This document shows positions 1-64,000 of a DNA stretch of 64,000 nt, in pieces (within the stretch, counting starts at the first letter, position 1; each line of letters begins with the position of its first letter). This DNA is from an uncultured Clostridia bacterium (GTDB taxonomy: Bacteria; Bacillota; Clostridia; Christensenellales; HGM11417), in contig CALVJY010000006.1 of NCBI GenBank assembly GCA_944332455.1, positions 24,623 through 88,622 of the forward strand, given 5' to 3'. The notes beneath the pieces were generated by a model. The model saw only the letters and a list, made by a program, of their open reading frames with translations, was not told the DNA's origin and ran no database searches. The position numbers were made by a program, and so were the translations under genes.

Positions 1-1983
1 CTCCATCACGAATCTGGCCGCAGTCACGTCGTCGCGGAAGTCGAACTTGTAGATGGCGTAGTTTTCCCGCCTGCCCAGACGATAGGAGCGCTCTCCCTCA
101 ATGGTCGCGGAATAGTAGTTGCCGAAGTCGTCCGAATACCACAGGAAACCGGCCTCGTCCTCGGTCATGTCGCAGTCAAACTCGGCAAAGGTGACGTCCG
201 TGAACTTGGCCGCGACCTTCTGCTCATAGAGGTCCGCCAGCTGGGCGGTGGTCACAAACACGTAGTTGTCCGGGCAGCTGTCCACGATGCGCGAAATGCT
301 GGAAATATCCACCTCCCAGCCGCTCATGCCGATGTACAGGATGGAGCCGTCCTCGATGACGCTGTTCGTCAAAAAGTCCGGGCTCTTGCTCACGCCGATG
401 GCCTGCATGACGGGCGTTCCCCGGAAGTAGATGTTGTTCTTGCCGCTGAAGTACTCCTCGGTGGAATAGCCGCTGACCGCGCCGTAGCCCGAGACCAGGT
501 AGTCCATGTTGTCCAGGTAGACCACTTCCTTCAGGTTGGGCACCATGTCGTTGCGGTAGGTCCGCTTTCCGGCCGAAGTCGAGATCATCTTGTCCAGGTA
601 GGAATCCGTCATGCCGTAGAAGCCGGCCAGATCCCAGCTGCTCTCCAGGTCGGTCAGGTTGGGGTTCAGGTAGCCGATGCCGGATTCCGCCACCACGAAG
701 CCGTCGGTGGCCGTGGCGTTGGCGTTCATCCAGCGGATGATGTTGGGATTCAGGTCAAAGGCGGTCTCGCAGACCGGGTAGGTCATGACCACATTGGAGT
801 AGGAGTCGTGGACCAGATCCCAGGTTATGGGCAGCTTGTAGTTGGTGTAGGAGTTGTTGTCGCCCTCGGACAGGGACATGGCGATGTAGACCTTGCTCTC
901 GTCGTAGACCAGTTCCTCGCTCTGTTCCTCCAGGGTCTCGGAAGGCAGGCCGCTGGTCCAGGTCAGATTCCAGGTCTCGTGGGTGACCTCGAAGAACTTG
1001 CCGTGCTCGTTGACGTAGGTGACCAGGGAGTTCTCGTCCCCGACCAGATGCCACACGCCGAGGACCACGGTGTCGTCCCCGGTCAGCGCCATGATCCGGT
1101 CCTCGATGGCGGCCTCCTCTTCGGTCTGAAGAGTGGAGAAAATGCGGGTGTAGTGGAAAATTTTGTGGCTGATCACGTAGTCCCAGTAGGCGCCGTTAAA
1201 GGTGCCGTCGTGGGCGATGGCCTTGTCGCTGAAGGTCCATTCCCCGCTCTCGGCCCGCTCCAGGGCGTACAGGGTGGCCTCCTTCCACAGCGCCCGGTTG
1301 TCCTGCGTCAGATCGAAATCCAGGGTGCTGCCCTTGACCTCGAGGGGCTCCAGGCCCTGCTCGGTCAGCCAGGCATTCAGCTCGGTCAGCTCGCCCTCGG
1401 TCAGGGGCAGGGCGTCGTACTGCCCGCACATCATGGTCAGCAGGTTGAGCACCGCCATGTAGCCGTAGTTGTTGCTGTTGGGATCGCAGACCGTGCCGGT
1501 GACGATGGCGCTGTCGTACAGCACCGCCCCGCCCAGCAGATCGCGGTACTCGGCCACCAGCTCGTACAGGCTGTCGAACTTCACCTTTTCGAAGTAGGGC
1601 GAGCCGTCCTCGTTCGTGTAGGTGGAATCCAGCTGCTCAAACCAGTACTGCGAGGAGTACAGGCCGGTGGTCTGGATCATGTAGGGGTGGATCAGATACA
1701 TGCTGGGGTTTTCGCGGTTGGCGATCCCCTGCAGGGCCAGCGCCAGGATGGTGTCCGTGTAGGGCTCCTGCTTGGCCAGCTCGATGTAGTTGATCGTCCG
1801 CTGGGTCTCCCCCTCGGGTTTGGGATAGGCGTTGAAGGAAGCGTCGTAGTCCACAGCTTCGATCTCCGTGATCTTGTTGACTTCGTCGGGCTCGGTGCTC
1901 TCGCCCCCGCAGCCGGTCAGGCCGAGGGCGGAAACCATCACGAACAGGAGAAGCGCGCTGATTCCTCGTTTCAGTTTTTTCAT
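1..1983 (-). CDS. GxGYxYP-family putative glycosidase lipoprotein (3' end beyond window)
   Basis: Translating from the ATG at 1983 gives an uninterrupted frame to base 1, so the C-terminus is missing. Residues 1-26 form a lipoprotein signal with a lipobox (LGLTGC). Near residues 65-85 is ALALQGIANRENPSMYLI, which resembles the N-terminal signature of the GxGYxYP putative glycoside hydrolases. Further on, ESGIGYLNPN matches the family's naming motif with Asn replacing the second Tyr. The protein is therefore probably a surface-anchored carbohydrate-active enzyme. It is the last visible gene of the mannosidase/ABC operon, after a 119-bp gap containing hairpins. Family assignment is by motif recall; catalytic activity is unproven for the family in general. 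Confidence 0.7.
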   Translation of the reverse strand, partial: MKKLKRGISALLLFVMVSALGLTGCGGESTEPDEVNKITEIEAVDYDASFNAYPKPEGETQRTINYIELAKQEPYTDTILALALQGIANRENPSMYLIHPYMIQTTGLYSSQYWFEQLDSTYTNEDGSPYFEKVKFDSLYELVAEYRDLLGGAVLYDSAIVTGTVCDPNSNNYGYMAVLNLLTMMCGQYDALPLTEGELTELNAWLTEQGLEPLEVKGSTLDFDLTQDNRALWKEATLYALERAESGEWTFSDKAIAHDGTFNGAYWDYVISHKIFHYTRIFSTLQTEEEAAIEDRIMALTGDDTVVLGVWHLVGDENSLVTYVNEHGKFFEVTHETWNLTWTSGLPSETLEEQSEELVYDESKVYIAMSLSEGDNNSYTNYKLPITWDLVHDSYSNVVMTYPVCETAFDLNPNIIRWMNANATATDGFVVAESGIGYLNPNLTDLESSWDLAGFYGMTDSYLDKMISTSAGKRTYRNDMVPNLKEVVYLDNMDYLVSGYGAVSGYSTEEYFSGKNNIYFRGTPVMQAIGVSKSPDFLTNSVIEDGSILYIGMSGWEVDISSISRIVDSCPDNYVFVTTAQLADLYEQKVAAKFTDVTFAEFDCDMTEDEAGFLWYSDDFGNYYSATIEGERSYRLGRRENYAIYKFDFRDDVTAARFVME

Positions 1984-2041
1984 GCAAATTCCTCCTTACC
2001 GGATTACCCGGCATTTGATTACAGGCGGGCTGACAGAGATC

Positions 2042-2082
2042 TTTTGCTTGAACTTGCGTTCAAGCAAAAAGGCGTACGCCTT
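2042..2082 (-). terminator. Intercistronic double hairpin
   Basis: An 11-bp perfect stem (2042-2052 with 2059-2069, 6-nt loop) adjoins a second inverted repeat AAGGCG/CGCCTT (2069-2082). On the minus strand the second stem is followed by a short T run. The pair lies between the downstream permease and the GxGYxYP gene, so it may be a partial terminator or RNA-stability element that gives the importer and enzyme genes different expression levels. Function is inferred from position only. Confidence 0.5.
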
Positions 2083-2102
2083 TGGGGGGCGCTGCTTTGC
2101 CG

Positions 2103-2999
2103 TCATCCCTTGATGCTGCCCATGGCCAGGCCGCCCTTGGTGATCGACTTGTTGAAGATGGTAAAGAAGATCAGGGAGGGCAGCGCGGACATGACCAGCA
2201 GGGCGTAGGTGTAGGTGGGATAGTTCCCCCCTGTGTCCCCTGCCGTCATCATCACGCTGATGGAGATGGTCCGCAGCTCCGGCTCGGTGATCAGCAGGTT
2301 GGAGATGGCGTACTCGTTCCAGTAGCCCATGAACTGGACCAGGGCGATGGAGACGATGATGCCCTTGGACAGGGGCAGGATGATCCGGAAAAACCGGGTC
2401 AGCTCCCCCGCGCCGTCGATCTTGGCGGCCTCCTCGACCTCCTTGGGCAGCCCCTCGAAAAAGCCCCGCATGAAGATGATGGAAGTGGGCATGGAGGTAG
2501 CCGAAAAGATCAGGCCGATGGCAAACAGATCGTTGGTCATCTTCATCAGATCCATCAGGTAATAAAAGGCCAGCAGGTAGCCGAACAGGGGGACGGTCTG
2601 GGTGAGGATGACAAAGCTCATGTACAGTTTTTTGCCCTTGAACTGCCGCTTGCCCAGGCAGTAGCCGATGGGCGTGGCGAAGATCAGCATGAACACCAGG
2701 GCGGCGGCCACCAGGACGATCTGGTTCCACAGGATGGTCAGATACGGCGTGAACAGCTGGATCTCCACCCGGCCGGTCGAGACCTTTCCGGTGAACACCG
2801 AGGTGTAGTTGGCCACGATCTGTTCCCAGCTGTCGGGCAGCGAGAAGGGCGACGTGGAGAGGGCGGCGCTGCTCTTGCCCGAGCAGATCAGCATGTACGC
2901 CAGGGGGAACAGCAGGGTGATCGCGGCGCAGATCAGCAGGACCTCCCGCAGGGTCAGCAGGGTGATGCGTTTTGCCTTCCGGCTCTGTTCGGCGGTCAT
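2103..2999 (-). CDS. Carbohydrate ABC transporter permease (MalG type)
   Basis: A 298-residue integral membrane protein with the layout of sugar-import permeases: a cytoplasmic N-terminus, about six hydrophobic segments, and the EAA loop (EEAAKIDGAGELTRFFRIILPL) that docks the ATPase. It would form the inner-membrane channel with the MalF-type partner encoded immediately upstream. The start ATG overlaps the stop of that gene by 4 bp (ATGA), a sign of translational coupling. No ATP-binding subunit is encoded nearby, so a shared MsmK-type ATPase elsewhere is likely. Confidence 0.93.
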   Translation of the reverse strand: MTAEQSRKAKRITLLTLREVLLICAAITLLFPLAYMLICSGKSSAALSTSPFSLPDSWEQIVANYTSVFTGKVSTGRVEIQLFTPYLTILWNQIVLVAAALVFMLIFATPIGYCLGKRQFKGKKLYMSFVILTQTVPLFGYLLAFYYLMDLMKMTNDLFAIGLIFSATSMPTSIIFMRGFFEGLPKEVEEAAKIDGAGELTRFFRIILPLSKGIIVSIALVQFMGYWNEYAISNLLITEPELRTISISVMMTAGDTGGNYPTYTYALLVMSALPSLIFFTIFNKSITKGGLAMGSIKG

Positions 3000-3880
3000 T
3001 CGGTCTTCCCTCCCGGCAGTCTGGTGTAGATCTCCATGATGATCATGACGATCAGGGTGTTGACCACGCCGATGGCAGAAGCATACCCATAGCCCATGGA
3101 GGAGTTTTGGACGTTTCGGTAGAGGTAGACCGCAATGGTCTCCACGCCCACCGAATTCGGGGCCAGTCCGTACAGATTTTCAAAGGCCTTGAAGGAGCCG
3201 ATGATGCTGAGGATCAGGTAGCTGACGATGACGGGTTTGATGAGGGGAAGCTCCACCATGAAGACGGTCTGCAGGGTGGAAGCCCCCTCGATCTTGGCCA
3301 CTTCGCGCATGCTCTCCTCGATGTTGTTGATGGCGGTAGTGAACAGCACCAGGGTCATGCCGCCGCCCGCGCCGTAGAAGGCCAGCAGCAGCACCAGCCA
3401 GGTGATCATGTCCTCGCCCAGCCAGTTGACCGGGGTCTGAACCAGCCCCAGCCCCATCAGGATGGAGTTGGCGAAGCCGTAGTCCGTCGGCACGAAGACG
3501 TAGTTCCACAGCCGGGCCATGGTGATCGACGAGACCACCGAGGGGATGTAGAAGATGTAGCGGTAAAGATTCAGAAAGCGGTGCCTGGCCACCATGAAGG
3601 ACCACAGCAGACCGAAGGAAAAGCCGATCAGCAGCCCCCAGGCGCCGAAGAGCACCGTCCGCCCCAATGACGCCCAGAACCGGCTGTCGCCGAGCACGCT
3701 CAGATAGTTGCCGAATCCCGTAAAAGTCCAGGTCCCGTACAGCGAAGTGATGTTGAAAGCGGACATGTAGACGCTCATGAACATCGGGATCAGCACGAAG
3801 GCCAGCATGACCAGAGTGCCCGGAAGCAGGTAAAGATAGGAATGAAGGCTCTCCTTCTTTTCCAGGGTCATCTTAGACAT
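2996..3880 (-). CDS. Carbohydrate ABC transporter permease (MalF type)
   Basis: A 294-residue membrane protein beginning MSKMTLEKKESLHSYLYLLP, with about six transmembrane helices and an EAA-type loop (REVAKIEGASTLQTVFMVELPL). It pairs with the MalG-type permease downstream (4-bp overlap) and lies 42 bp after the binding lipoprotein gene. The family imports oligosaccharides; the presence of a mannosidase at the head of the operon suggests a mannose-containing glycan, which is an inference. Confidence 0.93.
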   Translation of the reverse strand: MSKMTLEKKESLHSYLYLLPGTLVMLAFVLIPMFMSVYMSAFNITSLYGTWTFTGFGNYLSVLGDSRFWASLGRTVLFGAWGLLIGFSFGLLWSFMVARHRFLNLYRYIFYIPSVVSSITMARLWNYVFVPTDYGFANSILMGLGLVQTPVNWLGEDMITWLVLLLAFYGAGGGMTLVLFTTAINNIEESMREVAKIEGASTLQTVFMVELPLIKPVIVSYLILSIIGSFKAFENLYGLAPNSVGVETIAVYLYRNVQNSSMGYGYASAIGVVNTLIVMIIMEIYTRLPGGKTE

Positions 3881-3922
3881 AGCTCAAATTACTTCCTAAA
3901 AGATTTCTTCTCCGGGAGGACC

Positions 3923-5164
3923 TTACTTGCAGATCTCCTTGAACCTCTGCTCCAGCTGGGAATCCAGACCGGACTCGTACTTGTAGTAAGTCATGTAGTA
4001 AAGGCTCATGCCCTTTTCGCCGATGAGGTCGTAGACCTCCTTCATGGCGCCGTCGAAGGCCGATTTGACCTCGTCGGCGATGTGATCGGTGGAGACGCCG
4101 GTTAGCACCGGGAACATGAAGCAGTTCAGCAGTTCCTGCTGGGCGGCGTCGCTGTACATGAACTCGATGACCTTTTTGCACTCCTCGGGATACTCGGTGT
4201 TGGCGTTGATGCACATGACGTCGGTGTAGACGCCGGTGATCGGGCTGACCGTGTCGTAGGCCGAATTTTCGGCCTTGTAGGCGGCCGGCGCGTCGGGGAA
4301 GACGATGGTGCCGATCTCGAAGGTGGTGTTGGCGCTCAGCGTGATCAGGTCGATGGAGGGAGTCCAGATCATCAGGGCGTTCTGATTCTCAAAGGCGGAG
4401 CGGGCCGTCGTGGTGGTGTAGCCCGAGATGTTCTCCGCGAAGAAGCCCTTCGAATACATGTCCGCCAGCAGGGACCAGCCGTTTTCCCATCCTTCCCCGG
4501 TCAGGGGGCTGGAGGTCAGGTCGTCGGCGATCAGGTGCTCCAGCTCGGCCTCGGTCATGGTGCGGGCGTGCAAAGTCTGGGGAATGTGGTAGCTGTAGCC
4601 GGTGACGATGGTCTCGTAGTCGGCAGCTTTGATCTTGGCGCAGAGGTCGGCGAATTCCTCATAGGTCTGGGGCTCCTCCCAGCCGTTGGCGTCGAAGACC
4701 GTCTTGTTGTAGTAGATCACCGAGGCAAAGCCGAAGATGGGGGCGCCGTAGGAGGAGCCGTCGATCTTGTTCAGCAGGGCCTGATTGACCATTCTGGACT
4801 CCAGCTCCTCGTCGATGACGTCGTCGAGGGACAGAAGCAGATTGCTGTCCACCAGCGTGGGCAGGACCGAGCCGCCCCAGGTCGCGGTCATGTCCGGACC
4901 GTCCGGACTCTTCAGGGAGGTCGCCAGCGAGGCCCCCAGCGAGTTTCCGGCCACGAAGTTCAGGGTGATGCCGGGGTTCTGGGTCTCGAAGGCGTTCTTG
5001 AACCAGCCCATGAAGTACTCGGGCTGATTGTTGGACTGGATCCAGATGGTCAGTTCGACGCCGTCGTCTTTGGTAAAGCTGTCGTCTGAACCGCCGCCGC
5101 AGGCCGTCAGGCCGAGCAGGACGCAGAGTGCGCATACCAGGATGCTTGCGATTTTCTTTTTCAT
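3923..5164 (-). CDS. Sugar-binding lipoprotein of ABC importer (family 1 SBP)
   Basis: A 413-residue extracellular solute-binding protein. The N-terminus has a lipoprotein signal (lipobox LGLTAC, Cys about residue 22). The body shows the extracellular solute-binding protein family 1 pattern: a short beta strand LTIWIQ, a YYNKTVFDANGWEEPQTYEEF segment typical of sugar binders, and a two-lobe length. It should capture an oligosaccharide outside the membrane and deliver it to the two permeases encoded just downstream. Located 63 bp after the GH38 gene in the same direction. Confidence 0.92.
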   Translation of the reverse strand: MKKKIASILVCALCVLLGLTACGGGSDDSFTKDDGVELTIWIQSNNQPEYFMGWFKNAFETQNPGITLNFVAGNSLGASLATSLKSPDGPDMTATWGGSVLPTLVDSNLLLSLDDVIDEELESRMVNQALLNKIDGSSYGAPIFGFASVIYYNKTVFDANGWEEPQTYEEFADLCAKIKAADYETIVTGYSYHIPQTLHARTMTEAELEHLIADDLTSSPLTGEGWENGWSLLADMYSKGFFAENISGYTTTTARSAFENQNALMIWTPSIDLITLSANTTFEIGTIVFPDAPAAYKAENSAYDTVSPITGVYTDVMCINANTEYPEECKKVIEFMYSDAAQQELLNCFMFPVLTGVSTDHIADEVKSAFDGAMKEVYDLIGEKGMSLYYMTYYKYESGLDSQLEQRFKEICK

Positions 5165-5227
5165 CTGTTCTCTCCTTTTGGTTTTTTTACGGTTGCGGAC
5201 AACCGGTTTTGACAGGAAACGGCGAGG

Positions 5228-7663
5228 CTAAAGGGCAAAGCCCCCGCACTCGCAAAAGCCCCCCTCCTCCAGCCGGAAGGTCTTGATCTCAAAGCCCCCG
5301 AAGGCCGCTTCGATCCGGGCTCCGCCCAGACGGAGGACGGCCCTTCTGGACTCTTTGGAGGCGTTGAACAGCCGGACGACCGGTCTTCCCTCCTCGGCTG
5401 TGAAGGACTGGAGCAGGATCTCCCGATCTCCGGAGAGCTCCGGCCCCTCGCAGGGCACCTCCGGCCCCCCTTTGGGGAACAGGGTCATCGAAAAGGGCGG
5501 CTCGTTGAGCAGCTGGGCCAGGCGGGGCGCCTCGGCCTCGATCTCCTCCCTCCGTCCGGCGATCAGCCGGAAGCGGAAGTGAAGTTCGGTCTGATCCGAA
5601 CGCCCGTACCAGCGCTCCTCGTTCAGGATCTCCCTTCCGTCGATGTAGTGAGCGGTGTAAGCGGTCCCCCGGGCCAGGGAAAGTTCGGCGCGGCTGCCCA
5701 CAAAGCTGGCGGCGTAGATGCCGTCGTTCAGCACGGCCGCGGCCATTCCCTCTTTCGCGCACAGGAGCCAGTTCTGGAAGACTTTTTCGGCGCCGTCCGC
5801 CGCCAGATCCTCGGCTCCGGCCAGGATGCCGCCCCGGAAGGCCGTTCCTTCCCGGAAGGGCAGCACCAGCTTCAGCATCCTGTTTTTTTCCCGGAAGTGG
5901 ACCTCGGTCCGCACTTCGATTTCGGGCCGCCCCTTCATGACGCGGTAGCGCGTCACCACGCAGGACTCTCCCCCCTCGAAAATGCACTCGATCTCGTCGA
6001 AGACCGGACCGCTCTCGGTCAGCCGCACGGAGGCGATCTCCTCCCGATGCACCCCGCACAGGCGGGCGGATCGGGCGGGATCGCCCAGGCGCATGGGCAG
6101 TTCGGGTTCTCCCAGCCGCCGGTGCTGGTAGGGCTGCATGCCCCAGGGGTCCTCGTTATCCGTGTACAGCACGGGGGCAAAGGCCCCGCCCGACAAAAGC
6201 TCCCGCCCCTCGAAGGACAGGCTTTCGATCAGGCCGCTGCCGGCCCCGATGCGGAGGGCCAGACCGCCCTCCTCGCTGCGGTAATCTTCCCTCAGGCCGA
6301 CGGCCCGGTGCCGGGGCCCCGGCAGGGCCCGCAGGATGATCCGCTGGAAAGCGGAGGGTCTTAAGGGGACGCGGACCGCCACCTTTTTGACCCAGTCGAT
6401 GGGGACGTTGGAATCCTCTTTGATCAGCTGAGCGGGCAGCTTTTCCTCCCCGCAGAAGGCCTCGAAGGCGGTCTGCCGGCCGTTCATGTCGTTGTCGGCC
6501 AGAATGACGGGCAGTTCCAGCACGGCCTCGGTCGGCGCCGGATGCGGATTGAACACGGAAACGGGATATTCGTCCTGCCCCGTCCGCCGCCCGCCCAGGC
6601 AGGCCCGCATGAAGGCGGAGACCCGGAGTTCCTTGAGCAGGCTCCTGGCGGCCTCCATATCGGACAGCGCCCCTTCCATGGCGCTCCGGACGCAGGTCCC
6701 GGCCAGCACGTCGTGAAATTCGGCCAAAAGCAGCTTGCGCTCGGCCTCCCGCAGCGACTCGGCGGGATATTCTCCCAGGCCCGAGGCCGTCAGGGCCGAT
6801 ACCATCTTTTCGGTGGCGAAATATTCGCTCTCCAAACGGCGGTAGGTCTGTTTGATCTTGATCTGCGAGGTGTAGCATCCCGGGAAGCAGGGATACAGTC
6901 CCCCCTTGACGAGGGGACGCTCCTCCCCGGCCGTCGCCCCGAAAAAGTCCTCCGGCCGGGCGTAGCGGATGCGGTCGCCGGGGACCTTCAGCGCGGCAAG
7001 ATCTTCCAGATCCTTCCGGGAGGGACCTCCCCCGTGATTGCCGATGCCGATCAGCGTCAGAATGGCCTCCTTCCCCTCCGTCCTGGCGATCTCGGCCTCC
7101 ACCTTTTTGGCGGCCAGTCCCATGGGCTGGTTGTAAAATCCGGCCGCGCGCACCACGGTGACCCGGCTCCCGTCCACGCCCTCCCAGACGAATTCCTCGG
7201 GCAGGTCGCAGAAGCCGTTCATGGGCCGGCAGCAGACGTAACTGTCGTAGCCCCCCTTTTTCAGCAGCTGGGGCAGGCCCGGACTGTGGCCGAAGGAGTC
7301 CACGTTGACCGCCGTCCTGCAGGAGGCGCCGAACTTTTCCCGGAAATAGTCCTGTCCCCGCCGCATCTGCCGGATCAACCCCTCCGCCGAGGGCATGCTG
7401 CAGTCCGGCTGCAGATACCAGCCCCCCATGACCTGCCATTTGCCCTGCCGGATCAGCGCCGCGATCCGCCCGAACAGTTCGGGGTCATACCGCTCCGTCC
7501 ACTCGTAGATCAGGGATTCGTTGTGGCAGAAAACGTAGTCGAAGCGCTCGCAAAGGTCGGCCGCGCTCCGGAACGTGGCCAGCGTCACGGCGGCCCCCTC
7601 CTCCCAATCCCACTGCCAGATGGGATCGATATGGGCATTGCAGATCAGAAAAACTTCCTTCAT
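5228..7663 (-). CDS. GH38 alpha-mannosidase (locus 1)
   Basis: An 811-residue cytoplasmic glycosidase with no signal peptide. The N-terminal GH38 catalytic domain shows the metal-ligand motif HIDPIW (His11, Asp13), the expected nucleophile in NVDSFGHS (Asp122), and an FHDVLAGT motif further on. The central and C-terminal parts fit the beta-rich domains of the family, and the length is normal for bacterial GH38. It would remove alpha-mannosyl residues from glycans imported by the following ABC system. First gene of the operon, preceded by a good promoter at 7792-7820. A second GH38 gene lies at 16846-19251. Linkage preference cannot be read from sequence. Confidence 0.95.
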   Translation of the reverse strand: MKEVFLICNAHIDPIWQWDWEEGAAVTLATFRSAADLCERFDYVFCHNESLIYEWTERYDPELFGRIAALIRQGKWQVMGGWYLQPDCSMPSAEGLIRQMRRGQDYFREKFGASCRTAVNVDSFGHSPGLPQLLKKGGYDSYVCCRPMNGFCDLPEEFVWEGVDGSRVTVVRAAGFYNQPMGLAAKKVEAEIARTEGKEAILTLIGIGNHGGGPSRKDLEDLAALKVPGDRIRYARPEDFFGATAGEERPLVKGGLYPCFPGCYTSQIKIKQTYRRLESEYFATEKMVSALTASGLGEYPAESLREAERKLLLAEFHDVLAGTCVRSAMEGALSDMEAARSLLKELRVSAFMRACLGGRRTGQDEYPVSVFNPHPAPTEAVLELPVILADNDMNGRQTAFEAFCGEEKLPAQLIKEDSNVPIDWVKKVAVRVPLRPSAFQRIILRALPGPRHRAVGLREDYRSEEGGLALRIGAGSGLIESLSFEGRELLSGGAFAPVLYTDNEDPWGMQPYQHRRLGEPELPMRLGDPARSARLCGVHREEIASVRLTESGPVFDEIECIFEGGESCVVTRYRVMKGRPEIEVRTEVHFREKNRMLKLVLPFREGTAFRGGILAGAEDLAADGAEKVFQNWLLCAKEGMAAAVLNDGIYAASFVGSRAELSLARGTAYTAHYIDGREILNEERWYGRSDQTELHFRFRLIAGRREEIEAEAPRLAQLLNEPPFSMTLFPKGGPEVPCEGPELSGDREILLQSFTAEEGRPVVRLFNASKESRRAVLRLGGARIEAAFGGFEIKTFRLEEGGFCECGGFAL

Positions 7664-7791
7664 CCGGTCACCTCATGTCTGTCTTTTTCAAAGGCCCCTC
7701 CCCAACAACCCTTCCCTGAACCGGCGCATTTTCGAAGACCTTCTTTTTTCAGACGGATACGAAAAAAGCAGGCCGGTCCTTTCTTGTCTCT

Positions 7792-7820
7792 ATCATATAC
7801 CGAAAAAGCGCGTTCGTCAA
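7792..7820 (-). promoter_or_regulatory. Sigma-A promoter of mannosidase operon 1
   Basis: On the minus strand, TTGACG, a 17-bp spacer and TATGAT, about 125 bp upstream of the GH38 start. It faces away from the regulator promoter at 7967-7995, so the 7664-8034 gap is a divergent control region. Confidence 0.8.
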
Positions 7821-7966
7821 TAGGGAAAGGGAGAATTTCAGGCTCTTTTCTCCAAATTTTCAGTACAACTTGCGAACAACTCGGCCTCCCGCCGGGAAGG
7901 AAAAGCTCCTCCTTTTCCGGCTGCGCAAGCGGAGCCCTTCTTCCCTGCCGTCCGCCCGAAATCCGG

Positions 7967-7995
7967 TTGATTTCGCCGCCCGTTTGTGATATAAT
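7967..7995 (+). promoter_or_regulatory. Sigma-A promoter of GntR/LacI-type regulator 1
   Basis: TTGATT, a 17-bp spacer and TATAAT, ending 39 bp before the regulator's ATG. The spacing and hexamers are close to consensus. Confidence 0.82.
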
Positions 7996-8034
7996 GAAAA
8001 AAAAACGGAGATCGGCTCTGTCCGTCCGAGCGCC

Positions 8035-9138
8035 ATGAAAGCAAACCACAGCCGGAACATTTACGACTATCTGTTCGATCTGATCGTGGAAAACAAGTAC
8101 AACCCGGATTTTCGGCTCCCCTCCGAGAACGAGCTGGCCGAGCGGTTCGGCGCCAGCCGGACGGCCGCCCGGCTGGCCTTTGAACGCCTGGAGGCCAAGG
8201 GTCTGGTCCTGCGGAAGAGGGGAAGCGGATCCTTTGTCAACACCGATCACCTGAAATCCCGGGAGGAGTCCGACCCCCGCCTGACCTACAGCGTGGCCGC
8301 CCTGCTGCCCTATCCGCAGCCGGTGTTTATCACCGACATCCTGATGGGGATCTCGGATTTTTTCCGGACTAACGATATTTTGTGCCATTTTTTCTTCACC
8401 TATGAGCGGCCCGACATGGAGACCGACATGCTGAAGATCCTGGCCAAAAAGCAATTCGACGGGCTGCTGTTTTACCCCCAGTCCAAAGATCCCCTCTGCC
8501 CGGAGATCCGGGAGCTGATCGAGTCGGGCTATCCCGTGGTCTCCATCGACCGCTACTACAAGGGCCTGAACCTGTACGCCGTGTCCACCAACCACTTCGG
8601 GGACTGCTACAAGGCCATTCAGAAGCTGGTGGAGCTCGGCCGGCAGAACATCTGCTTTATCACCGAAGCCCGCGGCATCACCTCCATCGAACACCGGATC
8701 AACGGCTTCCGGACGGCCGTCCGCCACTTTCTGCCCGCCGGCACCGACCCCTCCCTGCTGGTCCTGCCCCGGATCAACGCCGGTTTCGAGCAGGGGTTCG
8801 AGCCCATCCTCGAGCGCCACCTCCGGGATCACCCGGACACGGACGCCATCATCACCACCAGCGGATTTTTCTCCCTGCACACCATCGAAGTCTTGAAGCG
8901 GATGCACAAAGTCATCGGCCGGGACCTCGATCTGGTCTTTTTTGACAACGAGATCATCAACTTCGACTCCACCCTTTACCCCTACATTCAGATCCGGCAA
9001 AATTCCGCGGGCATCGGGGAAAAGGCCGGAGAGATTTTGGTCAAGCTGATGCGCAAGCTTCCCCTGCAGGAGAAAATGGACGTCCGCATCCCCTCCTCCA
9101 TGGAACTGATCAACTTCGATCTGCGCAGCGGCCTATGA
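8035..9138 (+). CDS. GntR-type DNA-binding / LacI-type sensor regulator (AraR architecture), locus 1
   Basis: A 367-residue regulator. Residues about 1-75 are a winged-helix GntR domain (RLPSENELAERFGASRTAARLAFERLEAKGLV, then a RKRGSGSFV wing). The remainder is a periplasmic-binding-protein-like ligand domain as in LacI or AraR (for example the PVVSIDRYY segment). This architecture normally represses sugar genes until a sugar binds. It is divergent from mannosidase operon 1, its probable target. The ATG lacks a strong Shine-Dalgarno sequence (a GGAG lies about 24 nt upstream), so translation initiation may be weak. Confidence 0.92.
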   Translation: MKANHSRNIYDYLFDLIVENKYNPDFRLPSENELAERFGASRTAARLAFERLEAKGLVLRKRGSGSFVNTDHLKSREESDPRLTYSVAALLPYPQPVFITDILMGISDFFRTNDILCHFFFTYERPDMETDMLKILAKKQFDGLLFYPQSKDPLCPEIRELIESGYPVVSIDRYYKGLNLYAVSTNHFGDCYKAIQKLVELGRQNICFITEARGITSIEHRINGFRTAVRHFLPAGTDPSLLVLPRINAGFEQGFEPILERHLRDHPDTDAIITTSGFFSLHTIEVLKRMHKVIGRDLDLVFFDNEIINFDSTLYPYIQIRQNSAGIGEKAGEILVKLMRKLPLQEKMDVRIPSSMELINFDLRSGL

Positions 9139-9264
9139 GCCGGGCGGAGGCTTTTCTCCGTCAAACGCCGCGAAAACAGCGCTTTTCTCCTCCATGAATT
9201 TTTTCCGCAATGAAACAAATTCTTTCCGTCCCCAAAGGAGATCGAACATGAACACATAAAAAAA

Positions 9265-9326
9265 GGCCGGGCGACCCCGGCCAAACGACCAGGCCGAAGC
9301 GTCGGAGCGCTTCGGCCTGGTCTTTT
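9265..9326. terminator. Bidirectional terminator pair between convergent genes
   Basis: A 7-bp GC stem (9265-9271 with 9276-9282), preceded by an A run that gives a minus-strand U tract, is followed by a 15-bp perfect stem (9287-9301 with 9308-9322) and TTTT. The pair separates the plus-strand regulator from the minus-strand aminotransferase and could stop transcription from both sides. Confidence 0.85.
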
Positions 9327-9387
9327 CGGTGTCTTTCTGTTTTTGCGTGCTTTAATGTGATTCCGGGGATGGTCTGCAAAATGGTCC

Positions 9388-10593
9388 TCAGGGACGGCGG
9401 GACGCCTTCCCGTCCGCGCGATGCCGGGAGACAAATTCCGAAATGCGGGCCACGGCCTCGTCCAGGCTGCGCATGGAGTAGGCATAGCTCATGCGCACAA
9501 AGTGCCGGCCGCTCTCCCCGAAGGCCGAGCCGGGCACGACGGCCACTTTCTGCTCCCGCAGCAGGGCGTCGGCAAAGGCCTCTCCGTCCATGCCCAGGCT
9601 TTCGACCGAGGGGAAGACGTAGAAAGCCCCCCGGGGCTCGAAGCAGTGCAGGCCCATGTCGTTGAGGCTTTTGACCATGAACCGCCGCCGCATGTCGTAC
9701 TGCGCCCGCATCCGGGCCACTTCGGCGAAGTTGTCCCTCAACCCGCTCTTCAAGGCCTCCAGGGCGGCATACTGCCCCATGGAGGGGGCGCACATGATGA
9801 CGTACTGGTGGATCTTTAAGATGACCTTCAGAAATTCCCGGGGGGCGGCCAGCAGGCCCACCCGCCAGCCGGTCATGGAAAAGGCCTTGGAAAAGCCGTT
9901 GATGACCAGGGTCCTCTCCCTCATGCCGGGCAGCGAGGCGATCGAAACATGGGGGCTTCCGTAAGTCAGCTCGCAGTAGATCTCGTCGGAGACCGCCAGC
10001 AGGTCGTGTCTTTGAATGACCGGGACCAAAGCCTCCAGGGCCTCCCGCTCCATGACCGCGCCGGTGGGGTTGTTGGGATAGGGCAGCAGCACGGCCTTGG
10101 TCTTTTCGGTGACCGCCCGCTCCAGATTTTCGGGGCGGACCTTGAAGTCGTCCCGCTCGAAGCACTCGACCGGCACCGGCTTTCCCCCGCAGAGGGTGAC
10201 GTTGGGGGCGTAGGACACGTAGGAGGGTTGGGGGATCAGCACCTCGTCGCCGGGATCGAGGATGGCGCGGAAGCACAGGTCGATGGCCTCGCTGGCCCCC
10301 ACCGTGATCAGGATCTCGTCGGCGGGATCGTAGCCAAGATCGAAGCGCTCCCGGAAGTAGGCCGCGGCCGCCTTCCGCAGCTCGGGCAGGCCGGCGTTGG
10401 AGGTGTAGCGGGTGTAGCCCTTCTGGATGCTCTTGACGGCGGCGTCCCGGGCGTTCCAGGGGGTGGGAAAGTCGGGTTCGCCCACGCCCAGCGAAATGGC
10501 GTCGTCCATCTCGGCCACCAGGTCGAAGAACTTCCGGATGCCCGAGGGCGGGATGGAGGAGGCCAGCCGGCTGAGATAGCGTTCGGCCCTCAT
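9388..10593 (-). CDS. PLP-dependent class I/II aminotransferase
   Basis: A fold-type I aminotransferase of about 401 residues. It has the YPNNPTGAVM segment of the cofactor pocket, SDEIYCEL, and the PLP lysine in GFSKAFSMTGWRVG, with normal length for the family. The preferred start is the ATG at 10593, which overlaps the stop of the upstream Lrp-type gene by 4 bp. The coupling to an amino-acid-responsive regulator suggests a role in amino acid metabolism. The exact amino acid is not predictable from the visible motifs. Confidence 0.9.
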   Translation of the reverse strand: MRAERYLSRLASSIPPSGIRKFFDLVAEMDDAISLGVGEPDFPTPWNARDAAVKSIQKGYTRYTSNAGLPELRKAAAAYFRERFDLGYDPADEILITVGASEAIDLCFRAILDPGDEVLIPQPSYVSYAPNVTLCGGKPVPVECFERDDFKVRPENLERAVTEKTKAVLLPYPNNPTGAVMEREALEALVPVIQRHDLLAVSDEIYCELTYGSPHVSIASLPGMRERTLVINGFSKAFSMTGWRVGLLAAPREFLKVILKIHQYVIMCAPSMGQYAALEALKSGLRDNFAEVARMRAQYDMRRRFMVKSLNDMGLHCFEPRGAFYVFPSVESLGMDGEAFADALLREQKVAVVPGSAFGESGRHFVRMSYAYSMRSLDEAVARISEFVSRHRADGKASRRP

Positions 10594-11084
10594 GGCTGTA
10601 CGGCAATCCGCTTTGCCTGCTCCCCCTCTTCCAGGATGATCCCATCCTTTTTGTAGGTCTTTAAGATGAAGTGGGTGGCCGTGCTGATGACGGTGTCCAT
10701 CACCGACAGCTTTTCGGAGACGAAGTTGGCCACCTCGCGCAGGGTGCGGCCCTCGATCATCACGCACAGGTCGTACCCCCCGCTCATCAGGTAGACGCTT
10801 TTGACCTCGGGGAACTGATAGATCTCCTCGGCGATGGCGTCAAAGCCCAGGGCCTTTTGCGGGGTGACCTTGACCTCGATGAGGGCGTCCACAAAGTCCT
10901 CTTCCCGCTTTTCGGGATTGACCACGGCGGCATACTTGACCACCACCCCCTCCCGCTCCAGCTCGGACACGGCGGCGCGGACGTCGGCCGCTTCCGCGCC
11001 CAGCAGGGTGGCGATCTTCTCCGGCGAATAGCGGCAGTCCTCGTGCACGAGGATCTCCAGGATCTGTTTTTTGAACGCTGTCAT
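10590..11084 (-). CDS. Lrp/AsnC-family transcriptional regulator
   Basis: A regulator of about 164 residues with an N-terminal winged helix (SPEKIATLLGAEAADVRAAVSELEREGVVVKYAAVVNP) and a C-terminal RAM-type ligand domain (VKSVYLMSGGYDLCVMIEG). Members of this family sense amino acids and control their metabolism. There are two adjacent ATGs (11087 and 11084). The GGAGG at 11089-11093 sits 1 nt from the first and 4 nt from the second, so the second is more plausible. The stop overlaps the aminotransferase start. Confidence 0.9.
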   Translation of the reverse strand: MTAFKKQILEILVHEDCRYSPEKIATLLGAEAADVRAAVSELEREGVVVKYAAVVNPEKREEDFVDALIEVKVTPQKALGFDAIAEEIYQFPEVKSVYLMSGGYDLCVMIEGRTLREVANFVSEKLSVMDTVISTATHFILKTYKKDGIILEEGEQAKRIAVQP

Positions 11085-11184
11085 CATACCTCCCCGGCGG
11101 GCCGCAGCCCGCCTGTTCATTTCAATTCGTCGATTTTTCGGAACGAAAAAGGGCCGTCTTTCCCCTCTCCCGCCGATCGGCCAC

Positions 11185-11871
11185 TCAAACCGGATGGGTC
11201 TGCGACGGCTGGTTCTCCCCCCACTGCGGAAGATTTTCCTCCTTAAGCGCCTCGTTGAACCTGTAGGCCAGCACGAACAGGCTGTCGCTCATGAACACGT
11301 TCTCCACGGCCACTCCTTCGGGAACTTCCAGATTGAGGGGGGCAAAATTCCAGATGGCCCGCACTCCGTTGGCGACCAGCCGGTCGGCCATGGCCTGGGC
11401 GGCCTCCGCCTCCACCGCGATGACGGCGATGTCCACATCGTGGCCGGCCAGGTACTCTTCCAGCGCGGCGTCATCCAGCACCTTGACGCCGGGCCGGACC
11501 TCCACGGACTCGGGAAAGAGGTCGAACACGGCCTGCACAAAAAATCCCTCCCGGAAAAAGCCCTGGTAGTTGCAGATGGAGCGGCCCACGTTGCCCCCGC
11601 CCACCACGATGACGTGGTAGGCCCGGGTCAGTCCCAGCATGGCGCTGACCCGCTCCTTGAGCAGGTGGACGTCGTAGCCGTAGCCCTGCATCCCGCAGCT
11701 GCCGAAGTGGGTGAAATCCTGGCGGACCTGCGAGGCCGTGACCTGCATCCGCCGGGAGATCTCCTCGGAACAGACCCTCTCCTTCCCCTCGGCCTCGAAG
11801 GCCTTCAGGCAGCGGTAGTAGCGGGGCAGCCGCTTGACTACCTGTTCGGAGATCCTGTTGGAAGTCTTCAT
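11185..11871 (-). CDS. rex: Redox-sensing transcriptional repressor Rex
   Basis: A 228-residue Rex protein. The N-terminal winged helix contains ASQVRQDFTHFGSCGMQGYGY, the family's DNA-recognition region. The C-terminal Rossmann domain contains the nucleotide-binding GGGNVGRS (about residues 91-98). Rex represses fermentation and NADH-reoxidation genes and is released when NADH/NAD rises. The start has a strong GGAGG and a promoter at 11897-11925. It is encoded back to back with the small gene at 11993. Confidence 0.95.
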   Translation of the reverse strand: MKTSNRISEQVVKRLPRYYRCLKAFEAEGKERVCSEEISRRMQVTASQVRQDFTHFGSCGMQGYGYDVHLLKERVSAMLGLTRAYHVIVVGGGNVGRSICNYQGFFREGFFVQAVFDLFPESVEVRPGVKVLDDAALEEYLAGHDVDIAVIAVEAEAAQAMADRLVANGVRAIWNFAPLNLEVPEGVAVENVFMSDSLFVLAYRFNEALKEENLPQWGENQPSQTHPV

Positions 11872-11896
11872 AGCTTCCTCCTTAGCCTATGCTACT

Positions 11897-11925
11897 ATTT
11901 TAAAGAAAATTGCAGACGAAGTCAA
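11897..11925 (-). promoter_or_regulatory. rex promoter
   Basis: On the minus strand, TTGACT, a 17-bp spacer and TAAAAT, 25 bp upstream of the rex ATG. The opposing promoter at 11934-11962 begins 8 bp away, so the two promoters are nearly overlapping. Confidence 0.78.
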
Positions 11926-11933
11926 TAAACTGT

Positions 11934-11962
11934 TTGGTTTTTCGGCCAAATCGTGCTATGAT
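11934..11962 (+). promoter_or_regulatory. Promoter of small gene 11993
   Basis: TTGGTT, a 17-bp spacer and TATGAT, 30 bp upstream of the ATG at 11993. No clear Rex operator palindrome was found between the two promoters. Confidence 0.65.
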
Positions 11963-11992
11963 AAGGTATAACGATTTTGAATAGGTGATATT

Positions 11993-12250
11993 ATGGTCAA
12001 GATCTGGGTCCGGCTGGTCCGGGAGGAAAAGATCGCCAAAAGCTGGATCTACACCTCCGAAGAAAACTGGGCGCCCGAGCGCTTTTACGGCTTTGTCCAC
12101 GACATCTGCAGCGAGATGGATCTCCCTACCCCGCTGGTGCTGAACAAACACATCTCCCACTTCATCGAATTCAACAACGCCAAGTTTTTGCCCGGCGACT
12201 TCGTGGAGAGCTTCCCCTACGATTTTCTGGTCCTGGAAAACATTGTCTGA
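11993..12250 (+). CDS. Small conserved-looking hypothetical protein (85 aa)
   Basis: Encodes MVKIWVRLVREEKIAKSWIY and continues as a mixed alpha/beta soluble protein with no signal or membrane segment. The frame has a promoter and an AGGTGA ribosome-binding site, which supports it being real. No domain was recognised. The neighbourhood (divergent from rex, followed by a DUF378-like gene) gives no firm function. Confidence 0.75.
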   Translation: MVKIWVRLVREEKIAKSWIYTSEENWAPERFYGFVHDICSEMDLPTPLVLNKHISHFIEFNNAKFLPGDFVESFPYDFLVLENIV

Positions 12251-12342
12251 AGGGGATCTTGCAAAGGGGGTATGAAAATCAGGGTTTTGGGCCACAATAG
12301 TGTTACAACGCCCCGAAATTTCGGGAAAGGAGCCAAAATCTT

Positions 12343-12600
12343 ATGATGATCGTAACCCTGATCGCCTCCATCCTGGCCATCATCGGCTGTCTGAACTGGC
12401 TGCTGGTCGGACTATTCTCCTTCAACCTGGTCACCGCGCTGTTCGGCGCCGCTTCCATGCTGTCCACCGCCGTCTACATCCTCGTGGGCATCGCCGGGAT
12501 CTGGCTGGCCTTCTACCTCATCTACTCCGCCCTGCGGAGCGACGACCGTTCCACGGCCCGCCGCCAGAACACCTCCGCGACCAGACGCGCCAAGGTCTGA
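12343..12600 (+). CDS. DUF378-family small membrane protein
   Basis: An 85-residue protein with two hydrophobic helices. The N-terminal IVTLIASILAIIGCLNWLLVGL and the VYILVGIAGIWLAFYL segment match the DUF378 (YuzA-like) pattern of two membrane helices with NWxLVG after the first. The C-terminus is a basic tail. Preceded by an AAAGGAG site and followed by a terminator at 12605-12637. The family's function is unknown. Confidence 0.85.
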   Translation: MMIVTLIASILAIIGCLNWLLVGLFSFNLVTALFGAASMLSTAVYILVGIAGIWLAFYLIYSALRSDDRSTARRQNTSATRRAKV

Positions 12601-12604
12601 TCCC

Positions 12605-12637
12605 AAAAAGCCCGGCTGACAGCCGGCTTTTTTTTGT
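12605..12637 (+). terminator. Intrinsic terminator of DUF378 gene
   Basis: The inverted repeat AGCCCGGCT / AGCCGGCTT (6 bp plus outer wobble pairs) is followed by a run of eight T, directly after the stop codon. Confidence 0.85.
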
Positions 12638-12810
12638 CCTCCGGACGCCCCTTCCTCGGACGGCTCCCCGGCAGATCGCGGCACAAGGCTTTCGCCCCGG
12701 ACGACAAAACAAACAAGCTTCAAGATCTTCCTGAAAAGCGCGGTCCGTCAGTCTCAAAAAACGCCCCGGCAGACCAGACCCGGGAGCCGCGGGAACAAAT
12801 CCTTCCCCTC

Positions 12811-12990
12811 AAAAGGCCCTGATATGCACGAAAAGCGGAACCTCAAACGACTCGGGGCCTTGGTGCTCTCCGGCGTCTTCAATAGGCCCTGATATGCATG
12901 AAGAGCAGAACTTCAGACGATTCGGGGCATTGGCGCTCTCCGGCGCGCTTCAAAAGGTCCCGATATGCACGAAGAGCAGAACCTTGAAAA
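12811..12990. repeat. 70-bp tandem repeat (about 2.6 copies)
   Basis: Units start at 12811, 12881 and 12952, each opening with AA(A/T)AGG(C/T)CC(T/C)GATATGCA and then GAA(A/G)AGC(G/A)GAAC. The first two full units share a central TCGGGGC and GCTCTCCGGCG block. The third unit is interrupted by an inverted copy of its start, creating the hairpin of the adjacent RNA element. The array sits directly downstream of that element on the minus strand. Confidence 0.85.
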
Positions 12991-13078
12991 AGATTCTGCT
13001 CTTCGTGCATATGATAAGGGGGAAAATGATGAGCGATTTGAAACCGAAGCCGTGAAGTCTGTTCCCGACCTCGATTGT
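12963..13078 (-). ncRNA. Candidate small RNA, repeat-element copy A
   Basis: Predicted from a promoter at 13085-13113 to a 19-bp perfect hairpin (12963-12981 with 12994-13012, 12-nt loop). It contains the same 22-nt segment (13013-13034) as copies B and C, but its variable part and hairpin sequence differ from theirs. There is no classical U tract after the hairpin, so the 3' end is uncertain; transcription may continue through the 70-bp repeats. Confidence 0.55.
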
Positions 13079-13084
13079 GCCTTT

Positions 13085-13113
13085 ATTATACCACCTCGTG
13101 AAAAATTTGTAAA
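13085..13113 (-). promoter_or_regulatory. Promoter of element copy A
   Basis: On the minus strand, TTTACA, a 17-bp spacer and a perfect TATAAT. The spacer is nearly identical to those of copies B and C. Confidence 0.8.
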
Positions 13114-13235
13114 GCGTTTGCCTGTCGAATTTTGAAATTTTTTCTTCTTCGCAAGTAAAACTATTTTTCGCAAAATTTTCCTTGTTTTATAGTCTGATTT
13201 CCTCTCCTGAGCACTTGCTCTGCTTTTTTGACTTT

Positions 13236-13463
13236 TCATTTCCAAAATAGTTCCCGGGGGTCGATCTTCAACACGCTCATCAGCTTGAGAAGGTCGGCGA
13301 TGCCGGGGTCTCTCCGCCCTTGCTCCCAGCTGGCATAGGCGCTCTCGGATATGCCCAGCTGCCCGGCGACTTCCCTTCTGGACAGCTGTCTGAGTTGGCG
13401 AAGTTTTTTTAAATGCGCGCCAAATGCTTCGGCTGAGATCAATCGTTCTTTCATGTCTTTCAT
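13236..13463 (-). CDS. Small XRE-type HTH regulator 1
   Basis: A 75-residue protein consisting of one helix-turn-helix domain (LSRREVAGQLGISESAYASWEQGRRDPGIADLLKL), ending DPRELFWK. It is a clear paralogue of the protein encoded at 13619-13846, with which it shares most of its sequence. Such proteins act as dimeric repressors, often of neighbouring operons. It may be a duplicate with its own target. Confidence 0.85.
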   Translation of the reverse strand: MKDMKERLISAEAFGAHLKKLRQLRQLSRREVAGQLGISESAYASWEQGRRDPGIADLLKLMSVLKIDPRELFWK

Positions 13464-13575
13464 TTTTTACTCGTTGCCGCCGTAAGACGTTTTTTTACTT
13501 CCCCATTATTTTACCATCTCGGCAGCAATTTGTAAAAATACTTTGGCACAGGAATTCTGGACGCAAAAAGGGAAC

Positions 13576-13603
13576 AAAAAAAGCAGAGACTTGCTCTGCT
13601 TTT
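13576..13603 (-). terminator. Terminator of XRE gene 2
   Basis: On the minus strand AAGCAGAG, a 5-nt loop and CTCTGCTT are followed by a run of T. It lies 16 bp past the stop of the 13619-13846 gene. Confidence 0.85.
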
Positions 13604-13618
13604 CCGATCTTGACTGTT

Positions 13619-13846
13619 CTATTTCCAAAATAGCTCCCGGGGATCGATCTCCAGCACCTTCAGCAGATTGATCAGGTCGGCAATGCTGGGATCCCTCCGC
13701 CCCTGTTCCCAGTTGGCATAGGTGCTTTCAGCCACGCCCAGCTGTTCGGCCACTTTTTTCTGCGACAGCTGTTTGAAATCCCGAAATTCTTTCAAACGAG
13801 GTCCGAATTCCTCAGGCGAAATCAGTTTTTCATTTTTCCCGGTCAC
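13619..13846 (-). CDS. Small XRE-type HTH regulator 2
   Basis: A 75-residue single-domain HTH protein (LSQKKVAEQLGVAESTYANWEQGRRDPSIADLINLL), ending DPRELFWK. It is paralogous to the gene at 13236-13463 and divergent from the unknown gene at 13959. A short palindrome (AGTCA AAA TGACT, 13888-13900) touches the -35 box of that gene, a natural position for autoregulation or repression of the neighbour. A two-gene module of regulator plus unknown protein is plausible but unproven. Confidence 0.87.
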   Translation of the reverse strand: MTGKNEKLISPEEFGPRLKEFRDFKQLSQKKVAEQLGVAESTYANWEQGRRDPSIADLINLLKVLEIDPRELFWK

Positions 13847-13887
13847 AAACTTATTTTATCACAAAGCTAAAAAAATAATCTGTAACT

Positions 13888-13900
13888 AGTCAAAATGACT
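13888..13900. promoter_or_regulatory. Candidate XRE operator palindrome
   Basis: A perfect 5-bp inverted repeat with a 3-bp centre, AGTCAAAATGACT, whose last base is the first base of the -35 hexamer of the 13959 promoter. Inferred target of one or both XRE paralogues. Confidence 0.5.
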
Positions 13901-13928
13901 TGACAAGCGCAGATCGAAAAATTATAAT
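13900..13928 (+). promoter_or_regulatory. Consensus promoter of gene 13959
   Basis: TTGACA, a 17-bp spacer and TATAAT: both hexamers are perfect sigma-A consensus. Confidence 0.9.
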
Positions 13929-13958
13929 AGAAGCAGTCTGCAGATCAGGAGATGTTTC

Positions 13959-14345
13959 ATGGAAGAAAAAGACGGAAATCTGCTCATGAACGATGCCTTT
14001 GTCTCTTTGTTGACACTCCTACAGCTTGCGGAAGAACACGGCAACCAGGAAGCTGTGGAGTACGTGGAGCGGGAGGCGGAAAAGTTTTTGATCGTTCTGC
14101 AAACGCTCAGTTTCCAGGAAAAAGACCTGTTGTGGTACATCAGAAATACCTCGCCGGAGGCTTTGAGTCAGCACCTCAGGATCGCCAAAAGAGACTATCT
14201 GCACGCGCAAAAATGTTCTCCCGCCAAACCGGACTCCGAGAGTTCCCGCTGGGACGAGCCGGAGGACGCCGAAACGCTCATAAAAAAGCTCCGGGCTATT
14301 TCCGAGCTGTACCAAAAGATCAAGGACAAAGATCATTGTTCCTGA
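13959..14345 (+). CDS. Hypothetical helical protein divergent from XRE regulator
   Basis: A 128-residue, charged, probably all-helical cytoplasmic protein starting MEEKDGNLLMNDAFVSLLTL. It contains LLQLAEEHGNQEAVEYVEREAEKF-type amphipathic helices and a C-terminal coiled segment (ETLIKKLRAISELYQKIKDK). A CAGGAG ribosome-binding site and a consensus promoter support expression. No family recognised. Its position opposite a small HTH gene is common for regulated single-gene modules, but no toxin fold is visible. Confidence 0.8.
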   Translation: MEEKDGNLLMNDAFVSLLTLLQLAEEHGNQEAVEYVEREAEKFLIVLQTLSFQEKDLLWYIRNTSPEALSQHLRIAKRDYLHAQKCSPAKPDSESSRWDEPEDAETLIKKLRAISELYQKIKDKDHCS

Positions 14346-14449
14346 CTTTTTCGCCCCTTCCCGGGGTCAGCCGCCGGGACCGGCTTCCCTTGCCGGGTCA
14401 AGGTTCAATTTTAAAAAATCTGCCCTTCTTTCCTCGGGGCATGATTTTT

Positions 14450-14859
14450 CCGGCCTCTTCGGGCCGGCCTTTTCCTTTCAGCCCGGTCTTTTTTTAGATC
14501 GGGGACTTTTGCTCCGGCTCTTCACCGGGGCGTTATCCGACCTCCTCCAAGGTCGGTTCATTTTTCCGGTTTTCGCTAAAACCGGGTCTTTTGTTCCGGC
14601 ACCTTATCGGGGTGCCCTCCCTTCCCCGGCCTCTCCCGGCCGGGGTTTTTTCTGCCTTTTTTGCGGCGGTCTTTCCAAATCAACGGCCCGCACAACCGGA
14701 AGAGCCTGCGCTTTTCCGGTCCCGGAAAAATCGCCCTCGCCCCTCCGTTTCCTCTGTCTGCACAGGTCGGCCCTTCCGCTTCGGCCTGCAAGGGAGGGGT
14801 TCCGTCAGGGCTTTCCGCCCCATGCCAACCCCCCCGGCCTTTCCTTGGCCGGGGGTTTT
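14450..14859. repeat. Array of terminator-like hairpins
   Basis: Consecutive inverted repeats with short loops, most followed on the plus strand by T runs: stems at 14450/14462, 14482/14497 (7 bp with a G-U pair), 14537/14550 (7 bp), 14566/14578 (8 bp), 14598/14611 (6 bp), 14624/14638 (8 bp, then TTTTTT) and 14831/14847 (9 bp, then TTTT). They fill the gap between the plus-strand 13959 gene and the minus-strand cwlD. One terminator would be enough, so the multiplication is unusual. Confidence 0.8.
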
Positions 14860-14871
14860 CAATGTCGGACC

Positions 14872-15618
14872 TCAGCCGCCCGCTGTCCGGTCCGGCGCGC
14901 TCTCCGGGGCGATCGTTCCGCTCTCCAGCAGGTAGCGGACGGCGCCCTCGGCGATCTTTTCGGCCAGCCGGCGGCGGTAGGACGGGGTGAGCAGCTTGCG
15001 CTCGTCGTCGGGATTGGACAGAAAGCCGCACTCCACGATGACCGAAGTAAAATTTGTGCAGTTGAGCATGTAGTAGTCCCCCGTCAGGGCCTCGAAGGCC
15101 CGGCTGTTCAGCTGGTTCAGGCTGTCCTGAATGGCGCGGGCGGCCTTTTCCCCCTCCGGACTGTCCGCCCGGAAAAAGACCTGCGCGCCCTCCCGCTGGC
15201 GGGAGGCGAATTTGTTCAGGTGCAGACTGATCATCAGCACGGGGGCGGCGGATTCGATGATCTCCCGCCGCTTTTCCATGTCCCGCCGCTTGAAGCCGTC
15301 GGTGGGCTGGCCGTACAGGCCGTCGGCGTTCTCCCGGGTCAGGACCACCGAAAAGCCGTAGGAGAGCAGCGCCGACCTCAGATCCCGGGCGATCAGCAGA
15401 TTGAGCTCGCTCTCCGGCACCCCGGTGGTCACCCCCACGGTCCCGCCGTCGATGCCGCCGTGGCCGGGATCCAAGACAATGGTCATGCCCGGCTCGCCCG
15501 CCGAGGGCCGGAAGGCGCCGGCCGCCGCCAGCAGACCCGCCGCGCCGCAGAGGCAGAGCGCGCAGACGACGAGGACGCTTTTTTTGAGTGTGATGACCGT
15601 CAGTTTGGGCTTGCGCAC
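14872..15618 (-). CDS. cwlD: N-acetylmuramoyl-L-alanine amidase, CwlD type (spore cortex)
   Basis: An amidase_3 enzyme of 248 residues. A signal/anchor helix is followed by IVLDPGHGGIDGGT (zinc His), E in the VPESELNL segment, ISLHLNKF (second zinc His) and VIVECGFLSNPDD with the catalytic Glu. The order and spacing match CwlD, which helps make muramic-delta-lactam in the spore cortex. The preferred start is GTG at 15618, after GAGGGGG and just before the hydrophobic signal; a longer frame to 15705 would run through DnaA-box-like DNA and lacks a ribosome-binding site. Confidence 0.85.
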   Translation of the reverse strand: MRKPKLTVITLKKSVLVVCALCLCGAAGLLAAAGAFRPSAGEPGMTIVLDPGHGGIDGGTVGVTTGVPESELNLLIARDLRSALLSYGFSVVLTRENADGLYGQPTDGFKRRDMEKRREIIESAAPVLMISLHLNKFASRQREGAQVFFRADSPEGEKAARAIQDSLNQLNSRAFEALTGDYYMLNCTNFTSVIVECGFLSNPDDERKLLTPSYRRRLAEKIAEGAVRYLLESGTIAPESAPDRTAGG

Positions 15619-15685
15619 CGGACTTTTTCCCCCTCTTTGGCTCGATTTTTGTCGAAAATTCCTGTTTTCGGGCAGAGTTACCCAC

Positions 15686-15706
15686 TTATCCACAGAGTTA
15701 TCCACA
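15686..15706 (+). promoter_or_regulatory. Two tandem perfect DnaA boxes
   Basis: TTATCCACA occurs twice, at 15686-15694 and 15698-15706, 3 bp apart and 68 bp upstream of the cwlD start. This 9-mer is the high-affinity DnaA box. A third perfect match in inverse orientation lies at 15929-15937. No dnaA or dnaN gene is nearby, so this is not evidently oriC. Confidence 0.65.
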
Positions 15707-16355
15707 AAAACACCTGTTCGTGTGGATTCCGGTGGACAACCCCGCTCCCCGGCTCCCGAGGCCGGAAAAAGCCCTTTCGAGGCCCTTTTGGGGTTTCCAA
15801 AATAACAGAAAAAACGCCCCTTTCTTCCTCTAGCTTATGCGGGTTTCCCCACTGTTTAGAACACCTTCCCGCTTTGGCCCTCCGTCGAAAAATGACATTT
15901 CCCCGACCCCCGTCAAGATCCCCGCCGATGTGGATAACTTTTCCAGCCTTCAAACTCCGCCCCGAAGCCTTCCGGAAAGCCCTTCGCCTTTTGCGCGGCC
16001 GATCCCTTTGCTCCCCCGAACTTCGCCCCTCACGCCGGACAGAATGTCTACTGCAAAGGACCTCCCCCTCTCCGGCCCGAAAAAAGCAGGAGCCGCTCCT
16101 CCACATTCGGCTTTCGGTCTTGCCTTCGCGGGGAGTGCCCGCTCTTTCCTTTGGCTCCCTCCCCGGGTAAAAGGCCTCCCGCGCTTTTTGCCCCTGGTCG
16201 GCCGCCGATCTCTTTGCCCTCGAACTTCACCCGCTCCCGCCGGACAGAAAGTGCTGCAATGTTCTTTCGGCTCTGCCGGACCGGGAGCAAAGGCGGCAAA
16301 GTTTCCCCGGTCGGCACACCTCCAAAAAAAATTTGGATAAATTTCCAAAATCGGG
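15707..16355. other. Gene-free GC-rich stretch
   Basis: No convincing coding frame was found. It holds an inverse perfect DnaA box (TGTGGATAA, 15929-15937). Loosely repeated blocks are rich in CCTCCCC and ACTTCxCCCC and encode similar-looking strings in several frames (around 16010-16090 and 16190-16260), suggesting degenerate internal duplication rather than genes. Confidence 0.5.
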
Positions 16356-16384
16356 TTGTAAGATCGGACAAATTGTGCTATACT
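16356..16384 (+). promoter_or_regulatory. Promoter of 94-nt candidate RNA
   Basis: TTGTAA, a 17-bp spacer and TATACT. The expected start, 6-7 nt downstream, coincides with the first paired base of the RNA at 16391. Confidence 0.7.
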
Positions 16385-16390
16385 TAAAGT

Positions 16391-16484
16391 GCCTGCAGAT
16401 ACACTAAGGTCGCACCGCTTTTTCAAGCAACTGATGTGCCGGATGTCCCAAATACGTCCAGTCAAGGTCTGCGGGCCTTTTTTT
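16391..16484 (+). ncRNA. Candidate structured small RNA (about 94 nt)
   Basis: The 5' end GCCTGCAGAT (16391-16400) can pair with GTCTGCGGGC (16467-16476), closing the molecule, and is followed by C and seven T. Inside, GCAC/GTGC encloses a GCTT-TTTC-AAGC hairpin, and GGATGT/ACGTCC forms a second stem (16441-16458). Promoter, closing helix and terminator therefore coincide, as expected of a free small RNA. It matched none of the common RNAs considered (4.5S, 6S, tmRNA, usual riboswitches). Confidence 0.6.
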
Positions 16485-16754
16485 GTCCTCTGAGGCCCAC
16501 CCGACCTTTTTTGCTTTCTGAGATCCTCCGGGCCTTTTTGTTTTGCCCGGGCTGCGGCCGCGCCCACTTCGGCCCTCAGAGATCTTTTCTTTTTCTGCTC
16601 CCTTGATGACAAATGGAAACGGTTCGATCGCCCTTTTGGGATCCTTCCCGTTCCGTTTCCTGCCGGCCTCTTTCCCGGTCCGATTCATTTTCCCGGCATG
16701 ACAAAGGACCGCCCGAAACAGGCGGCCCTTTGGTCCGTAAAGTACCTGATGTTT

Positions 16755-16786
16755 GGCCGGATCCAAGCGGATCCGGCCGATTTTTC
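16755..16786 (+). terminator. Strong hairpin with T tract
   Basis: GGCCGGATCC / GGATCCGGCC (10-bp perfect stem, 4-nt loop) is followed by GATTTTT on the plus strand. It lies between the candidate RNA and the 3' end of the minus-strand GH38 gene. The DNA between 16485 and 16755 also contains several CCTTTTT-ending stems that look like further weak terminators. Confidence 0.75.
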
Positions 16787-16845
16787 CTGACTTCAAAATT
16801 CAGATCCGGCGCGAAAGGCAGATCCTTTGAACTTGTCTGCCCCGG

Positions 16846-19251
16846 TCAGATCTCCATGCCGGGCAGTTCGGTCAGCTTGCCGTCGAAGCGGAGGGTCTTG
16901 ACCTCGAACTTGCCGAAGGTCAGGGCGATGCGGCTTTCCCCCATGCGGAACTCGGCCTTGGCCTCCCCGGCGGTGTTGTTGAACAGCCGGACGATCAGCC
17001 CCCTGCCGTCGTCGGCCTTTTTGAGGGCCTGCAGGGTGACGTTCGGGTCGGAGATGCCCACCTCGAAGGGTTTGGCGCTGCCGGCCTTCCCGCCGGGGAA
17101 GACGCTGACCGCAAAGGGCGTGCGGACAAATTCCAGGGCCTTGCGCTCCAGCTCCTGCTCCCGGGCCGGGCCGATGCGGAAGCGGTAGTTGCGCTCGCTC
17201 TGGTCCATCTTTTTGGTAAAGCGGCCCTCGGGCAGGATGCTCCGGTCCAGAATGGGATGGGCGCAGTAGGTCGTCCCCCGCATCAGCGAGAGGAAAAGGC
17301 TGCCGTTCTCGAAGTGGCTGCCGTAGATACAGTCGTTCCAGACCCCGAGCAGGTCCTTGCCGCTCTCCACGGCGACAAAGCGCTGGGAGACGTTTTCCCG
17401 GCCGTCCGTGAACAGCTCGTCTATGCCGAACACGGCCTGACCGAAGACCCGGCCGGCCCCGCAGACCGGAAGCTCCAGCTTGACGATCTTGTTGACATCG
17501 CCGGGGAAGAGGTCGACCAGCACGTCCACCTCGTCGTTGTTTTTCCAGATGCGGTACTCCACTCTGGCCCGGGTGTTGTCCCGGCGGAAGAAGGCCTCGA
17601 CGCCCAGGTAGATCGGGCCGTCCTCGATGACCTGCACCGGCTTCATGCCGGCAAACACCCCGTCGGGCTCCTTCATCAGCTCGAAGGGCTTGGGATCGGT
17701 ACCCAGGCGGGTCCGCTGCTCGGCCCCCATCCCCCAGGGATCGGGATTGTCCTCGAACAGATTCAGCCGGCAGGCGTCCTGCAAATAGTCCTTTCCGTTC
17801 ACCCGGAAGCTCTTCAAAAGTCCGGTCTTCCCGTCGATCTCCACCCGTTTTCTGCCGTTGTCAAAGACCAGATCCTCCGACTTTTTGGCGGACTCGGCCT
17901 TGACCATGTCCACAAAGACCCGGAAGCGGTTCAGAGAAAGGGGCTTAAGTTCGGCCTCGAACACCACCTTTTTGCGCCAATCCAGATGGATGTTGCTCTC
18001 CTCCTTGACCACCTGGAAGAACACCGGTTTTCCGGCCTCGTCGGTCATGCGGATGCGGGAGGTCACTTCCTCGCTCCAATTCTGGTCGGCCAGCATGAAT
18101 TCGCAGGCCACGTTGGCGGTCAGGGCGTAGGGATGGGGATTGAAGACCACGATGGGATACTCCCCCTCCCCGGCCGCCTCCTGCTCCCGGCAGAGGGCGA
18201 ACAGGGCGGCGGACTTGACCTTGTCGGTCTCGTTCAGGCCGTGCAGGAAGATCATCTCTCCGTTCTCCTCCCCGGCGCGGATGCAGCTGCCGGGCAGCAC
18301 GTCGTGGAATTCGCCGGTCAGAAGGTCTTCCTCGGCCAGCGCCAGCCGCTCGGTGGGATAGTCCATCAGCCCCTTCTGCTCGGCCAGCGCGGCCATGATC
18401 TCGGCGTAGTACAGCTCGTTTTCCAGCCGGATGTGGCGCTGCTTGACCTTGTTCATGGAGGTGTAGCACCCCGGCATGGAGATGTGCAGGGACTTTTTGA
18501 AGACCGAGGTCGGCCCGATCTCGGCAAAAAAGGCCTCGGGGGTAGAGTGGATGTACTCGTTCTCCCCCTCTTTTTGAAGGATTTCGATGTCGGCGAGGTC
18601 CTTGGCCGAGGGGCCGCCGCCGTGGTTGCCCACCCCCCAGAGCACGCAGACGGTGTCTTCCTTCTGGTTTTCGGCCCGCTCGCGGATGGCCCGGGCCGAG
18701 TCGCCCAGGGGAGAATTGTAGCCCGCCGAGGAGCGGAAGGCCTTGACGCGGCTGCCGTCGAAGCCCTCCCAGATGAACTGATCGGCCTCTAAGCTCAGCT
18801 CAGGCGGATAGGGGCGGCAGAACAGATAGCTGTCCTGCCCACACTTGGTCAGGATCTGGACCAGCCCCCGGCTGTGGCCGAAGGGATCGACGTTGAAGGC
18901 CGTGGTCGACCATTCCCCGAACTGCTCGGTAAAATACTTCTTTCCGCGCAGGACCTGGCGGACCAGGCTCTCCCCGGCGGGCAGGTTGCAGTCGGGCTGC
19001 AGAAACCAGCCCCCCATGACCCGCCATTTGCCCGCCTTGATCAGCCGGCGGATCTCCTCGAAGAGCTCCGGATCGTACTCCTGAGCGTACTTGTAGACCG
19101 TCACCTCGTTGTGACAGAACACATAGTCGTACTTTTCGGCCAGCTTGACCGCCGAACGGAAGGTGGAGAGGGCCGCGCTGGCTCCCTCCTGCCAGTCCCA
19201 CTGCCAGATGGGATCGATGTGCGCGTTGCAAATCATGTGTACTCGTTTCAT
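16846..19251 (-). CDS. GH38 alpha-mannosidase (locus 2)
   Basis: An 801-residue cytoplasmic GH38 enzyme, clearly homologous to the locus 1 enzyme. It has HIDPIW (His11, Asp13), the nucleophile in NVDPFGHS (Asp122) and EFHDVLPGSC. There is no signal peptide. It is translationally coupled to the upstream GH106-like gene by a 4-bp ATGA overlap, so the two enzymes probably act on the same imported glycan. Two GH38 genes about 9 kb apart under different regulators suggest different substrates or linkages. Confidence 0.95.
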   Translation of the reverse strand: MKRVHMICNAHIDPIWQWDWQEGASAALSTFRSAVKLAEKYDYVFCHNEVTVYKYAQEYDPELFEEIRRLIKAGKWRVMGGWFLQPDCNLPAGESLVRQVLRGKKYFTEQFGEWSTTAFNVDPFGHSRGLVQILTKCGQDSYLFCRPYPPELSLEADQFIWEGFDGSRVKAFRSSAGYNSPLGDSARAIRERAENQKEDTVCVLWGVGNHGGGPSAKDLADIEILQKEGENEYIHSTPEAFFAEIGPTSVFKKSLHISMPGCYTSMNKVKQRHIRLENELYYAEIMAALAEQKGLMDYPTERLALAEEDLLTGEFHDVLPGSCIRAGEENGEMIFLHGLNETDKVKSAALFALCREQEAAGEGEYPIVVFNPHPYALTANVACEFMLADQNWSEEVTSRIRMTDEAGKPVFFQVVKEESNIHLDWRKKVVFEAELKPLSLNRFRVFVDMVKAESAKKSEDLVFDNGRKRVEIDGKTGLLKSFRVNGKDYLQDACRLNLFEDNPDPWGMGAEQRTRLGTDPKPFELMKEPDGVFAGMKPVQVIEDGPIYLGVEAFFRRDNTRARVEYRIWKNNDEVDVLVDLFPGDVNKIVKLELPVCGAGRVFGQAVFGIDELFTDGRENVSQRFVAVESGKDLLGVWNDCIYGSHFENGSLFLSLMRGTTYCAHPILDRSILPEGRFTKKMDQSERNYRFRIGPAREQELERKALEFVRTPFAVSVFPGGKAGSAKPFEVGISDPNVTLQALKKADDGRGLIVRLFNNTAGEAKAEFRMGESRIALTFGKFEVKTLRFDGKLTELPGMEI

Positions 19252-22160
19252 GTCCGCCTCACCAGCTTGATTTCTATCATCTCCCCCATCCTCTCCTCGA
19301 TGAGATTCTTCCCCTCCGTAAAGGTCTGTTCAGGGATCAGGAGAAAGGGGGTTTTGACGTTAAAGTTGTCCTCCCAGCCCCGGATTCCGGCAAAGGTCCC
19401 GGGGCCGGTGTATTCGTTGTCGCAGTCGAAGTAATGAAAGGGCCCCATCATGTTGCGGTCCCCCGTCCGGCAGGTCACCGTCAGGGTGTTCCGCCCCTTC
19501 CGGACGGTCCCGGCCCGGGCAAAGCCGTCGGTCACAAAGACCTCCGGCCCGCCGTTCAGCGAGAGGCCGTACAGGGGGTAGGTGCAGGCCAGACGGATCT
19601 CGGCCTCCCCCTCCTCCGCTGACTCGAAACTCCCCTCGTACACCGCCCGTCCGCGGTAGAAGGGAAAGTTTGCCTCGGTGGGTTGGCCCTCCGGCCGGCA
19701 CAGGTATTCGCCGGTCAGGTTGACAAATTCCCGCTCGGCGTTTCGCCGCCGCTCGCTCCTTCCTCCCACGTAAAAGGGGCCGCGGAGGTAGATCGGCTCG
19801 AATTCGGTGTTGTAAAAGTAGATGTTGCTCTCGGTCTCGAAGGCCCCTTTTTCCAATTCGGCCCGTGTGCGACGGATGGAATAGAGGGCTTCTACCCTGT
19901 TTTCCCCCTCCTGCAAAGTCCCGGAGATATCGTAGGTCTTGAAATCCGGATCATAGTACCAGCCACCCGAGGGCGAAATCTCCCGGCCGTTGACCCGCAC
20001 AGAACGCAGTTCCTCGCTGCCCTCCAGCACCAGCGTCAGCGGGCCGGAAAAGCCCCGGTTGACAAAGGGCCAGACGATGCGGACCTCGGCGGCCTCCCGG
20101 ACGGCCGCGTGCACGGCCTCGTTGACCCGAAAGGTGTTGCCCTTCAGGATCAGCTGATCCTCCACCCAGCCCTCGCAGTCGTCGACCACCATCATGTTGT
20201 CTTCCAGCGGGCGGTAGGAAAATTCCACTTTTTTTCGGAGCAGGACCTCCTCGTCCGGCCGGCAGGTCAAAGCCTCCAGTCTGTCGGCGCGGGGGCGGTA
20301 GACCGACGGCTCTCCCCGCAGGTCCAGCACGACGTTTTCGCCCCCCTCCAGAGAGAGCTGGTATTCCTTCCCCTCCCAGGAAAAGCGGGCCCGGCAGTCC
20401 CCGGGCAGGGTGTTGCGCACAAAGACGACCTCTCCCTCTTGGCAGGTCCTGACGGTCAGCCCCAGCGGCAGAGGGCGGAAGTCCTCCTCCCCGTACAGTT
20501 CGAAGACTGGTCTCAGTCCGTAGCAGCGGAGCTGTTTTTTCATCAGGGAGGGGCCCAAGGTGAGCGGCTGCAGAAGGCCCTCGACCTGCCACTGCCGGAA
20601 GAGGTCGGAGGGCTCCCCCTCCACCCGTTCGGGCAGCTTCTGCACGTAAAGCAGCAGCCCGCCGCCCCGGGCAAATTCCTCCAGCAGGGCGCAGGTCTCC
20701 CGGGAGGGGCTGATCCCCAAGGGCAGGACTACGGCCCGGTAGGCGTACCCGCCCACCCGAAGCCTGCCGCCCCCGGCCTCGGCCCGGAGCTCCCGCATCA
20801 GGGTCTCGTCGCCCAGATGAAAGTCCACGTTGACGGCCAGCAAATTTTCCAGCAGCACCCGGTAGGCCGTGGCCAGCTCGCTGCAGTCCTCCTCCACGCC
20901 CCCGCCGGTCAGGGTATCCGCGAAGGTCTTCAGGGGCAGCGATGTGCGGACATTGCGGTAGCTCGCGAAGATCCCGCCCACGGGATTGAGCACCAGCACC
21001 TCGGTCCGCCGCTGTCCCGCGGCCGCATATTCGGCCAGCTTTTGCATGGGACGGGAGACCCGGTCAAATTTTTCGTAATAGTTGAGATGAAAGGAAAAGG
21101 TGGGCGGATAGTCCCGCTTGCGCCGGCCCGTTGCCGAATAGGGCGACAGATGGAGACAGGCGGTGTTGATCCCGTGCATGGCCTGGAAAAACCAAAGATC
21201 CAGCCAGTCCGAGGGGCGGGCGGCGTGTCCGGAGGCCCCGAAGGTCTCGGAGAGCACGCCGGGCTTGTTCATCTGTTCAGCCGCCGAGGAGACCTGCTTG
21301 AGCAGAGTGACCGGAGGCGTCCGTTTGCCCAGCACGTCGATGCCGGGCACCCCGAAATCGGCATAACAGGGCATGACCGAGCCCTGGGTCTGGACCTGGG
21401 AAAACACCCCGTCCTCGGCCGCCATGTGGCCGGTAAAAAGAAGGCCGTGAGCCCGGCACCAGGCGCCGATCTGACCGGTGTAGGAGGCCCGGTAGCGCTC
21501 GGCCACCAGCCGGCGGTAGTCATACTTGACCCGGTTGGCTCCCGGCGCCGTCAGAAGAAGGAGGTTTTCCTTCAGCGAGTAGCCATATTTTTTCTCAAAC
21601 AATTCGAACAGCCCCTCGGTGTAGGGATAGCCGTGGTTGGACAGCTGTGGCTCGTCGGTGAAGATGCCGGGGATGGCGGAGCCGAACAGATCCCCCACCT
21701 CCCGGGCGTAGGCCTCGTAGGTGCAGTCCAGAAAGGCCCGGACAGCATCCGGATTCATCAGATCGGCGTAGCTGGAATTTTTCCGCCGCACAAAGGCGGT
21801 GTTCTCCCCCTCGAAGAGGGCCAGCACCTCGTCGTCCGACCGGAGTTCCTCCGCCTTGACGGGGAGCATCCAGGTCTGACAGAAGGTCGGATCCCGCCTG
21901 GGTACTCGGCCGCCGGCATAGCCCGAGGGCCAACCGTTTTCGTCGTAGAGCCAGGCCTCCAGCCCGTACTTACGGGCGGTCTCGACCGAAAAGCGGATCC
22001 GGTCGAACCACTCTTCCGAAAGATATTCCACCTTCAGCCCGGCTCGGGCATGCATAAAAAAGCCTCCGATCCCCGCGGCCTGGAAGCCTCGGATGATCTC
22101 GTCCAGGCGATCCTTTTCCAGATCGCCGTTCCAGGACCAAAATGCCAGAACGCGCTGCAT
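19248..22160 (-). CDS. Large intracellular glycosyl hydrolase, GH106-like
   Basis: A 970-residue protein without a signal peptide. The N-terminal barrel-like region has FWSWNGDLEKDRLDEIIRGF, GIGGFFMHARAGL and WLYDENGWPSGYAGG, then GIFTDEPQ, a probable acidic active-site segment. This pattern is seen in proteins annotated as GH106-related or alpha-L-rhamnosidase-like. The C-terminal half resembles beta-sandwich galactose-binding-like domains. Starts at ATG 22160 after AAGGAG and has its own promoter (22217-22245). Family placement is from motif memory; the sugar removed could be rhamnose or another residue. Confidence 0.7.
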   Translation of the reverse strand: MQRVLAFWSWNGDLEKDRLDEIIRGFQAAGIGGFFMHARAGLKVEYLSEEWFDRIRFSVETARKYGLEAWLYDENGWPSGYAGGRVPRRDPTFCQTWMLPVKAEELRSDDEVLALFEGENTAFVRRKNSSYADLMNPDAVRAFLDCTYEAYAREVGDLFGSAIPGIFTDEPQLSNHGYPYTEGLFELFEKKYGYSLKENLLLLTAPGANRVKYDYRRLVAERYRASYTGQIGAWCRAHGLLFTGHMAAEDGVFSQVQTQGSVMPCYADFGVPGIDVLGKRTPPVTLLKQVSSAAEQMNKPGVLSETFGASGHAARPSDWLDLWFFQAMHGINTACLHLSPYSATGRRKRDYPPTFSFHLNYYEKFDRVSRPMQKLAEYAAAGQRRTEVLVLNPVGGIFASYRNVRTSLPLKTFADTLTGGGVEEDCSELATAYRVLLENLLAVNVDFHLGDETLMRELRAEAGGGRLRVGGYAYRAVVLPLGISPSRETCALLEEFARGGGLLLYVQKLPERVEGEPSDLFRQWQVEGLLQPLTLGPSLMKKQLRCYGLRPVFELYGEEDFRPLPLGLTVRTCQEGEVVFVRNTLPGDCRARFSWEGKEYQLSLEGGENVVLDLRGEPSVYRPRADRLEALTCRPDEEVLLRKKVEFSYRPLEDNMMVVDDCEGWVEDQLILKGNTFRVNEAVHAAVREAAEVRIVWPFVNRGFSGPLTLVLEGSEELRSVRVNGREISPSGGWYYDPDFKTYDISGTLQEGENRVEALYSIRRTRAELEKGAFETESNIYFYNTEFEPIYLRGPFYVGGRSERRRNAEREFVNLTGEYLCRPEGQPTEANFPFYRGRAVYEGSFESAEEGEAEIRLACTYPLYGLSLNGGPEVFVTDGFARAGTVRKGRNTLTVTCRTGDRNMMGPFHYFDCDNEYTGPGTFAGIRGWEDNFNVKTPFLLIPEQTFTEGKNLIEERMGEMIEIKLVRRT

Positions 22161-22216
22161 AAAAAATCTCCTTGCGGCCCCTCAGGCCGCCGGCCCGGAA
22201 CATATCTTCTGGGCGT

Positions 22217-22245
22217 ATTGTACACGATTTGCGCCGAAAAAGCAA
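22217..22245 (-). promoter_or_regulatory. Promoter of GH106-like/GH38 operon
   Basis: On the minus strand, TTGCTT, a 17-bp spacer and TACAAT, about 57 bp upstream of the ATG at 22160. Confidence 0.72.
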
Positions 22246-22352
22246 GCGGATTTCCCCAAAAACTTGGCCGCCTTGTCCTTTTGTTTTTCAAGAGCCCCAG
22301 CTGGGTGGATTTTGGAGTACTGACGGCCGGTTCGTTCCCTTGGACAGACAGA

Positions 22353-22374
22353 GGACCGCCCTTTCGGACGGTCC
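22353..22374 (-). terminator. GAAA-tetraloop hairpin after surface-protein gene
   Basis: On the minus strand GGACCGTCC-GAAA-GGGCGGTCC forms a 9-bp stem with one G-U pair. It follows a smaller GGCCGA/TCGGCC stem. There is no long U tract, so it may stabilise the mRNA end rather than terminate efficiently. Confidence 0.5.
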
Positions 22375-22413
22375 CCGGTTTGTCTGTTCGCTGAGGCCGA
22401 TTTAACTCGGCCG

Positions 22414-25227
22414 TCAGCTTCTCTTTTTCTTGCGGATAACGGCCGTTGTGCCCAGCACCAGAACCGAGAGCGCGGCGCTGCCCCCGAAGACCCCGCCGTT
22501 GCAGCCGCCGTTGCAGCCGTTCGGCCCGTCGGAGGGATCGGAGGGATCCGTTCCGGGGTTGTCGGGATCATCGGGATCGTCGGGATCCTCGGGCTGGGAG
22601 GGCTCCCAGGCCCCGGTCTGACCGATGGACTCGATCTCCCACTCGTTGTAGAACTCCGCGCGGGTGTCCATCCAGCAGCCGAAGCTGACGTACACGCCGT
22701 CTGCAAAGGTCTCGGGGTTGTAGTCCTCGGTGTAGGGCAGCAGCATCAGCGAGTAGCATCCGGCGATCTCCTGTCCGTCGGCCCCGTAGACCACGGTCTC
22801 GATCTCGAAGCGCTCCCTGTCGTCGTTGGTCTTCAGATTGACCACCACGCGGGCCCCCTCGGGGATGATGCTGATCTGGGAGGGGCTGACCTCGTTGTCG
22901 GTGTTGTAGTAGGCCTTGGTAAAGGATTCCTGAGCCATCCAGTACATCACGCTCATGGCGCCCAGGGAATTGCGGGTGATCAGGCTTCCGTCCTCATTGA
23001 AGACTCTGTCAGAGAAGCACACCCAGGAGTTGTTGCTGCCGCTGGCTGTGCCGTCGCCGGCGATATAGCCCCACTGATCGACCGTGAAGACCACCTCGAC
23101 GCCCTTGGAGAGATCGAAGGCCTGCGTGTAGATGACGGCGTTCTGGCCGTTGGTGGAGTAGACCACGGAATCCTCCTTCAGCTCGATGTCGCCGTACTCG
23201 GCCCCCTGGCTGGTCCCGGAATAGATGATCCATCCCAGTTCCTCCAAACGGGCGTTGAAGGCGTCGATCAGCGCCTGTCCGGCGGCCACGGCCGCTTCGG
23301 CGGTCTCCCGGTCCTCGGCGGAAAGCAGGTCGGTGTTCTGCACGGCGGCGATGGCCGAAGCCATGGTCCGGGTCTGCTGGTAGGCGGTGATGCCGGCCTC
23401 GGTCAGCTCCTCCACCTCGGTCACGGCGGGCTGGATCAGGGTCCAGGCGGCCTCCTCGACGGCGGCGTCCTTGGCGGCGATGCGGGCCTCAAAGGCGGCG
23501 GCCTCCTCCAGGCCGGAGTAGTCCCCGATCAGGGCCTTGAGGGCCAGGGCGGCGCGGATCTCCTCGATGGAGGAAAGGGGCGCGGCCTCGTAGTTGGCGA
23601 TCTGATTGTCGATGATGGCGGCGGGGTCGAGCTCGCTCTCGGCCTCGGCGATGATGTCCGCGATGCCGTCCAGGCGGTCGGTCAGCGCGGTCTTGATGCT
23701 TTCATCTGCGCCCAGCGCGGCGATGCCGGCCCGGAATTCTTCGGTGTTGATGAGCGCATAGGCGGCCTTGGCGGCCACGATCTTCTCCGCGTCGCTCATG
23801 TCCAGATGCTCGACCTCGTAGATGTCCAGATGGGCGTCCACCACGGCCAGCAGATCGGCGGCTTCGGTCAGGGCGGCGCTGTAGGAGGCGGCCTCCTCCT
23901 CGGTGGCCGAGATGACGGAGGCGTAGGTGGCGGTCACCTCGGTGTTCACGGCGGCGTACAGCGTCTCATAGACGGCGGCTCCTTCCCGGTCGGTGAGCGA
24001 GGCATAGCCCTCGCCGGCCAGGGCAGCAAAGGAAGTCTGAAGCTCCTGGATCCTTCCGGTCACGTAGGTGTTGACCGTGCCTCCGGCCAGTTCCTTGACC
24101 TTGGCGTCGGCCGCGGCCAGATTGGCCTCCAGCTGCATGACGTCGCGGTCGGCGATGCGCAGCTGCGCAGCCTTGGTCATGTCGATGGCGGCACGCTTTT
24201 GCAGCCACTCATCCACCTCTTCGATGGAGGTAATTTCGGTCTCGTCCAGCACCTCGAGGTAGCTCTCCAGGGCGGTGCGCACGGGGTTCAGGATGTCGGC
24301 CTCGTACTGGGTGCGGAAGGTGTCGTTGACCTCGATGACATAGGTCAGGAAGATGCCGATGTTGTCGTTCCAGTCGGGGTCGCTGACGTTGATGGCCAGG
24401 TTGGTGTGCCCCTTGTCGGCCCTGGCATAGTCGGGATCGTCGGCCCCGATGACCAGCTCGGAGGTGTAGGAGGCCGGCACGGTGTAGGTGATCTGCCCGC
24501 TCTGATGCAGGACCTGGATGCCCCAGCTGCCGTCCTCGTTCTGCCAGGTGTAGATGGAGAAGCAGTAGCTGCCGGGATCGTCCGCGCTCACCGTAAAGTT
24601 CATGACGTTGTTGTTTTCGTTGGTGCTCTGCAGACCGTCGACAGGTGCGCTGTTGTGGGCGGTCAGCAGGGCGGACTGGAAGGCGGTGGGGCTGTCCTGA
24701 TAGATGATCAGGCTGATGCCTTTCTCGTTGACCTGGGGATGCTGAAGGGCGTTGTAGCTGCTGCTGAAGGTCAGATTGAGGTGGCCGTTGATGCCGCCCA
24801 TGTCCAGCATGTTCAGGTTGATGTTGGTGTTTTTGAGGTCCACGCCGTAGCCGTAGCGGAAGCGGGCTCCGCCGCCGGCATAGACCATGGACAGCTTGGC
24901 CACGCCATAGTCCACATTGACGCCGTTGCCCACCTTGCCTCCGTTGGCGCCGGGATGGCTGATGGGATCCCCTCCCAGCACGTTGGTGATGTTGCCGGCG
25001 GCGTCAAAGGCGGGGACGCGGATGCCGTAGTCCAGCCGCTTGCCGGCCGTCAGGGAATACTCGGCCGAATGGTCCAGATTCTCAGGGATGGAGAACCCGT
25101 CGTAGCTGTCCAGCTTGACCAGGGTGTTCTCGGCGAAGGCGGGTCTTACGAGGAAGACGGCTCCGCAGAGGATCAGGAGCGCCGCCAAAATAGCGGTGAC
25201 GGCGGTTTTGGTGCGTTGCTTCAACAT
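22414..25227 (-). CDS. Large secreted, membrane-anchored surface protein with helical stalk
   Basis: A 937-residue protein. The signal peptide (ILAALLILCGAVFLVRPAFA) is followed by a beta-rich N-terminal domain to about residue 300. An Ala/Glu-rich helical region of about 350 residues looks like stacked three-helix or coiled-coil modules. A second beta-rich domain (YSGTSQGAEYGDIELKED onward) precedes a Pro-Asp-Asp linker, a Cys-rich GCNGGCNGG, a hydrophobic helix and a KKKRS tail. The two beta domains may be carbohydrate-binding. It ends the run of genes that starts with the ABC importer, so it is probably a surface receptor for the same glycan. No named family recognised. Confidence 0.8.
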   Translation of the reverse strand: MLKQRTKTAVTAILAALLILCGAVFLVRPAFAENTLVKLDSYDGFSIPENLDHSAEYSLTAGKRLDYGIRVPAFDAAGNITNVLGGDPISHPGANGGKVGNGVNVDYGVAKLSMVYAGGGARFRYGYGVDLKNTNINLNMLDMGGINGHLNLTFSSSYNALQHPQVNEKGISLIIYQDSPTAFQSALLTAHNSAPVDGLQSTNENNNVMNFTVSADDPGSYCFSIYTWQNEDGSWGIQVLHQSGQITYTVPASYTSELVIGADDPDYARADKGHTNLAINVSDPDWNDNIGIFLTYVIEVNDTFRTQYEADILNPVRTALESYLEVLDETEITSIEEVDEWLQKRAAIDMTKAAQLRIADRDVMQLEANLAAADAKVKELAGGTVNTYVTGRIQELQTSFAALAGEGYASLTDREGAAVYETLYAAVNTEVTATYASVISATEEEAASYSAALTEAADLLAVVDAHLDIYEVEHLDMSDAEKIVAAKAAYALINTEEFRAGIAALGADESIKTALTDRLDGIADIIAEAESELDPAAIIDNQIANYEAAPLSSIEEIRAALALKALIGDYSGLEEAAAFEARIAAKDAAVEEAAWTLIQPAVTEVEELTEAGITAYQQTRTMASAIAAVQNTDLLSAEDRETAEAAVAAGQALIDAFNARLEELGWIIYSGTSQGAEYGDIELKEDSVVYSTNGQNAVIYTQAFDLSKGVEVVFTVDQWGYIAGDGTASGSNNSWVCFSDRVFNEDGSLITRNSLGAMSVMYWMAQESFTKAYYNTDNEVSPSQISIIPEGARVVVNLKTNDDRERFEIETVVYGADGQEIAGCYSLMLLPYTEDYNPETFADGVYVSFGCWMDTRAEFYNEWEIESIGQTGAWEPSQPEDPDDPDDPDNPGTDPSDPSDGPNGCNGGCNGGVFGGSAALSVLVLGTTAVIRKKKRS

Positions 25228-25306
25228 AATGTTTCCTCCTTATGAAAGATTATGTTTTCGAATTTGCGCCCGCTCCGGACCGGGCCGGACGGGTGCGGTT
25301 TTTTGT

Positions 25307-26314
25307 TCAGTCGGCCAGGCGGTAGACAAAGTTCCAGCTGTTGACTTGGATCCCGGCGTCGTAGGTGCCGGGCATCTCCCAGCCGATGTTGGTGTGGAAG
25401 ATCTGCAGATCGGACAGCTCGGTCTCGCGCAGGGTGTCCAGATCCTCGAAGGTCTTCAGTTCCTCCAGAGCTTCCTTGACGTGGGGCAGGATGTCGTAGT
25501 CCACCGAGTAGCTGCCCCCCTCCTCCACGACCTGACGGCCCATGACCTCCCTCATGTCCAGGGTGTAGATGGCCTTGCCGGTGGCGGTATCCTTGCCGCC
25601 GTCCACGATGAGGTTCTGTGGGCACCAGGTGTAGCGGTTGTCAAAGAACTGCAGGCCCAGCCAGAACCAGTCTCCGTAGTCGGGGGACTGGGGATTGACG
25701 TTCTGAATGGCCACATACCACTGGAACTGGGCGGCGTGCAGCCCCTGGTTGGCGGAAGAGCCCATCTTGTCCTCGAACTTAAGAAAGTCGAAGTCGATCT
25801 GCATCCGCAGTTCGCTCATCTTGTCCAGATTGGGGATCTCGTCCAGGCTGTAATTCTGGGTGAACAGCAGGTGGGGCCAGGATTCCCCGTTCTGCCGGGG
25901 GCGCTCGCCGTAGTCCACCGAGGCGTTGACCTCCATGTAGAAGGCCCCCGTGAGGTTGTTGACCTTCAGGACCTTGGAGCCGTTGGGGCTCTGAAAGACC
26001 TTGAAATCCCCTTCCTCGGTGTAGACGGTGTCGGCGTTGATCTGGTCCTGGCTGCCCTCCTCGTTGATGCCCCAGCGGGAGAGGGTGTGATCGACCGCGC
26101 CGTTGTAGTCGATCCAGTTTTTGTCGGACATGTAGGCGATCGAAAACCCGTAGTCAAAGTTGGGCTGTACGAAGATATTTTTCAGTTCGGGTTTCACTTC
26201 TCCTCCGGGGTCGCTGGATTCCTGACTGCTCTCGCCCGGGGTCCCCCCGCAGGCGGCCAGGCCCAAGGTCAGAAGGGCCAGCGCAACCAAACACATTTTT
26301 TTCAAAAAATTCAT
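25307..26314 (-). CDS. Lipoprotein, paralogue 1 of a tandem pair
   Basis: A 335-residue protein with a lipoprotein signal (lipobox LGLAAC) and a Ser/Glu-rich linker. The body shares conserved blocks with the next gene upstream: GESWPHLL, LHAAQFQWYVAIQNVNP, WLGLQFFDNR, VDGGKDTATGKAIYT and TNIGWEMPGTYDA. The predicted fold is beta-rich with many aromatic residues, fitting a carbohydrate-binding jelly roll, but no named family was recognised. It lies between the surface protein and the second lipoprotein in the importer operon. Confidence 0.82.
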   Translation of the reverse strand: MNFLKKMCLVALALLTLGLAACGGTPGESSQESSDPGGEVKPELKNIFVQPNFDYGFSIAYMSDKNWIDYNGAVDHTLSRWGINEEGSQDQINADTVYTEEGDFKVFQSPNGSKVLKVNNLTGAFYMEVNASVDYGERPRQNGESWPHLLFTQNYSLDEIPNLDKMSELRMQIDFDFLKFEDKMGSSANQGLHAAQFQWYVAIQNVNPQSPDYGDWFWLGLQFFDNRYTWCPQNLIVDGGKDTATGKAIYTLDMREVMGRQVVEEGGSYSVDYDILPHVKEALEELKTFEDLDTLRETELSDLQIFHTNIGWEMPGTYDAGIQVNSWNFVYRLAD

Positions 26315-26431
26315 CTTGTTTCCTCCCTTTCAAAAGGTTTGTCGGCCAAAAATCGAGACCTTCCTCGGTCTTCGGACGCTCGCTTTTTCCGCCTCCGCAG
26401 ACGTTTGTCAGAACTTCCGGCTCCTGCGGGT

Positions 26432-27496
26432 TCAGCCCGCGGCGGGCCGGTACCTGACGGACATGTCGAAGATCTCGAAGGTGGCGTCGAAGGTCCCCGG
26501 CAGCTCCCAGCCCAGGTTGGTGTTGATCAGCCGCATGTCGGCCAGGGTGCAGTCGGTGAACAGGTCCAGGCTCTGCGCCCGCTCGAAGGCCCGTTCCATG
26601 TAGTCCATCATGTCCACGCTGAAGCGGATCCGCTCCCCCACCTCCGGCAGTTCCTCCAGATAGGCAGTCTGCGGAGCGCTGTAGATCAGCATGCCGGTAG
26701 AATCCTCCTTGCCGCCGTCGAAGTGGGCGGTCTCGGTGGTGGTCAAAGATTCAGACCGGAAATCATAGATGGGCAGCCCAAACCAGATGTACTGATTGTA
26801 GAAGGCCGAGAACGGATTGATGCAGGCGATAGAGACAAACCAGGTGATCTGAGCCGTATGCAGGTCTGGATTAAAGTCCTCCCCGGTCAGATTTTCGACT
26901 TCGGAGATCTGAAAGTCCAAGGTAAAGACGACCTCTTCCATGTCGACCAGCGCAGTGGGATCGGCCAGATTTTCCTCGATGATCAGGTGGGGCCAGGCCT
27001 CCCCGTCTTTGCGGGGGGCAGACAGCCGGGGATGATCGGTGTAGGAGGGCGTCACCCCATACTCCTGCGAGGAATCCAACTTCAGAGAAAGCCAGCCGCT
27101 CTCGGGATCGACCTTGACGGTGTAAGTCGGGTTGGAGATGGTGGTCACCCCGTTCTCGGTCACCGGCTCCAGCGGCCTGGCCGGGTAGGTGTAGGAAACG
27201 CCGTCCTCGACCACAGTCAGCTCCCGGTCCAGAAAGTAGTTGACAAAGTTGCCCCAGGTGCCCAGCTTCCAGAAGGGATCCGTGTCGCTTAAGAGCAGCT
27301 GGGCCCAGGTGTTGGAGGCATGGTAGCGGGAATCCGCTCCGTACAGGTTGAAGCCCTGGCTAAAGTCAGCATCGAAGAGGAGTTCGGTGTAAGCGTCCTC
27401 CGGCGTGTCGCTCGACTGCTCTCCTCCCCCCTCTCCGCAGGCGGCCAGGCCGAAGGTCAGCACCAGCCCCAGGAGCAGGGCCATCCATTTTTTCAT
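26432..27496 (-). CDS. Lipoprotein, paralogue 2 of a tandem pair
   Basis: A 354-residue lipoprotein (lipobox FGLAAC). It shares GEAWPHLI, LHTAQITWFVSIACINP, WFGLPIYDFR, DGGKEDSTGMLIYS and TNLGWELPGTFDA with the downstream paralogue, so the pair arose by duplication and diverged. The preferred start is ATG 27496 after AAAGGAG; an in-frame codon at 27514 lies within the ribosome-binding region. Probable surface glycan-binding protein feeding the ABC importer encoded just upstream. Confidence 0.82.
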   Translation of the reverse strand: MKKWMALLLGLVLTFGLAACGEGGGEQSSDTPEDAYTELLFDADFSQGFNLYGADSRYHASNTWAQLLLSDTDPFWKLGTWGNFVNYFLDRELTVVEDGVSYTYPARPLEPVTENGVTTISNPTYTVKVDPESGWLSLKLDSSQEYGVTPSYTDHPRLSAPRKDGEAWPHLIIEENLADPTALVDMEEVVFTLDFQISEVENLTGEDFNPDLHTAQITWFVSIACINPFSAFYNQYIWFGLPIYDFRSESLTTTETAHFDGGKEDSTGMLIYSAPQTAYLEELPEVGERIRFSVDMMDYMERAFERAQSLDLFTDCTLADMRLINTNLGWELPGTFDATFEIFDMSVRYRPAAG

Positions 27497-27527
27497 GGTT
27501 CTTTCTCCTTTCAAGATTTTGGCCCGC

Positions 27528-28370
27528 TCACATCTTGAAGGCCCCGCTGGTCAGTCCCTTGACGAACTGTTTGGAGCAGAAGGCAAAGATGATGAACATG
27601 GGCAGACAGGCGATGACATAGCCCGCAATGGCCACCGACATGGAATTGGTCTCGTTGAACAGGGTGGTGGTCAGATCCTTGAGCACGATGGCCGTGGTCT
27701 TGACGCCCTCGTCCCGCAAAATAAGCAGGGGCCACAGGTAGTCGTTGTAGGCGCTCATGAAGGTCATCAGGCCCTGGGTGGCCAGAATGGGCAGCGAAAG
27801 CTGCACGGCGATGGAAAAGTAGAGCCGGAGCGAGGAGGCGCCGTCGATGGTGGCGGCCTCGAACACGTCGTTGGGCATCCCCTCGAAAAAGGTCTTGATC
27901 AGGAAGATGCTCATGGGCAGAGCCCCGGCCACGGTGGGCAGGATGACCCCCCACCGGGTGTTGATCAGGCCGTAGTCCAGCGCCACCAGCTTGTACTGCG
28001 GGATCAGCGTCAGCACGCCGGGGATCATCAGAATGGCCAGGAACATCAGAAAGAGGACGTTCTTGCCCGGCATCTGAAAGCGGGTGAAGCCGAAGGAGGC
28101 CATGGAACTTAGGACCAGCACCAGGGCGGTGATGGCAATGGTGATGACAAAGGTGTTGAGCAGGGTGTAGTCGATGTAGCCCCAGGCCTCGGCATAGTTG
28201 GCCCACCGGAAGGGGAAGGAGATCCCGAAGGGATTCATGACCTCCTGCATGGGAGATTTGAAACTCTTGACCAGCATCACGTAGATGGGAAAGAGGGTCA
28301 GGATCAGAAAGAAGAAACACACGACCACCAGGACGATCTGGGCGGGCGTAAAGGTCTTTTGCTTGGCCAT
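27528..28370 (-). CDS. Carbohydrate ABC transporter permease (MalG type), locus 2
   Basis: A 280-residue membrane protein with about six helices and the EAA loop (FEAATIDGASSLRLYFSIAVQLSLP). The start follows the upstream permease stop with a one-base gap. It forms the import channel with that partner. No ATPase gene lies in the cluster, as in locus 1. Confidence 0.93.
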   Translation of the reverse strand: MAKQKTFTPAQIVLVVVCFFFLILTLFPIYVMLVKSFKSPMQEVMNPFGISFPFRWANYAEAWGYIDYTLLNTFVITIAITALVLVLSSMASFGFTRFQMPGKNVLFLMFLAILMIPGVLTLIPQYKLVALDYGLINTRWGVILPTVAGALPMSIFLIKTFFEGMPNDVFEAATIDGASSLRLYFSIAVQLSLPILATQGLMTFMSAYNDYLWPLLILRDEGVKTTAIVLKDLTTTLFNETNSMSVAIAGYVIACLPMFIIFAFCSKQFVKGLTSGAFKM

Positions 28371-28371
28371 C

Positions 28372-29343
28372 TTACCCTTCCTCCGTGGTCTTTAAGAATT
28401 TGTTGTTGAGGATGGTCAAAATCATGATGATGGCGAACATCAGCATCCCCAGGGCGCAGGCATAGCCCTGACAGCCGTAGATGTTCAAGTCTCCCGTGTA
28501 GACCATCTCGATGCCCAGCTTGTAGATGTAGTAGCCGGGAACCATGGCCGAGTGGCCGTTCTGCAGGATCAGCTGCATGGAATAGTTCTGCAGTCCGCCG
28601 ATCAGTCCGGTCATCAGGAAGTACTTCAGCTGCCCCTTCATCAGGGGAAAGTCGATGTACCAGATGCGCTTCCAGCTGTTCAGCCCGTCCAGCCGCCCGG
28701 CCTCCATGATAGAGGTCTCGATGTTCTGCAGGCCGGCCAGATAGATCAAAAAAGAGGTCCCGCCCATCCAGGGAAAACCGGTCAGGATGATGGCCAGCCG
28801 GATGGTGTCCGAGCCGGTGTACCATTGCGAGCCGGGTAACCCGAACAGGTGTAAAATTGCATTGGCCACCCCCAGGATCGGGGAGGACTCGGGCAGAAAG
28901 ATCACCCGCTCCCACACCAGGGTGGAGACCACGCCGGGCACGATGCAGATCAGCATGAACAGGTACCGCAGCACGGCCGCCAGCTTTTCGCAGCGCATGT
29001 TGTACAGCATTTCGGCCAGCGCGATGGCCGAGACGTTGCCGAAGAACAGGCCGCAGGCCGTGAACAGGAGGACGTTGCCGAAGGATCCCCAGAACTGCGT
29101 GTCCCGGAAGGCGTTGGCGTAGTTTTCCAGCCCAATGAAGCTGATCTTTTCCACAAATCCCCAGTCTGTAAAGGAGTAGATCAGGGCGTAGATCGGGGGG
29201 ATGTAGCAGAATCCGACCAGCAGGACCAGGGCGGGCAGGATCCACAGATACCCCTGAAACTGGATCTTCTTTCTGCGCTTTTTAAGCTTCCCGCCGGCGG
29301 CCGCCGCAGAGGCGGCCGAAACGGCGGTCTTGGTCTCGGTCAT
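28372..29343 (-). CDS. Carbohydrate ABC transporter permease (MalF type), locus 2
   Basis: A 323-residue membrane protein with an extended Ala- and Lys-rich cytoplasmic N-terminus (residues 1-30), then about six helices and the EAA-type loop (SIMEAGRLDGLNSWKRIWYIDFPL). Its ATG directly abuts the stop of the binding-protein gene, indicating tight co-translation. Confidence 0.93.
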   Translation of the reverse strand: MTETKTAVSAASAAAAGGKLKKRRKKIQFQGYLWILPALVLLVGFCYIPPIYALIYSFTDWGFVEKISFIGLENYANAFRDTQFWGSFGNVLLFTACGLFFGNVSAIALAEMLYNMRCEKLAAVLRYLFMLICIVPGVVSTLVWERVIFLPESSPILGVANAILHLFGLPGSQWYTGSDTIRLAIILTGFPWMGGTSFLIYLAGLQNIETSIMEAGRLDGLNSWKRIWYIDFPLMKGQLKYFLMTGLIGGLQNYSMQLILQNGHSAMVPGYYIYKLGIEMVYTGDLNIYGCQGYACALGMLMFAIIMILTILNNKFLKTTEEG

Positions 29344-30864
29344 TTAAAAACTCCATCCATTGAGTCTCGAAAGTCTGTTCTGGGCCTGGTCCATGGCGTT
29401 AGAGATGGCGGTGGCGTAGGCCTGGAAGTTGTTTTTGTTGGCCGCCGAGGAATGGCCGTACAGGTAGTCGTGGTAGGCCAGGTAGCTGGCATCGTAAAAA
29501 GATTTGGTCAAGGTGCCGCTGGGGCTGAAGGAACCCCACTGCAGTTTGTCGGGATCCTCGCACTCCTCGGCATAGACTTCCATCAGACTCTTGAAGCAGT
29601 CATTCTTTCCGTAGCCGTTGCCGGACAGGGGGACCGAGACCTGCTTGTCGTTGATCATGCGGTCATTGTTTTCATAGGCGGTCAGGAACATCAGAAAGTC
29701 CACGCAGGCGTTGACCTTGTTGCGGTTGTAGTCGGCGTCCGAGGATTTGAAGGCCGAATTGGTCACAAACCAGGCCGTGGACAGACCCGCCGAGCCCCGG
29801 CGGGTGCCGACGCCCTCGGTCACGTACTCGCTGGCTTCCGTGTCGATCTCGGGATAGGGAAAGACCCCGACCTCGAAGTCTTCCACATTATTCATCAGGT
29901 AGGAGATGGTCATGCCGTCGGCCTCCCCCATGATGATGCCGCCCAGCATGAAGTCGTTGCGCAGCGCTCCGGCCTGCGGGTCGGGGGAATACTTCACCCG
30001 CTCGGCGGCCAGGCGCATGACTTCCTGCGCATACTCGTCCGAGGGATCGTAGATGCCGGCGTCATAAGCCCGGATGATCTCCTCGGCGTTGGCCGTGCCG
30101 TCCCCGTTGGTGTCGATCTCATCCATCAGCCCGGCATAGACCGCGCTCTCGATGGTGATGTCCAGCCAGCGGTTGCCGCCGTTGGCCGAGAAGGGCACCA
30201 CGTCGGGATCGATCTCATGGATGCGCTCGATCAGGGCCAGCAACTCGCTGTAGGTCTGGGGCTCGCTCAGATTGTTCTGCGTGAAAAAGGTCTTGTTGTA
30301 GATGATGCCGATGGCGCTCTTGTCCATGGCCACATAGTAGTAGTGTCCGTCCACCGTGGGATTGTAGTTTTCGTCCCCGTAGATGTCGAACCACTTTTCG
30401 CTGCCGGGCTCTCCCTCGTTGGAGTAGGGGTTGGGCAGCTGGAGGTACTCGTCCAGCTCAGCATAGTAGTTCTGCGAGCAGTCCTCGGCCAGGCAGGTGG
30501 GCACCTGGAAGAGGATGTCCGGGGCGGTCTTGGCCCCCAGCATGGGCAGGATGGCGTCCCGGGCCCCGTTCAGCGAGTTGCGGTTGATCTGAATGGTGAT
30601 GTTGGGATGCAGGTCCATGTACTCCTGCGCCAGGGTCTCCAGGGTGTTGTAGGGATAGGGGTTGGAGTCGCTCTCGGTCATCGAGCTGGTGGTATTGAAG
30701 TTGGCCCACTGGCCGCCGCCGTCCACCGTGATGGTGCACTCGAAGTTTTCGTCCAGGGTCAGGCTTCCGTCGCCCAGTTCGCCCCCGCCTTCCCCGCAGG
30801 CCGCGAACGGAAGGACGGACAGGGCCATCAGGGCCGCAAGACACAGGGCTTTCCAATGTTTCAT
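29344..30864 (-). CDS. Sugar-binding lipoprotein with embedded EF-hand-like loop
   Basis: A 506-residue family 1 type solute-binding protein with a lipoprotein signal (FAAC) and an IYNKTFFTQNNLSEPQTYSEL segment typical of sugar binders. It is longer than the locus 1 protein by about 90 residues. Unusually it contains DTNGDGTANAEE (about residues 251-262), a good EF-hand or dockerin-type calcium loop, so ligand binding or stability may depend on calcium. It heads the locus 2 importer operon behind a consensus promoter and a 300-nt leader. Confidence 0.9.
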   Translation of the reverse strand: MKHWKALCLAALMALSVLPFAACGEGGGELGDGSLTLDENFECTITVDGGGQWANFNTTSSMTESDSNPYPYNTLETLAQEYMDLHPNITIQINRNSLNGARDAILPMLGAKTAPDILFQVPTCLAEDCSQNYYAELDEYLQLPNPYSNEGEPGSEKWFDIYGDENYNPTVDGHYYYVAMDKSAIGIIYNKTFFTQNNLSEPQTYSELLALIERIHEIDPDVVPFSANGGNRWLDITIESAVYAGLMDEIDTNGDGTANAEEIIRAYDAGIYDPSDEYAQEVMRLAAERVKYSPDPQAGALRNDFMLGGIIMGEADGMTISYLMNNVEDFEVGVFPYPEIDTEASEYVTEGVGTRRGSAGLSTAWFVTNSAFKSSDADYNRNKVNACVDFLMFLTAYENNDRMINDKQVSVPLSGNGYGKNDCFKSLMEVYAEECEDPDKLQWGSFSPSGTLTKSFYDASYLAYHDYLYGHSSAANKNNFQAYATAISNAMDQAQNRLSRLNGWSF

Positions 30865-31170
30865 CGCTGATTTTCTCCTTTTTCTATATTTCCGCGCCGC
30901 AGCGCGGTTTTTGCAATTTCAGGGCGGCGCCGGGAAGGCAGGCCCGCTTAGGCGGCGGCGCAGGAAGGCGCGCCCGCCCCGCTTTTGCAGGTCCCGGCCC
31001 ACAGGCCCGCAGCAGACCACAAAAGAATACCTTTCGGAGGCGGCACAGGGAGGGCAAGCCCGATCTGCTTTTGCAGAATCCTCTATTCAGGCCAGCAGGA
31101 CTGCCATAAAAGGATCCCGTTCTCGGAACGGCTTAGGCGGTCGAACCGATTCTGGGGCCCGTCCCCCTGA
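30865..31170 (-). promoter_or_regulatory. Long structured 5' leader of importer operon 2
   Basis: The promoter at 31178-31206 predicts about 300 nt of untranslated leader before the binding-protein ATG at 30864. On the minus strand it contains two CTGCAAAAGC boxes, each followed by a GC-rich inverted-repeat block and a GCGCCGCC or GTGCCGCC box, plus GCCTAAGC twice. The repetition and GC content suggest folded modules. No known riboswitch consensus was recognised, and no coding frame is convincing here. Confidence 0.5.
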
Positions 31171-31177
31171 CAGAAAT

Positions 31178-31206
31178 ATCATAACATGAAACGCGGGGCT
31201 TGTCAA
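31178..31206 (-). promoter_or_regulatory. Promoter of importer operon 2
   Basis: On the minus strand, TTGACA, a 17-bp spacer and TATGAT. It is the best-matching promoter upstream of the binding-protein gene. Confidence 0.85.
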
Positions 31207-31225
31207 TAGGCAATTTACCGCCGGA

Positions 31226-31239
31226 ACAAGATAACTTGT
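31226..31239. promoter_or_regulatory. Candidate sugar-regulator operator
   Basis: The inverted repeat ACAAG-ATAA-CTTGT lies 20 bp upstream of the operon 2 -35 box, between the two divergent promoters. GntR-type DNA-binding domains with AraR architecture recognise short palindromes of this kind; the assignment to the adjacent regulator is inferred. Confidence 0.45.
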
Positions 31240-31270
31240 CCTAATTATATCATTTAATCCTCAAAAATCC

Positions 31271-31307
31271 TTGCCAAAATCGCTTTTTATGATATATAAT
31301 ATATATC
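31271..31307 (+). promoter_or_regulatory. Regulator 2 promoter with overlapping AT palindrome
   Basis: TTGCCA, an 18-bp spacer and TATAAT (31295-31300). A near-perfect palindrome with 8-bp arms, GATATATA-A-TATATATC (31291-31307), covers the -10 box, so a bound dimer would block the promoter. This fits autoregulation of the gene at 31335. Confidence 0.65.
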
Positions 31308-31334
31308 AAGTTAAAAAACAATCAGGAGACCGTC

Positions 31335-32429
31335 ATGAAAAGAGAACCCCTGTATGAACAGATCAAAAAGCATCTCTATGCCGAGATCTGCCGGAACGTC
31401 GGGAAACCGGATTTTCTGCTCCCCTCCGAACACGAGCTGTGCAACCGGTTTTCGGTCAGCCGCATCACGGCCAAGCGGGCCCTGGACGAGCTGAAGGAGG
31501 AGGGCGTGGTCCGCAGGGTCAAGGGAAAGGGCACGGTGATCTGCCAGCCTCTGCCGCCCTATCTGCTGGCCGAAATGGAGGCCGATGCGGCGGGCCGGCG
31601 GCAGCCGTCCACGCCCAGGGTGATCACGCTGATCATCCCCGATCTGACCAGCAAGTACTACTTGGATCTGATCAACGGCATCGTGACCTGCGCGGACGAA
31701 TCCGGCTGGGTGGTGCAGGTGGAATGTTCGCTGAACTCGCAGGAGGTGGAATCCCGCCTGATCAAAAAGGTGGCCATGTGCACCGACGGCATGATCATCT
31801 CCCCCGTCAATTACAACATGTACAATCAGGAGATCGTCAAGCTCTCCCTTCGCAACTTCCCCCTCTGTCTGATCGACAACAACATGAACGGGCTTTACCT
31901 GAACTTCATCTCCAGCGACTCCTTCAACGCCGTCTACGAGGCCACCGAGTACTTTCTCCGCCAGGGCAAGAACAACATCGGCTACCTCACCCTCCCCGAC
32001 AAGTACAACATGGCCCTGGAGGAGCGCCGTCGGGGTTATGAACAGGCCCTCATCGACCATAACATCCCCATCCGGCGGCAGTTTATTCTGAACACCTCGC
32101 ACAACAGCATCTTCGACGAAGGCAAGCTGCACGAATTTTTCAACAACAACCCCGAGCTGAACGCCGTCATCACCGCCCTGTGCGGGCTGGGCGTGCTGGC
32201 CGTCAAGGAACTGCTGGCCGCCAACAACACCCGCCTGATCGAAAACATGATCGTGTTCGACGAGGACTTCCCGCAGATGAACGATCTTTTGAAGGTCCGG
32301 CTGAAGTACATCAAGCAAAATTCGGTGGAGATCGGGCGGAAGGCCGCCGAACTGGTCATCCGGCAGTACAACAACCCCAAATCCAACCTCCGCGAGACCA
32401 TCAAGATCCCCACCGAACTCCGCCTGTGA
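31335..32429 (+). CDS. GntR-type DNA-binding / LacI-type sensor regulator (AraR architecture), locus 2
   Basis: A 364-residue regulator. The N-terminal winged helix (FLLPSEHELCNRFSVSRITAKRALDELKEEGVV, then RRVKGKGTVI) is followed by a LacI-type sugar-binding domain (VITLIIPDLTSKYYLDLINGI; PLCLIDNN). It starts at ATG 31335 after AGGAG. It is divergent from the importer operon, which it probably controls together with the glycosidase genes. It is the same architecture as the regulator of locus 1, supporting two separately induced systems. Confidence 0.92.
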   Translation: MKREPLYEQIKKHLYAEICRNVGKPDFLLPSEHELCNRFSVSRITAKRALDELKEEGVVRRVKGKGTVICQPLPPYLLAEMEADAAGRRQPSTPRVITLIIPDLTSKYYLDLINGIVTCADESGWVVQVECSLNSQEVESRLIKKVAMCTDGMIISPVNYNMYNQEIVKLSLRNFPLCLIDNNMNGLYLNFISSDSFNAVYEATEYFLRQGKNNIGYLTLPDKYNMALEERRRGYEQALIDHNIPIRRQFILNTSHNSIFDEGKLHEFFNNNPELNAVITALCGLGVLAVKELLAANNTRLIENMIVFDEDFPQMNDLLKVRLKYIKQNSVEIGRKAAELVIRQYNNPKSNLRETIKIPTELRL

Positions 32430-32446
32430 AAGGCAAAAGGGCGGGA

Positions 32447-32485
32447 AAAGGCCCGGGGCATTCCGATGAAATGCCCCGGGCCTTT
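32447..32485 (+). terminator. 16-bp hairpin after regulator 2
   Basis: AAAGGCCCGGGGCATT pairs perfectly with AATGCCCCGGGCCTTT across a 7-nt loop, 17 bp past the stop. The U tract is limited to the TTT of the stem and CTG, but stem strength makes termination likely. Confidence 0.8.
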
Positions 32486-32569
32486 CTGATCCTGCGCTCC
32501 GCGCGGGAAAGCGTTCTTTTCTTCTCCCTTCCAAAAGACTTTTGCCCTTGGCCGGGATTCTGTTCTCTT

Positions 32570-32800
32570 CCGGGAAGGTCTATTCGCCCGGAAAGGCGTT
32601 TGCCTTCGTCCGAAAGGGACTCGTCTGCACCCGCCCGGAAAGGTTTTTGCTATCTGAGGGCAACGACCTGCTCTCAGCCCGGAAGGCTGCTGCCTCTGAC
32701 GGCAAAGACCTATCTCAGTCAGGGAAGGCTTCTGCCTTGACGGCAACCTGTTCTTTGGCCGGAAAGGTCTTACTGCCCTCCGGCCCTATCCCGTTCCCCT
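32570..32800. repeat. Degenerate tandem repeat, about 40-47 bp period
   Basis: The motif (C/G)CCGGAA(A)GG recurs at 32587, 32634, 32678, 32719 (as TCAGGGAAGG) and 32758, with an additional copy at 32570. Each is followed by a pyrimidine-rich TTTTGC or CTTCTGCC part and a GGCAA(C/A)GACCT-like part. No coding frame spans it convincingly. It lies downstream of regulator 2 and before rsmI (3' ends facing). Confidence 0.65.
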
Positions 32801-32901
32801 TCCGAAGGGAGATCCTTCACTGCGCCCGGAGCGCTGTTCTCTGTTCCGGGTCCGCCCTTTCGCCTCCGGCGCTTGGGGCGGATTTTTTTATGCGCAGATG
32901 T

Positions 32902-33729
32902 TCACTCATCTCCGTTTTTGCCCAGCACTGCCTGATAGACCTGGTTTTTGGGCACTTTGCGCTCTCTGGCGGCCTGTTTGACGGCCTCGGCGCGGGAGAG
33001 TCCCTCGGCCTCCAGGGCGGCCACGTGCTCAGCCGGGGTCAGGGCGCAGCGCGGGTTTTCTTCCTCGGCGGCCCCCTCCACCACCAGCACGAATTCCCCG
33101 CGGACGGCGTCCAGCCGGGGCTGTTTCAGGGTGCCCAGGGAGACCGACTCGTGGAGCTTGGAGATCTCCCGCACGGCCGCCGCCCTCCGGTCCCCCAGGG
33201 CCTCGGCAAGGTCCCGAAGGTCCCGCTCGACGTCGTGCGGGGCGGCATAGAAGATCAGGGTGCCGGGGGCCCGCCTCCAGCGCTCCAGCAGGGCGGCGCG
33301 GTCCTTTTTCTTTTCGGGGAGAAAGCCCAGAAAGACAAAGGGCTGGCAGGAGAACCCGGACAGCACCAAGGCGGTCAGGGCGGCATTGGGGCCGGGCAGC
33401 ACGGTCAGGGGCAGTCCCTCCGCCCGGAAAAAGCGCACCAGCCCCTCGCCGGGGTCCGAGATCCCCGGCATGCCGGCGTCCGAGATGCAGGCGATCTTTT
33501 TCCCCTCCCGCACCTTGCGGGCGATCTCCTCTCCCCGCCGGGCCTCGTTGAACTTGTGCAGTGAAAAGAGGGGCTTTCTGATGTCATAAGCCGAGAGCAG
33601 CACCTGTGAATGACGGGTGTCCTCGCAGTAGATCTCGTCTGCCTCCTTCAACGTCTCCAACGCCCGCAGGGTGATGTCCTTCAGATTCCCGATGGGGGTG
33701 GATACCAGATATAACATGCCTTCTTCCAT
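32902..33729 (-). CDS. rsmI: 16S rRNA (cytidine-2'-O)-methyltransferase RsmI
   Basis: A 275-residue SAM-dependent methyltransferase of the tetrapyrrole-methylase fold. Signatures: LYLVSTPIGNLKDITLRAL at the N-terminus, CEDTRHS, ISDAGMPGISDPG and LPGPNAAL. It methylates the ribose of C1402 in 16S rRNA. The ATG at 33729 (MEEGMLYLV) or the internal ATG four codons later could both serve. The tRNA methyltransferase lies upstream, with a 409-bp repeat-containing gap between. Confidence 0.95.
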   Translation of the reverse strand: MEEGMLYLVSTPIGNLKDITLRALETLKEADEIYCEDTRHSQVLLSAYDIRKPLFSLHKFNEARRGEEIARKVREGKKIACISDAGMPGISDPGEGLVRFFRAEGLPLTVLPGPNAALTALVLSGFSCQPFVFLGFLPEKKKDRAALLERWRRAPGTLIFYAAPHDVERDLRDLAEALGDRRAAAVREISKLHESVSLGTLKQPRLDAVRGEFVLVVEGAAEEENPRCALTPAEHVAALEAEGLSRAEAVKQAARERKVPKNQVYQAVLGKNGDE

Positions 33730-33740
33730 CTGAACTCCTT

Positions 33741-33917
33741 GGTGCCACAGGCACCTCTCTACGCTCGTACCGGATATTTTTGCTTATAAAGTCTGCCCTC
33801 GCACCGGGCTTCCGATTTCATTTCATCCATGTTAGGGGCGCCAAAGGCACCTTTCTGCATACCCGTACCAGATATTTTTGCTTACAAAGTTTACCATCGG
33901 ACCGGGCTTCCGATCTC
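33741..33917. repeat. Two direct copies of an 80-bp sequence
   Basis: 33741-33819 and 33837-33917 align over their length: GG(T/C)GCCA(C/A)AGGCACCT, CGTACC(G/A)GATATTTTTGCTTA(T/C)AAAGT and ACCGGGCTTCCGAT(T/C)TC. Each begins with a small GGYGCC/GGCACC hairpin. There are no coding features. Confidence 0.85.
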
Positions 33918-33957
33918 GTGGCGACTGGTTCTATCCAAAAACTTTCAAAAAATCAAG

Positions 33958-33985
33958 ACTTTTTGGATTATAAAATCCAAAAAGT
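33958..33985. repeat. 12-bp perfect hairpin
   Basis: ACTTTTTGGATT / AATCCAAAAAGT with a 4-nt loop ATAA. It is AT-rich, unlike the surrounding DNA, and close to partial copies of the same words (CCAAAAACTTTC at 33935). Possibly a regulatory stem in the transcript from the tRNA methyltransferase gene towards rsmI. Confidence 0.6.
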
Positions 33986-34138
33986 TTGAAAAGGGGCGGG
34001 CAAGATACGGGGCCCCAAGTGCCGCTGACTTGTCTTCATTATCTGAAAAGTCCTTTTTCTTTGGAAAACCTTATTGCTGTCTGCAAACTGTGAAGGCAGC
34101 TTAGCGCGGTTTTTCCCTCGCTTCGGCAAGCCTGCGCT

Positions 34139-34831
34139 TCACCCTTTTCCTCCCCGGCTTTTGCTCACCGCAAGAGCACGATTGAGTCCGATGGCGGTCT
34201 TTTCCAGGATCGTGCCCGGCTTGGCCCCCTTTTTGGCCTCGACGAGCACGACGTCGGGGCGGCGGTCCGGCGCCGATAACGGGAGCAGGCGCTTGGGCTC
34301 CAGCCCGGCCTCGTGCAGCCGGCAGATCAGCTCGCACAGGCGGTCGGCGGGATAGCTGACAAAGAACTTACCCCCGAATTTCAGCAGCCGCCCGGCGGCC
34401 CGGACCAGACCGGGCAGATCCATGGCGATCTCGCACCGGCAGAGGGCGAGATCGGGGCGGGACGGCGCCTCCTCTGCGGGGCGGTAGGGCGGATTGCAGA
34501 CCACGGCGTCGAACCCCTCCGCTCCCAGAAAGTCGGGGGCGAGGGCCAGATCCCCCTCGTGCGCAAAGACCCGCTCCTCCAGCCCGCTGTCCCGGACCGA
34601 CCGCCGGGCCAGCTGGCAGAGCGCGGGCTGGAGCTCGACCAGATCCACCCGCCGGACCTCGGGCCGGCGGCAAAGGAGCAGGCCGATCACCCCGCTGCCC
34701 GCGCACAGATCGCACACCCGCCCGCGGGCGGAGGCCGCAAATTCCGCCAAAGCGAATGCGTCCTCGGTAAAGCGATACAGCCCGGGGTCCTGCCACACGT
34801 ACAGCCCCTCGGCCAGGATTTCTCGTTCCAT
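34139..34831 (-). CDS. tRNA1(Val) adenine-37 N6-methyltransferase-like protein (YfiC/TrmN6 family)
   Basis: A 230-residue class I SAM methyltransferase: motif I VCDLCAGSGVIGLLL, acidic loop VDLVELQPAL and the adenine-N6 signature VVCNPPYRP. Its length and GLYVWQDPGLYRFTEDAFALAEFA start match the YfiC-like group that modifies A37 of tRNA-Val. The ATG at 34831 lies only 6 nt after a TACAAT -10 box, so the mRNA probably begins at the start codon itself. The family also contains enzymes of uncertain target. Confidence 0.88.
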   Translation of the reverse strand: MEREILAEGLYVWQDPGLYRFTEDAFALAEFAASARGRVCDLCAGSGVIGLLLCRRPEVRRVDLVELQPALCQLARRSVRDSGLEERVFAHEGDLALAPDFLGAEGFDAVVCNPPYRPAEEAPSRPDLALCRCEIAMDLPGLVRAAGRLLKFGGKFFVSYPADRLCELICRLHEAGLEPKRLLPLSAPDRRPDVVLVEAKKGAKPGTILEKTAIGLNRALAVSKSRGGKG

Positions 34832-34837
34832 GCCCCT

Positions 34838-34866
34838 ATTGTACCACATTTTGCCCCCTTTGTAAA
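34838..34866 (-). promoter_or_regulatory. Promoter giving a leaderless start
   Basis: On the minus strand, TTTACA, a 17-bp spacer and TACAAT, followed by AGGGGC and then ATG. Transcription starting 7 nt after the -10 box would begin at the A of ATG. Confidence 0.75.
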
Positions 34867-34966
34867 GCCCTGACCGTGGACGGCGAGAAGCGGGACGCGG
34901 AATTTCTCTTCTTCCTCTGACGCTGTGTAAGCCCCTCCGTCCGGAAGAAGAGCACCCACGCGAAAG

Positions 34967-35044
34967 GGGGCCGCCGCAGAAACTGCGGCGGCCCCGATCT
35001 TTTTTTAACGCCTGTCCCGCAGGATCCGGGACAGGCGTTTTTTG
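34967..35044 (+). terminator. Two strong terminators oriented to the plus strand
   Basis: Hairpin 1: 13-bp GC stem 34967-34979/34983-34995, then GATCTTTTTTT. Hairpin 2: 13-bp stem 35007-35019/35027-35039, then TTTTT. Both T tracts are on the plus strand, although the flanking genes are on the minus strand. Confidence 0.8.
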
Positions 35045-35057
35045 ATCAAGATTCAGT

Positions 35058-37121
35058 TTATTTCTCCCTTTCGGCGTTCAGCTTTTCCACGATCTTGCCC
35101 ACCAGCATGGCGGGCACTTCCTCGTAGCGGGCCTCGGCCATGGAGAAACTTCCCCGGCCCTGGGTCATGCTGCGAAGGTCGGTGGCATAGGTGAACACCT
35201 CGGCCAGCGGGGCCTCGGCGTGGATGACCTGGAAGCCGTCCCCCGAATCCATGCCCAGAATGCGGCCTCGCCGCTTGTTCAGATCCCCCATGATGTCGCC
35301 GATGTAGTTTTCGGGCACCCGGATCTCCAGGCTGTAGATGGGCTCGAGCAGCACGGGCGAGGCGTTCTTGAGTTCCTTGAAGGCCAGATGGGCCGCCACC
35401 TTGAAGGCCTCTTCCGAGCTGTCCACGGGGTGGAAACTGCCGTCATAGAGCACCGCCCTGAGGCCGGTGACCGGGCATCCGGCCAGCACGCCCTTGTTCA
35501 GGCACTCGCGCAGCCCCTTTTCGACGGCGGGGATGTAGTTCTTGGGCACGGTGCCGCCCACCACCTCGTCGGCGAACTCGAATCCCTCCTCGCAGGGCTC
35601 GAAGCGGATCTTGCAGTGCCCGTACTGGCCGTGGCCGCCCGACTGCTTTTTGTGCTTGCCCTCGGCCTGGATGGTCTTGCGGATGGTCTCGCGGTAGGGC
35701 ACGGCGGGCACGCTGAGCACGGCGTCGGCGTTGAATTTGGATTTGAGTTTTTTGCACAGGACGTCCAGCTGGGTCTCGCCCAGGCCGCTCAAGATGGCCT
35801 GATTGGTGTCGGCGTTCTTGGAGACCGAGAAGGTCAGATCTTCCTCGGCCAGCTTGTTCAGGCCGGAGAACACCTTGTCCTCGTCCCCGGTCTTGGCCGC
35901 GGCGATGCACATGGACAGCACGGGCTTGGGGAACTCGATGGCCGGGAACTTGACCTTGCGGGCGGGATCGCACAGGGTGTCCCCCGTGCCGGTCACGGCC
36001 AGCTTGGCAAAGGCCCCGATGTCGCCGGCGTTCAGCTGCTCGGCGGTCTCCTGCTTCTTGCCCTTGGGGATCAGCACCGAGCTGACCCGCTCGGCCTTTT
36101 CCTTGTTGGCGTTCCAGAGGTTGGCCCCGCTCTTGACCGAGCCGGAGACCACCTTGAAGAAGTTCAGCTTGCCCACAAAGGGGTCGGCCACGGTCTTGAA
36201 GACCTGGGCGGCAAAGGGGGCGTCGGTCTTGCAGGCGATCTCCACGGGCTCCCCCTTTTCGTCCTCGGCCATCACCGTCTTCCTGGCGTCGGGGGCGGGC
36301 ATGACGCGGACGATCTCCGACATCAGGTTGAACACCCCCTTGTTGGTCAGGGCGGAGCCGGCCAGCAGGGGATAGACCGAGCGGTTGGCGATGCCCTTGG
36401 TGACGCCCTGCTTGACCTCGTCGGGGGTCAGCGCCTCGCCGGAAAAGAACTTTTCCAGCAGGTCGTCGTCGTTTTCGGCCGCGGTCTCGTTCAGCTGGGA
36501 GAGGATCTGCTCCAGCTCCTCCGCATATTCGGCCGGAACGTCCACCTGCTTGGGGCCGGCGTCGGTAAAGCGGAAGGCCGTGCGCTCCAGCACGTTGATG
36601 TAGCCGGCCATCTTGGTCCCCTCCATCAGCGGGATGGAGATGGGTGCGATCTTGTGGGGATATTTTTCCTCCAGGGCCCGGACGGTGCCCAGGTAATCGG
36701 CGTTTTCCTTGTCCATCTGGTTGACGAAGATCATGGCGGGCAGCCCCTTTTTCTGGAGGGCGTCCATGGCCTTTTCCACCCCCACCGGCACCGAGCCGTT
36801 GGCGGCGATCACCACCAGTCCGCTGTCCGCCGCGCAGAGGGCCTGGATGAACTCTCCCTCGAAGTCGAAAAAGCCGGGGACGTCCAGCAGGTTGATCTTG
36901 ACGTTTTCCCACACGGCGTAGCAGATGCCGGCAGACATCGAGATCTTGCGGGCGATCTCCTGTTCGTCAAAGTCCATGCAGGAGGTGCCGTCGGCCACCT
37001 TGCCCAGCCGGTCAATGGTCTTCGCGTTGTACAGGATGGCCTCGCACAGCGTGGTCTTGCCCTCGCCGCCATGACCGATGACGGCGACGTTTCGGATGTT
37101 CTGAGTGTCGAATGTCGTCAT
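35058..37121 (-). CDS. Elongation factor G-like translational GTPase
   Basis: A 687-residue EF-G-like protein. The G domain has a P-loop GHGGEGKT (residues 16-23), DVPGFFDF (80-87) and NQMD (134-137). It is followed by EF-G domain II (AAQVFKTVADPFVGKLNFFKVVSGSV) and the domain III-V region (GHGQYGHCKIRFEP, GGTVPKNYIPAVEKGL, NKRRGRI). In canonical EF-G the G3 motif is DxPGHxDF with a catalytic His; here residue 84 is Phe, as seen in the paralogous EF-G2-like group. It is therefore unlikely to be the main elongation factor. Start ATG 37121 after AAAGGGG. Confidence 0.9.
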   Translation of the reverse strand: MTTFDTQNIRNVAVIGHGGEGKTTLCEAILYNAKTIDRLGKVADGTSCMDFDEQEIARKISMSAGICYAVWENVKINLLDVPGFFDFEGEFIQALCAADSGLVVIAANGSVPVGVEKAMDALQKKGLPAMIFVNQMDKENADYLGTVRALEEKYPHKIAPISIPLMEGTKMAGYINVLERTAFRFTDAGPKQVDVPAEYAEELEQILSQLNETAAENDDDLLEKFFSGEALTPDEVKQGVTKGIANRSVYPLLAGSALTNKGVFNLMSEIVRVMPAPDARKTVMAEDEKGEPVEIACKTDAPFAAQVFKTVADPFVGKLNFFKVVSGSVKSGANLWNANKEKAERVSSVLIPKGKKQETAEQLNAGDIGAFAKLAVTGTGDTLCDPARKVKFPAIEFPKPVLSMCIAAAKTGDEDKVFSGLNKLAEEDLTFSVSKNADTNQAILSGLGETQLDVLCKKLKSKFNADAVLSVPAVPYRETIRKTIQAEGKHKKQSGGHGQYGHCKIRFEPCEEGFEFADEVVGGTVPKNYIPAVEKGLRECLNKGVLAGCPVTGLRAVLYDGSFHPVDSSEEAFKVAAHLAFKELKNASPVLLEPIYSLEIRVPENYIGDIMGDLNKRRGRILGMDSGDGFQVIHAEAPLAEVFTYATDLRSMTQGRGSFSMAEARYEEVPAMLVGKIVEKLNAEREK

Positions 37122-37169
37122 ACTTTTCCCCTTTGCTTGAAGCAAGCTGCAAAAAAATTCGGTGCTACT

Positions 37170-37198
37170 ATTATACCGCAAATCCGTCCGGATTTCAA
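37170..37198 (-). promoter_or_regulatory. Promoter of EF-G-like gene
   Basis: On the minus strand, TTGAAA, a 17-bp spacer and TATAAT, 48 bp upstream of the ATG. Confidence 0.8.
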
Positions 37199-37396
37199 GT
37201 CTTATTCAAAAATTCTCCGGAAGTTATCATAAAATTGTTCCGCATCCCCCGTTTTCCGGCGGATTTCAGGCGATTTCAGAAAAATAATTGCTGTCAGATT
37301 TTTCTTTTTTTCGGGACGTCGGGCCCTTTTGCCCGCCGCGCTTCCTCCCCGCCTTATGGATCTCACCGCCGCCGCGCTTCCTTCCCGCCTTCCGAC

Positions 37397-38191
37397 TCAC
37401 CGCCGCCGCACCGAAAAGCAGGGCGGGAACAGGGAGCAAAGCACGGCCCGGTACCGGTCGGCCAGCGCCCCGGAGGCGTCCGCAAATTCCACTTCGGACT
37501 CCCCCGCCGGACGGGTCAGTCCGTACTCGCGCAGGAGGGCTTCCGCCCTTCTGGCCACCCCCTCGTTGCCGTCGAAGGCGGGCAGAAATTTTTCGAACAA
37601 GGGGCGGATGAGGGCGTAGTGGGTGCAGCCCAGCACCGCGGCCTCGGCCTCGGGGTGGGGAGCCAGCGCCTCCCGGACGGCCTCCTCCAGGGCGGCAGGC
37701 CGGAAGATGTCGGCCTCGATCCGGGCGGCCAGGCCGGGCTGGGGGGCCACGATCAGCCGGCCCTCCCCGCAGCGGGCGCACAGCGTGCGGAATTTGCGGC
37801 GGCAGGCTGTGGCCGGGGTGGTCAGCACCAGCACCTTGCCCCGGGTGGCCGCGACGGCGGGCTTGACGGCGGGCTCCACCCCCAAAAGGGCGGGATACCA
37901 GGCGCGGACGGCCTCCGCCGCCGCGTTGGTGGCGGCGTTGCACCCCAGCACCACGGCCTTGCACCCCAGGTCCAGCAGGCGGCGCACCCCCGCCTCGGTG
38001 AGATCGCGGATCTCCTCCTCGCTCCGGCTCCCGTAGGGCGCGTGCGCGGGATCGGAGAGGTAGACGAACCGCTCCCCCCTCAGCCTCCGCAGCAGCGCGG
38101 CCAGCACGCTTAAGCCCCCCATGCCGCTGTCGAACACCCCGATGGGGGCAAACCGGTCCCGGTCCGACCATCCTTTTGCATTTTCCTTCAT
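37397..38191 (-). CDS. murI: Glutamate racemase
   Basis: A 264-residue enzyme that makes D-glutamate for peptidoglycan. It has IGVFDSGMGGLSVL near the N-terminus, LSDPAHAPYGSRS, and the two catalytic cysteines in GCNAATN (Cys84) and GCTHYAL (Cys189). The first catalytic motif differs slightly from the usual ACNTAS but keeps the Cys. Length is normal. The downstream 275 bp contain no gene. Confidence 0.93.
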   Translation of the reverse strand: MKENAKGWSDRDRFAPIGVFDSGMGGLSVLAALLRRLRGERFVYLSDPAHAPYGSRSEEEIRDLTEAGVRRLLDLGCKAVVLGCNAATNAAAEAVRAWYPALLGVEPAVKPAVAATRGKVLVLTTPATACRRKFRTLCARCGEGRLIVAPQPGLAARIEADIFRPAALEEAVREALAPHPEAEAAVLGCTHYALIRPLFEKFLPAFDGNEGVARRAEALLREYGLTRPAGESEVEFADASGALADRYRAVLCSLFPPCFSVRRR

Positions 38192-38251
38192 GGCGGCCTC
38201 CTTTCTTCCCTTTCACTCTATGCGAAAGCCCCCGGAAAAAGGCCGGTCACA

Positions 38252-38280
38252 GAAAAAAAACCGCTCTTTTTGAGCGGTTT
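38252..38280 (-). terminator. Intrinsic terminator
   Basis: On the minus strand AAACCGCTC-AAAAA-GAGCGGTTT is followed by TTTTT. It is suited to ending transcription coming from the diacylglycerol-kinase-like gene before murI. Confidence 0.88.
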
Positions 38281-38410
38281 CCCCTTCTGCCGAAATCTGA
38301 TTTATACCGTTCACCGCGAATTCGCCCTCCTTCAGCCCCTGACGGAAAACACCTTTCCGGACAGGCCGTGAACCGGGCAAAGGAGCCGTACGGCAAAGCG
38401 CGTAAATTGC

Positions 38411-38439
38411 TTTACAATCCAGGCGAAATCCTTTACAAT
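38411..38439 (+). promoter_or_regulatory. Plus-strand promoter in murI/dgk gap
   Basis: TTTACA, a 17-bp spacer and TACAAT, facing the 3' end of the minus-strand diacylglycerol-kinase-like gene. It has no annotated long gene downstream, only the short unit at 38446-38588. Confidence 0.7.
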
Positions 38440-38445
38440 AAAAGA

Positions 38446-38588
38446 GAGACGGCTTCCGGCGCGGCGCCTCAGAGGCCGAACCTTCGCAGACGACCCGTGA
38501 TGGATTTTCGCGATCTGTTTCGTCCGGATCCCCGCCCCGCGGCGGTTGCGGACAAAGACCTGTGAAAGGCGGAAGGGCTTTCCGCCTT
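38446..38588 (+). ncRNA. Short transcription unit: candidate sRNA or 21-aa peptide
   Basis: From the predicted start to a 9-bp hairpin (38566-38574 with 38580-38588). It contains an ATG frame at 38500-38565 encoding MDFRDLFRPDPRPAAVADKDL, whose stop abuts the hairpin. No good Shine-Dalgarno sequence precedes it, so a non-coding RNA is as likely. The hairpin lacks a T run, and the transcript end would be antisense to the 3' end of the next gene. Confidence 0.4.
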
Positions 38589-38592
38589 CTCC

Positions 38593-39486
38593 CTACTTCT
38601 GCTCCTTCGGGGGAGGCAGAAACATCCTCAGCTTGTCTTTGACCACTTCGCACCGGAACTGCTGGTTGTACAGCAGCTCGCCGTCGGCGTTGATGACCGG
38701 CTTGGCGTCGGTCAGGAACTCCACCTTTTCGCAGCGGAAGTGGTCCACGAACTCGTAGGAGAGCAGCTTGCCGTTGAAAAAGCCCAGCAGGGCCTTGGGG
38801 ATCCGCCTCCGCTTGATCTCGTTGACGATGACCACGTCCAGCTTGCCGTCCCGGATGTCGGACTTGGGGGAGATGTTCATGCCCCCGCCGATGTAGTTGC
38901 CGTTGCACACCGCGGTGATCATGGCCGAATGTTCCCGGGCCTCGGGCTCGTCGTCCAGGCGGATGCGGTAATGGTTCCACCGGAACTTGAACAGGGAGAC
39001 GATCAGGGACTTGTAGTACTGCATTTTGCCCTTTAAGATCTTGCCCCGGGCGGCCCGCTCGAGCACCTCCACGTCGATGCCCATGCCGGTGACGTTCATC
39101 ACCCGCAGGTCGTTGAGGGCGATGAAGTCCACAAAGGAGGCCGGCTGGTTCAGCACGATGTCCATGGCCTTTTCGACGTCGTTGGCCGGGATGCCGGCGG
39201 CCTTGGCGAAGTCGTTGCCGGTGCCGCAGGGCAGCAGCCCCAGCCGGACGTTGTCGAAGTTTTCGATGCCGTTCAGGACCTCGTGCAGGGTGCCGTCCCC
39301 GCCCAGGCACAGAAGATCGGCCTTCTCCCGGCTCAGTTCCCGGACCAGCTCGGCCGCGTGGCCGGCATAGCGGGTGCCGTGCACCTCGAAGGGCAGGCTC
39401 CTGCCGATCAGCAGATCCTCCAGGCGGTCCAGATACTTCCGGATGCGGCCCCTGGCGGCCGTCGGATTGTAGATGACGTGAAACAT
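38593..39486 (-). CDS. Diacylglycerol kinase-like lipid kinase (DagK/YegS family)
   Basis: A 297-residue lipid kinase: FHVIYNPTAARGR at the N-terminus, the nucleotide-binding LGGDGTLHEV (GGDGT about residues 62-66), LPCGTGNDFAK, and a C-terminal beta-sandwich with DGKLDVVIV. It phosphorylates diacylglycerol or a related lipid, recycling it into phospholipid synthesis. Start ATG 39486 after GGGAG; promoter at 39608-39636. Confidence 0.9.
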   Translation of the reverse strand: MFHVIYNPTAARGRIRKYLDRLEDLLIGRSLPFEVHGTRYAGHAAELVRELSREKADLLCLGGDGTLHEVLNGIENFDNVRLGLLPCGTGNDFAKAAGIPANDVEKAMDIVLNQPASFVDFIALNDLRVMNVTGMGIDVEVLERAARGKILKGKMQYYKSLIVSLFKFRWNHYRIRLDDEPEAREHSAMITAVCNGNYIGGGMNISPKSDIRDGKLDVVIVNEIKRRRIPKALLGFFNGKLLSYEFVDHFRCEKVEFLTDAKPVINADGELLYNQQFRCEVVKDKLRMFLPPPKEQK

Positions 39487-39607
39487 AGGCGCTCCCGCCG
39501 TCCGGCCCCGCCGGGACGGCAAAAAGCCGGATGCCCCTTCACCGGCTCTTCCCGGCGCCCTCCCTCCGGCGGGACGTCGGTCCTTGCTCTTGACAAACTC
39601 AGCTTTT

Positions 39608-39636
39608 ATTATAGCACTTCCGGCCCGCAAAGGCAA
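39608..39636 (-). promoter_or_regulatory. Promoter of diacylglycerol-kinase-like gene
   Basis: On the minus strand, TTGCCT, a 17-bp spacer and TATAAT, about 120 bp upstream of the ATG. Confidence 0.7.
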
Positions 39637-39666
39637 CAAAAATTGAAAGGAGACGGTCCCTCGGGG

Positions 39667-41085
39667 CTGTTACAGACAAATTTGGAACAGATCGAACGAC
39701 TTTGCCGGGAGAGCCTCCGGGCTCTCCGGGACCTGCTGGGCGTCCCCCTCTACCTCACCGGCGGGCTGGTGCGCAGCCAGCTGCTCGGGCAGGAAGCCCA
39801 GGACGCGGACCTCTGCGCCGCCCTGCCGCCCGAGGACCTGCTGGCCGCCCTCCGGGGCAGCGACCGCTTTCTCCCCCTGCGGGCCTTCCCCCGCATGGGC
39901 ACAGTGGTCCTGTTTGACCAAGAAAACCGCAACACCTTCGAGTACACCGCCTTCCGGAAGGAGGTCTATCCCGAGGGCGGGGCCCACACCCCCTCCGAGG
40001 TGGTCTTCGGGGGGAGCCTGGAAGAGGACGCCCTCCGCCGGGACTTCACCGTCAACGCCCTCTACTGCGAGGTGGGCAGCGGGGAGATCCTGGATCCCAC
40101 CGGGGGGCTGACCGACCTGAAAAACAGGGTCCTGCGCACCGTCCGGGCCCCCGGGGAGGTCTTTGCCCACGACGGGCTGAGGCTGTTCCGCCTCTGCCGG
40201 TTCGCCGCCCAGCTGGGCTTTTCCCTCGACCCCGACACCGAACGGACCGCCAAAGAGGTGCAGGCGCTGGCCGACGACATCTCCTCCGACCGCATCGCCA
40301 TTGAATTTTTAAAGACCCTGCACGCCGACTCGGCCTATCCTGCGCTGACGGCGGGGAGCTTTCCCCACTACCGGGGGCTGAAGCTGTGGCACGCCCAGGG
40401 ACTTCTGGCCCGCTTTCTGCCCGAGCTGACCGCGGGGGACGGCATGCCCCAGCGGGGAGACTTCCACCGCTGGGACGTGCTGGAGCACATCCTGCAGACC
40501 GTCCGCTTTTCCCATCCCTCGGTGCGGGAGGCCGCCCTGCTGCACGACGTGGCCAAGCCCTTCCAGATGATCCGCACCGGCCGCTACCGGGGACACGACG
40601 AGGTCGGGGCTCCCATGGCCCTGGCCATCTGCCGGGACCGCCTGAAGCTGGGCAGACAAAAGAGCGCCGAGGTGGCCGAGCTGGTCCGCCTGCACATGGT
40701 GGACCTGGACGGGAAGACCTCCGAAAAAAAGATGAAGTGGTTCGTGGCCTCCCACTTTGAGATTTTGGACAAGCTGATGCTGTTGAAGCAGGCCGACTTT
40801 CTGGGCTGCGGACTTCAGACCGGGGAGTGCCCCGGCAACCTCCGCCTGAAGCGGATCCGGGAAGAACTTGTGGCCGCGGGCGCACCCCTCTCCCGAAAGG
40901 CGCTGGCTTTGAGCGGCAAAGATCTGGCCGAGGCCTTTCCCGCCCTTTCCCCTTCCGCCCTCTCCCCCCTGCTGGAAAAGCTGTGGAAGATGTGCGTGAA
41001 CGACCCCTCCCTCAACCGCCCCGACCGCCTGCTGGCCGCGGCAAAGGGCGTGCTTCCCCCAAAAACCATCCGGCGCGAGCCCTGA
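39667..41085 (+). CDS. cca: CCA-adding tRNA nucleotidyltransferase with HD domain
   Basis: About 470 residues. The nucleotidyltransferase head contains LYLTGGLVRSQLLG and the catalytic acidic pair DAD, then the REVYPEGG-type and DFTVNALYC motifs and the RNA-binding FDLCRFAA-like segment (RLFRLCRFAAQLGF). An HD domain follows (EHILQTVRFSHPSVREAALLHDVAKPF). It adds or repairs the 3' CCA of tRNAs. No in-frame ATG precedes the conserved region. An AAGGAG lies at 39647-39652, so initiation is probably at a CTG (39667) or a TTG (39643 or 39682); the exact start is uncertain. Confidence 0.9.
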   Translation: MLQTNLEQIERLCRESLRALRDLLGVPLYLTGGLVRSQLLGQEAQDADLCAALPPEDLLAALRGSDRFLPLRAFPRMGTVVLFDQENRNTFEYTAFRKEVYPEGGAHTPSEVVFGGSLEEDALRRDFTVNALYCEVGSGEILDPTGGLTDLKNRVLRTVRAPGEVFAHDGLRLFRLCRFAAQLGFSLDPDTERTAKEVQALADDISSDRIAIEFLKTLHADSAYPALTAGSFPHYRGLKLWHAQGLLARFLPELTAGDGMPQRGDFHRWDVLEHILQTVRFSHPSVREAALLHDVAKPFQMIRTGRYRGHDEVGAPMALAICRDRLKLGRQKSAEVAELVRLHMVDLDGKTSEKKMKWFVASHFEILDKLMLLKQADFLGCGLQTGECPGNLRLKRIREELVAAGAPLSRKALALSGKDLAEAFPALSPSALSPLLEKLWKMCVNDPSLNRPDRLLAAAKGVLPPKTIRREP

Positions 41086-41196
41086 CAAAGGCCGGGCAAA
41101 GGAGCGGGCGCGGGTCTTGCTCCTTCCCGCCTGCGCTCCGCGGCATGACCGGCATCTTCGGACCGATGCGCACATGCGCAAGCGTTCGAACCGGGA

Positions 41197-41355
41197 GCCG
41201 ATCGATCGGCTTTTTACCGCAAAAGCCGATTCTTTTTGATCGGTATTTTCCCGCAGCCGGGCGCCGATCCCTTTCGATCGGCATTTTACCCCAATAAGCC
41301 GATCCTTTTCGATCGGCAGCTTACCGCAATCGGGAGCCGATCCCCTTCGATCGGC
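41197..41355. repeat. Array of five GCCGATC-type hairpins
   Basis: Five inverted repeats of GCCGATC/GATCGGC at 41197-41210, 41225-41244, 41263-41282, 41298-41317 and 41336-41355, with loops of 0-8 nt. Each is followed by T-containing TTTTTACC, ATTTTCCC, ATTTTACC, AGCTTACC or AGCTTTTC. Stems are nearly identical while loops vary (for example TCTTTTTG, CTTTTC-like). The array lies 112 bp after the cca stop and may act as a multiplied terminator. Confidence 0.88.
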
Positions 41356-41403
41356 AGCTTTTCACGATAAACTAAAAGCAAATGTGCCGAATCAGCCGGA
41401 ATA

Positions 41404-41516
41404 AGCCGAAAGGGCAGATCCAGAGGATCTGCCCTTTCGGCTATTTAAGATAAGGGGGAAAATGATGAGCAAAATTCAGGAAACCTTGACCGCGGAAGTT
41501 CCGCAACCTTGATTGT
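41404..41516 (-). ncRNA. Candidate small RNA, repeat-element copy B
   Basis: From a consensus promoter, a leader with a GCGGAA/TTCCGC hairpin, then the invariant 22-nt C-rich segment (41449-41470), then an 18-bp perfect stem (41404-41421 with 41425-41442, 3-nt loop). It is closely related to copy C. No U tract follows the stem (TTATTCC), so the 3' end is not certain. On the opposite strand the same segment looks like a ribosome-binding site plus ATG opening a 16-codon frame, an alternative reading. Confidence 0.6.
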
Positions 41517-41522
41517 GCCTTT

Positions 41523-41551
41523 ATTATACCACCTTGTGAAAAATTTGTCAA
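41523..41551 (-). promoter_or_regulatory. Perfect consensus promoter of element copy B
   Basis: On the minus strand, TTGACA, a 17-bp spacer and TATAAT. Both hexamers are perfect. Confidence 0.9.
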
Positions 41552-42056
41552 GCGTTATCTTGTGAAATTTTAAACAATTTTAAAAAATTTTTTTCCGGTT
41601 CTTTTCAGCCGGTTTGGAAAAAATTTTTCCCGGGCTTTTTCACCTCTCTCCGCGGGAGGTTCTGCCTTTTCAAACCTGTCCTCCGCAGCTCTCTCGGCCG
41701 GCAGCAGCCGTTTTCGGGAAGCCCTCAAAGCCCCTCCCCCGCTCTGTCCTCCGAGGCTTTTCCCGGTCGGCGGCCTCCGTTCGGAGCCTTGGCTTCGGCG
41801 GCAGGGGGACGGCCATTGAGGTGCAGGGTTCCTGCCCGTCCGGTTTCATGGAACAATTGAACGAGGAAAGGCGCGGCCTTGGGATGGGTCCCTCCCGCAG
41901 TCTCCCCCGGCTCCGGTTTTTCTTCGGCGGCCGACGGAAGCGCCGCAGCTGTCCCCTCAACGAAGAGCGGGGACAACCGCTTTCCTCTCCCTTTTCGGGC
42001 TCTTTTTTTACCGGCTGCGGAGGACAGGGATGCCAAAATGCCGATGGACCGGAAGA

Positions 42057-42167
42057 AGCCGAAAGGGCAGATCCAGAGGACCTGCCCTTTCGGCTATAAG
42101 ATAAGGGGGAAAATGATGAGCAAAATTCAGGAAACCCCGGCTGCGGAGCTCCCGCAACCTTGATTGT
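42057..42167 (-). ncRNA. Candidate small RNA, repeat-element copy C
   Basis: Same layout as copy B, with the invariant segment at 42100-42121 and a hairpin at 42057-42074/42078-42095. Relative to copy B one stem base has changed. The minus-strand RNA keeps a G-U pair there, whereas the plus-strand RNA would have an A-C mismatch. This supports the minus-strand product as the folded RNA. The leader hairpin also differs (GCGG/CCGC) but can still form. Confidence 0.62.
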
Positions 42168-42173
42168 GCCTTT

Positions 42174-42202
42174 ATTATACCACCTTGTGAAAAATTTGTC
42201 AA
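42174..42202 (-). promoter_or_regulatory. Perfect consensus promoter of element copy C
   Basis: On the minus strand, TTGACA, a 17-bp spacer and TATAAT, with the same spacer sequence as copy B. Confidence 0.9.
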
Positions 42203-42351
42203 GCGTTTGCTTGTGAATTTTTAAACAATTTCAAAATTTTTTTTCGCCCGGCCCTCTAGACGGCATGCTCTTTTCGGGAAGTCCTTAAGCCCCTCCCCCG
42301 GCTCCGATTTTCCTTCGTTGGAGAGCGGCCCTTCGGGCTTCCGCCTGCGGC

Positions 42352-42789
42352 CTATGTCCGGTCGATCCCGGCGTCAATGAGCGCGCTCAGCTTTTCGTCC
42401 TCTTTGGTGTAGTGCACGAAATACCGCAGGAGCTTCATCTCGTTGCGGAGCACGATCTTCCGGCCCTCGCAGAAAAGCGTGATCCTGACGAGGGGGATCC
42501 TCCCCTGCTCGACTTCGATCCGGAGGTCCAGGATCTTTGCCCAGGGAAGAAATTCTCTCCCCCGCCGCAGGGAAAGCCCGGCAGAATCGATGCCCACCCT
42601 GTTGCCAAGAAGCAGGACGATCAGAAAGATCAGGAGGGCCAGATCGAGGCCGGCCGGCAGCAGCCACAAAAGCCCCTCCCATTCGGACAAAAAGTACAGG
42701 GTCAGGCCCAGCATCAGCACGTTCGCCACGATCAGCCAAAGGACCGGCACGATGTCCCGCTGCAAAAAGACCCGCTGTCTGGTCTTCAT
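42352..42789 (-). CDS. Small two-helix membrane protein with PH-like soluble domain
   Basis: A 145-residue protein: two adjacent membrane helices (VLWLIVANVLMLGLTLYFL and LLWLLPAGLDLALLIFLIVLLL), then a soluble part with GIDSAGLSLRRGREFLPWAKILDLRIEVEQG, a pattern common in bacterial PH-like domains. Start ATG 42789 after GGAGGG. The gene follows the activase-related gene with a 10-bp gap, so it is probably co-transcribed with it. Function unknown. Confidence 0.78.
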   Translation of the reverse strand: MKTRQRVFLQRDIVPVLWLIVANVLMLGLTLYFLSEWEGLLWLLPAGLDLALLIFLIVLLLGNRVGIDSAGLSLRRGREFLPWAKILDLRIEVEQGRIPLVRITLFCEGRKIVLRNEMKLLRYFVHYTKEDEKLSALIDAGIDRT

Positions 42790-42799
42790 TTTTCCCTCC

Positions 42800-44245
42800 T
42801 CAGATTTGGCCCCTCTCCCGGCCGGCGGCGGCCTCCGCACATTCTTCCCGCTCCGGAGCGGATGCTTCGGCAGGAGGGGGCGCTGTCTGCGCCGCGGCCT
42901 TGGGAAGGGTCCCTCCCGCGGCCTCCTCCGGCTTTGATTTTTCTCCGGCCGCCCGTTCCCCGGCTGCCCCGCCTTCCTCGGCAGGGGACTTCGGACGCCG
43001 GATGTTGGAGAGCATCAGCTTGATGCGGTTTTCCAGGTTGACCCGGGTGGCGCCGGGGTCATAGTCCACGGCCACCAGATTGGCGTTGGGGTAACATTCC
43101 TTGACCCGGCGCATCATGCCCTTGGCCACGATGTGGTTGGGCAGACAGCCGAACGGCTGGGTGATGACCACGTTTTCGGCCCCGGTCCGGCACAACAGCC
43201 CCATTTCGGCGGGGATCAGCCAGCCCTCCCCCATCTTGACCCCCTGGTTGAGGAGCTTGTCGGCCTCCTTGCGGAGCTCGTCGAACTCGTGCAGCGGCTC
43301 GAACACCCCCTGTCTGCGGATGAGGCGGTTCATCTTTTTCTGCATGCGCAGAATGATGCGGTAGCCCAGCCTGCTCAGCCGGGTGCGGGCGTTTTTGAAG
43401 TCGTACAGCTCCCCGTCCACGATGCCGTTGACGATGCAGTACAGGCAGAAATCCAGAAGGCCTGGCAGCACCGGTTCGCACCCCTCGGCGAGCAGAAAGT
43501 CCTCCAGATGGTTGTTGGCCAGGGGGGAATACTTGACGTAGATCTCCCCCACGATGCCCACCTTGGGCTTTTTCTCCCCGGTGCGGGGCAGGGCGGCAAA
43601 GGCCTTCAGCAGTTCCCGGCACCAGTGGCCGTAGCGGAGAAAGCTCCCCGAGCGGAAAGCCTTCAAAAGCCGCTCGACGCAGGCGTCCAGCACCCGCTCG
43701 GCGCCCCCCTTTTCGGTCTCGTAGGGGCGGGTCTGGTTGTAGAGGGAGAGCAGCAGATCTCCGTACAGCACGCAGTACAGCAGCTTGAGCAGGATGGGCG
43801 GGGTGATCTGAAAGCCCTCGCACTTTTCCAGCCCGGTGAAGTTCAGCGAGATGATGGGCACCTGGGGATAGGCCTTCTTCATGGCCTTGCGGAGCAGGTG
43901 GATGTAGTTGGAGGCCCGGCACCCGCCCCCGGTCTGGGTGATGACCAGGGCCACCTTGTCGGGGTCGTAGCGGCCGCTGTCCAGGGCGTCCAGAAACTGC
44001 CCGACCACCAGCAGGGCGGGATAGCAGGTGTCGTTGTGCACGCTCTCCAAGCCCCGGTCCTTGACGGCCTGGCCGCCGTTTTGCAGCAGCTCCAGGTGGT
44101 AGCCGTAGTTGTTCAGCACCCCGATCAGCAGCTTGAAGTGCACGGGCAGCATATCCGGGACCAAAATGGTGTGGGTGGCCCGCATCTCCTTGGTAAAGAC
44201 CGGCCCCCGGTCGGCCGGCGCGTTGTCTTTTTTTGGATCTTTCAT
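42800..44245 (-). CDS. Acyl-CoA dehydratase activase-related protein, C-terminal half encoded separately
   Basis: A 481-residue protein resembling the C-terminal part of the very large activase/dehydratase fusion proteins of anaerobes. It has NDTCYPALLVVGQFLDAL, TQTGGGCRASNYIHLLRKAM, VGIVGEIYVKYSPLANNHLEDFL and TQPFGCLPNHIVAKGM; several of the Cys could ligate an iron-sulfur cluster. The last 60 residues are a low-complexity Ala/Glu/Pro tail. The gene upstream encodes the matching N-terminal part; they are separated by 67 bp, whereas many relatives are a single chain. Substrate unknown. Confidence 0.8.
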   Translation of the reverse strand: MKDPKKDNAPADRGPVFTKEMRATHTILVPDMLPVHFKLLIGVLNNYGYHLELLQNGGQAVKDRGLESVHNDTCYPALLVVGQFLDALDSGRYDPDKVALVITQTGGGCRASNYIHLLRKAMKKAYPQVPIISLNFTGLEKCEGFQITPPILLKLLYCVLYGDLLLSLYNQTRPYETEKGGAERVLDACVERLLKAFRSGSFLRYGHWCRELLKAFAALPRTGEKKPKVGIVGEIYVKYSPLANNHLEDFLLAEGCEPVLPGLLDFCLYCIVNGIVDGELYDFKNARTRLSRLGYRIILRMQKKMNRLIRRQGVFEPLHEFDELRKEADKLLNQGVKMGEGWLIPAEMGLLCRTGAENVVITQPFGCLPNHIVAKGMMRRVKECYPNANLVAVDYDPGATRVNLENRIKLMLSNIRRPKSPAEEGGAAGERAAGEKSKPEEAAGGTLPKAAAQTAPPPAEASAPEREECAEAAAGRERGQI

Positions 44246-44312
44246 CGTTCTTCTGACCTCCGGTCCCCTTCCCCGCTGCTTAGTCTGCGGCCGCGCTTTG
44301 GGGGGAGACTTT

Positions 44313-47228
44313 TCAGCCCCGGCCCACGGCGGCCAGCAGGCTGCGCAGGCGGATCCTGGCCGCCCCCAGGTTGCTGACCTCGTCGATCTTCAGCTGGGTG
44401 TACAGCCGCCCCGCCCCCTCCATGACAGAGCGGATCTCGTCCGAGGTGATGGCGTCGATGCCGCACCCGAAGGAGACCAGCTGCACCACCTCCATGTCGG
44501 GCTGGGTGGCCGCAAAGGCCGCCGCCCGGTACATTCTGGCGTGGTAGGTCCACTGGTTGAGCACCTTCAGGTCGGGCGGGTCGGCCAGCGTGAACACCGC
44601 GTCCTCGCTCAGCACCGCCGCGCCCAGGGAATTGATCAGCTTGTCGATGGAATGATTGATCTCGGGGTCGGGGTGATAGGGCCGGCCCAGCAGCACGATG
44701 ATGGGCAGATCCCGCGCCCGGGCCTCCGCGATCATCCGCTGCCCCTCGGCCCGGAGGGCGGCGTGATAGTCCTCCAGCGCCTGAAAGCCCTTTTCCAGGG
44801 CCCGTTCGGCCTCTTTTTTGGTGACGCCGTACTTTTTCAGACATTCGGCCATCCGCCTGGCCACGTGGGCGGGGCGGTTGAGGTCGAGGTAGGGCGCGAC
44901 CAGCTTGTCGGCCAGCCCCTCCACATTGGCCTTCAGCAGTTCGGGGTAGTAGGCCACCACCGGGCAGTTGTAGTGGTTGGCGGTCTTGCCCTCGTCCAGG
45001 TTGTAGCTCTCGCAGGGATAGAAGAGGAAATCGACCTCGGGCATCAGGGAGAGCACGTGGCCGTGCACCAGCTTGGCCGGATAGCAGACCGTGTCCGAGG
45101 GGATGGTGTGCTGGCCCCGGGCGTACAGCTCCCGCGAGGAGGGGGGCGAGAGCACGGTGGTCATGCCCAGATCCTCGAAAAAGGCATTCCACAGGGGGAG
45201 CTGTTCGTAGAAGTTCAGCACCATGGGGATGCCCACCCGGATCTTCTCCCCGGGGGGCTGGCGAAGCTCGCGCAGCCGCCGGTTTTTCCATTCGTAAAGG
45301 TCGGGCAGGGCCTTGGCCTCCCCGCCTCCGCCCCGCTCGCAGCGGTTGCCCGAGATCAGTTTCCGGCCGTCGGTAAAGCTGAGCACGGTCAGCAGGCAGC
45401 GGGCGGTACAGCCCTGGCAGTTGACCGCCCGGGAGCGGTAGCCGAAGCTCTCCAGCTCCGTTGCGCCCATCAGGGAGGAGCGGGCCGGGCGGTGTTCTTT
45501 GGCGTACAGGGCGGCCCCCAAAGCCCCCATCAGGCCGGCGCAGGCCGGGCGGAGCACCTCCCGGCCCATCTCCCGCTCGAAGGCGCGGAGCACGGCGTCG
45601 TTCAGAAAGGTCCCCCCCTGCACCACCACGTTTTTGCCCAGCTCTTTGGGCGAACGGGCGCGGATGACCTTGTAGATGGCGTTTTTGACCACCGAGACCG
45701 ACAGGCCGGCCGAGATGTCGTCCACCCCGGCCCCCTCCTTCTGGGCCTGCTTGACCGAGCTGTTCATGAACACCGTGCACCGCGAGCCCAGCTCCACCGG
45801 ATGGCGGGCGAACAGGCCCAGGGCGGAGAACTCGGCGATGGACAGCCCCAGCGCCGAGGCAAAGGTCTGCAAGAAGGAGCCGCACCCCGAGGAACAGGCC
45901 TCGTTGAGCATGATGGAGTCCACCGCCCCGTTCTTGATCTTGAAGCACTTGATGTCCTGCCCGCCGATGTCGATGATGAAGTCGACCTCGGGGCAGAAGG
46001 AGCGGGCGGCCAGAAAGTGGGCCACCGTCTCCACCACGCCGGAATCCAGCCTCAGGCCGTTTTTGATGAGGTCCTCGCCGTACCCGGTCACCGCCGAGGA
46101 GGCGATGCGAAGGCCGGGTCCGGCCTGGGCGTAGATCTGCTTCAGCTGGTCGGCCACCACGTCCAGGGGCCGGCCCAGGTTGTCGCCGTAGTAGTCGTAC
46201 AAGAGCTCTCCGGCCTCGGAGACCAGCACCAGCTTGGTGGTGGTCGATCCCGCGTCCACCCCCAAAAAGGCCTCTCCGGCGTAATCCTTCAGGGGCCGCC
46301 GCCTCAGATCGGCCTGACGGTGGCGGTCGCAGAAGGCTTGGTAATCCTCCTCCGATTCAAACAGCGGCTCTCCCCGGCCGGCGAACCCGGACGGGGCGGC
46401 CCTGTCCAGCTTTTCCAGCAGGTCCTCTCCGCTCAGCAGAGGGGCGTTCGCCCCGGCATACAGCGCGGCGCCGTAGGCCATGAACAGGGGCCCAAGCGTG
46501 GGGAACACGGCCTGTTCGGGGGAGAGTTTCAGGGTGTCGGTGAAGGCCTTGCGCAGGCTCTTTAAAAAGGAGAGCGGCCCCCCCAGAAAGAGGACCTTGC
46601 CCTCGATCTTCCGACCCTGCGCCAGACCCGAGACCGTCTGATCCACCACGGCCTGGAAGATGCTGGCCGCGATGTCCTCCTTCCGCGCCCCCTGGTTGAG
46701 CAGGGGCTGGATGTCGGACTTGGCGAACACCCCGCAGCGGGAGGCGATGGGGTACTTTTTTTCGGCCCCCTCGGCCAGACGGTCCAGCTCCTCGGTGGAG
46801 ACCTTCAGCAGGGTGGCCATCTGATCCAGAAAGGCCCCCGTCCCCCCCGCGCAGGAGCCGTTCATGCGCTGCTCGATCCCGTGGGTCAGAAAGAGGATCT
46901 TGGCGTCCTCGCCCCCCAGCTCCACCGCGCAGTCGGCGTCGGGGTACAGGGCGCGCACCGCCAGCGAGGCCGAAAAGACCTCCTGCACGAAGGGCAGGCC
47001 GGCCTGCTCGGACAGTCCCAGCCCCGCCGATCCGGTCATGGCCAGGCGGTACTTTCCCGGAAAGGACGAAAAGACGGTCTCCAGCTGCTGCCGCACCGTC
47101 TCCCGCACCCGGGAAAAGTGCCGCTCGTACCGCGACCAGATCACCTGGTCCCCCTCCAGAAGGGCGCACTTGACCGTGGTCGACCCCACGTCTACCCCCA
47201 ATTCGTAATGTCTTTGTTCGTTGCTCAT
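44313..47228 (-). CDS. Acyl-CoA dehydratase activase-type protein with two BadF/BcrA ATPase domains plus DUF2229
   Basis: A 971-residue protein. Two ASKHA ATPase domains are in tandem: the first with LGVDVGSTTVKCALL and GSAGLGLSEQ, the second with LGVDAGSTTTKLVLV, DIGGQDIKCFKI and CSSGCGSFLQTFA. The Cys residues (NGSCAGGTG, CSSGCG) resemble those holding the bridging [4Fe-4S] cluster of HgdC. The third part (IRVGIPMVLNFYEQLPLWNAFFEDLG, DTVCYPAKLVHGHV) is a DUF2229 domain. The family drives ATP-dependent one-electron reduction of a partner enzyme. Start ATG 47228; no strong ribosome-binding site is visible. Confidence 0.88.
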   Translation of the reverse strand: MSNEQRHYELGVDVGSTTVKCALLEGDQVIWSRYERHFSRVRETVRQQLETVFSSFPGKYRLAMTGSAGLGLSEQAGLPFVQEVFSASLAVRALYPDADCAVELGGEDAKILFLTHGIEQRMNGSCAGGTGAFLDQMATLLKVSTEELDRLAEGAEKKYPIASRCGVFAKSDIQPLLNQGARKEDIAASIFQAVVDQTVSGLAQGRKIEGKVLFLGGPLSFLKSLRKAFTDTLKLSPEQAVFPTLGPLFMAYGAALYAGANAPLLSGEDLLEKLDRAAPSGFAGRGEPLFESEEDYQAFCDRHRQADLRRRPLKDYAGEAFLGVDAGSTTTKLVLVSEAGELLYDYYGDNLGRPLDVVADQLKQIYAQAGPGLRIASSAVTGYGEDLIKNGLRLDSGVVETVAHFLAARSFCPEVDFIIDIGGQDIKCFKIKNGAVDSIMLNEACSSGCGSFLQTFASALGLSIAEFSALGLFARHPVELGSRCTVFMNSSVKQAQKEGAGVDDISAGLSVSVVKNAIYKVIRARSPKELGKNVVVQGGTFLNDAVLRAFEREMGREVLRPACAGLMGALGAALYAKEHRPARSSLMGATELESFGYRSRAVNCQGCTARCLLTVLSFTDGRKLISGNRCERGGGGEAKALPDLYEWKNRRLRELRQPPGEKIRVGIPMVLNFYEQLPLWNAFFEDLGMTTVLSPPSSRELYARGQHTIPSDTVCYPAKLVHGHVLSLMPEVDFLFYPCESYNLDEGKTANHYNCPVVAYYPELLKANVEGLADKLVAPYLDLNRPAHVARRMAECLKKYGVTKKEAERALEKGFQALEDYHAALRAEGQRMIAEARARDLPIIVLLGRPYHPDPEINHSIDKLINSLGAAVLSEDAVFTLADPPDLKVLNQWTYHARMYRAAAFAATQPDMEVVQLVSFGCGIDAITSDEIRSVMEGAGRLYTQLKIDEVSNLGAARIRLRSLLAAVGRG

Positions 47229-47284
47229 CCGCACTCAAAACAAGGGAGCCTTTCAAAAGCTCCCCCTTTTCTTTCATTCTTTCT

Positions 47285-47314
47285 ATTGTACCGCAAAAGG
47301 GGGGAAGATGTCAA
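47285..47314 (-). promoter_or_regulatory. Promoter of split activase operon
   Basis: On the minus strand, TTGACA, an 18-bp spacer and TACAAT, 57 bp upstream of the ATG at 47228. Confidence 0.78.
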
Positions 47315-47416
47315 GTTTCCCGGCCCGATTGAGAGTTCCCGAAAGGTGTGTAAGAGAAAAATTTTTTGGGAGTAAGAGGTCTGAATAGGGAGAATTTCAA
47401 CCAAGATTGACTCCTG

Positions 47417-47461
47417 CTGTGTAGATTTCCCATGAAAACAACACGCAGTTTGGGAACTCCC
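47417..47461. repeat. 45-bp dispersed repeat, copy 1
   Basis: Shares about 40 of 45 positions with 58131-58175, including TTCCC(A/T)TGAAAACAACACGC and GGGAACTCCC. TTCCC and GGGAA flank the core and could close a hairpin. It lies in a gene-free gap; the only other features of 47229-47542 are the activase promoter and a second CCCGGCCCGATT word. Confidence 0.8.
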
Positions 47462-47542
47462 GGCCCGATTTTGCCCCTTCTTCTCCCATTCCCCGGCTTT
47501 TGCCCCTCTTTTTGCCCGCTTCCCGGCCCCCGCACCGCCCTC

Positions 47543-47594
47543 TGTCAAGCCCTTTTCCCAAAAGAGAAAGAGGCCGGACAGCGCCGGCCTCCCG
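47543..47594 (-). terminator. Terminator within 52-bp direct repeat, copy 1
   Basis: Identical over 52 bp to 47912-47963. On the minus strand it contains GAGGCCGG-CGCTGT-CCGGCCTC followed by TTTCTCTTTT, a terminator for the DUF3791-like gene, and ends with a TTGACA word that here has no -10 partner. Confidence 0.85.
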
Positions 47595-47626
47595 TGTGTT
47601 TTACCTTTTCAAGAGACAAATGCCCG

Positions 47627-47833
47627 TCAAGCCTGTCTGCGGGCGGCAATAAAGGCGTCGATATCTTCCACGAGGCCGGCCCTTCCCATGGTGTGCAGCA
47701 CATCGTAACAGGTTCCCAGGTATTCCAGCACGCCGTACTTTTTAAAGAGATCCATGGCTTTTCTGCCCGACAGCTTTTTCTCCGCCCTGTACGCTTCAAA
47801 ACAGAAGGCCTTGAAGGCCAACGTCTCGCTCAT
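47627..47833 (-). CDS. DUF3791-like small protein
   Basis: A 68-residue protein, MSETLAFKAFCFEAYRAEKK then LSGRKAMDLFKKYGVLEYLGTCYDVLHTMGRAGLVEDIDAFI. The LSGxxAxxLFxxYxVxxYL...YDxLHxxG...DIDxFI layout matches DUF3791 proteins, which are often found beside DUF3990 or other small accessory genes. No such partner is seen here. It has its own promoter (47889-47917) and terminator and is bracketed by perfect 52-bp repeats. Function unknown. Confidence 0.75.
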   Translation of the reverse strand: MSETLAFKAFCFEAYRAEKKLSGRKAMDLFKKYGVLEYLGTCYDVLHTMGRAGLVEDIDAFIAARRQA

Positions 47834-47888
47834 TTCACACCTCCGGCAAGGACAGCCTGCCCATCCGCTCCTCTCCTTTATATTATTT

Positions 47889-47917
47889 ATGATACACTAT
47901 GCTCCGCCGTTTGTCAA
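47889..47917 (-). promoter_or_regulatory. Promoter of DUF3791-like gene
   Basis: On the minus strand, TTGACA, a 17-bp spacer and TATCAT. The -35 hexamer is the first six bases of the 52-bp repeat copy at 47912-47963. Confidence 0.8.
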
Positions 47918-47963
47918 GCCCTTTTCCCAAAAGAGAAAGAGGCCGGACAGCGCCGGCCTCCCG
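47912..47963 (-). terminator. Terminator within 52-bp direct repeat, copy 2
   Basis: Identical to 47543-47594. It provides a terminator for the lipoprotein gene ending at 48005, and its edge supplies the -35 box of the next gene. Confidence 0.85.
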
Positions 47964-48004
47964 CATATTCTGATTTTCTGTCTGCCCCGCAAAGTTTGCC
48001 GGTC

Positions 48005-49071
48005 TTAATCCGTGGCCGCGATGGTGATGGAAGTATCCGGCAGAGCAAAGGTCAGAAAGGGAGATTTGTAATGTGCGAATCCGGTCGTCTCGCTGCCCTC
48101 GCCGTAGACTTCGCCGGGCAGGTCCAGAAACACCGCCTTCCCCGCCTTGTCGAGATAATAGACGCTGAAGCTGTACCGATGCCCCGGCACATAGGCCAGC
48201 GTAAGGGTCATCATTTCCCGGTCGGCAATTTCCGTGACGCCGAAGTCGTCAGCGCTGTAGGGGGCGTCGGCGTCATAGATCTGCACTGTGATCCCCTGAT
48301 AGCGGTCAAAGACTTGGGAAAGATCGACGTTCACAGTCTCGTTCCAGGTTTCCTGGACGATCTGCCCGTATTCGACCACTTGCACCTTTTTGATGACGAC
48401 GGCGTCGATGCGGGTGACGCTGGAGGACTTTGCCTGCACCGCCAGATAGGCCGTGCCCGGTGAAACTTTGCCAAGACTGACCCGGAAGGTCCCGTAGTCC
48501 CGCATGCTTCCCATGTTGACGGAGTGAAGCGAAAGATCTCCGATGGCCTCGTCCGGGATGACCTCGGGATTGAGGGAGGTCACGGTGATCTCGGAGGGCT
48601 GCAGATTGCGGGCCTCCGCAAAGCGGAAACAGAACAGATCGCCGGCCCAGGAGGCGTCCTCTTCCCGGGCCCTGGCGATCTGACCGGGGGAGGCGGATCC
48701 CAATACAACACGTCGTCGGAGAGGATCTCCGTCTGCACGAACTGTGCCGAGGCGGTCAGCGTGACCGCTTCGGCGGGCATGACAAAAGTAAAAACTCCCT
48801 CTCCCGCCGGCGTGCAGGCCGCGCCGTTGAAGAATACGCCGGAGACTTCCTTCAGTTCGCTCCGGACCTCGGCCGTCACGGTGACGGTCTGGCCGGCCTC
48901 GGCAGAAGCGGGAGCCTCCAGGGTGCAGTCGGCAGAACTCTCCGCCGTGATGGCATAGGTCTGGGGCGGCACGACGGGTTCCTCGCCGCAGGCCGCGAAC
49001 AGCAGACAGCCCGTCAGCAGCAGAGCGCCCAACCCTCCCCACCTTTTTGTCTTTGTCCTCTTTTTCTCCAT
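48005..49071 (-). pseudogene. Secreted lipoprotein gene with one frameshift
   Basis: The first frame starts at ATG 49071 with a lipoprotein signal (LLFAAC) and a beta-rich repeat domain ending in FVMPAEAVTLTASAQF, and reads to about 48690. The remaining 220 codons (EDASWAGDLFCFRF to TFALPDTSITIAATD) are in another frame ending at 48005. The frames would join if one more C were present in the C5 run at 48686-48690 (minus strand). The second part looks like a beta-sandwich with an FALPDTSITI end similar to the first domain's. Possible reasons: mutation, phase variation or a sequencing error. Confidence 0.8.
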
Positions 49072-49261
49072 GGTTTTCTCCTTTCACACCCGGTCTTACC
49101 GGATTTGTTCTACCTTTATATACCCCGTGCGAAGGCTTTTCAAACAGCGGCTCTCCGGCGAAGGCCCTCCCCGTCCGAACGGCTTCTTTCCGCGCCGAAA
49201 AAAAAAGAGAACGGGGCGGACCCGTTCCCGAAAAAAAACTGTATTCCCGTTGCCTTTGCTC

Positions 49262-49345
49262 TGCCGGCCTCCCCTGTGTTTTACCTTTTCAGGAGACAAA
49301 TACTCCTCAGGTCTGCCTGCGGGCATGGATAAAGCGCCGAAAAAG
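49262..49345 (-). pseudogene. 3' relic of a second DUF3791-like gene
   Basis: On the minus strand the frame reads LFRRFIHARRQT and stop, resembling DIDAFIAARRQA and stop of the intact gene. The non-coding bases after it (49306 down to 49262) match the sequence after that gene (GTCTC(C/T)TGAAAAGGTAAAACACA and GGGAGGCCGGC). Only the last dozen codons remain. Confidence 0.7.
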
Positions 49346-49509
49346 GCTTCCCTTCGGGCCGTCTTCCGAGTGGCCCAGCCGTACCCCCGCAAGAACGATC
49401 TGTCCGCAAAAAATACTTTCCCTTCGGGCCGCAGCGCAGCCCTGTCGCGCCCCTGCAAAAGAAAGATCTGTCTGTGCCCCCCTTCGTCTTCCGAGCAGGC
49501 GGCCGAGGT

Positions 49510-50622
49510 TCAGATCTTCATCTTTTTGATCTGCTCGGCGTAGTAGCACACCAGATCGAAGCGGCTCCCCGGCATCAGGCGATGATCGGGGCAGGGCAGA
49601 AATCCCCCCAGCGAGACCAGCGCCTTCATGCGCTCCAGCTCGGCGTCCACGGCGGCCCTGTCCTTTCGCAGGCAGGTCTTGTCGAAGCCGCCCACCCCCT
49701 TCAGGCGGGGGCCGTAGGTCTCCCGGAAGGCGGCGAACTGATCCCCCCAGACCCCCACCTCCAGCGGGAACATCACGTTGACCCCGTTTTCGAACCAGGT
49801 GGGGACCAGGCGGGCGATCACCCCGTCGCAGTCCAGCGAGATCAGGTCGATGCCGTGCTTTCTGCACAGCTCGTTCCGCTTTTTGTAGTGCCGGGCGCAG
49901 ACCTCTTCAAAGAGATCCGGGGCGATCAGGGGGCCGTTTTTGAAGCAGATGTCCTCCCAGTAGTGGGCAAAGTCGAAGTCCACCCCCGAGGCCAGAGCGT
50001 CCTCGGCGCAGCGGAACTGCATTTCGGCGTAGGTGTCCACGATCTCGGCGAACAGCTCGGGATCGTCGTACATCAGGTAGCTCATGCCCACCACAGACAG
50101 CATGCTGCGGATATCCCCCAGCACGCTCCCCAGGTGCAGCCCCAAGGGCCGGTCGGCGCAGGCCGCCCTACGGGCCCGCAGGGCCTCGGCGTCCACCCGG
50201 CCGCCGTCGTACTGCATCCGGGGCCTGTACAGTTCCTCGAAGGCGGCGCGGTCCTTCAGCAGCCAGTCGTCCTCGGCCGGGATGGAGCCGGCGCCCTCCC
50301 GCACCCGCTCGATCAGCCCCAGGGCGTTCTGCACCCGCTTGAAGCCGTCCGGCAGCACCTCCAGCACCTTTTCCTCGAAGGGGGGCCGGAGCGAGATGGC
50401 CCCGCTCGCCATGGTCTGCCAGTTGAAGTCCCAGCCGATCCGCTTGTCCAGCTCGAAGTCGGCCTCGTTGCCGTCGTTCCAGGCCCGGGCCAGCTCCCCG
50501 GAGATCTCTCCCTGTTCGGCCCACTCCTGCAAAAGTTCGGGCCAGTAGCCGAAGTGCACGGCGGGCAGACGGTCGGCAGGCTCTCCGTGCAGGATGCGGC
50601 GCATCCGCTCTCTGTTGGTCAT
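49510..50622 (-). CDS. URO-D-fold protein (uroporphyrinogen decarboxylase / corrinoid methyltransferase family)
   Basis: A 370-residue protein. MTNRERMRRILHGEPADRLP is the typical start of URO-D superfamily proteins. FAHYWEDICFKNGPLIAPDLFEEV and ISLDCDGVIARLVPTWFENGVNVMFPLEV correspond to the barrel region with the metal-binding site in methyltransferase members; a C-terminal LGGFLPCPDHRLMPGSRFDLVCYY includes a Cys. Genes of true haem synthesis are absent nearby, so a methyltransferase-like role is more likely than decarboxylation. Start ATG 50622 after GGAGGAG. Confidence 0.85.
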   Translation of the reverse strand: MTNRERMRRILHGEPADRLPAVHFGYWPELLQEWAEQGEISGELARAWNDGNEADFELDKRIGWDFNWQTMASGAISLRPPFEEKVLEVLPDGFKRVQNALGLIERVREGAGSIPAEDDWLLKDRAAFEELYRPRMQYDGGRVDAEALRARRAACADRPLGLHLGSVLGDIRSMLSVVGMSYLMYDDPELFAEIVDTYAEMQFRCAEDALASGVDFDFAHYWEDICFKNGPLIAPDLFEEVCARHYKKRNELCRKHGIDLISLDCDGVIARLVPTWFENGVNVMFPLEVGVWGDQFAAFRETYGPRLKGVGGFDKTCLRKDRAAVDAELERMKALVSLGGFLPCPDHRLMPGSRFDLVCYYAEQIKKMKI

Positions 50623-51117
50623 CTTCTCCTCCCTCCGCCCCCTTTGGGGCGGGTTGCTCTTGCCGCGGCCTCCGTCCGGGAACGCTCCCCAGGCGGCCTC
50701 GCGGCGCGATTCTGCTCCTATGATACCCCTTTTCCCGCCGCCTGTCAAACCGGAGAGGGCCCCGGGATTCAGCCGGTTGTAAAGCTTGTCCGCTTTTCCG
50801 AAACAGATGTCCGATTTTTCCGGCCTCACCGGGAGCAAAGAGTCTTTGTTCAGGAAAGACGGCACAGGGCCGGAGGTCTGATATCCGCCGGGCCGGACCG
50901 TCCGCCTTTCCGCGAAGGGCGCAGCCGCCTGAACTTCCCGCCGGGCCGGTCAGCCCCTCTTTCCGCGAAGGGCGCAGCCGGACTCCCCCCCCGGGCCCTC
51001 GGTCAAATTATTCCTCGGCCGGGGCCTTTTTTTAAGGCGGACCGAAGCAGCGGCCTTTTTGCCGATCCCGAAGCGGCCTCTGCGAAAAAGACAGTCTGCC
51101 TCCCTCGGAAAGGCGGC
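50623..51117. other. Gap with promoter and short direct repeats, no gene
   Basis: Holds a promoter for the URO-D gene at 50720-50748 (minus strand TTGACA, 17 bp, TATCAT). Two 21-bp copies of TTTCCGCGAAGGGCGCAGCC(G) lie at 50907-50927 and 50960-50980, in 53-bp repeated blocks. A CCTTTTTTT after a GC-rich stem near 51030 is a possible terminator. No coding frame is convincing. Confidence 0.6.
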
Positions 51118-52059
51118 TCAGGCTTTGACCGTCCCCTTTTCGCAGCGGTTGCCCCAGGCGTCCAGCAGCTTGCCGTCGCGGTAGACGCAGATGATCTCGC
51201 ACTGGTTGGCGCAGCGGCCGCAGTTGACCCCCCGGGTCTTGAAGTCGGCCTCGGCGATCTCGAAGGAGAAGGGGGCCTCCTTCCCCGAGCGGCGGGCCAG
51301 AATGGCCGCCCCCAGCGCCCCGGTCAGGTGGCCGTTTTCGTCCACGATGACGGGATGCCCCACCGCCTGCTCGAAGGCCCGGACCACCCCGACGTTCTTG
51401 CTGACCCCGCCCTGAAAGACGATGGGCGGCCGGATGGCCTTGCCCTTGGCCACGTTGTTCAGGTAGTTGGTGACCACCGCCTTGCACAGGCCGGCGATGA
51501 TGTCCTCCCGGGAGTGGCCGATCTGGGCCTTGTGCACCAGGTCGCTCTCGGCGAACACCGTGCAGCGGGCGGCGATCGGCGTGGGGTTCTGCGAGGTCAG
51601 GGCGATGCGGCCGAAGTCCTCCACCTCCACGCCCAGCCGCCTGGCCTGGGAGGACAAAAAGGATCCCGTCCCCGCCGCGCAGAGGGTGTTCATGGCATAG
51701 TCGGTCACCACCCCCTGATCCAGCAGGATGATCTTGCTGTCCTGTCCCCCGATCTCGAAGACCGTGCGCACGTCCGGGTGCAGGGAGAGGGTGCCCACGG
51801 CGTGGGCGGTGATCTCGTTCTTGACCACGGCCGCCCCGGTGATCACCCCGATCAGCTTGCGGGCGCTCCCCGTGGTGCCCACCGAGACCACTTCGGCCCC
51901 GGTCAGCTGAGATCGGAGGGCGGCGAGCAGCCGTTTGACCGCCCCCACCGGGTTGCCCTCGGTCCAAAGGTATTCCCTGGCCAGGATGTTTTTTTCTCCG
52001 TCGAGGACCACCCCCTTGGTGGAGATGGATCCGATGTCGATGCCTAAGTATGCTTTCAT
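51118..52059 (-). CDS. Acyl-CoA dehydratase activase (HgdC/BadF-type ATPase)
   Basis: A 313-residue ASKHA ATPase: YLGIDIGSISTKGVVL (phosphate 1), VGTTGSARKL, FEIGGQDSKIILL and CAAGTGSFL with Cys near a probable cluster site, then RCTVFAESD (second Cys). The C-terminus has an additional NCGRCANQC cluster-like motif. As a homodimer with a bridging [4Fe-4S] cluster, relatives use ATP to inject low-potential electrons into a dehydratase. Start ATG 52059 with GGAG. Encoded after the two activase-related genes, a typical order. Confidence 0.9.
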   Translation of the reverse strand: MKAYLGIDIGSISTKGVVLDGEKNILAREYLWTEGNPVGAVKRLLAALRSQLTGAEVVSVGTTGSARKLIGVITGAAVVKNEITAHAVGTLSLHPDVRTVFEIGGQDSKIILLDQGVVTDYAMNTLCAAGTGSFLSSQARRLGVEVEDFGRIALTSQNPTPIAARCTVFAESDLVHKAQIGHSREDIIAGLCKAVVTNYLNNVAKGKAIRPPIVFQGGVSKNVGVVRAFEQAVGHPVIVDENGHLTGALGAAILARRSGKEAPFSFEIAEADFKTRGVNCGRCANQCEIICVYRDGKLLDAWGNRCEKGTVKA

Positions 52060-52241
52060 AACGCTCCGTCTGACGGCCTGAGGCCGCTTCCTGTTCTCTC
52101 TCGGCCTGTGCCGTTTGCTCTCTCGGCTTCGCCGTTTTTTCTGCCATGGCTTCGCCGTTTTCTGTGATCTTACGGGCCTGCGCCATGCTCGTTCTCTCGC
52201 GGCTGTCCCGTTTTTTGTTCTCGCTCCGCCGCCCGGGGGCT

Positions 52242-53303
52242 TCAGCTCCAGGCCCGCTTGCGCATGACCACCATGTCGTAGAAGGCCTCCAGCCGGGTGG
52301 AGAGTCCCTCCTCGCCGGTCTGCAGATCGAAACTTAAGTACAGCACGGGGATCTTGTAGTCCCGGCTGATGTTCTGCAGCACCGGGATGGCGTCGTTTTC
52401 GGGGGTGCAGCCGAAGGACTTGACGTGGATGATGCCGTCGTAACCTTTTTTGGCGCAGGTCAGGGCGCAGTCGATGGTGGACATGCAGGTCACCCCCATG
52501 TTGTACTTGGTGTAACGGCGGATCTTTTCCCGCACCTTTTTGGCCGGTTCCAGGCGGTTGCCCGAAAGGTTCATCCACCGCTCGATGACCATCCCCTTCT
52601 TGGCCAGCTCCCACTCCAGGTTGTGGTTGGAAAAGGGGTCCATGATGGTGTAGTACTCCCCCACCACTCCGATCCGGTAGGGGCGCTCGGGCTTGTCTGT
52701 GGGGATCTTTTTCATGCGCTCCAGACAGCGGGAGAGGGCGGCCGAGACCTCTTTCCGGTCGGCGGCGGCCCGCAGCTCCCGGAAAAAGTCGGCCCGGGCG
52801 GCCTCGAAGGCCCCCGCTTCCCGCTCGAAGCCGATGTTCTTGCGGACGAAGTCGTCCACCGCGTCCATGCCGTCCACCATTTTGGCGGCGGCCAGCCCCG
52901 CCATGGCGAACCGGGGCAGGGAGTAATGCGGGTTGATCTTTTTCAGAAAGGGAAGCAAGGTCAGGGGCTTGGAATAGTTCGCCCCCGCCAGATTGACAAA
53001 TTCGAAGGAATAGCCGAGGTCCCTCAGGATCTGCTCCTGCAGCTCCCCGTAGTAGCCCAGGCGGCAGGCGCCCCCGGTCTCCACCAGCAGATCGGCGCCG
53101 GCCTCCAAAGCCTCGATCAGGCTGCCCAGGGTGTACTTGAAGGGGGCGCAGGCGGTGTCCGGGCTGTACTTGCCGCCCAGCTCCAGGGTCCTTTTGGTCA
53201 TGGGCGGGGGCACCACGTACTCGGCCTCCAGCCCCCGGGTGACCAGATGCTCGAAGGGGATCCAGTAGTCCCCGAACTGCGGAAAGCTGACTTTATGCGG
53301 CAT
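52242..53303 (-). CDS. Acyl-CoA dehydratase activase-related protein (HgdB/DUF2229-like), partner 1
   Basis: A 353-residue protein with the conserved blocks TACAPFKYTLGSLIEALEAGADLLVE, GGACRLGYYGELQEQILRDLGY, VVGEYYTIMDPFSNHNLEWELA and HVKSFGCTPENDAIPVL. The Cys residues in CAPF, ACRLG and FGCTP could bind an iron-sulfur cluster, as in 2-hydroxyacyl-CoA dehydratases and double-cubane proteins. The neighbouring ATPase gene is its likely reductase. The substrate is unknown. Start ATG 53303. Confidence 0.83.
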   Translation of the reverse strand: MPHKVSFPQFGDYWIPFEHLVTRGLEAEYVVPPPMTKRTLELGGKYSPDTACAPFKYTLGSLIEALEAGADLLVETGGACRLGYYGELQEQILRDLGYSFEFVNLAGANYSKPLTLLPFLKKINPHYSLPRFAMAGLAAAKMVDGMDAVDDFVRKNIGFEREAGAFEAARADFFRELRAAADRKEVSAALSRCLERMKKIPTDKPERPYRIGVVGEYYTIMDPFSNHNLEWELAKKGMVIERWMNLSGNRLEPAKKVREKIRRYTKYNMGVTCMSTIDCALTCAKKGYDGIIHVKSFGCTPENDAIPVLQNISRDYKIPVLYLSFDLQTGEEGLSTRLEAFYDMVVMRKRAWS

Positions 53304-53614
53304 ATCCGGCCTCCTTTTTTGCGAACGAAAGCCCCGTCTCCCCTCCCCGGCTGAGCGGCTCCTGCCGGCGGCCCGCCCCGGCCTTCAAAGAGGGCCTCAC
53401 GGTCAGGCCCGGCCTCTTTGGGAGCCGCAGGCGCGTCAGGTCCGGTCTGTTTGTTTCCGAGCTGAACTTTGGCTGCGCCCTGTACGGCCCTCTTTTGTCT
53501 TGATTCCTGCCGGAAACAGACCGCCCGTCGGCAGTTTCTCCCCTGCTGCCCGGCCTCGCCGTCACCGCCGGACAGGGCCGCCCGGGCAGAGCCCGGGAGA
53601 GCAAAAAGAAAATT
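53304..53614. other. Intra-operon gap with hairpin
   Basis: A stem (AAAGAGG / CCTCTTT with an inner GCCT/AGGC, 53387-53419) is the only clear structure. The gap is long for genes otherwise arranged as an operon. No coding frame is supported. Confidence 0.55.
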
Positions 53615-54535
53615 TTAACGCTCATGGCCGGCCTCCCTGCGCATGCGGATGATGTCCGCAAAGCTCTCCAGCCGGGTCTCCGCGCCCGCCGTTCCGTCCT
53701 GGGCGTCCAGGGTCAGCTGGAGGATGGGGCGGTTCCGCACCCGGCGGATGAGGATCTCGTTGACCAGGGAATCCGGCCCGCAGGGAAAGGCCGAGACCAG
53801 CACGATGCCGTCCACCCGGTTGGCGTACAGCACGGCCGCCCCGCACAGCGCCCGGCTGAAGGACCAGGGCAGGCTTTCGGTCAGGCGGTAGCTGGCCTGC
53901 AGACAGGAGGCAAAATCGGCGTCGCACCCGAACACCGGCTCGGCCCCTTGCGCCCGGATGAGCTCCACGAGGGGCCGGCCCACGTAGTCGTCGAAGATGA
54001 CGTAGGGATGGGCCAGCACCAGAAATTTGAACTTGTCCGCGTTCAGGCTGTCCTCCAGGGCGGCCGCCCGCCTGCTGCGGTCCTCCTCGAAAGCCCGGAG
54101 GGCGGAAAAATAGGCCAGGTTGGAGGCCAGCCTGCCCTTTCCCAGCTTTTTCCCCAGGGAGACAAAGGCCTTGCGCTCGCCCTTCTTGGCCCGGCGGTCG
54201 ATCTCGAAGTCCACGAGGGCGGGTCTGCGGTCCCGGAAGGTGTTCTCGGTCAGATCGTACAGCGCCTCGAACTTGCTGCACATGATGCCCTCCCGCTCGT
54301 CCGCCATCCGGGGGACGAACAGGGCGTCGCAGCGGTCCAGCAGCTCCTCGGCGTGCCCCATGTAGATCTTGGAGGACAGGCAGGCCTCGTCGATGGAGCG
54401 CCGGCTCCCCCGCTCCACCGTGGCCTTGGTGGTGGGGGCCGAGAGCACGACTTCGCAGTCCAGCGCCCGGAAAAAGGCCTCCCAAAGGGGGCCGTAGTAA
54501 TGGTAAAGCAGGGCTCGGGGGATCCCGATCTTCAT
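53615..54535 (-). CDS. Acyl-CoA dehydratase activase-related protein (DUF2229), partner 2
   Basis: A 306-residue protein starting MKIGIPRALLYHYYGPLWEAFF, followed by DEACLSSKIYMGHAEELL, FVPRMADEREGIMCSKFEALYDL and VLYANRVDGIVLVSAFPCGPDSLVNEI. This is the DUF2229 pattern also seen in the third part of the large activase protein at 44313. Cys in EACLSS, GIMCSK and FPCGPD are candidates for cluster binding. Start ATG 54535 after GGAGAAGAG; first gene of its operon, behind a strong promoter. Confidence 0.83.
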   Translation of the reverse strand: MKIGIPRALLYHYYGPLWEAFFRALDCEVVLSAPTTKATVERGSRRSIDEACLSSKIYMGHAEELLDRCDALFVPRMADEREGIMCSKFEALYDLTENTFRDRRPALVDFEIDRRAKKGERKAFVSLGKKLGKGRLASNLAYFSALRAFEEDRSRRAAALEDSLNADKFKFLVLAHPYVIFDDYVGRPLVELIRAQGAEPVFGCDADFASCLQASYRLTESLPWSFSRALCGAAVLYANRVDGIVLVSAFPCGPDSLVNEILIRRVRNRPILQLTLDAQDGTAGAETRLESFADIIRMRREAGHER

Positions 54536-54740
54536 AGATCTCTTCTCCGTGTGGATCAAAACCGTATTGTTTAAAATATATTTCGGGCCGCAACGTGCCG
54601 CGAAAGGGGTATTTAAAAGGAGTATTTAACAGAAACTCATCGCAGGAACAAACAATCAATATTCCTGCTTGGTCAGAGTGGGCGTACTTGCAAGGTGCCT
54701 CAGGCACCCGACGCCGCCTGGGCGTACAAAAGGGCCTGTG
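54536..54740 (-). promoter_or_regulatory. Structured 200-nt leader of activase operon
   Basis: Contains GGTGCC-TGA-GGCACC (54694-54708), a 7-bp stem GCAGGAA/TTCCTGC (54642-54668), two direct copies of TGGGCGTAC (plus-strand 54679 and 54719) and two copies of a (G)TATTTAA word near 54609 and 54623. The density of paired and repeated words suggests a folded regulatory leader; no known riboswitch was recognised. Confidence 0.5.
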
Positions 54741-54746
54741 ACACCT

Positions 54747-54776
54747 ATTATACCAAGATTGCCGCGCCCCTGTCAA
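54747..54776 (-). promoter_or_regulatory. Promoter of activase operon
   Basis: On the minus strand, TTGACA, an 18-bp spacer and TATAAT, both hexamers perfect, about 205 nt upstream of the ATG at 54535. The plus-strand remainder up to 55105 has only a weak TATACT box before pilT. Confidence 0.82.
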
Positions 54777-55105
54777 ATCGATGGGCCGGCCTCCGCTTGC
54801 GGCCCTTTTGGCGGCCTTTCCTGCGACCCCTTTGGCCTCCGCCCTCGACCCCTTTGGGCGGCCTCCCCTGCCTTCTCCGGCCGTCAAAAAATCGACCGGA
54901 GCAGACCTGCTCCCATGAACATCCCTCTTTTTCCGGCTTTTTTTGAAAAACAATAGCCAAACGCCGGATTTTGTGATATACTGAAGACGGATTTTTTGAA
55001 ATTGACCCTGCGGCCGGACTGAAAGCCCGGAGCCGGGCTGGCCGGGGTCAAGCCGTCTGCTCCGGCCCCCCGGGACAAAGCCCCGGAACCCCACAAGGAG
55101 AGAAC

Positions 55106-56164
55106 ATGAGCGAACTGCTGAACCAAATTTTTGAACTCTGCTGTCAGAGCCAGGCCACGGATATCCACTTAAAGCCCGGCCTGCCCCCCGTTTTGCGCAT
55201 CGCCGGACTGCCCTACCGCACCGAACTGCCCGCGCTGTCCTCCGAGGAGGTGTACGGGCTGATCCGGGAGATGTTCTCTCCCTTTTGTCTGGAGCGGCTG
55301 GAGCGGGAGTTCAACACCGACGGCGGCTACACCTACAAGAGTTTCCGCTTCCGGCTGAACGCCTACCGGGACATCGGCGGCTACAACGCCGCCCTGCGCC
55401 GGCTGAACAACGACATTCCCGAGGAGATCCGCGCCACCGTTCCACCGGTGCTGTTCGACCTGTCCCGGCGCAAGAACGGGCTGATCCTGATCACCGGCCC
55501 CACCGGCTCGGGCAAGACCACCACCCTGGCCGCCCTGATCCAGTCCCTGAACGAGACCGAGAGCGCGCACATTCTGAGCATCGAGGACCCCATCGAGTAC
55601 GTGTTTCCCCACAAAAAGTGCATGATCACCCAGCGGGAGATCGGCCGGGACGCCCTTTCCTACAACGCCGCCCTGATCGCCGCCCTGCGGGAGGATCCCG
55701 ACGTCATCATGATCGGGGAGATGCGGGACCCCGACAGCATCCAGGGGGCCATCACCGCCGCCGAGACCGGGCATCTGGTGCTGGCCACCCTGCACACCCG
55801 GGGCGCGGTCAACTCCGTCGACCGCATCATCGACGTCTTTCCCCCGGACAAGCAGGCCCTGCTGCGGGTGGAGCTGTCCATGGTGCTGCTGGCGGTGGTC
55901 TCCCAGCAGCTGGTCCCCGCCCTGCAGCCCGGCCGCCGGGCCCTGGCCAGCGAGGTCATGATCGCCACCAACGCCGTCAAAAACCTCATCCGCACCGGCA
56001 AGACCGAGCTGATCACCTCCTTTTTGCAGACCTCCAAGCGGCTGGGCATGTACACCATGGACGACAGCCTGGCCGCCCTCTTCGGCCAGGGGCTGATCTC
56101 GGACGACACCCGCAGGCAGTACTCCTACGCCGACATCGCCGAAAACCCCTCCAAAAAGGTGTGA
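55106..56164 (+). CDS. pilT: PilT-type retraction ATPase
   Basis: A 352-residue secretion/pilus ATPase. N-terminal PAS-like part (ATDIHLKPGLPPVLRI), Walker A GPTGSGKTTT (about residues 131-140), Asp box ILSIEDPIEYVF, Walker B DVIMIGEMRDPDS and the His box TGHLVLATLHT. This is PilT by length and by these motifs, powering retraction of type IV pili. No pilin, PilB or PilC gene is in the window, so it is an orphan here. Start ATG 55106 after AAGGAGA. Confidence 0.92.
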   Translation: MSELLNQIFELCCQSQATDIHLKPGLPPVLRIAGLPYRTELPALSSEEVYGLIREMFSPFCLERLEREFNTDGGYTYKSFRFRLNAYRDIGGYNAALRRLNNDIPEEIRATVPPVLFDLSRRKNGLILITGPTGSGKTTTLAALIQSLNETESAHILSIEDPIEYVFPHKKCMITQREIGRDALSYNAALIAALREDPDVIMIGEMRDPDSIQGAITAAETGHLVLATLHTRGAVNSVDRIIDVFPPDKQALLRVELSMVLLAVVSQQLVPALQPGRRALASEVMIATNAVKNLIRTGKTELITSFLQTSKRLGMYTMDDSLAALFGQGLISDDTRRQYSYADIAENPSKKV

Positions 56165-56709
56165 ACGGACACCGCCCGGCCGAGAGAATTCAATCCCCCG
56201 GAAGGGGCGGTCAAGGGAATAAATCCTGCCCCGGAGGGAGCGGTCAAGGCAAACGAAGCCTGACCCGGACGGCGGCTGCGGTGACAGACCCGCGGCCGTT
56301 CCGCGGGAGGAGCGGCCGGAAGAAAACCTTTTGAAAGAACGACATGAAAGAAAAGAATGAAGGCCGGAACGGTCCGGCAAAGCGGTTCAGCCGCCTCCCC
56401 CCTCTCGTGGCCAGCCGGGCCAAATCGGCAGGCCCGGCCGGCGGGAAGCGGCTTGACGGCCTCGGCGGCGCCATCGCCGGGTCGGAACGCGGACAGACAG
56501 AAGGCGCGGGACGATTTTTCCGTCCCGCGCCTTCTTCTTTTTCCTTTCGTTTTCCCGGTTTTCCGTTTCCCGTTGGGCCGTAAACTCCGGCCCCTGCAAT
56601 GTTTTAATTCAAAAAGTTCGAAAGTCCTGCATCATGCAAGTTCTCCAATATTCCGTACGGATCTTTTCGCTCTCCGTCCTTGGCCGGCCTCTCCTTCCGC
56701 CCCTCCGGA
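56165..56709. other. Gap with terminator, no gene
   Basis: Two imperfect copies of CCCGGA(A/G)GG(G/A)(G/A)CGGTCAAGG (near 56199 and 56231) follow the pilT stop. A 15-bp stem at 56499-56535 (GAAGGCGCGGGACG / CGTCCCGCGCCTTC) with a CTTTTTCC tail is the probable pilT terminator. No coding frame is supported. Confidence 0.6.
56499..56535 (+). terminator. Intrinsic terminator downstream of pilT
   Basis: A 15-bp perfect stem with a 7-nt loop, then TTCTTTTTCC. It is 334 bp after the stop. Confidence 0.82.
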
Positions 56710-57516
56710 TCAAGGCACCGTTTTGGTCTCGGTCTTGAAGGTGAGCACCAGCAGCAGGATCATGAAGCAGAGCTCCCCCACCATGACCCGGGCAAAGGCC
56801 TCGGAAGCATCGGTCACGCCCGCCGCCGTGCAGACGTTCCAGATCCCGTAGACCTCGTACAGCGCCGTGGCGGCCACCGAGATCCAGAACGAGGAGGCCC
56901 GGTAAAGGGGAACGCCGTATCCCCGCCGGTATTCAAACCCGAACAGCACCGAGAGCAGGAACAGGGTGTCCCAGACAAAGACGACAAAGTTCAGCCAGGG
57001 GACCGAAGTCCGGAAAAGGATCATATGCAGGACAAAATACCCCGCCTGGACGATCAGGACCGCCCGCCCCGGCCAGCCCGAGAGCCGGCGCTCCTTGCAC
57101 AGCAGAAAGCAGATCAGCGCCACGGGAAAGGGCAGGACGAGAAGCAGCACTTCCAGCGTCGACGTCATCGAAAGCCCCGCGATCATTCCCACAAAGAATA
57201 CCAGAAAGTAAAAGCCCAGGGCGCCGCAGAGCAGGTAGAAGGAGAGGGGCGTACGCTCCCGCCTCTCCGGCCGCCGGACCGGTTTGGGCGCGCCGGCCGG
57301 GGGCGGCGCGGCGGCCGTCAGCCCCAGCAGTTCGTCCGTGCCCACATCCAGGACCCGGGCGATCCGCCCCAGCATCTCCGCGTCGGGCAGGGAAAGCCCC
57401 CGCTCCCACTTGGACACCGCCTGGGGGGTCACGTAAAGCCGCTCGGCCAGCTGGGACTGGGTCAGCCCCCTCTCTCTGCGGATCCTGGCGATCCGCTCCC
57501 CTAAATTCTCCTGCAT
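56710..57516 (-). CDS. XRE-type regulator fused to membrane domain
   Basis: A 268-residue protein. Residues 1-65 are a helix-turn-helix (LTQSQLAERLYVTPQAVSKWERGLSLPDAEMLGRIARVL). A proline-rich linker follows, then six or so hydrophobic segments (for example LSFYLLCGALGFYFLVFFVGMIAGL). This one-component HTH plus membrane architecture is common in clostridia and probably senses envelope or small-molecule signals. Start ATG 57516; promoter at 57611-57639. Confidence 0.87.
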   Translation of the reverse strand: MQENLGERIARIRRERGLTQSQLAERLYVTPQAVSKWERGLSLPDAEMLGRIARVLDVGTDELLGLTAAAPPPAGAPKPVRRPERRERTPLSFYLLCGALGFYFLVFFVGMIAGLSMTSTLEVLLLVLPFPVALICFLLCKERRLSGWPGRAVLIVQAGYFVLHMILFRTSVPWLNFVVFVWDTLFLLSVLFGFEYRRGYGVPLYRASSFWISVAATALYEVYGIWNVCTAAGVTDASEAFARVMVGELCFMILLLVLTFKTETKTVP

Positions 57517-57610
57517 CGCTTCCTCCCCCTCTCCCCGGCCTTCTGTTCCGGAAAGAGCTGAAGTCTTCCCGCCCTCGGAACGTCCGGCCGGGAAAACTTT
57601 TCTACCAGTC

Positions 57611-57639
57611 AGTATAGTCGATTTCCCGGCCGAAGTCAA
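57611..57639 (-). promoter_or_regulatory. Promoter of XRE-membrane regulator
   Basis: On the minus strand, TTGACT, a 17-bp spacer and TATACT, 95 bp upstream of the ATG. Two AGTC words 6 bp apart flank the -10 box and might be an autoregulatory site. Confidence 0.7.
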
Positions 57640-58130
57640 TGCTTTTCCCCCTTCTTTCCCCTCAACCGACAGTTGAGCGCCCCTTAAAAGGCCCTCCGCG
57701 GGGCCTTGGCGGCCCTTTCTCCCTTTTCCGCCCCCTCTTTCGCCGGGAATCTCCGCCTTCCTGCCGCGGCCCCTCCTGACCTTTAGGACGAAAAGCACCC
57801 GGCTCGCTCTTTTCCTCCGGGGATCGCCTGGCCCGGCCGTCAGAGCACCCGGCTTCACTCTTTTCTCGCCTTTTCAAATCCCGGTGCGGTCCTCAAAGCC
57901 GACCCCTCCCCGCCAAAATTTTCGGCATTTTTGCACGCTTGAACAGGGGAACAGATGTGCACGGCTCGCTCTGCGCCCGCATATCCCGCGCCGGCGCCCC
58001 CTTTTTCGCGGGAGCGGAGGGAGGCGGCTTTCGTCCCGGGCCTCCCAAAAGCGCGGCGCACCGCCCCGCCTCTCCGCTCGTCAGGTCTCCTTCGGAGGTG
58101 CGCGGAACCCCTCTTCGGGCGGGCAAGACC

Positions 58131-58175
58131 CTGTGCAGGCTTCCCTTGAAAACAACACGCGGTTGGGGAACTCCC
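58131..58175. repeat. 45-bp dispersed repeat, copy 2
   Basis: CTGTGCAG then TTCCCTTGAAAACAACACGC and GGGGAACTCCCC; matches 47417-47461. Both copies lie in intergenic DNA and in the same orientation. Confidence 0.8.
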
Positions 58176-58235
58176 CAAAAATTCAGTCTCCGTTTTATGG
58201 CCACATTATTTCATCTATCAAAAAATTGTATAGAA

Positions 58236-58272
58236 TAAAAAACAGGCGGGAACTCCTTTCAGAGCTCCCGCC
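58236..58272 (-). terminator. Terminator of fructose-bisphosphate aldolase gene
   Basis: On the minus strand GGCGGGAGCTC-TGAAAG-GAGTTCCCGCC (11 bp with one G-U pair) is followed by TGTTTTTT. Confidence 0.88.
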
Positions 58273-58293
58273 GCAAAAATCGTCTGAAGTTGT

Positions 58294-59229
58294 TTACGCC
58301 TTGCCGGCGCAGCCCAGCACGTCGATGAGTTTGTGCTTGACCATTTCGGTGATGGCCGTCCGGGCCGGGCCGAGGTACTGCCGGGGATCGAAGTGAGAGG
58401 GATTCTCGGCGAAGTGCTGCCGGACCGCCGCGGTAAAGGCCACGCGCAGGTCGGAGTCGATGTTGATCTTGCAGACCGCCATGGTGGCGGCTTTTCTCAG
58501 CATCTCCTCGGGCACGCCAATGGCGTCGGGCATGGCCCCGCCGTACTTGTTGACCAGGGCCACCTTGTCCTGGGGCACCGAAGAGGCCCCGTGGAGCACG
58601 ATGGGGAAGCCGGGCAGCAGATTGCCCACCTTTTCCAGGATGTCAAAGCGGAGTTTGGGTTTGGTGCCGGGTTTGAACTTGTAGGCCCCGTGGCTGGTGC
58701 CGATGGCGATGGCCAGCGAGTCGATGCCGGTCTTGGTGGCGAACTCGTAGGCCTCCTCGGGATGGGTGTACATGGCGTCGGAATCGGCCACATTGACGTC
58801 GTCCTCCACGCCGGCCAGGCGGCCGATCTCGGCCTCCACCACCACGCCGCGGTCGTGGGCATAGGCCACCACCTTTTTGGTGATCTCGATGTTCTTTTCC
58901 AGGCTCTCGTGCGAGGCGTCGATCATGACCGAGGTGAACCCGCCGTCAATGGAATCCTTGCACAGCTCGAAAGAGTCGCCGTGGTCGAGGTGCAGGCAGA
59001 TGGGCAGCCCGGAATCTTCCACCGCGGCGTCCACCAGCTTTTTCAGGTAGCGGGGATTGGCGTACTTGCGCGCGCCGGCGGAAACCTGCAAGATCAGGGG
59101 GGCGTTGACCTGTTTGGCGGCCTCCACGATGCCCTGAATGGTCTCCATGTTGTTGACGTTGAAGGCGCCGATGGCGTAACCGCCCTCGTAGGCCTTTTTG
59201 AACATTTCCTTGGTTGTGACCAGTGCCAT
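58294..59229 (-). CDS. fba: Class II fructose-bisphosphate aldolase
   Basis: A 311-residue zinc aldolase: GAFNVNNMETIQGIVEAA at the N-terminus, zinc ligand and catalytic Asp in HLDHGD (Asp82, His83), VEAEIGRLAGVED, AIGTSHGAYKF and VLHGASSVP. It cleaves fructose-1,6-bisphosphate in glycolysis. It has a strong promoter (59287-59315) and terminator, so it is monocistronic. Start ATG 59229. Confidence 0.95.
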   Translation of the reverse strand: MALVTTKEMFKKAYEGGYAIGAFNVNNMETIQGIVEAAKQVNAPLILQVSAGARKYANPRYLKKLVDAAVEDSGLPICLHLDHGDSFELCKDSIDGGFTSVMIDASHESLEKNIEITKKVVAYAHDRGVVVEAEIGRLAGVEDDVNVADSDAMYTHPEEAYEFATKTGIDSLAIAIGTSHGAYKFKPGTKPKLRFDILEKVGNLLPGFPIVLHGASSVPQDKVALVNKYGGAMPDAIGVPEEMLRKAATMAVCKINIDSDLRVAFTAAVRQHFAENPSHFDPRQYLGPARTAITEMVKHKLIDVLGCAGKA

Positions 59230-59286
59230 TACCTTAACCTCCGATGTTTTCTTGCCGGCCGGACCGCCGGCTGGTCGATCCCCTTT

Positions 59287-59315
59287 ATTATAGCCGATTT
59301 CCCCGGTTTTGGCAA
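59287..59315 (-). promoter_or_regulatory. fba promoter
   Basis: On the minus strand, TTGCCA, a 17-bp spacer and TATAAT, 57 bp upstream of the ATG. Confidence 0.85.
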
Positions 59316-59340
59316 ACGTTTTCCCCCTCCTTGCCCCTTT

Positions 59341-61620
59341 TTATATCTTTTCAAATACCCGCAGGGTGACCACGGTCATGTCGTCGCGGGGGCGGCCGCG
59401 GTTGCGCCGGACCGCGCCGTCCAGAATGTGCTCGGCCAGCTCCTGGGGGTTGTTTCCCTCGTAATCCTCGATGACCTTGGACAGCTTGGAGAACTCGCCG
59501 TAGGCGTCGGTCACGCCGTCGGTGACCAGCACCACGATGTCCCCGCTGCAAAGCTGGAGTTTTTTGGTGGAGGGCCGGCTCTCCTCCAATATTCCCATGG
59601 GCAGCGAGCTGCCGTTGACCATGACCGTCTTTTCCCCCTTGACGAATCCCGGCACGGCGCCCAGCTTGATGAAGTCGGCCGAAGCGGTGTTCAGGTCCAC
59701 CACGCAGAGATCCACGGTGCAGAAGACCTCCTCGCAGCAGGCCGAGAGCAGGTGGTTGACCGAGTCCAGCACCAGCTCGGAGTCGAAGCCCGCCCGGTAG
59801 AAATTTTCCACCAGCGAGATGCCGGCCTCCGAGGTCTGTTCGGCCCGGGTGCCCGAGCCCATGCCATCGCACAGGGCCAGCATGAACTTGTCGGCCGAGA
59901 GATGGATCAGGGAGTGGCTGTCGCCGCTGCGGTGGTTTCCGGCCTTGGGCAGGCCGGCCGCCCCGAATACCACGTCGTACTTGGGGGCCTGTTTGAGGCA
60001 GACCGCCGCAAAGCCCGGCTTTTTGGTGTCCATCCTCTCCACCGCCATCATGGGCCGGCCGAAGACCTCGGAGGCCCCCTGAGGCAGGGCGGGCAGCACA
60101 GCCTCGTTTTCGGGGACCAGCACGGTGCAGACCGTCCTTCCCCCCTCCTCGTAGACCACGGCCTCCGAGCAGTGGATCTTCCGGCTCAGCAGGTGCTCCT
60201 TGACCGCCCGCTCCTGGTTGGTCCGGAAGAGGACCTCGCCCCGGCCCTCCTCCCCCAGCCGGCGCATGACCCGGGCCACGCCGGCCAGCTGCTTGGCGAT
60301 GACCGCCCGGGTGCTCTCCAGGTTGGCCGAGGTGGCCAGATACTGCCGGTAGGACACGCCGTATTGGTTGATCACGGCCAGCGCGGCGTTCAGCCGGAGG
60401 CACTTTTTGGCCAGGTGGTCGGGCAGGTCGATCAGGGTGATCCTGCCCTTTTCCATGACCGCGGCGAGGGCGCCCTGCACCGCCTCCTTCATCTTGCCCC
60501 GGGGGCTTTGACAGGTCTCCCGCAGGGAACAGTCCGCGCACAGCCGCTCGCAGAAGTCCCCGTAGAACAGGTTCAGGGTGGCCTCCCGGTCCGGGCGCTT
60601 GTCCCCCATCTCGGTGAAGACCTTGTCCATCTCGTCAAAGACCACGCTCATCTTGAACAGGCGGTTGGAAAGCTGCATACGGCTCTTGCGGACCACCGCC
60701 GCGGCCAGTTCGCTCTCCTGTTCGCGCAGCGCCCTTTTGGCGGCGGTCAGGAAGGAGGCCGGCAGCAGGGCGAAGGCCAGCCCGGCAGCCAGCACCTCGG
60801 CCAGCTGGGCCGGGCCGTAGAACGGGTACAGCTCCAGCAGGTAGGCAAAGACCAGTTCGGTCAGCACCACGGAGAGGGCGGACAGAGCCTTGGAGGTGTG
60901 CGAAAACACCGCCGCCACGACCAGAAAGCCGAAGTAGATCCCCAAAAAGGCCGGGCTCCCCTCGGTCACGGCCCGGGCCGCCCCCAGGGCCAGCGCGAAG
61001 AAGGCGGCCGGCTCGAAGCCGTAGCAGAACAGGCAGAAGAGCAGGGCGAACAGGGCCAGGCAGTTGGCCGGGGAAAAGCCCCCGATCCGCAGGGGCAGCA
61101 GGCCTGAGGCAGCCGCAAACAGGGTCAGGCAGAGGCAGACCCGCTCGTCCATGGACAGGGCGGTCTTCAGCCCCCGGGTCAGCGGGGCCCGCAGGGCGTT
61201 GATCAGCACCCAGCACAGCACCACCGCAAAGGCGGCCGAGGGCAGAAAGAGGGTCAGCGCCGGCCGGGGATCCGAGAACAGCAGCAGAAACCGGCTGAGC
61301 CCGCAGCAGGCCAGACAGGCGGCCGCGTTCTGCTTTTTGGCCGCGAACACCCACAGCCCGTAGGCGGCCAAAAAGGCGGCCAGGGCCAGCAATTCGAACA
61401 GGGCCGAACCCTCCCATCCCCCAAAGATCAGCGAGGCGGCCAATGCTGCCGTCCCGCCGGCCGCAAAAAAGCCGAAAAAGCACAGACAGGCCAACCCGGC
61501 GGCCAGGGCGGAGCCGGGATAAAAAAAGCTGTTCCGCAGGGAAAACAGCAGGATGACGGCCAGCGCAAAGGGCAAAAGTCGGTCCGCCTTCAGGCGGGGA
61601 CGGAAGGTCTTTTTGAACAT
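59341..61620 (-). CDS. spoIIE: Stage II sporulation protein E (SpoIIE phosphatase)
   Basis: A 759-residue protein. About ten hydrophobic segments occupy the N-terminal 320 residues. A central region (FYGDFCERLCADCSLRETCQSP) is the SpoIIE regulatory part, with Cys residues. A C-terminal PP2C phosphatase follows (ALCDGMGSGTRAEQTSEAGISLVENFY, GDIVVLVTDGVTDAYGE, RGRPRDDMTVVTLRV). In sporulation it dephosphorylates SpoIIAA and so activates sigma-F in the forespore. Divergent from hpt. Confidence 0.95.
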   Translation of the reverse strand: MFKKTFRPRLKADRLLPFALAVILLFSLRNSFFYPGSALAAGLACLCFFGFFAAGGTAALAASLIFGGWEGSALFELLALAAFLAAYGLWVFAAKKQNAAACLACCGLSRFLLLFSDPRPALTLFLPSAAFAVVLCWVLINALRAPLTRGLKTALSMDERVCLCLTLFAAASGLLPLRIGGFSPANCLALFALLFCLFCYGFEPAAFFALALGAARAVTEGSPAFLGIYFGFLVVAAVFSHTSKALSALSVVLTELVFAYLLELYPFYGPAQLAEVLAAGLAFALLPASFLTAAKRALREQESELAAAVVRKSRMQLSNRLFKMSVVFDEMDKVFTEMGDKRPDREATLNLFYGDFCERLCADCSLRETCQSPRGKMKEAVQGALAAVMEKGRITLIDLPDHLAKKCLRLNAALAVINQYGVSYRQYLATSANLESTRAVIAKQLAGVARVMRRLGEEGRGEVLFRTNQERAVKEHLLSRKIHCSEAVVYEEGGRTVCTVLVPENEAVLPALPQGASEVFGRPMMAVERMDTKKPGFAAVCLKQAPKYDVVFGAAGLPKAGNHRSGDSHSLIHLSADKFMLALCDGMGSGTRAEQTSEAGISLVENFYRAGFDSELVLDSVNHLLSACCEEVFCTVDLCVVDLNTASADFIKLGAVPGFVKGEKTVMVNGSSLPMGILEESRPSTKKLQLCSGDIVVLVTDGVTDAYGEFSKLSKVIEDYEGNNPQELAEHILDGAVRRNRGRPRDDMTVVTLRVFEKI

Positions 61621-61698
61621 GGGGCACCCCGGTGGGAGATTCTCCTACCAGTTTACCGGAAAAGCCGGGCGCAAATTTTCCCTTTCTGTCGAAAACGT

Positions 61699-61727
61699 TT
61701 GGCAATTTGGACGAAATATGGTAGAAT
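61699..61727 (+). promoter_or_regulatory. hpt promoter
   Basis: TTGGCA, a 17-bp spacer and TAGAAT, 104 bp upstream of the hpt ATG. Confidence 0.7.
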
Positions 61728-61830
61728 GTGCCTGTACCGGAAGATCCGGACCGTTCCCGATTTCCGGGGAGGCTCGCCGGGATCGCCGCCCCAACATGAC
61801 AATACGCCCCAAAACGGGAGGAATGAACCA

Positions 61831-62379
61831 ATGAACAACCTTGCAAAAGATCTGGATCGGGTGCTCTTTACCGAAGAGGAGATCGCGGCCCGGGTCCGGG
61901 AACTGGCCGGGCAGATCACCCGGGATTACGCCGGAAAGGAGGTGCTGGCCGTCTGCCTGCTGCGGGGGTCGGCCGTCTTTTTCGCCGACCTGGTGCGGAA
62001 GATCGACCTGCCCCTGATCTTTGACTTCATGGCCCTCTCGAGCTACGGCGGACAGGCCAAGTCCTCGGGTTCGGTGGTGGTCAAAAAGGATCTGGACACC
62101 GACCTGACCGGCCGCCACGTGCTGATCGTGGAGGACATCATCGACACCGGGCGCACCCTGACCTGCCTGAAACAGCTGCTGGCCCACCGCGGCGCGGCCT
62201 CGGTGAAGATCTGCGCCCTGCTGGACAAGCCCTCCCGCCGGGAGACCCCCATCGAGGGGGACTACATCGGCTTTACCATCCCCAACCACTTTGTGGTGGG
62301 CTACGGCCTGGACTTTGACCAGCGCTACCGCAACCTGCCCTACATCGGCATCCTCAGCCCCCGGATCTACCAGCGCTGA
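61831..62379 (+). CDS. hpt: Hypoxanthine phosphoribosyltransferase
   Basis: A 182-residue purine salvage enzyme: LAVCLLRGSAVFFADL, the PRPP-binding VLIVEDIIDTGRTL (about residues 97-110) and VVGYGLDFDQRYRNLPYIG near the C-terminus. It makes IMP or GMP from the free base and PRPP. The start ATG 61831 follows GGGAGGA with good spacing; the frame is open further upstream but without a better start. Confidence 0.93.
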   Translation: MNNLAKDLDRVLFTEEEIAARVRELAGQITRDYAGKEVLAVCLLRGSAVFFADLVRKIDLPLIFDFMALSSYGGQAKSSGSVVVKKDLDTDLTGRHVLIVEDIIDTGRTLTCLKQLLAHRGAASVKICALLDKPSRRETPIEGDYIGFTIPNHFVVGYGLDFDQRYRNLPYIGILSPRIYQR

Positions 62380-62433
62380 CCAATCCTCTGCCCCGTCCTC
62401 CGGGATTTCTTTTTACGAGTGAGGGGAACCAGC

Positions 62434-63012
62434 ATGGCTGACAGAACGAAGAACACCGAAAAAATCTGCAAAATTCTGACCATTGTCTGGTCCTCCCTTC
62501 TTGCGGCGTCCGTCTTTCCGCTGATGATCTGGATGCTTTTGTATGCGCCCGATCTGAATTCCGTTCCATATTTTTCCGACCCGGCCAATTACCTTTCCTT
62601 TGAGGGCTCGGTGCGATCTTTTTCCCTCTACGAAGGCGCAATCTACCTGACCGTGGACCATGCCCGGGAAGAATTTTACGAGGACTTCAGGATAGACGGA
62701 AAGAACTTTGATCTGGCCCTGGAAAACGGCCTGCCGGATCTCCTGCAAAAGGGGGCGTCTTTTACCATCACCGCTGCCAGCGCCTACCTGGGAGACGGCT
62801 GGGCCTACCCCATTGCGGCGCTGAGCTTCGAGGGGCGGGAGATCATCCCCTTTGAAGAGGGCCGGCAAAATTGCGTTGAAGTGCAGCAAAAAGCCGAGGA
62901 CGCCGCAAGATCTTATATCCTGGTCTGGGGGATCGCGGCCGGAGCCCTGGCGGCGTTGGACGCCGGCGCGATCATCAGCCTTTTCCGGGCGAAAAGATCC
63001 CGGTCTGTCTGA
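62434..63012 (+). CDS. Hypothetical membrane protein with two terminal helices
   Basis: A 192-residue protein. An N-terminal membrane helix (ILTIVWSSLLAASVFPLMIWMLLYA), an extracytoplasmic domain of about 110 residues with ENGLPDLLQKGASFTITAASAYLGDGWAYPIAAL, and a C-terminal helix with a basic tail (FRAKRSRSV). No family recognised. Start ATG 62434 after GAGGGGA; it lies 54 bp after hpt and may share its transcript. A good terminator follows. Confidence 0.82.
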   Translation: MADRTKNTEKICKILTIVWSSLLAASVFPLMIWMLLYAPDLNSVPYFSDPANYLSFEGSVRSFSLYEGAIYLTVDHAREEFYEDFRIDGKNFDLALENGLPDLLQKGASFTITAASAYLGDGWAYPIAALSFEGREIIPFEEGRQNCVEVQQKAEDAARSYILVWGIAAGALAALDAGAIISLFRAKRSRSV

Positions 63013-63064
63013 CGACCGCCCTTAGGGCGAAAGATCCGTAAAGAACAAAGGACCGACTGCATGA

Positions 63065-63100
63065 AAAGAGCGAAGAACATAAAGATCTTCGCTCTTTTTT
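63065..63100 (+). terminator. Terminator of 62434 gene
   Basis: AAAGAGCGAAGA / TCTTCGCTCTTT (12-bp stem) ending in TTTTTT. Confidence 0.92.
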
Positions 63101-63154
63101 GATCGCGCCCCTCTCCTGCGGCCTAGGCCAGCCGCCCCGGACGGGAGGACGGCA

Positions 63155-63187
63155 TAAAAAAAGGGAACCCTTTTGGGGCTCCCTTTT
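63155..63187 (-). terminator. Terminator of E1 beta gene
   Basis: AAAAGGGA / TCCCTTTT with an inner CCC/GGG pair; A and T runs on both flanks make it bidirectional, with a TTTTTTT tail on the minus strand. Confidence 0.85.
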
Positions 63188-63203
63188 TGATTTGCTTTAA
63201 AGC

Positions 63204-64000
63204 TTACACGCCCTTCTTGCTGGTGCGCATCAGCTCGGTGTTGTTGAAGGCCTCGGTGGGCACATAGTCCTTCAGGGGGAGGATCCGCTGATGGATGGCG
63301 TCCAGGATCCAGCTCTCCTGCGGGAAGAAGTGCTTTTCCAGCTCGAAGGCGGGGGTGATCCAGTTCCTGGCGCCCACCACCACCGGAGGCGCATCCAGGT
63401 AGTCGAAGCACAGCTCGGTGATGTTGGCGGCCATGTCCTTGAGGACGGAGTTGCGGGCGCAGGCGTCCGAGATCAGCACGATCTTGCCCGTCTTTTTGAC
63501 GCTCTCGACCACCTTCTCGTAGTTGAAGGGGACGATGGAGCGGGCGTCGATGACTTCGGCCGAGATGTTGTACTTCTCCTTCAGGGTCTTGGCGGCCTTG
63601 ACGGCGTTGTACAGCTCGGAGCCCACGGTCAGCAGGGTGATGTCGGAGCCGACCACCTTGACGTCGGGCTCGCCGATCTCGATCTCGTAGCTGCCGGTGG
63701 GCACGCCGCCCTCGTGGAACTGCTCGCCGTAGTCATACAGGCGCTGGCTCTCCAGGAAGATGACGGGATCGGTGCCGTTCAGGGCGGCGGTCATCAGGCC
63801 CTTGCAGTCGTAGGGGGTGACCGGGAAGACGATCTTCAGGCCGGGGATGTGGGCGCACAGGGCGGTCCAGTCCTGAGAGTGCTGGGCGCCGTACTTGGAG
63901 CCGATGGACATGCGGACCACCACGGGCATCTTCAGCTGGCCGGCGGTCATGGCCTGCCACTTGGGCAGCTGGTTGAAGATCTCGTCGCCGGCGCGGCCCA
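63204..64000 (-). CDS. 2-oxoacid dehydrogenase E1 beta subunit (5' end beyond window)
   Basis: C-terminal part of the transketolase-like beta subunit of pyruvate/2-oxoacid dehydrogenase (or acetoin dehydrogenase). It reads in from the right edge as [22 protein letters not shown], then [70 protein letters not shown] and the C-terminal domain. With the alpha subunit (expected upstream, off the window) it forms the thiamine-pyrophosphate enzyme. Internal ATGs exist but the frame continues past the window edge. Confidence 0.9.

What the first reader, a model, noticed from the sequence alone, without database searches (positions are those of the whole stretch)
41404..42202. Three-copy minus-strand RNA element with an invariant anti-Shine-Dalgarno-like segment
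Copies at about 12963-13113, 41404-41551 and 42057-42202 share: a minus-strand promoter (TTGACA or TTTACA, exactly 17 bp, perfect TATAAT), an identical 22-nt segment (13013-13034, 41449-41470, 42100-42121) and an 18-19 bp hairpin 66-75 nt after the predicted start. The segment read as RNA contains UUUUCCCCCUUAU and is exactly antisense to AAGGGGGAAAATGATGAGC, which looks like a Shine-Dalgarno site and start codon. Sequences around it vary between copies while it does not. This resembles C-rich-motif regulatory RNAs that block ribosome binding. The family, to my knowledge, is not one of the standard described RNAs.
Basis: partly seen in the sequence, partly recalled or inferred. Interest (0 to 1): 0.8.

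Follow-up and report, generated by a model that had tools for sequence, protein, structure and literature searches.

The report
Order-wide small RNA matching start sites
The three window copies belong to a gene family found in many Clostridia, mostly from animal guts, that likely makes a small RNA carrying an invariant stretch complementary to a typical ribosome-binding site plus start codon, and this RNA is predicted to shut off translation of some carbohydrate-metabolism genes.

Summary
In detail: all three copies have the stated minus-strand promoter, the identical 22-nt segment and a long hairpin. The genome holds three more copies, one without a clear promoter. The segment recurs through the same taxonomic order (156 of 396 genomes at up to 2 mismatches, a few of them gene starts; 2 control hits), near-universal in some families and unmatched in others. 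372 genomes of other orders gave no exact match. Relatives show one layout: sigma-A-type promoter, variable 5' part, UCAU[C/A]AUUUUCCCCCUU inside a conserved 25-nt core, then a covarying hairpin, often with a U-tract. Rfam has no match at its cut-offs. It is neither a leader of the next gene nor a conserved plus-strand peptide. This fits an independent small RNA. The core complements a whole translation start region. A target hypothesis from one genome, tested on others, gives core-specific pairing for FGGY sugar-kinase starts (0 of 100 shuffled cores as good) and weaker support for glgC; MFS_2 transporters gave mixed results. Translational repression of carbohydrate genes is therefore likely but unproven. 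Transcription was not tested.

The parts
41546..41551 (-). copy 2 -35 element TTGACA
   Evidence: 12 of 12 match with 17-nt spacer
41523..41528 (-). copy 2 -10 element TATAAT (start of RNA predicted near 41516)
   Evidence: transcription start inferred
41449..41470 (-). copy 2 conserved core GCTCATCATTTTCCCCCTTATC
   Evidence: conserved across the order
41404..41442 (-). copy 2 terminator-like hairpin, 18 bp, weak U-tract
   Evidence: fold
42197..42202 (-). copy 3 -35 element TTGACA
42174..42179 (-). copy 3 -10 element TATAAT
42100..42121 (-). copy 3 conserved core
42057..42095 (-). copy 3 terminator-like hairpin, 18 bp
13108..13113 (-). copy 1 -35 element TTTACA
   Evidence: sequence
13085..13090 (-). 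copy 1 -10 element TATAAT
   Evidence: sequence
13013..13034 (-). copy 1 conserved core
12963..13012 (-). copy 1 terminator-like hairpin, 23 bp in the fold

Best explanation
Each copy is a short intergenic gene that likely makes a small RNA of about 110-120 nt from its own promoter, and its conserved C-rich core is predicted to pair with the Shine-Dalgarno site and start codon of some carbohydrate-metabolism mRNAs, which would block ribosome binding. Shown by sequence: promoter, core, variable 5' part and covarying hairpin kept together across families of one order; no conserved reading frame; no fixed neighbour gene. Inferred: that it is transcribed, that the hairpin ends transcription, that the core is single-stranded in the cell. 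Predicted from comparative statistics: FGGY sugar kinases as targets, with weaker support for glgC and single striking cases (DUF2804 in G058, an MFS_2 transporter in G078). Hfq was not found in 22 of 24 carriers tested, so the RNA likely acts without Hfq there.
For: Conservation with control: 156 of 396 genomes of the order at <=2 mismatches, 2 control hits (a few of the 156 are gene starts). By my count of its rows: f1 4 of 4, f3 30 of 32, f6 27 of 31, f32 31 of 32, against f4 0 of 33, f31 0 of 18, f24 0 of 11. In 177 unique sites (some not true copies), promoter score >=10.5 in 104 against 6 of 531 shuffles; spacer 17 in 95 of the 119 scoring >=10; downstream stem median 17 bp against 7 in shuffles. 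In 14 copies of one hairpin subgroup, 13 of 17 pairs have compensatory changes, 0 of 500 shuffles as good. Not a leader: next downstream ORF same strand in 39, opposite in 44 of 83 loci. Targets: hypothesis from G005, tested on others. FGGY starts in 26 carrier loci (G005 among them): median dG -17.05 against -11.8 in 223 neighbours, p=2.6e-6, 0 of 100 shuffled cores as extreme. Without G005 (25 loci): z=-6.05 against shuffles that keep UCAU and CCCCC, 0 of 40; glgC z=-3.83, 0 of 40. By genus, G005 left out: FGGY 14 of 17 below background median, p=4.2e-4; glgC 16 of 20, p=6.9e-4. Single duplexes: DUF2804 in G058 -31.8, glgC in G058 -31.6, MFS_2 in G078 -27.5, FGGY in G078 -27.1 across nearly the whole core.
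Against: No transcript data. In the window's own genome nothing but the copies lies within 3 mismatches of the 22-nt core complement. MFS_2: p=0.005 in a first pass of 26 genes, p=0.0017 and 0 of 200 shuffled cores in a pass of 13, but p=0.24 and 23 of 100 on 12 genes with the stricter gene picking. glgC: 5 of 100 freely shuffled cores as good, where a strand filter had picked several wrong frames, 171 of 200. FGGY starts in sRNA-lacking genomes also pair better than their 72 neighbours (27 loci, p=1.5e-4; 23 of 100 shuffled cores as good; 8 of 200; z=-2.4, 2 of 40), and in carriers even the reversed core gave p=5e-4 for FGGY, so part of the signal is composition or SD strength. Ordinary starts in carriers also prefer the real core (z about -2 to -2.9 in G005 and G034, about -0.7 to -1.35 in two non-carriers). 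The C/A variant of the core does not clearly match the targets of its genomes (p=0.16). Of words complementary to the core, TGATAAG is enriched before genes in carriers (11 against 2.1 for permuted words, 2 of 150 as high) and GATAAGG too (18 against 4.5, 5 of 139), but GGGGGAA and GGGAAAA are not (5 against 6.1; 7 against 17.5); tandem stop codons may explain part. Gene starts came from my own simple rule.
Confidence: 0.62

Rival explanations
1. The small RNA is real but the conserved core is a protein-binding site or a site for one fixed partner RNA; resemblance to an anti-start-site is a by-product of its C-rich sequence.
For: About 25 strongly conserved nucleotides over dozens of genera is more than a short seed needs; no near-perfect mRNA target shared by carriers was found; MFS_2 gave mixed results.
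Against: The most conserved part stops at the complement of SD-spacer-AUG, while the two positions facing the second codon vary (ACTCAT, GTTCAT, GATCAT); FGGY and some glgC starts pair with the core better than with shuffled cores.
Confidence: 0.22
2. The promoter and hairpin serve a transcription attenuator or leader of the downstream gene.
For: Terminator-like hairpin close to the promoter.
Against: Next downstream ORF is opposite in 44 of 83 loci and the neighbouring gene families change between clades.
Confidence: 0.03
3. The plus strand carries a peptide gene: AAGGGGGAAAATGATGAGC is a real ribosome-binding site and start codon.
For: SD-like spacing and start codon on the plus strand; in 12 of 84 copies the frame stays open through the 114 nt examined.
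Against: In the other 72 of 84 copies the frame ends after 2 to 37 codons, and the residues after Met-Ser differ; the conserved promoter points the other way.
Confidence: 0.02
4. A mobile or palindromic repeat element without RNA function.
For: Local duplications in the window genome (651 bp and 871 bp apart).
Against: By my count of the rows, 137 of 156 genomes show a single match; promoter and core stay conserved while the surroundings vary; no exact match in viral contigs.
Confidence: 0.04

Closest known systems
RsaE / RoxS (Staphylococcus, Bacillus)
   Same: Small RNA of Firmicutes with C-rich motifs that pair with Shine-Dalgarno sites of metabolic mRNAs, Hfq generally not needed in these bacteria (passages read in PMC4409812, PMC5419742, PMC8216469).
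   Different: RoxS has four short C-rich regions; this RNA has one CCCCC inside a 25-nt conserved core that also complements the start codon. No Rfam match.
FsrA (Bacillus)
   Same: C-rich regions acting on central-metabolism mRNAs (passage in PMC8216469).
   Different: Three C-rich regions (PMC4409812) and Fur control (PMC8216469); here one core; a Fur site was not looked for.
CsfG (endospore formers)
   Same: Conserved C-rich small RNA (passages in PMC4409812, PMC8216469; the original paper was not held).
   Different: Three C-rich regions and sigma-F/sigma-G control; here one core and a sigma-A-type promoter.

Membership tests
Trans-acting C-rich, SD-directed small RNAs (class) | Own promoter | tested here: met
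   104 of 177 sites score >=10.5 against 6 of 531 shuffles
Trans-acting C-rich, SD-directed small RNAs (class) | Single-stranded C-rich motif between structured parts | tested here: inconclusive
   Predicted folds: copy 1 leaves the core unpaired; in copies 2 and 3 the minimum-energy folds pair part of it, including C-residues
Trans-acting C-rich, SD-directed small RNAs (class) | Intrinsic terminator | tested here: met
   Stem of 8 bp or more in 165 of 177 (68 of 177 in shuffles); 5 or more T in 10 nt in 110 of 177; weak U-tract in the window copies
Trans-acting C-rich, SD-directed small RNAs (class) | Pairs with SD of target mRNAs | tested here: inconclusive
   Statistical support for FGGY kinases, weaker for glgC, mixed for MFS_2
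Trans-acting C-rich, SD-directed small RNAs (class) | Expressed as a discrete RNA | not testable with these tools
   No RNA-seq at hand
RsaE/RoxS | Matches a known Rfam family | tested here: not met
   0 matches at gathering score in the window; two weak matches to other families at E<=1 in 12 loci. That the library holds an RsaE model is assumed, not checked
RsaE/RoxS | Several C-rich regions | tested here: not met
   One CCCCC core per copy in the six copies of the genome and the relatives seen
CsfG | Forespore sigma-F/sigma-G promoter | tested here: inconclusive
   95 promoters, chosen for a sigma-A-type score, align to TTGACA/TTTACA-17-TATAAT; sigma-F/G sites were not scanned for
Leader / attenuator | Constant same-strand downstream gene | tested here: not met
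   39 same, 44 opposite of 83
Type I antitoxin RNA | Overlaps a toxin gene with the complementary start site | tested here: not met
   No conserved plus-strand frame in 84 copies

The most novel reading that the evidence does not exclude
One order of largely uncultured gut Clostridia runs carbohydrate use through a single Hfq-independent small RNA whose whole 25-nt core is a frozen 'anti-start-site': a template of SD, spacer and AUG that silences any mRNA drifting towards it, with sugar kinases and glycogen synthesis as kept targets.
Probability: 0.35. Interest if true: 0.8.

Novelty: new variant of a known kind. Interest (0 to 1): 0.62.

Why it matters
Small RNAs conserved over many families of an order are uncommon (my general knowledge), and my three paper searches on these bacteria with small RNA found no described regulator of this kind. 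A conserved core that complements a complete translation start region, not just a short C-rich seed, would let target sets be read from genome sequence and makes Hfq-independent control of carbohydrate genes testable in a cultured carrier.

Tried and rejected
Known Rfam family: none. Viral origin: 0 exact matches in viral contigs. Distribution outside the order: in 372 genomes of other orders there was no exact match; 49 genomes had a match at 1 (G729 only) or 2 mismatches. Loci of 23 of these 49 were looked at: many lie at the start of a long reading frame, and none showed, by eye, promoter plus hairpin; the other 26 were not looked at. Near-perfect mRNA target: AAGGGGGAAAA with ATG within 6 nt in 16 carrier genomes is, apart from five other places, the sRNA itself. 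MFS_2 as a class: mixed, see above. Multi-copy CCTCATAATGTTCCCCCTTA-type sites in G195 and G237 looked like extra copies but lack the sRNA layout. C/A variant tracking its targets: not significant. Plus-strand peptide and leader: rejected. A peptide read through the core on the sRNA strand: not supported, no frame has an open start in more than 37 of 84 copies. Papers: the core letters in three spellings, 0 of 5.39 million; Christensenellales, Borkfalkia or Christensenellaceae with small RNA: 0, 1 and 3 papers, none relevant by title. Only passages were read of PMC4409812, PMC5419742, PMC8216469 and PMC12456014; other papers were seen as listings.

Full report
The three window copies carry an identical 22-nt segment at 13013-13034, 41449-41470 and 42100-42121, each behind a minus-strand promoter (12 of 12 consensus with a 17-nt spacer in two copies, TTTACA in the third) and in front of a long hairpin. 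The RNAs from near the predicted start to the hairpin end (112-118 nt) fold with z = -6.0, -7.4 and -9.4. Two further copies 871 bp apart lie on contig C2, and one with a mismatch and no clear promoter on C5.

The element is a conserved family. With the 22-nt core and up to 3 mismatches, 24 of 61 genomes (the window's own included) have a match, with 1 control hit; several of the 3-mismatch hits are coding or gene starts. In 396 genomes of the order, 156 have a match at up to 2 mismatches with 2 control hits; some of these too are gene starts and not the RNA. By my count of the rows the distribution is by family: f1 4 of 4, f3 30 of 32, f6 27 of 31, f32 31 of 32, against f4 0 of 33, f31 0 of 18, f24 0 of 11. 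In 372 genomes of other orders there is no exact match; 49 had near matches, of which 23 were looked at and none had promoter plus hairpin by eye. NCBI places Borkfalkia in Christensenellales and Pumilibacter in Eubacteriales; that the GTDB order is Christensenellales is my inference.

Anatomy. In 177 unique sites (a few not true copies), a promoter score of 10.5 or more occurs in 104 against 6 of 531 shuffles. Among the 119 that score 10 or more, the spacer is 17 in 95 and the -10 element ends 16-67 nt before the core. The downstream stem is 17 bp at the median against 7 in shuffles, and 110 of 177 have 5 or more T in the 10 nt at its end. The upstream 50 nt fold better than shuffles (-8.9 against -5.9 kcal/mol). 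TCAT[AC]ATTTTCCCCCTT is 99-100% conserved per position, GC before it 89-95% and ATCATA after it 80-94% (biased upwards by the one-mismatch search). In 14 copies chosen as one hairpin subgroup, 13 of 17 pairs show changes on both sides, 0 of 500 shuffles as good. The stems differ between subgroups.

What it is not. Rfam has nothing at gathering score in the window and nothing relevant in 12 loci at E<=1. The next downstream ORF has the same strand in 39 and the opposite in 44 of 83 loci, so it is no leader; the upstream neighbour is on the same strand in 62 of 82; in 11 of 83 the core falls inside some ORF of 100 or more codons by the simple rule used. The plus-strand frame from the apparent start codon is not conserved in 84 diverse copies: 2 to 37 codons, with 12 open through the stretch examined.

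How it most likely works. The core is the complement of AAGGGGG-AAAAU-K-AUGA: SD, spacer and start codon. GGGGG-type SDs are uncommon in two carriers: about 1% of SD-bearing ATG starts in samples of G005 and G034, against 9.2% and 6.5% in the sRNA-lacking G055 and G037 (base composition differs, so this is only a hint). In G005 the strongest predicted duplex among 296 starts is an FGGY kinase, with glgC, glgD, a phosphofructokinase, two proton pyrophosphatases and transporters high in the list, and also ribosomal protein L1 and others (names from my reading except FGGY and DUF2804, and glgC elsewhere by model). I tested this on other genomes; each search gave loci for at most 30 places. FGGY starts, 26 of 30 loci usable, G005 included: median -17.05 against -11.8 kcal/mol for 223 neighbours, p=2.6e-6, and no shuffled core of 100 gave so large a difference. 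FGGY in sRNA-lacking genomes, 27 of 30 loci: difference -3.4, p=1.5e-4, matched by 23 of 100 shuffled cores. glgC, 26 loci: difference -3.15, p=9.9e-5, 5 of 100. MFS_2, 12 usable: p=0.24, 23 of 100. Two earlier passes with looser gene picking gave FGGY p=6.2e-8 (27 genes; the reversed core also p=5e-4) and MFS_2 p=0.005 (26 genes), and, with a strand filter that dropped about half, FGGY p=3.1e-4 (0 of 200), MFS_2 p=0.0017 (0 of 200), glgC p=0.17 (171 of 200, several wrong frames) and FGGY in non-carriers p=0.022 (8 of 200). Without the G005 gene and against 40 shuffles that keep UCAU and CCCCC: FGGY z=-6.05, glgC -3.83, MFS_2 -2.1, FGGY in non-carriers -2.4; ordinary starts of G005 and G034 give about -2 to -2.9. 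One value per genus: FGGY 14 of 17 and glgC 16 of 20 below the background median. Single duplexes cover nearly the whole core, for example FGGY in G078 and DUF2804 and glgC in G058. EF-G-like genes in L147 and L150 pair at about -27, but that was computed with the A-variant core while at least L147 carries the C variant. Words complementary to the 3' part of the core are enriched before genes in carriers (TGATAAG 11 against 2.1 in 924 starts, 0 in 227 starts of non-carriers; no test between the two sets was run), words for the GGGGGAAAA part are not, and tandem stop codons may explain some of it. Hfq was found in 2 of 24 carriers (G000 weakly, and G003) and 5 of 18 non-carriers.

Against this reading: no transcript, no near-perfect target in the window's own genome, one target class with mixed results, part of the FGGY signal shared by non-carriers, and the core's C/A variant does not clearly follow its targets (p=0.16). 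I put 0.62 on a trans-acting start-site-blocking RNA with carbohydrate-gene targets; that it is a small RNA gene at all I hold at above 0.9.

Novelty. It works like RsaE/RoxS, FsrA and CsfG, which use C-rich motifs (RoxS on SD sites; passages in PMC4409812, PMC5419742, PMC8216469), but it differs from them in the features tested. Three paper searches on the taxon and one on the core letters found no description.

Noticed in passing
window 12809-12984; 41211-41356; L006 near the core: Direct repeats with spacing of 70-73 nt lie just downstream of the sRNA hairpins; at copy 1 and, by eye, in L006 the repeat unit includes one arm of the terminator hairpin.
   Followed up: partly
L230-L234 (G195), L236-L239 (G237): A multi-copy repeat with CCTCATAATGTTCCCCCTTA / CCTCATAATTTTCCCCCTTT, in G195 often near contig ends, without the sRNA layout.
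   Followed up: partly
L240 (G252:C34): Two extra sRNA-like copies with core CCTCATAATTTTCCCCCT followed at once by a GC-rich hairpin and T-rich stretch.
   Followed up: no
upstream of the -35 element, 95 aligned promoters: A-rich run before the -35 and a recurring GTGTAA-like start of the RNA; a possible regulator site was not examined.
   Followed up: no
carrier genomes of f3, f6, f25: 8-21 matches to the MFS_2 sugar-transporter family per genome in the 16 genomes of these families searched, which seems many for genomes of 1.3-1.9 Mb.
   Followed up: no
window 13236-13463 and 13619-13846, minus strand: Two similar small HTH (Cro/C1-type) genes in a row just upstream of copy 1.
   Followed up: no
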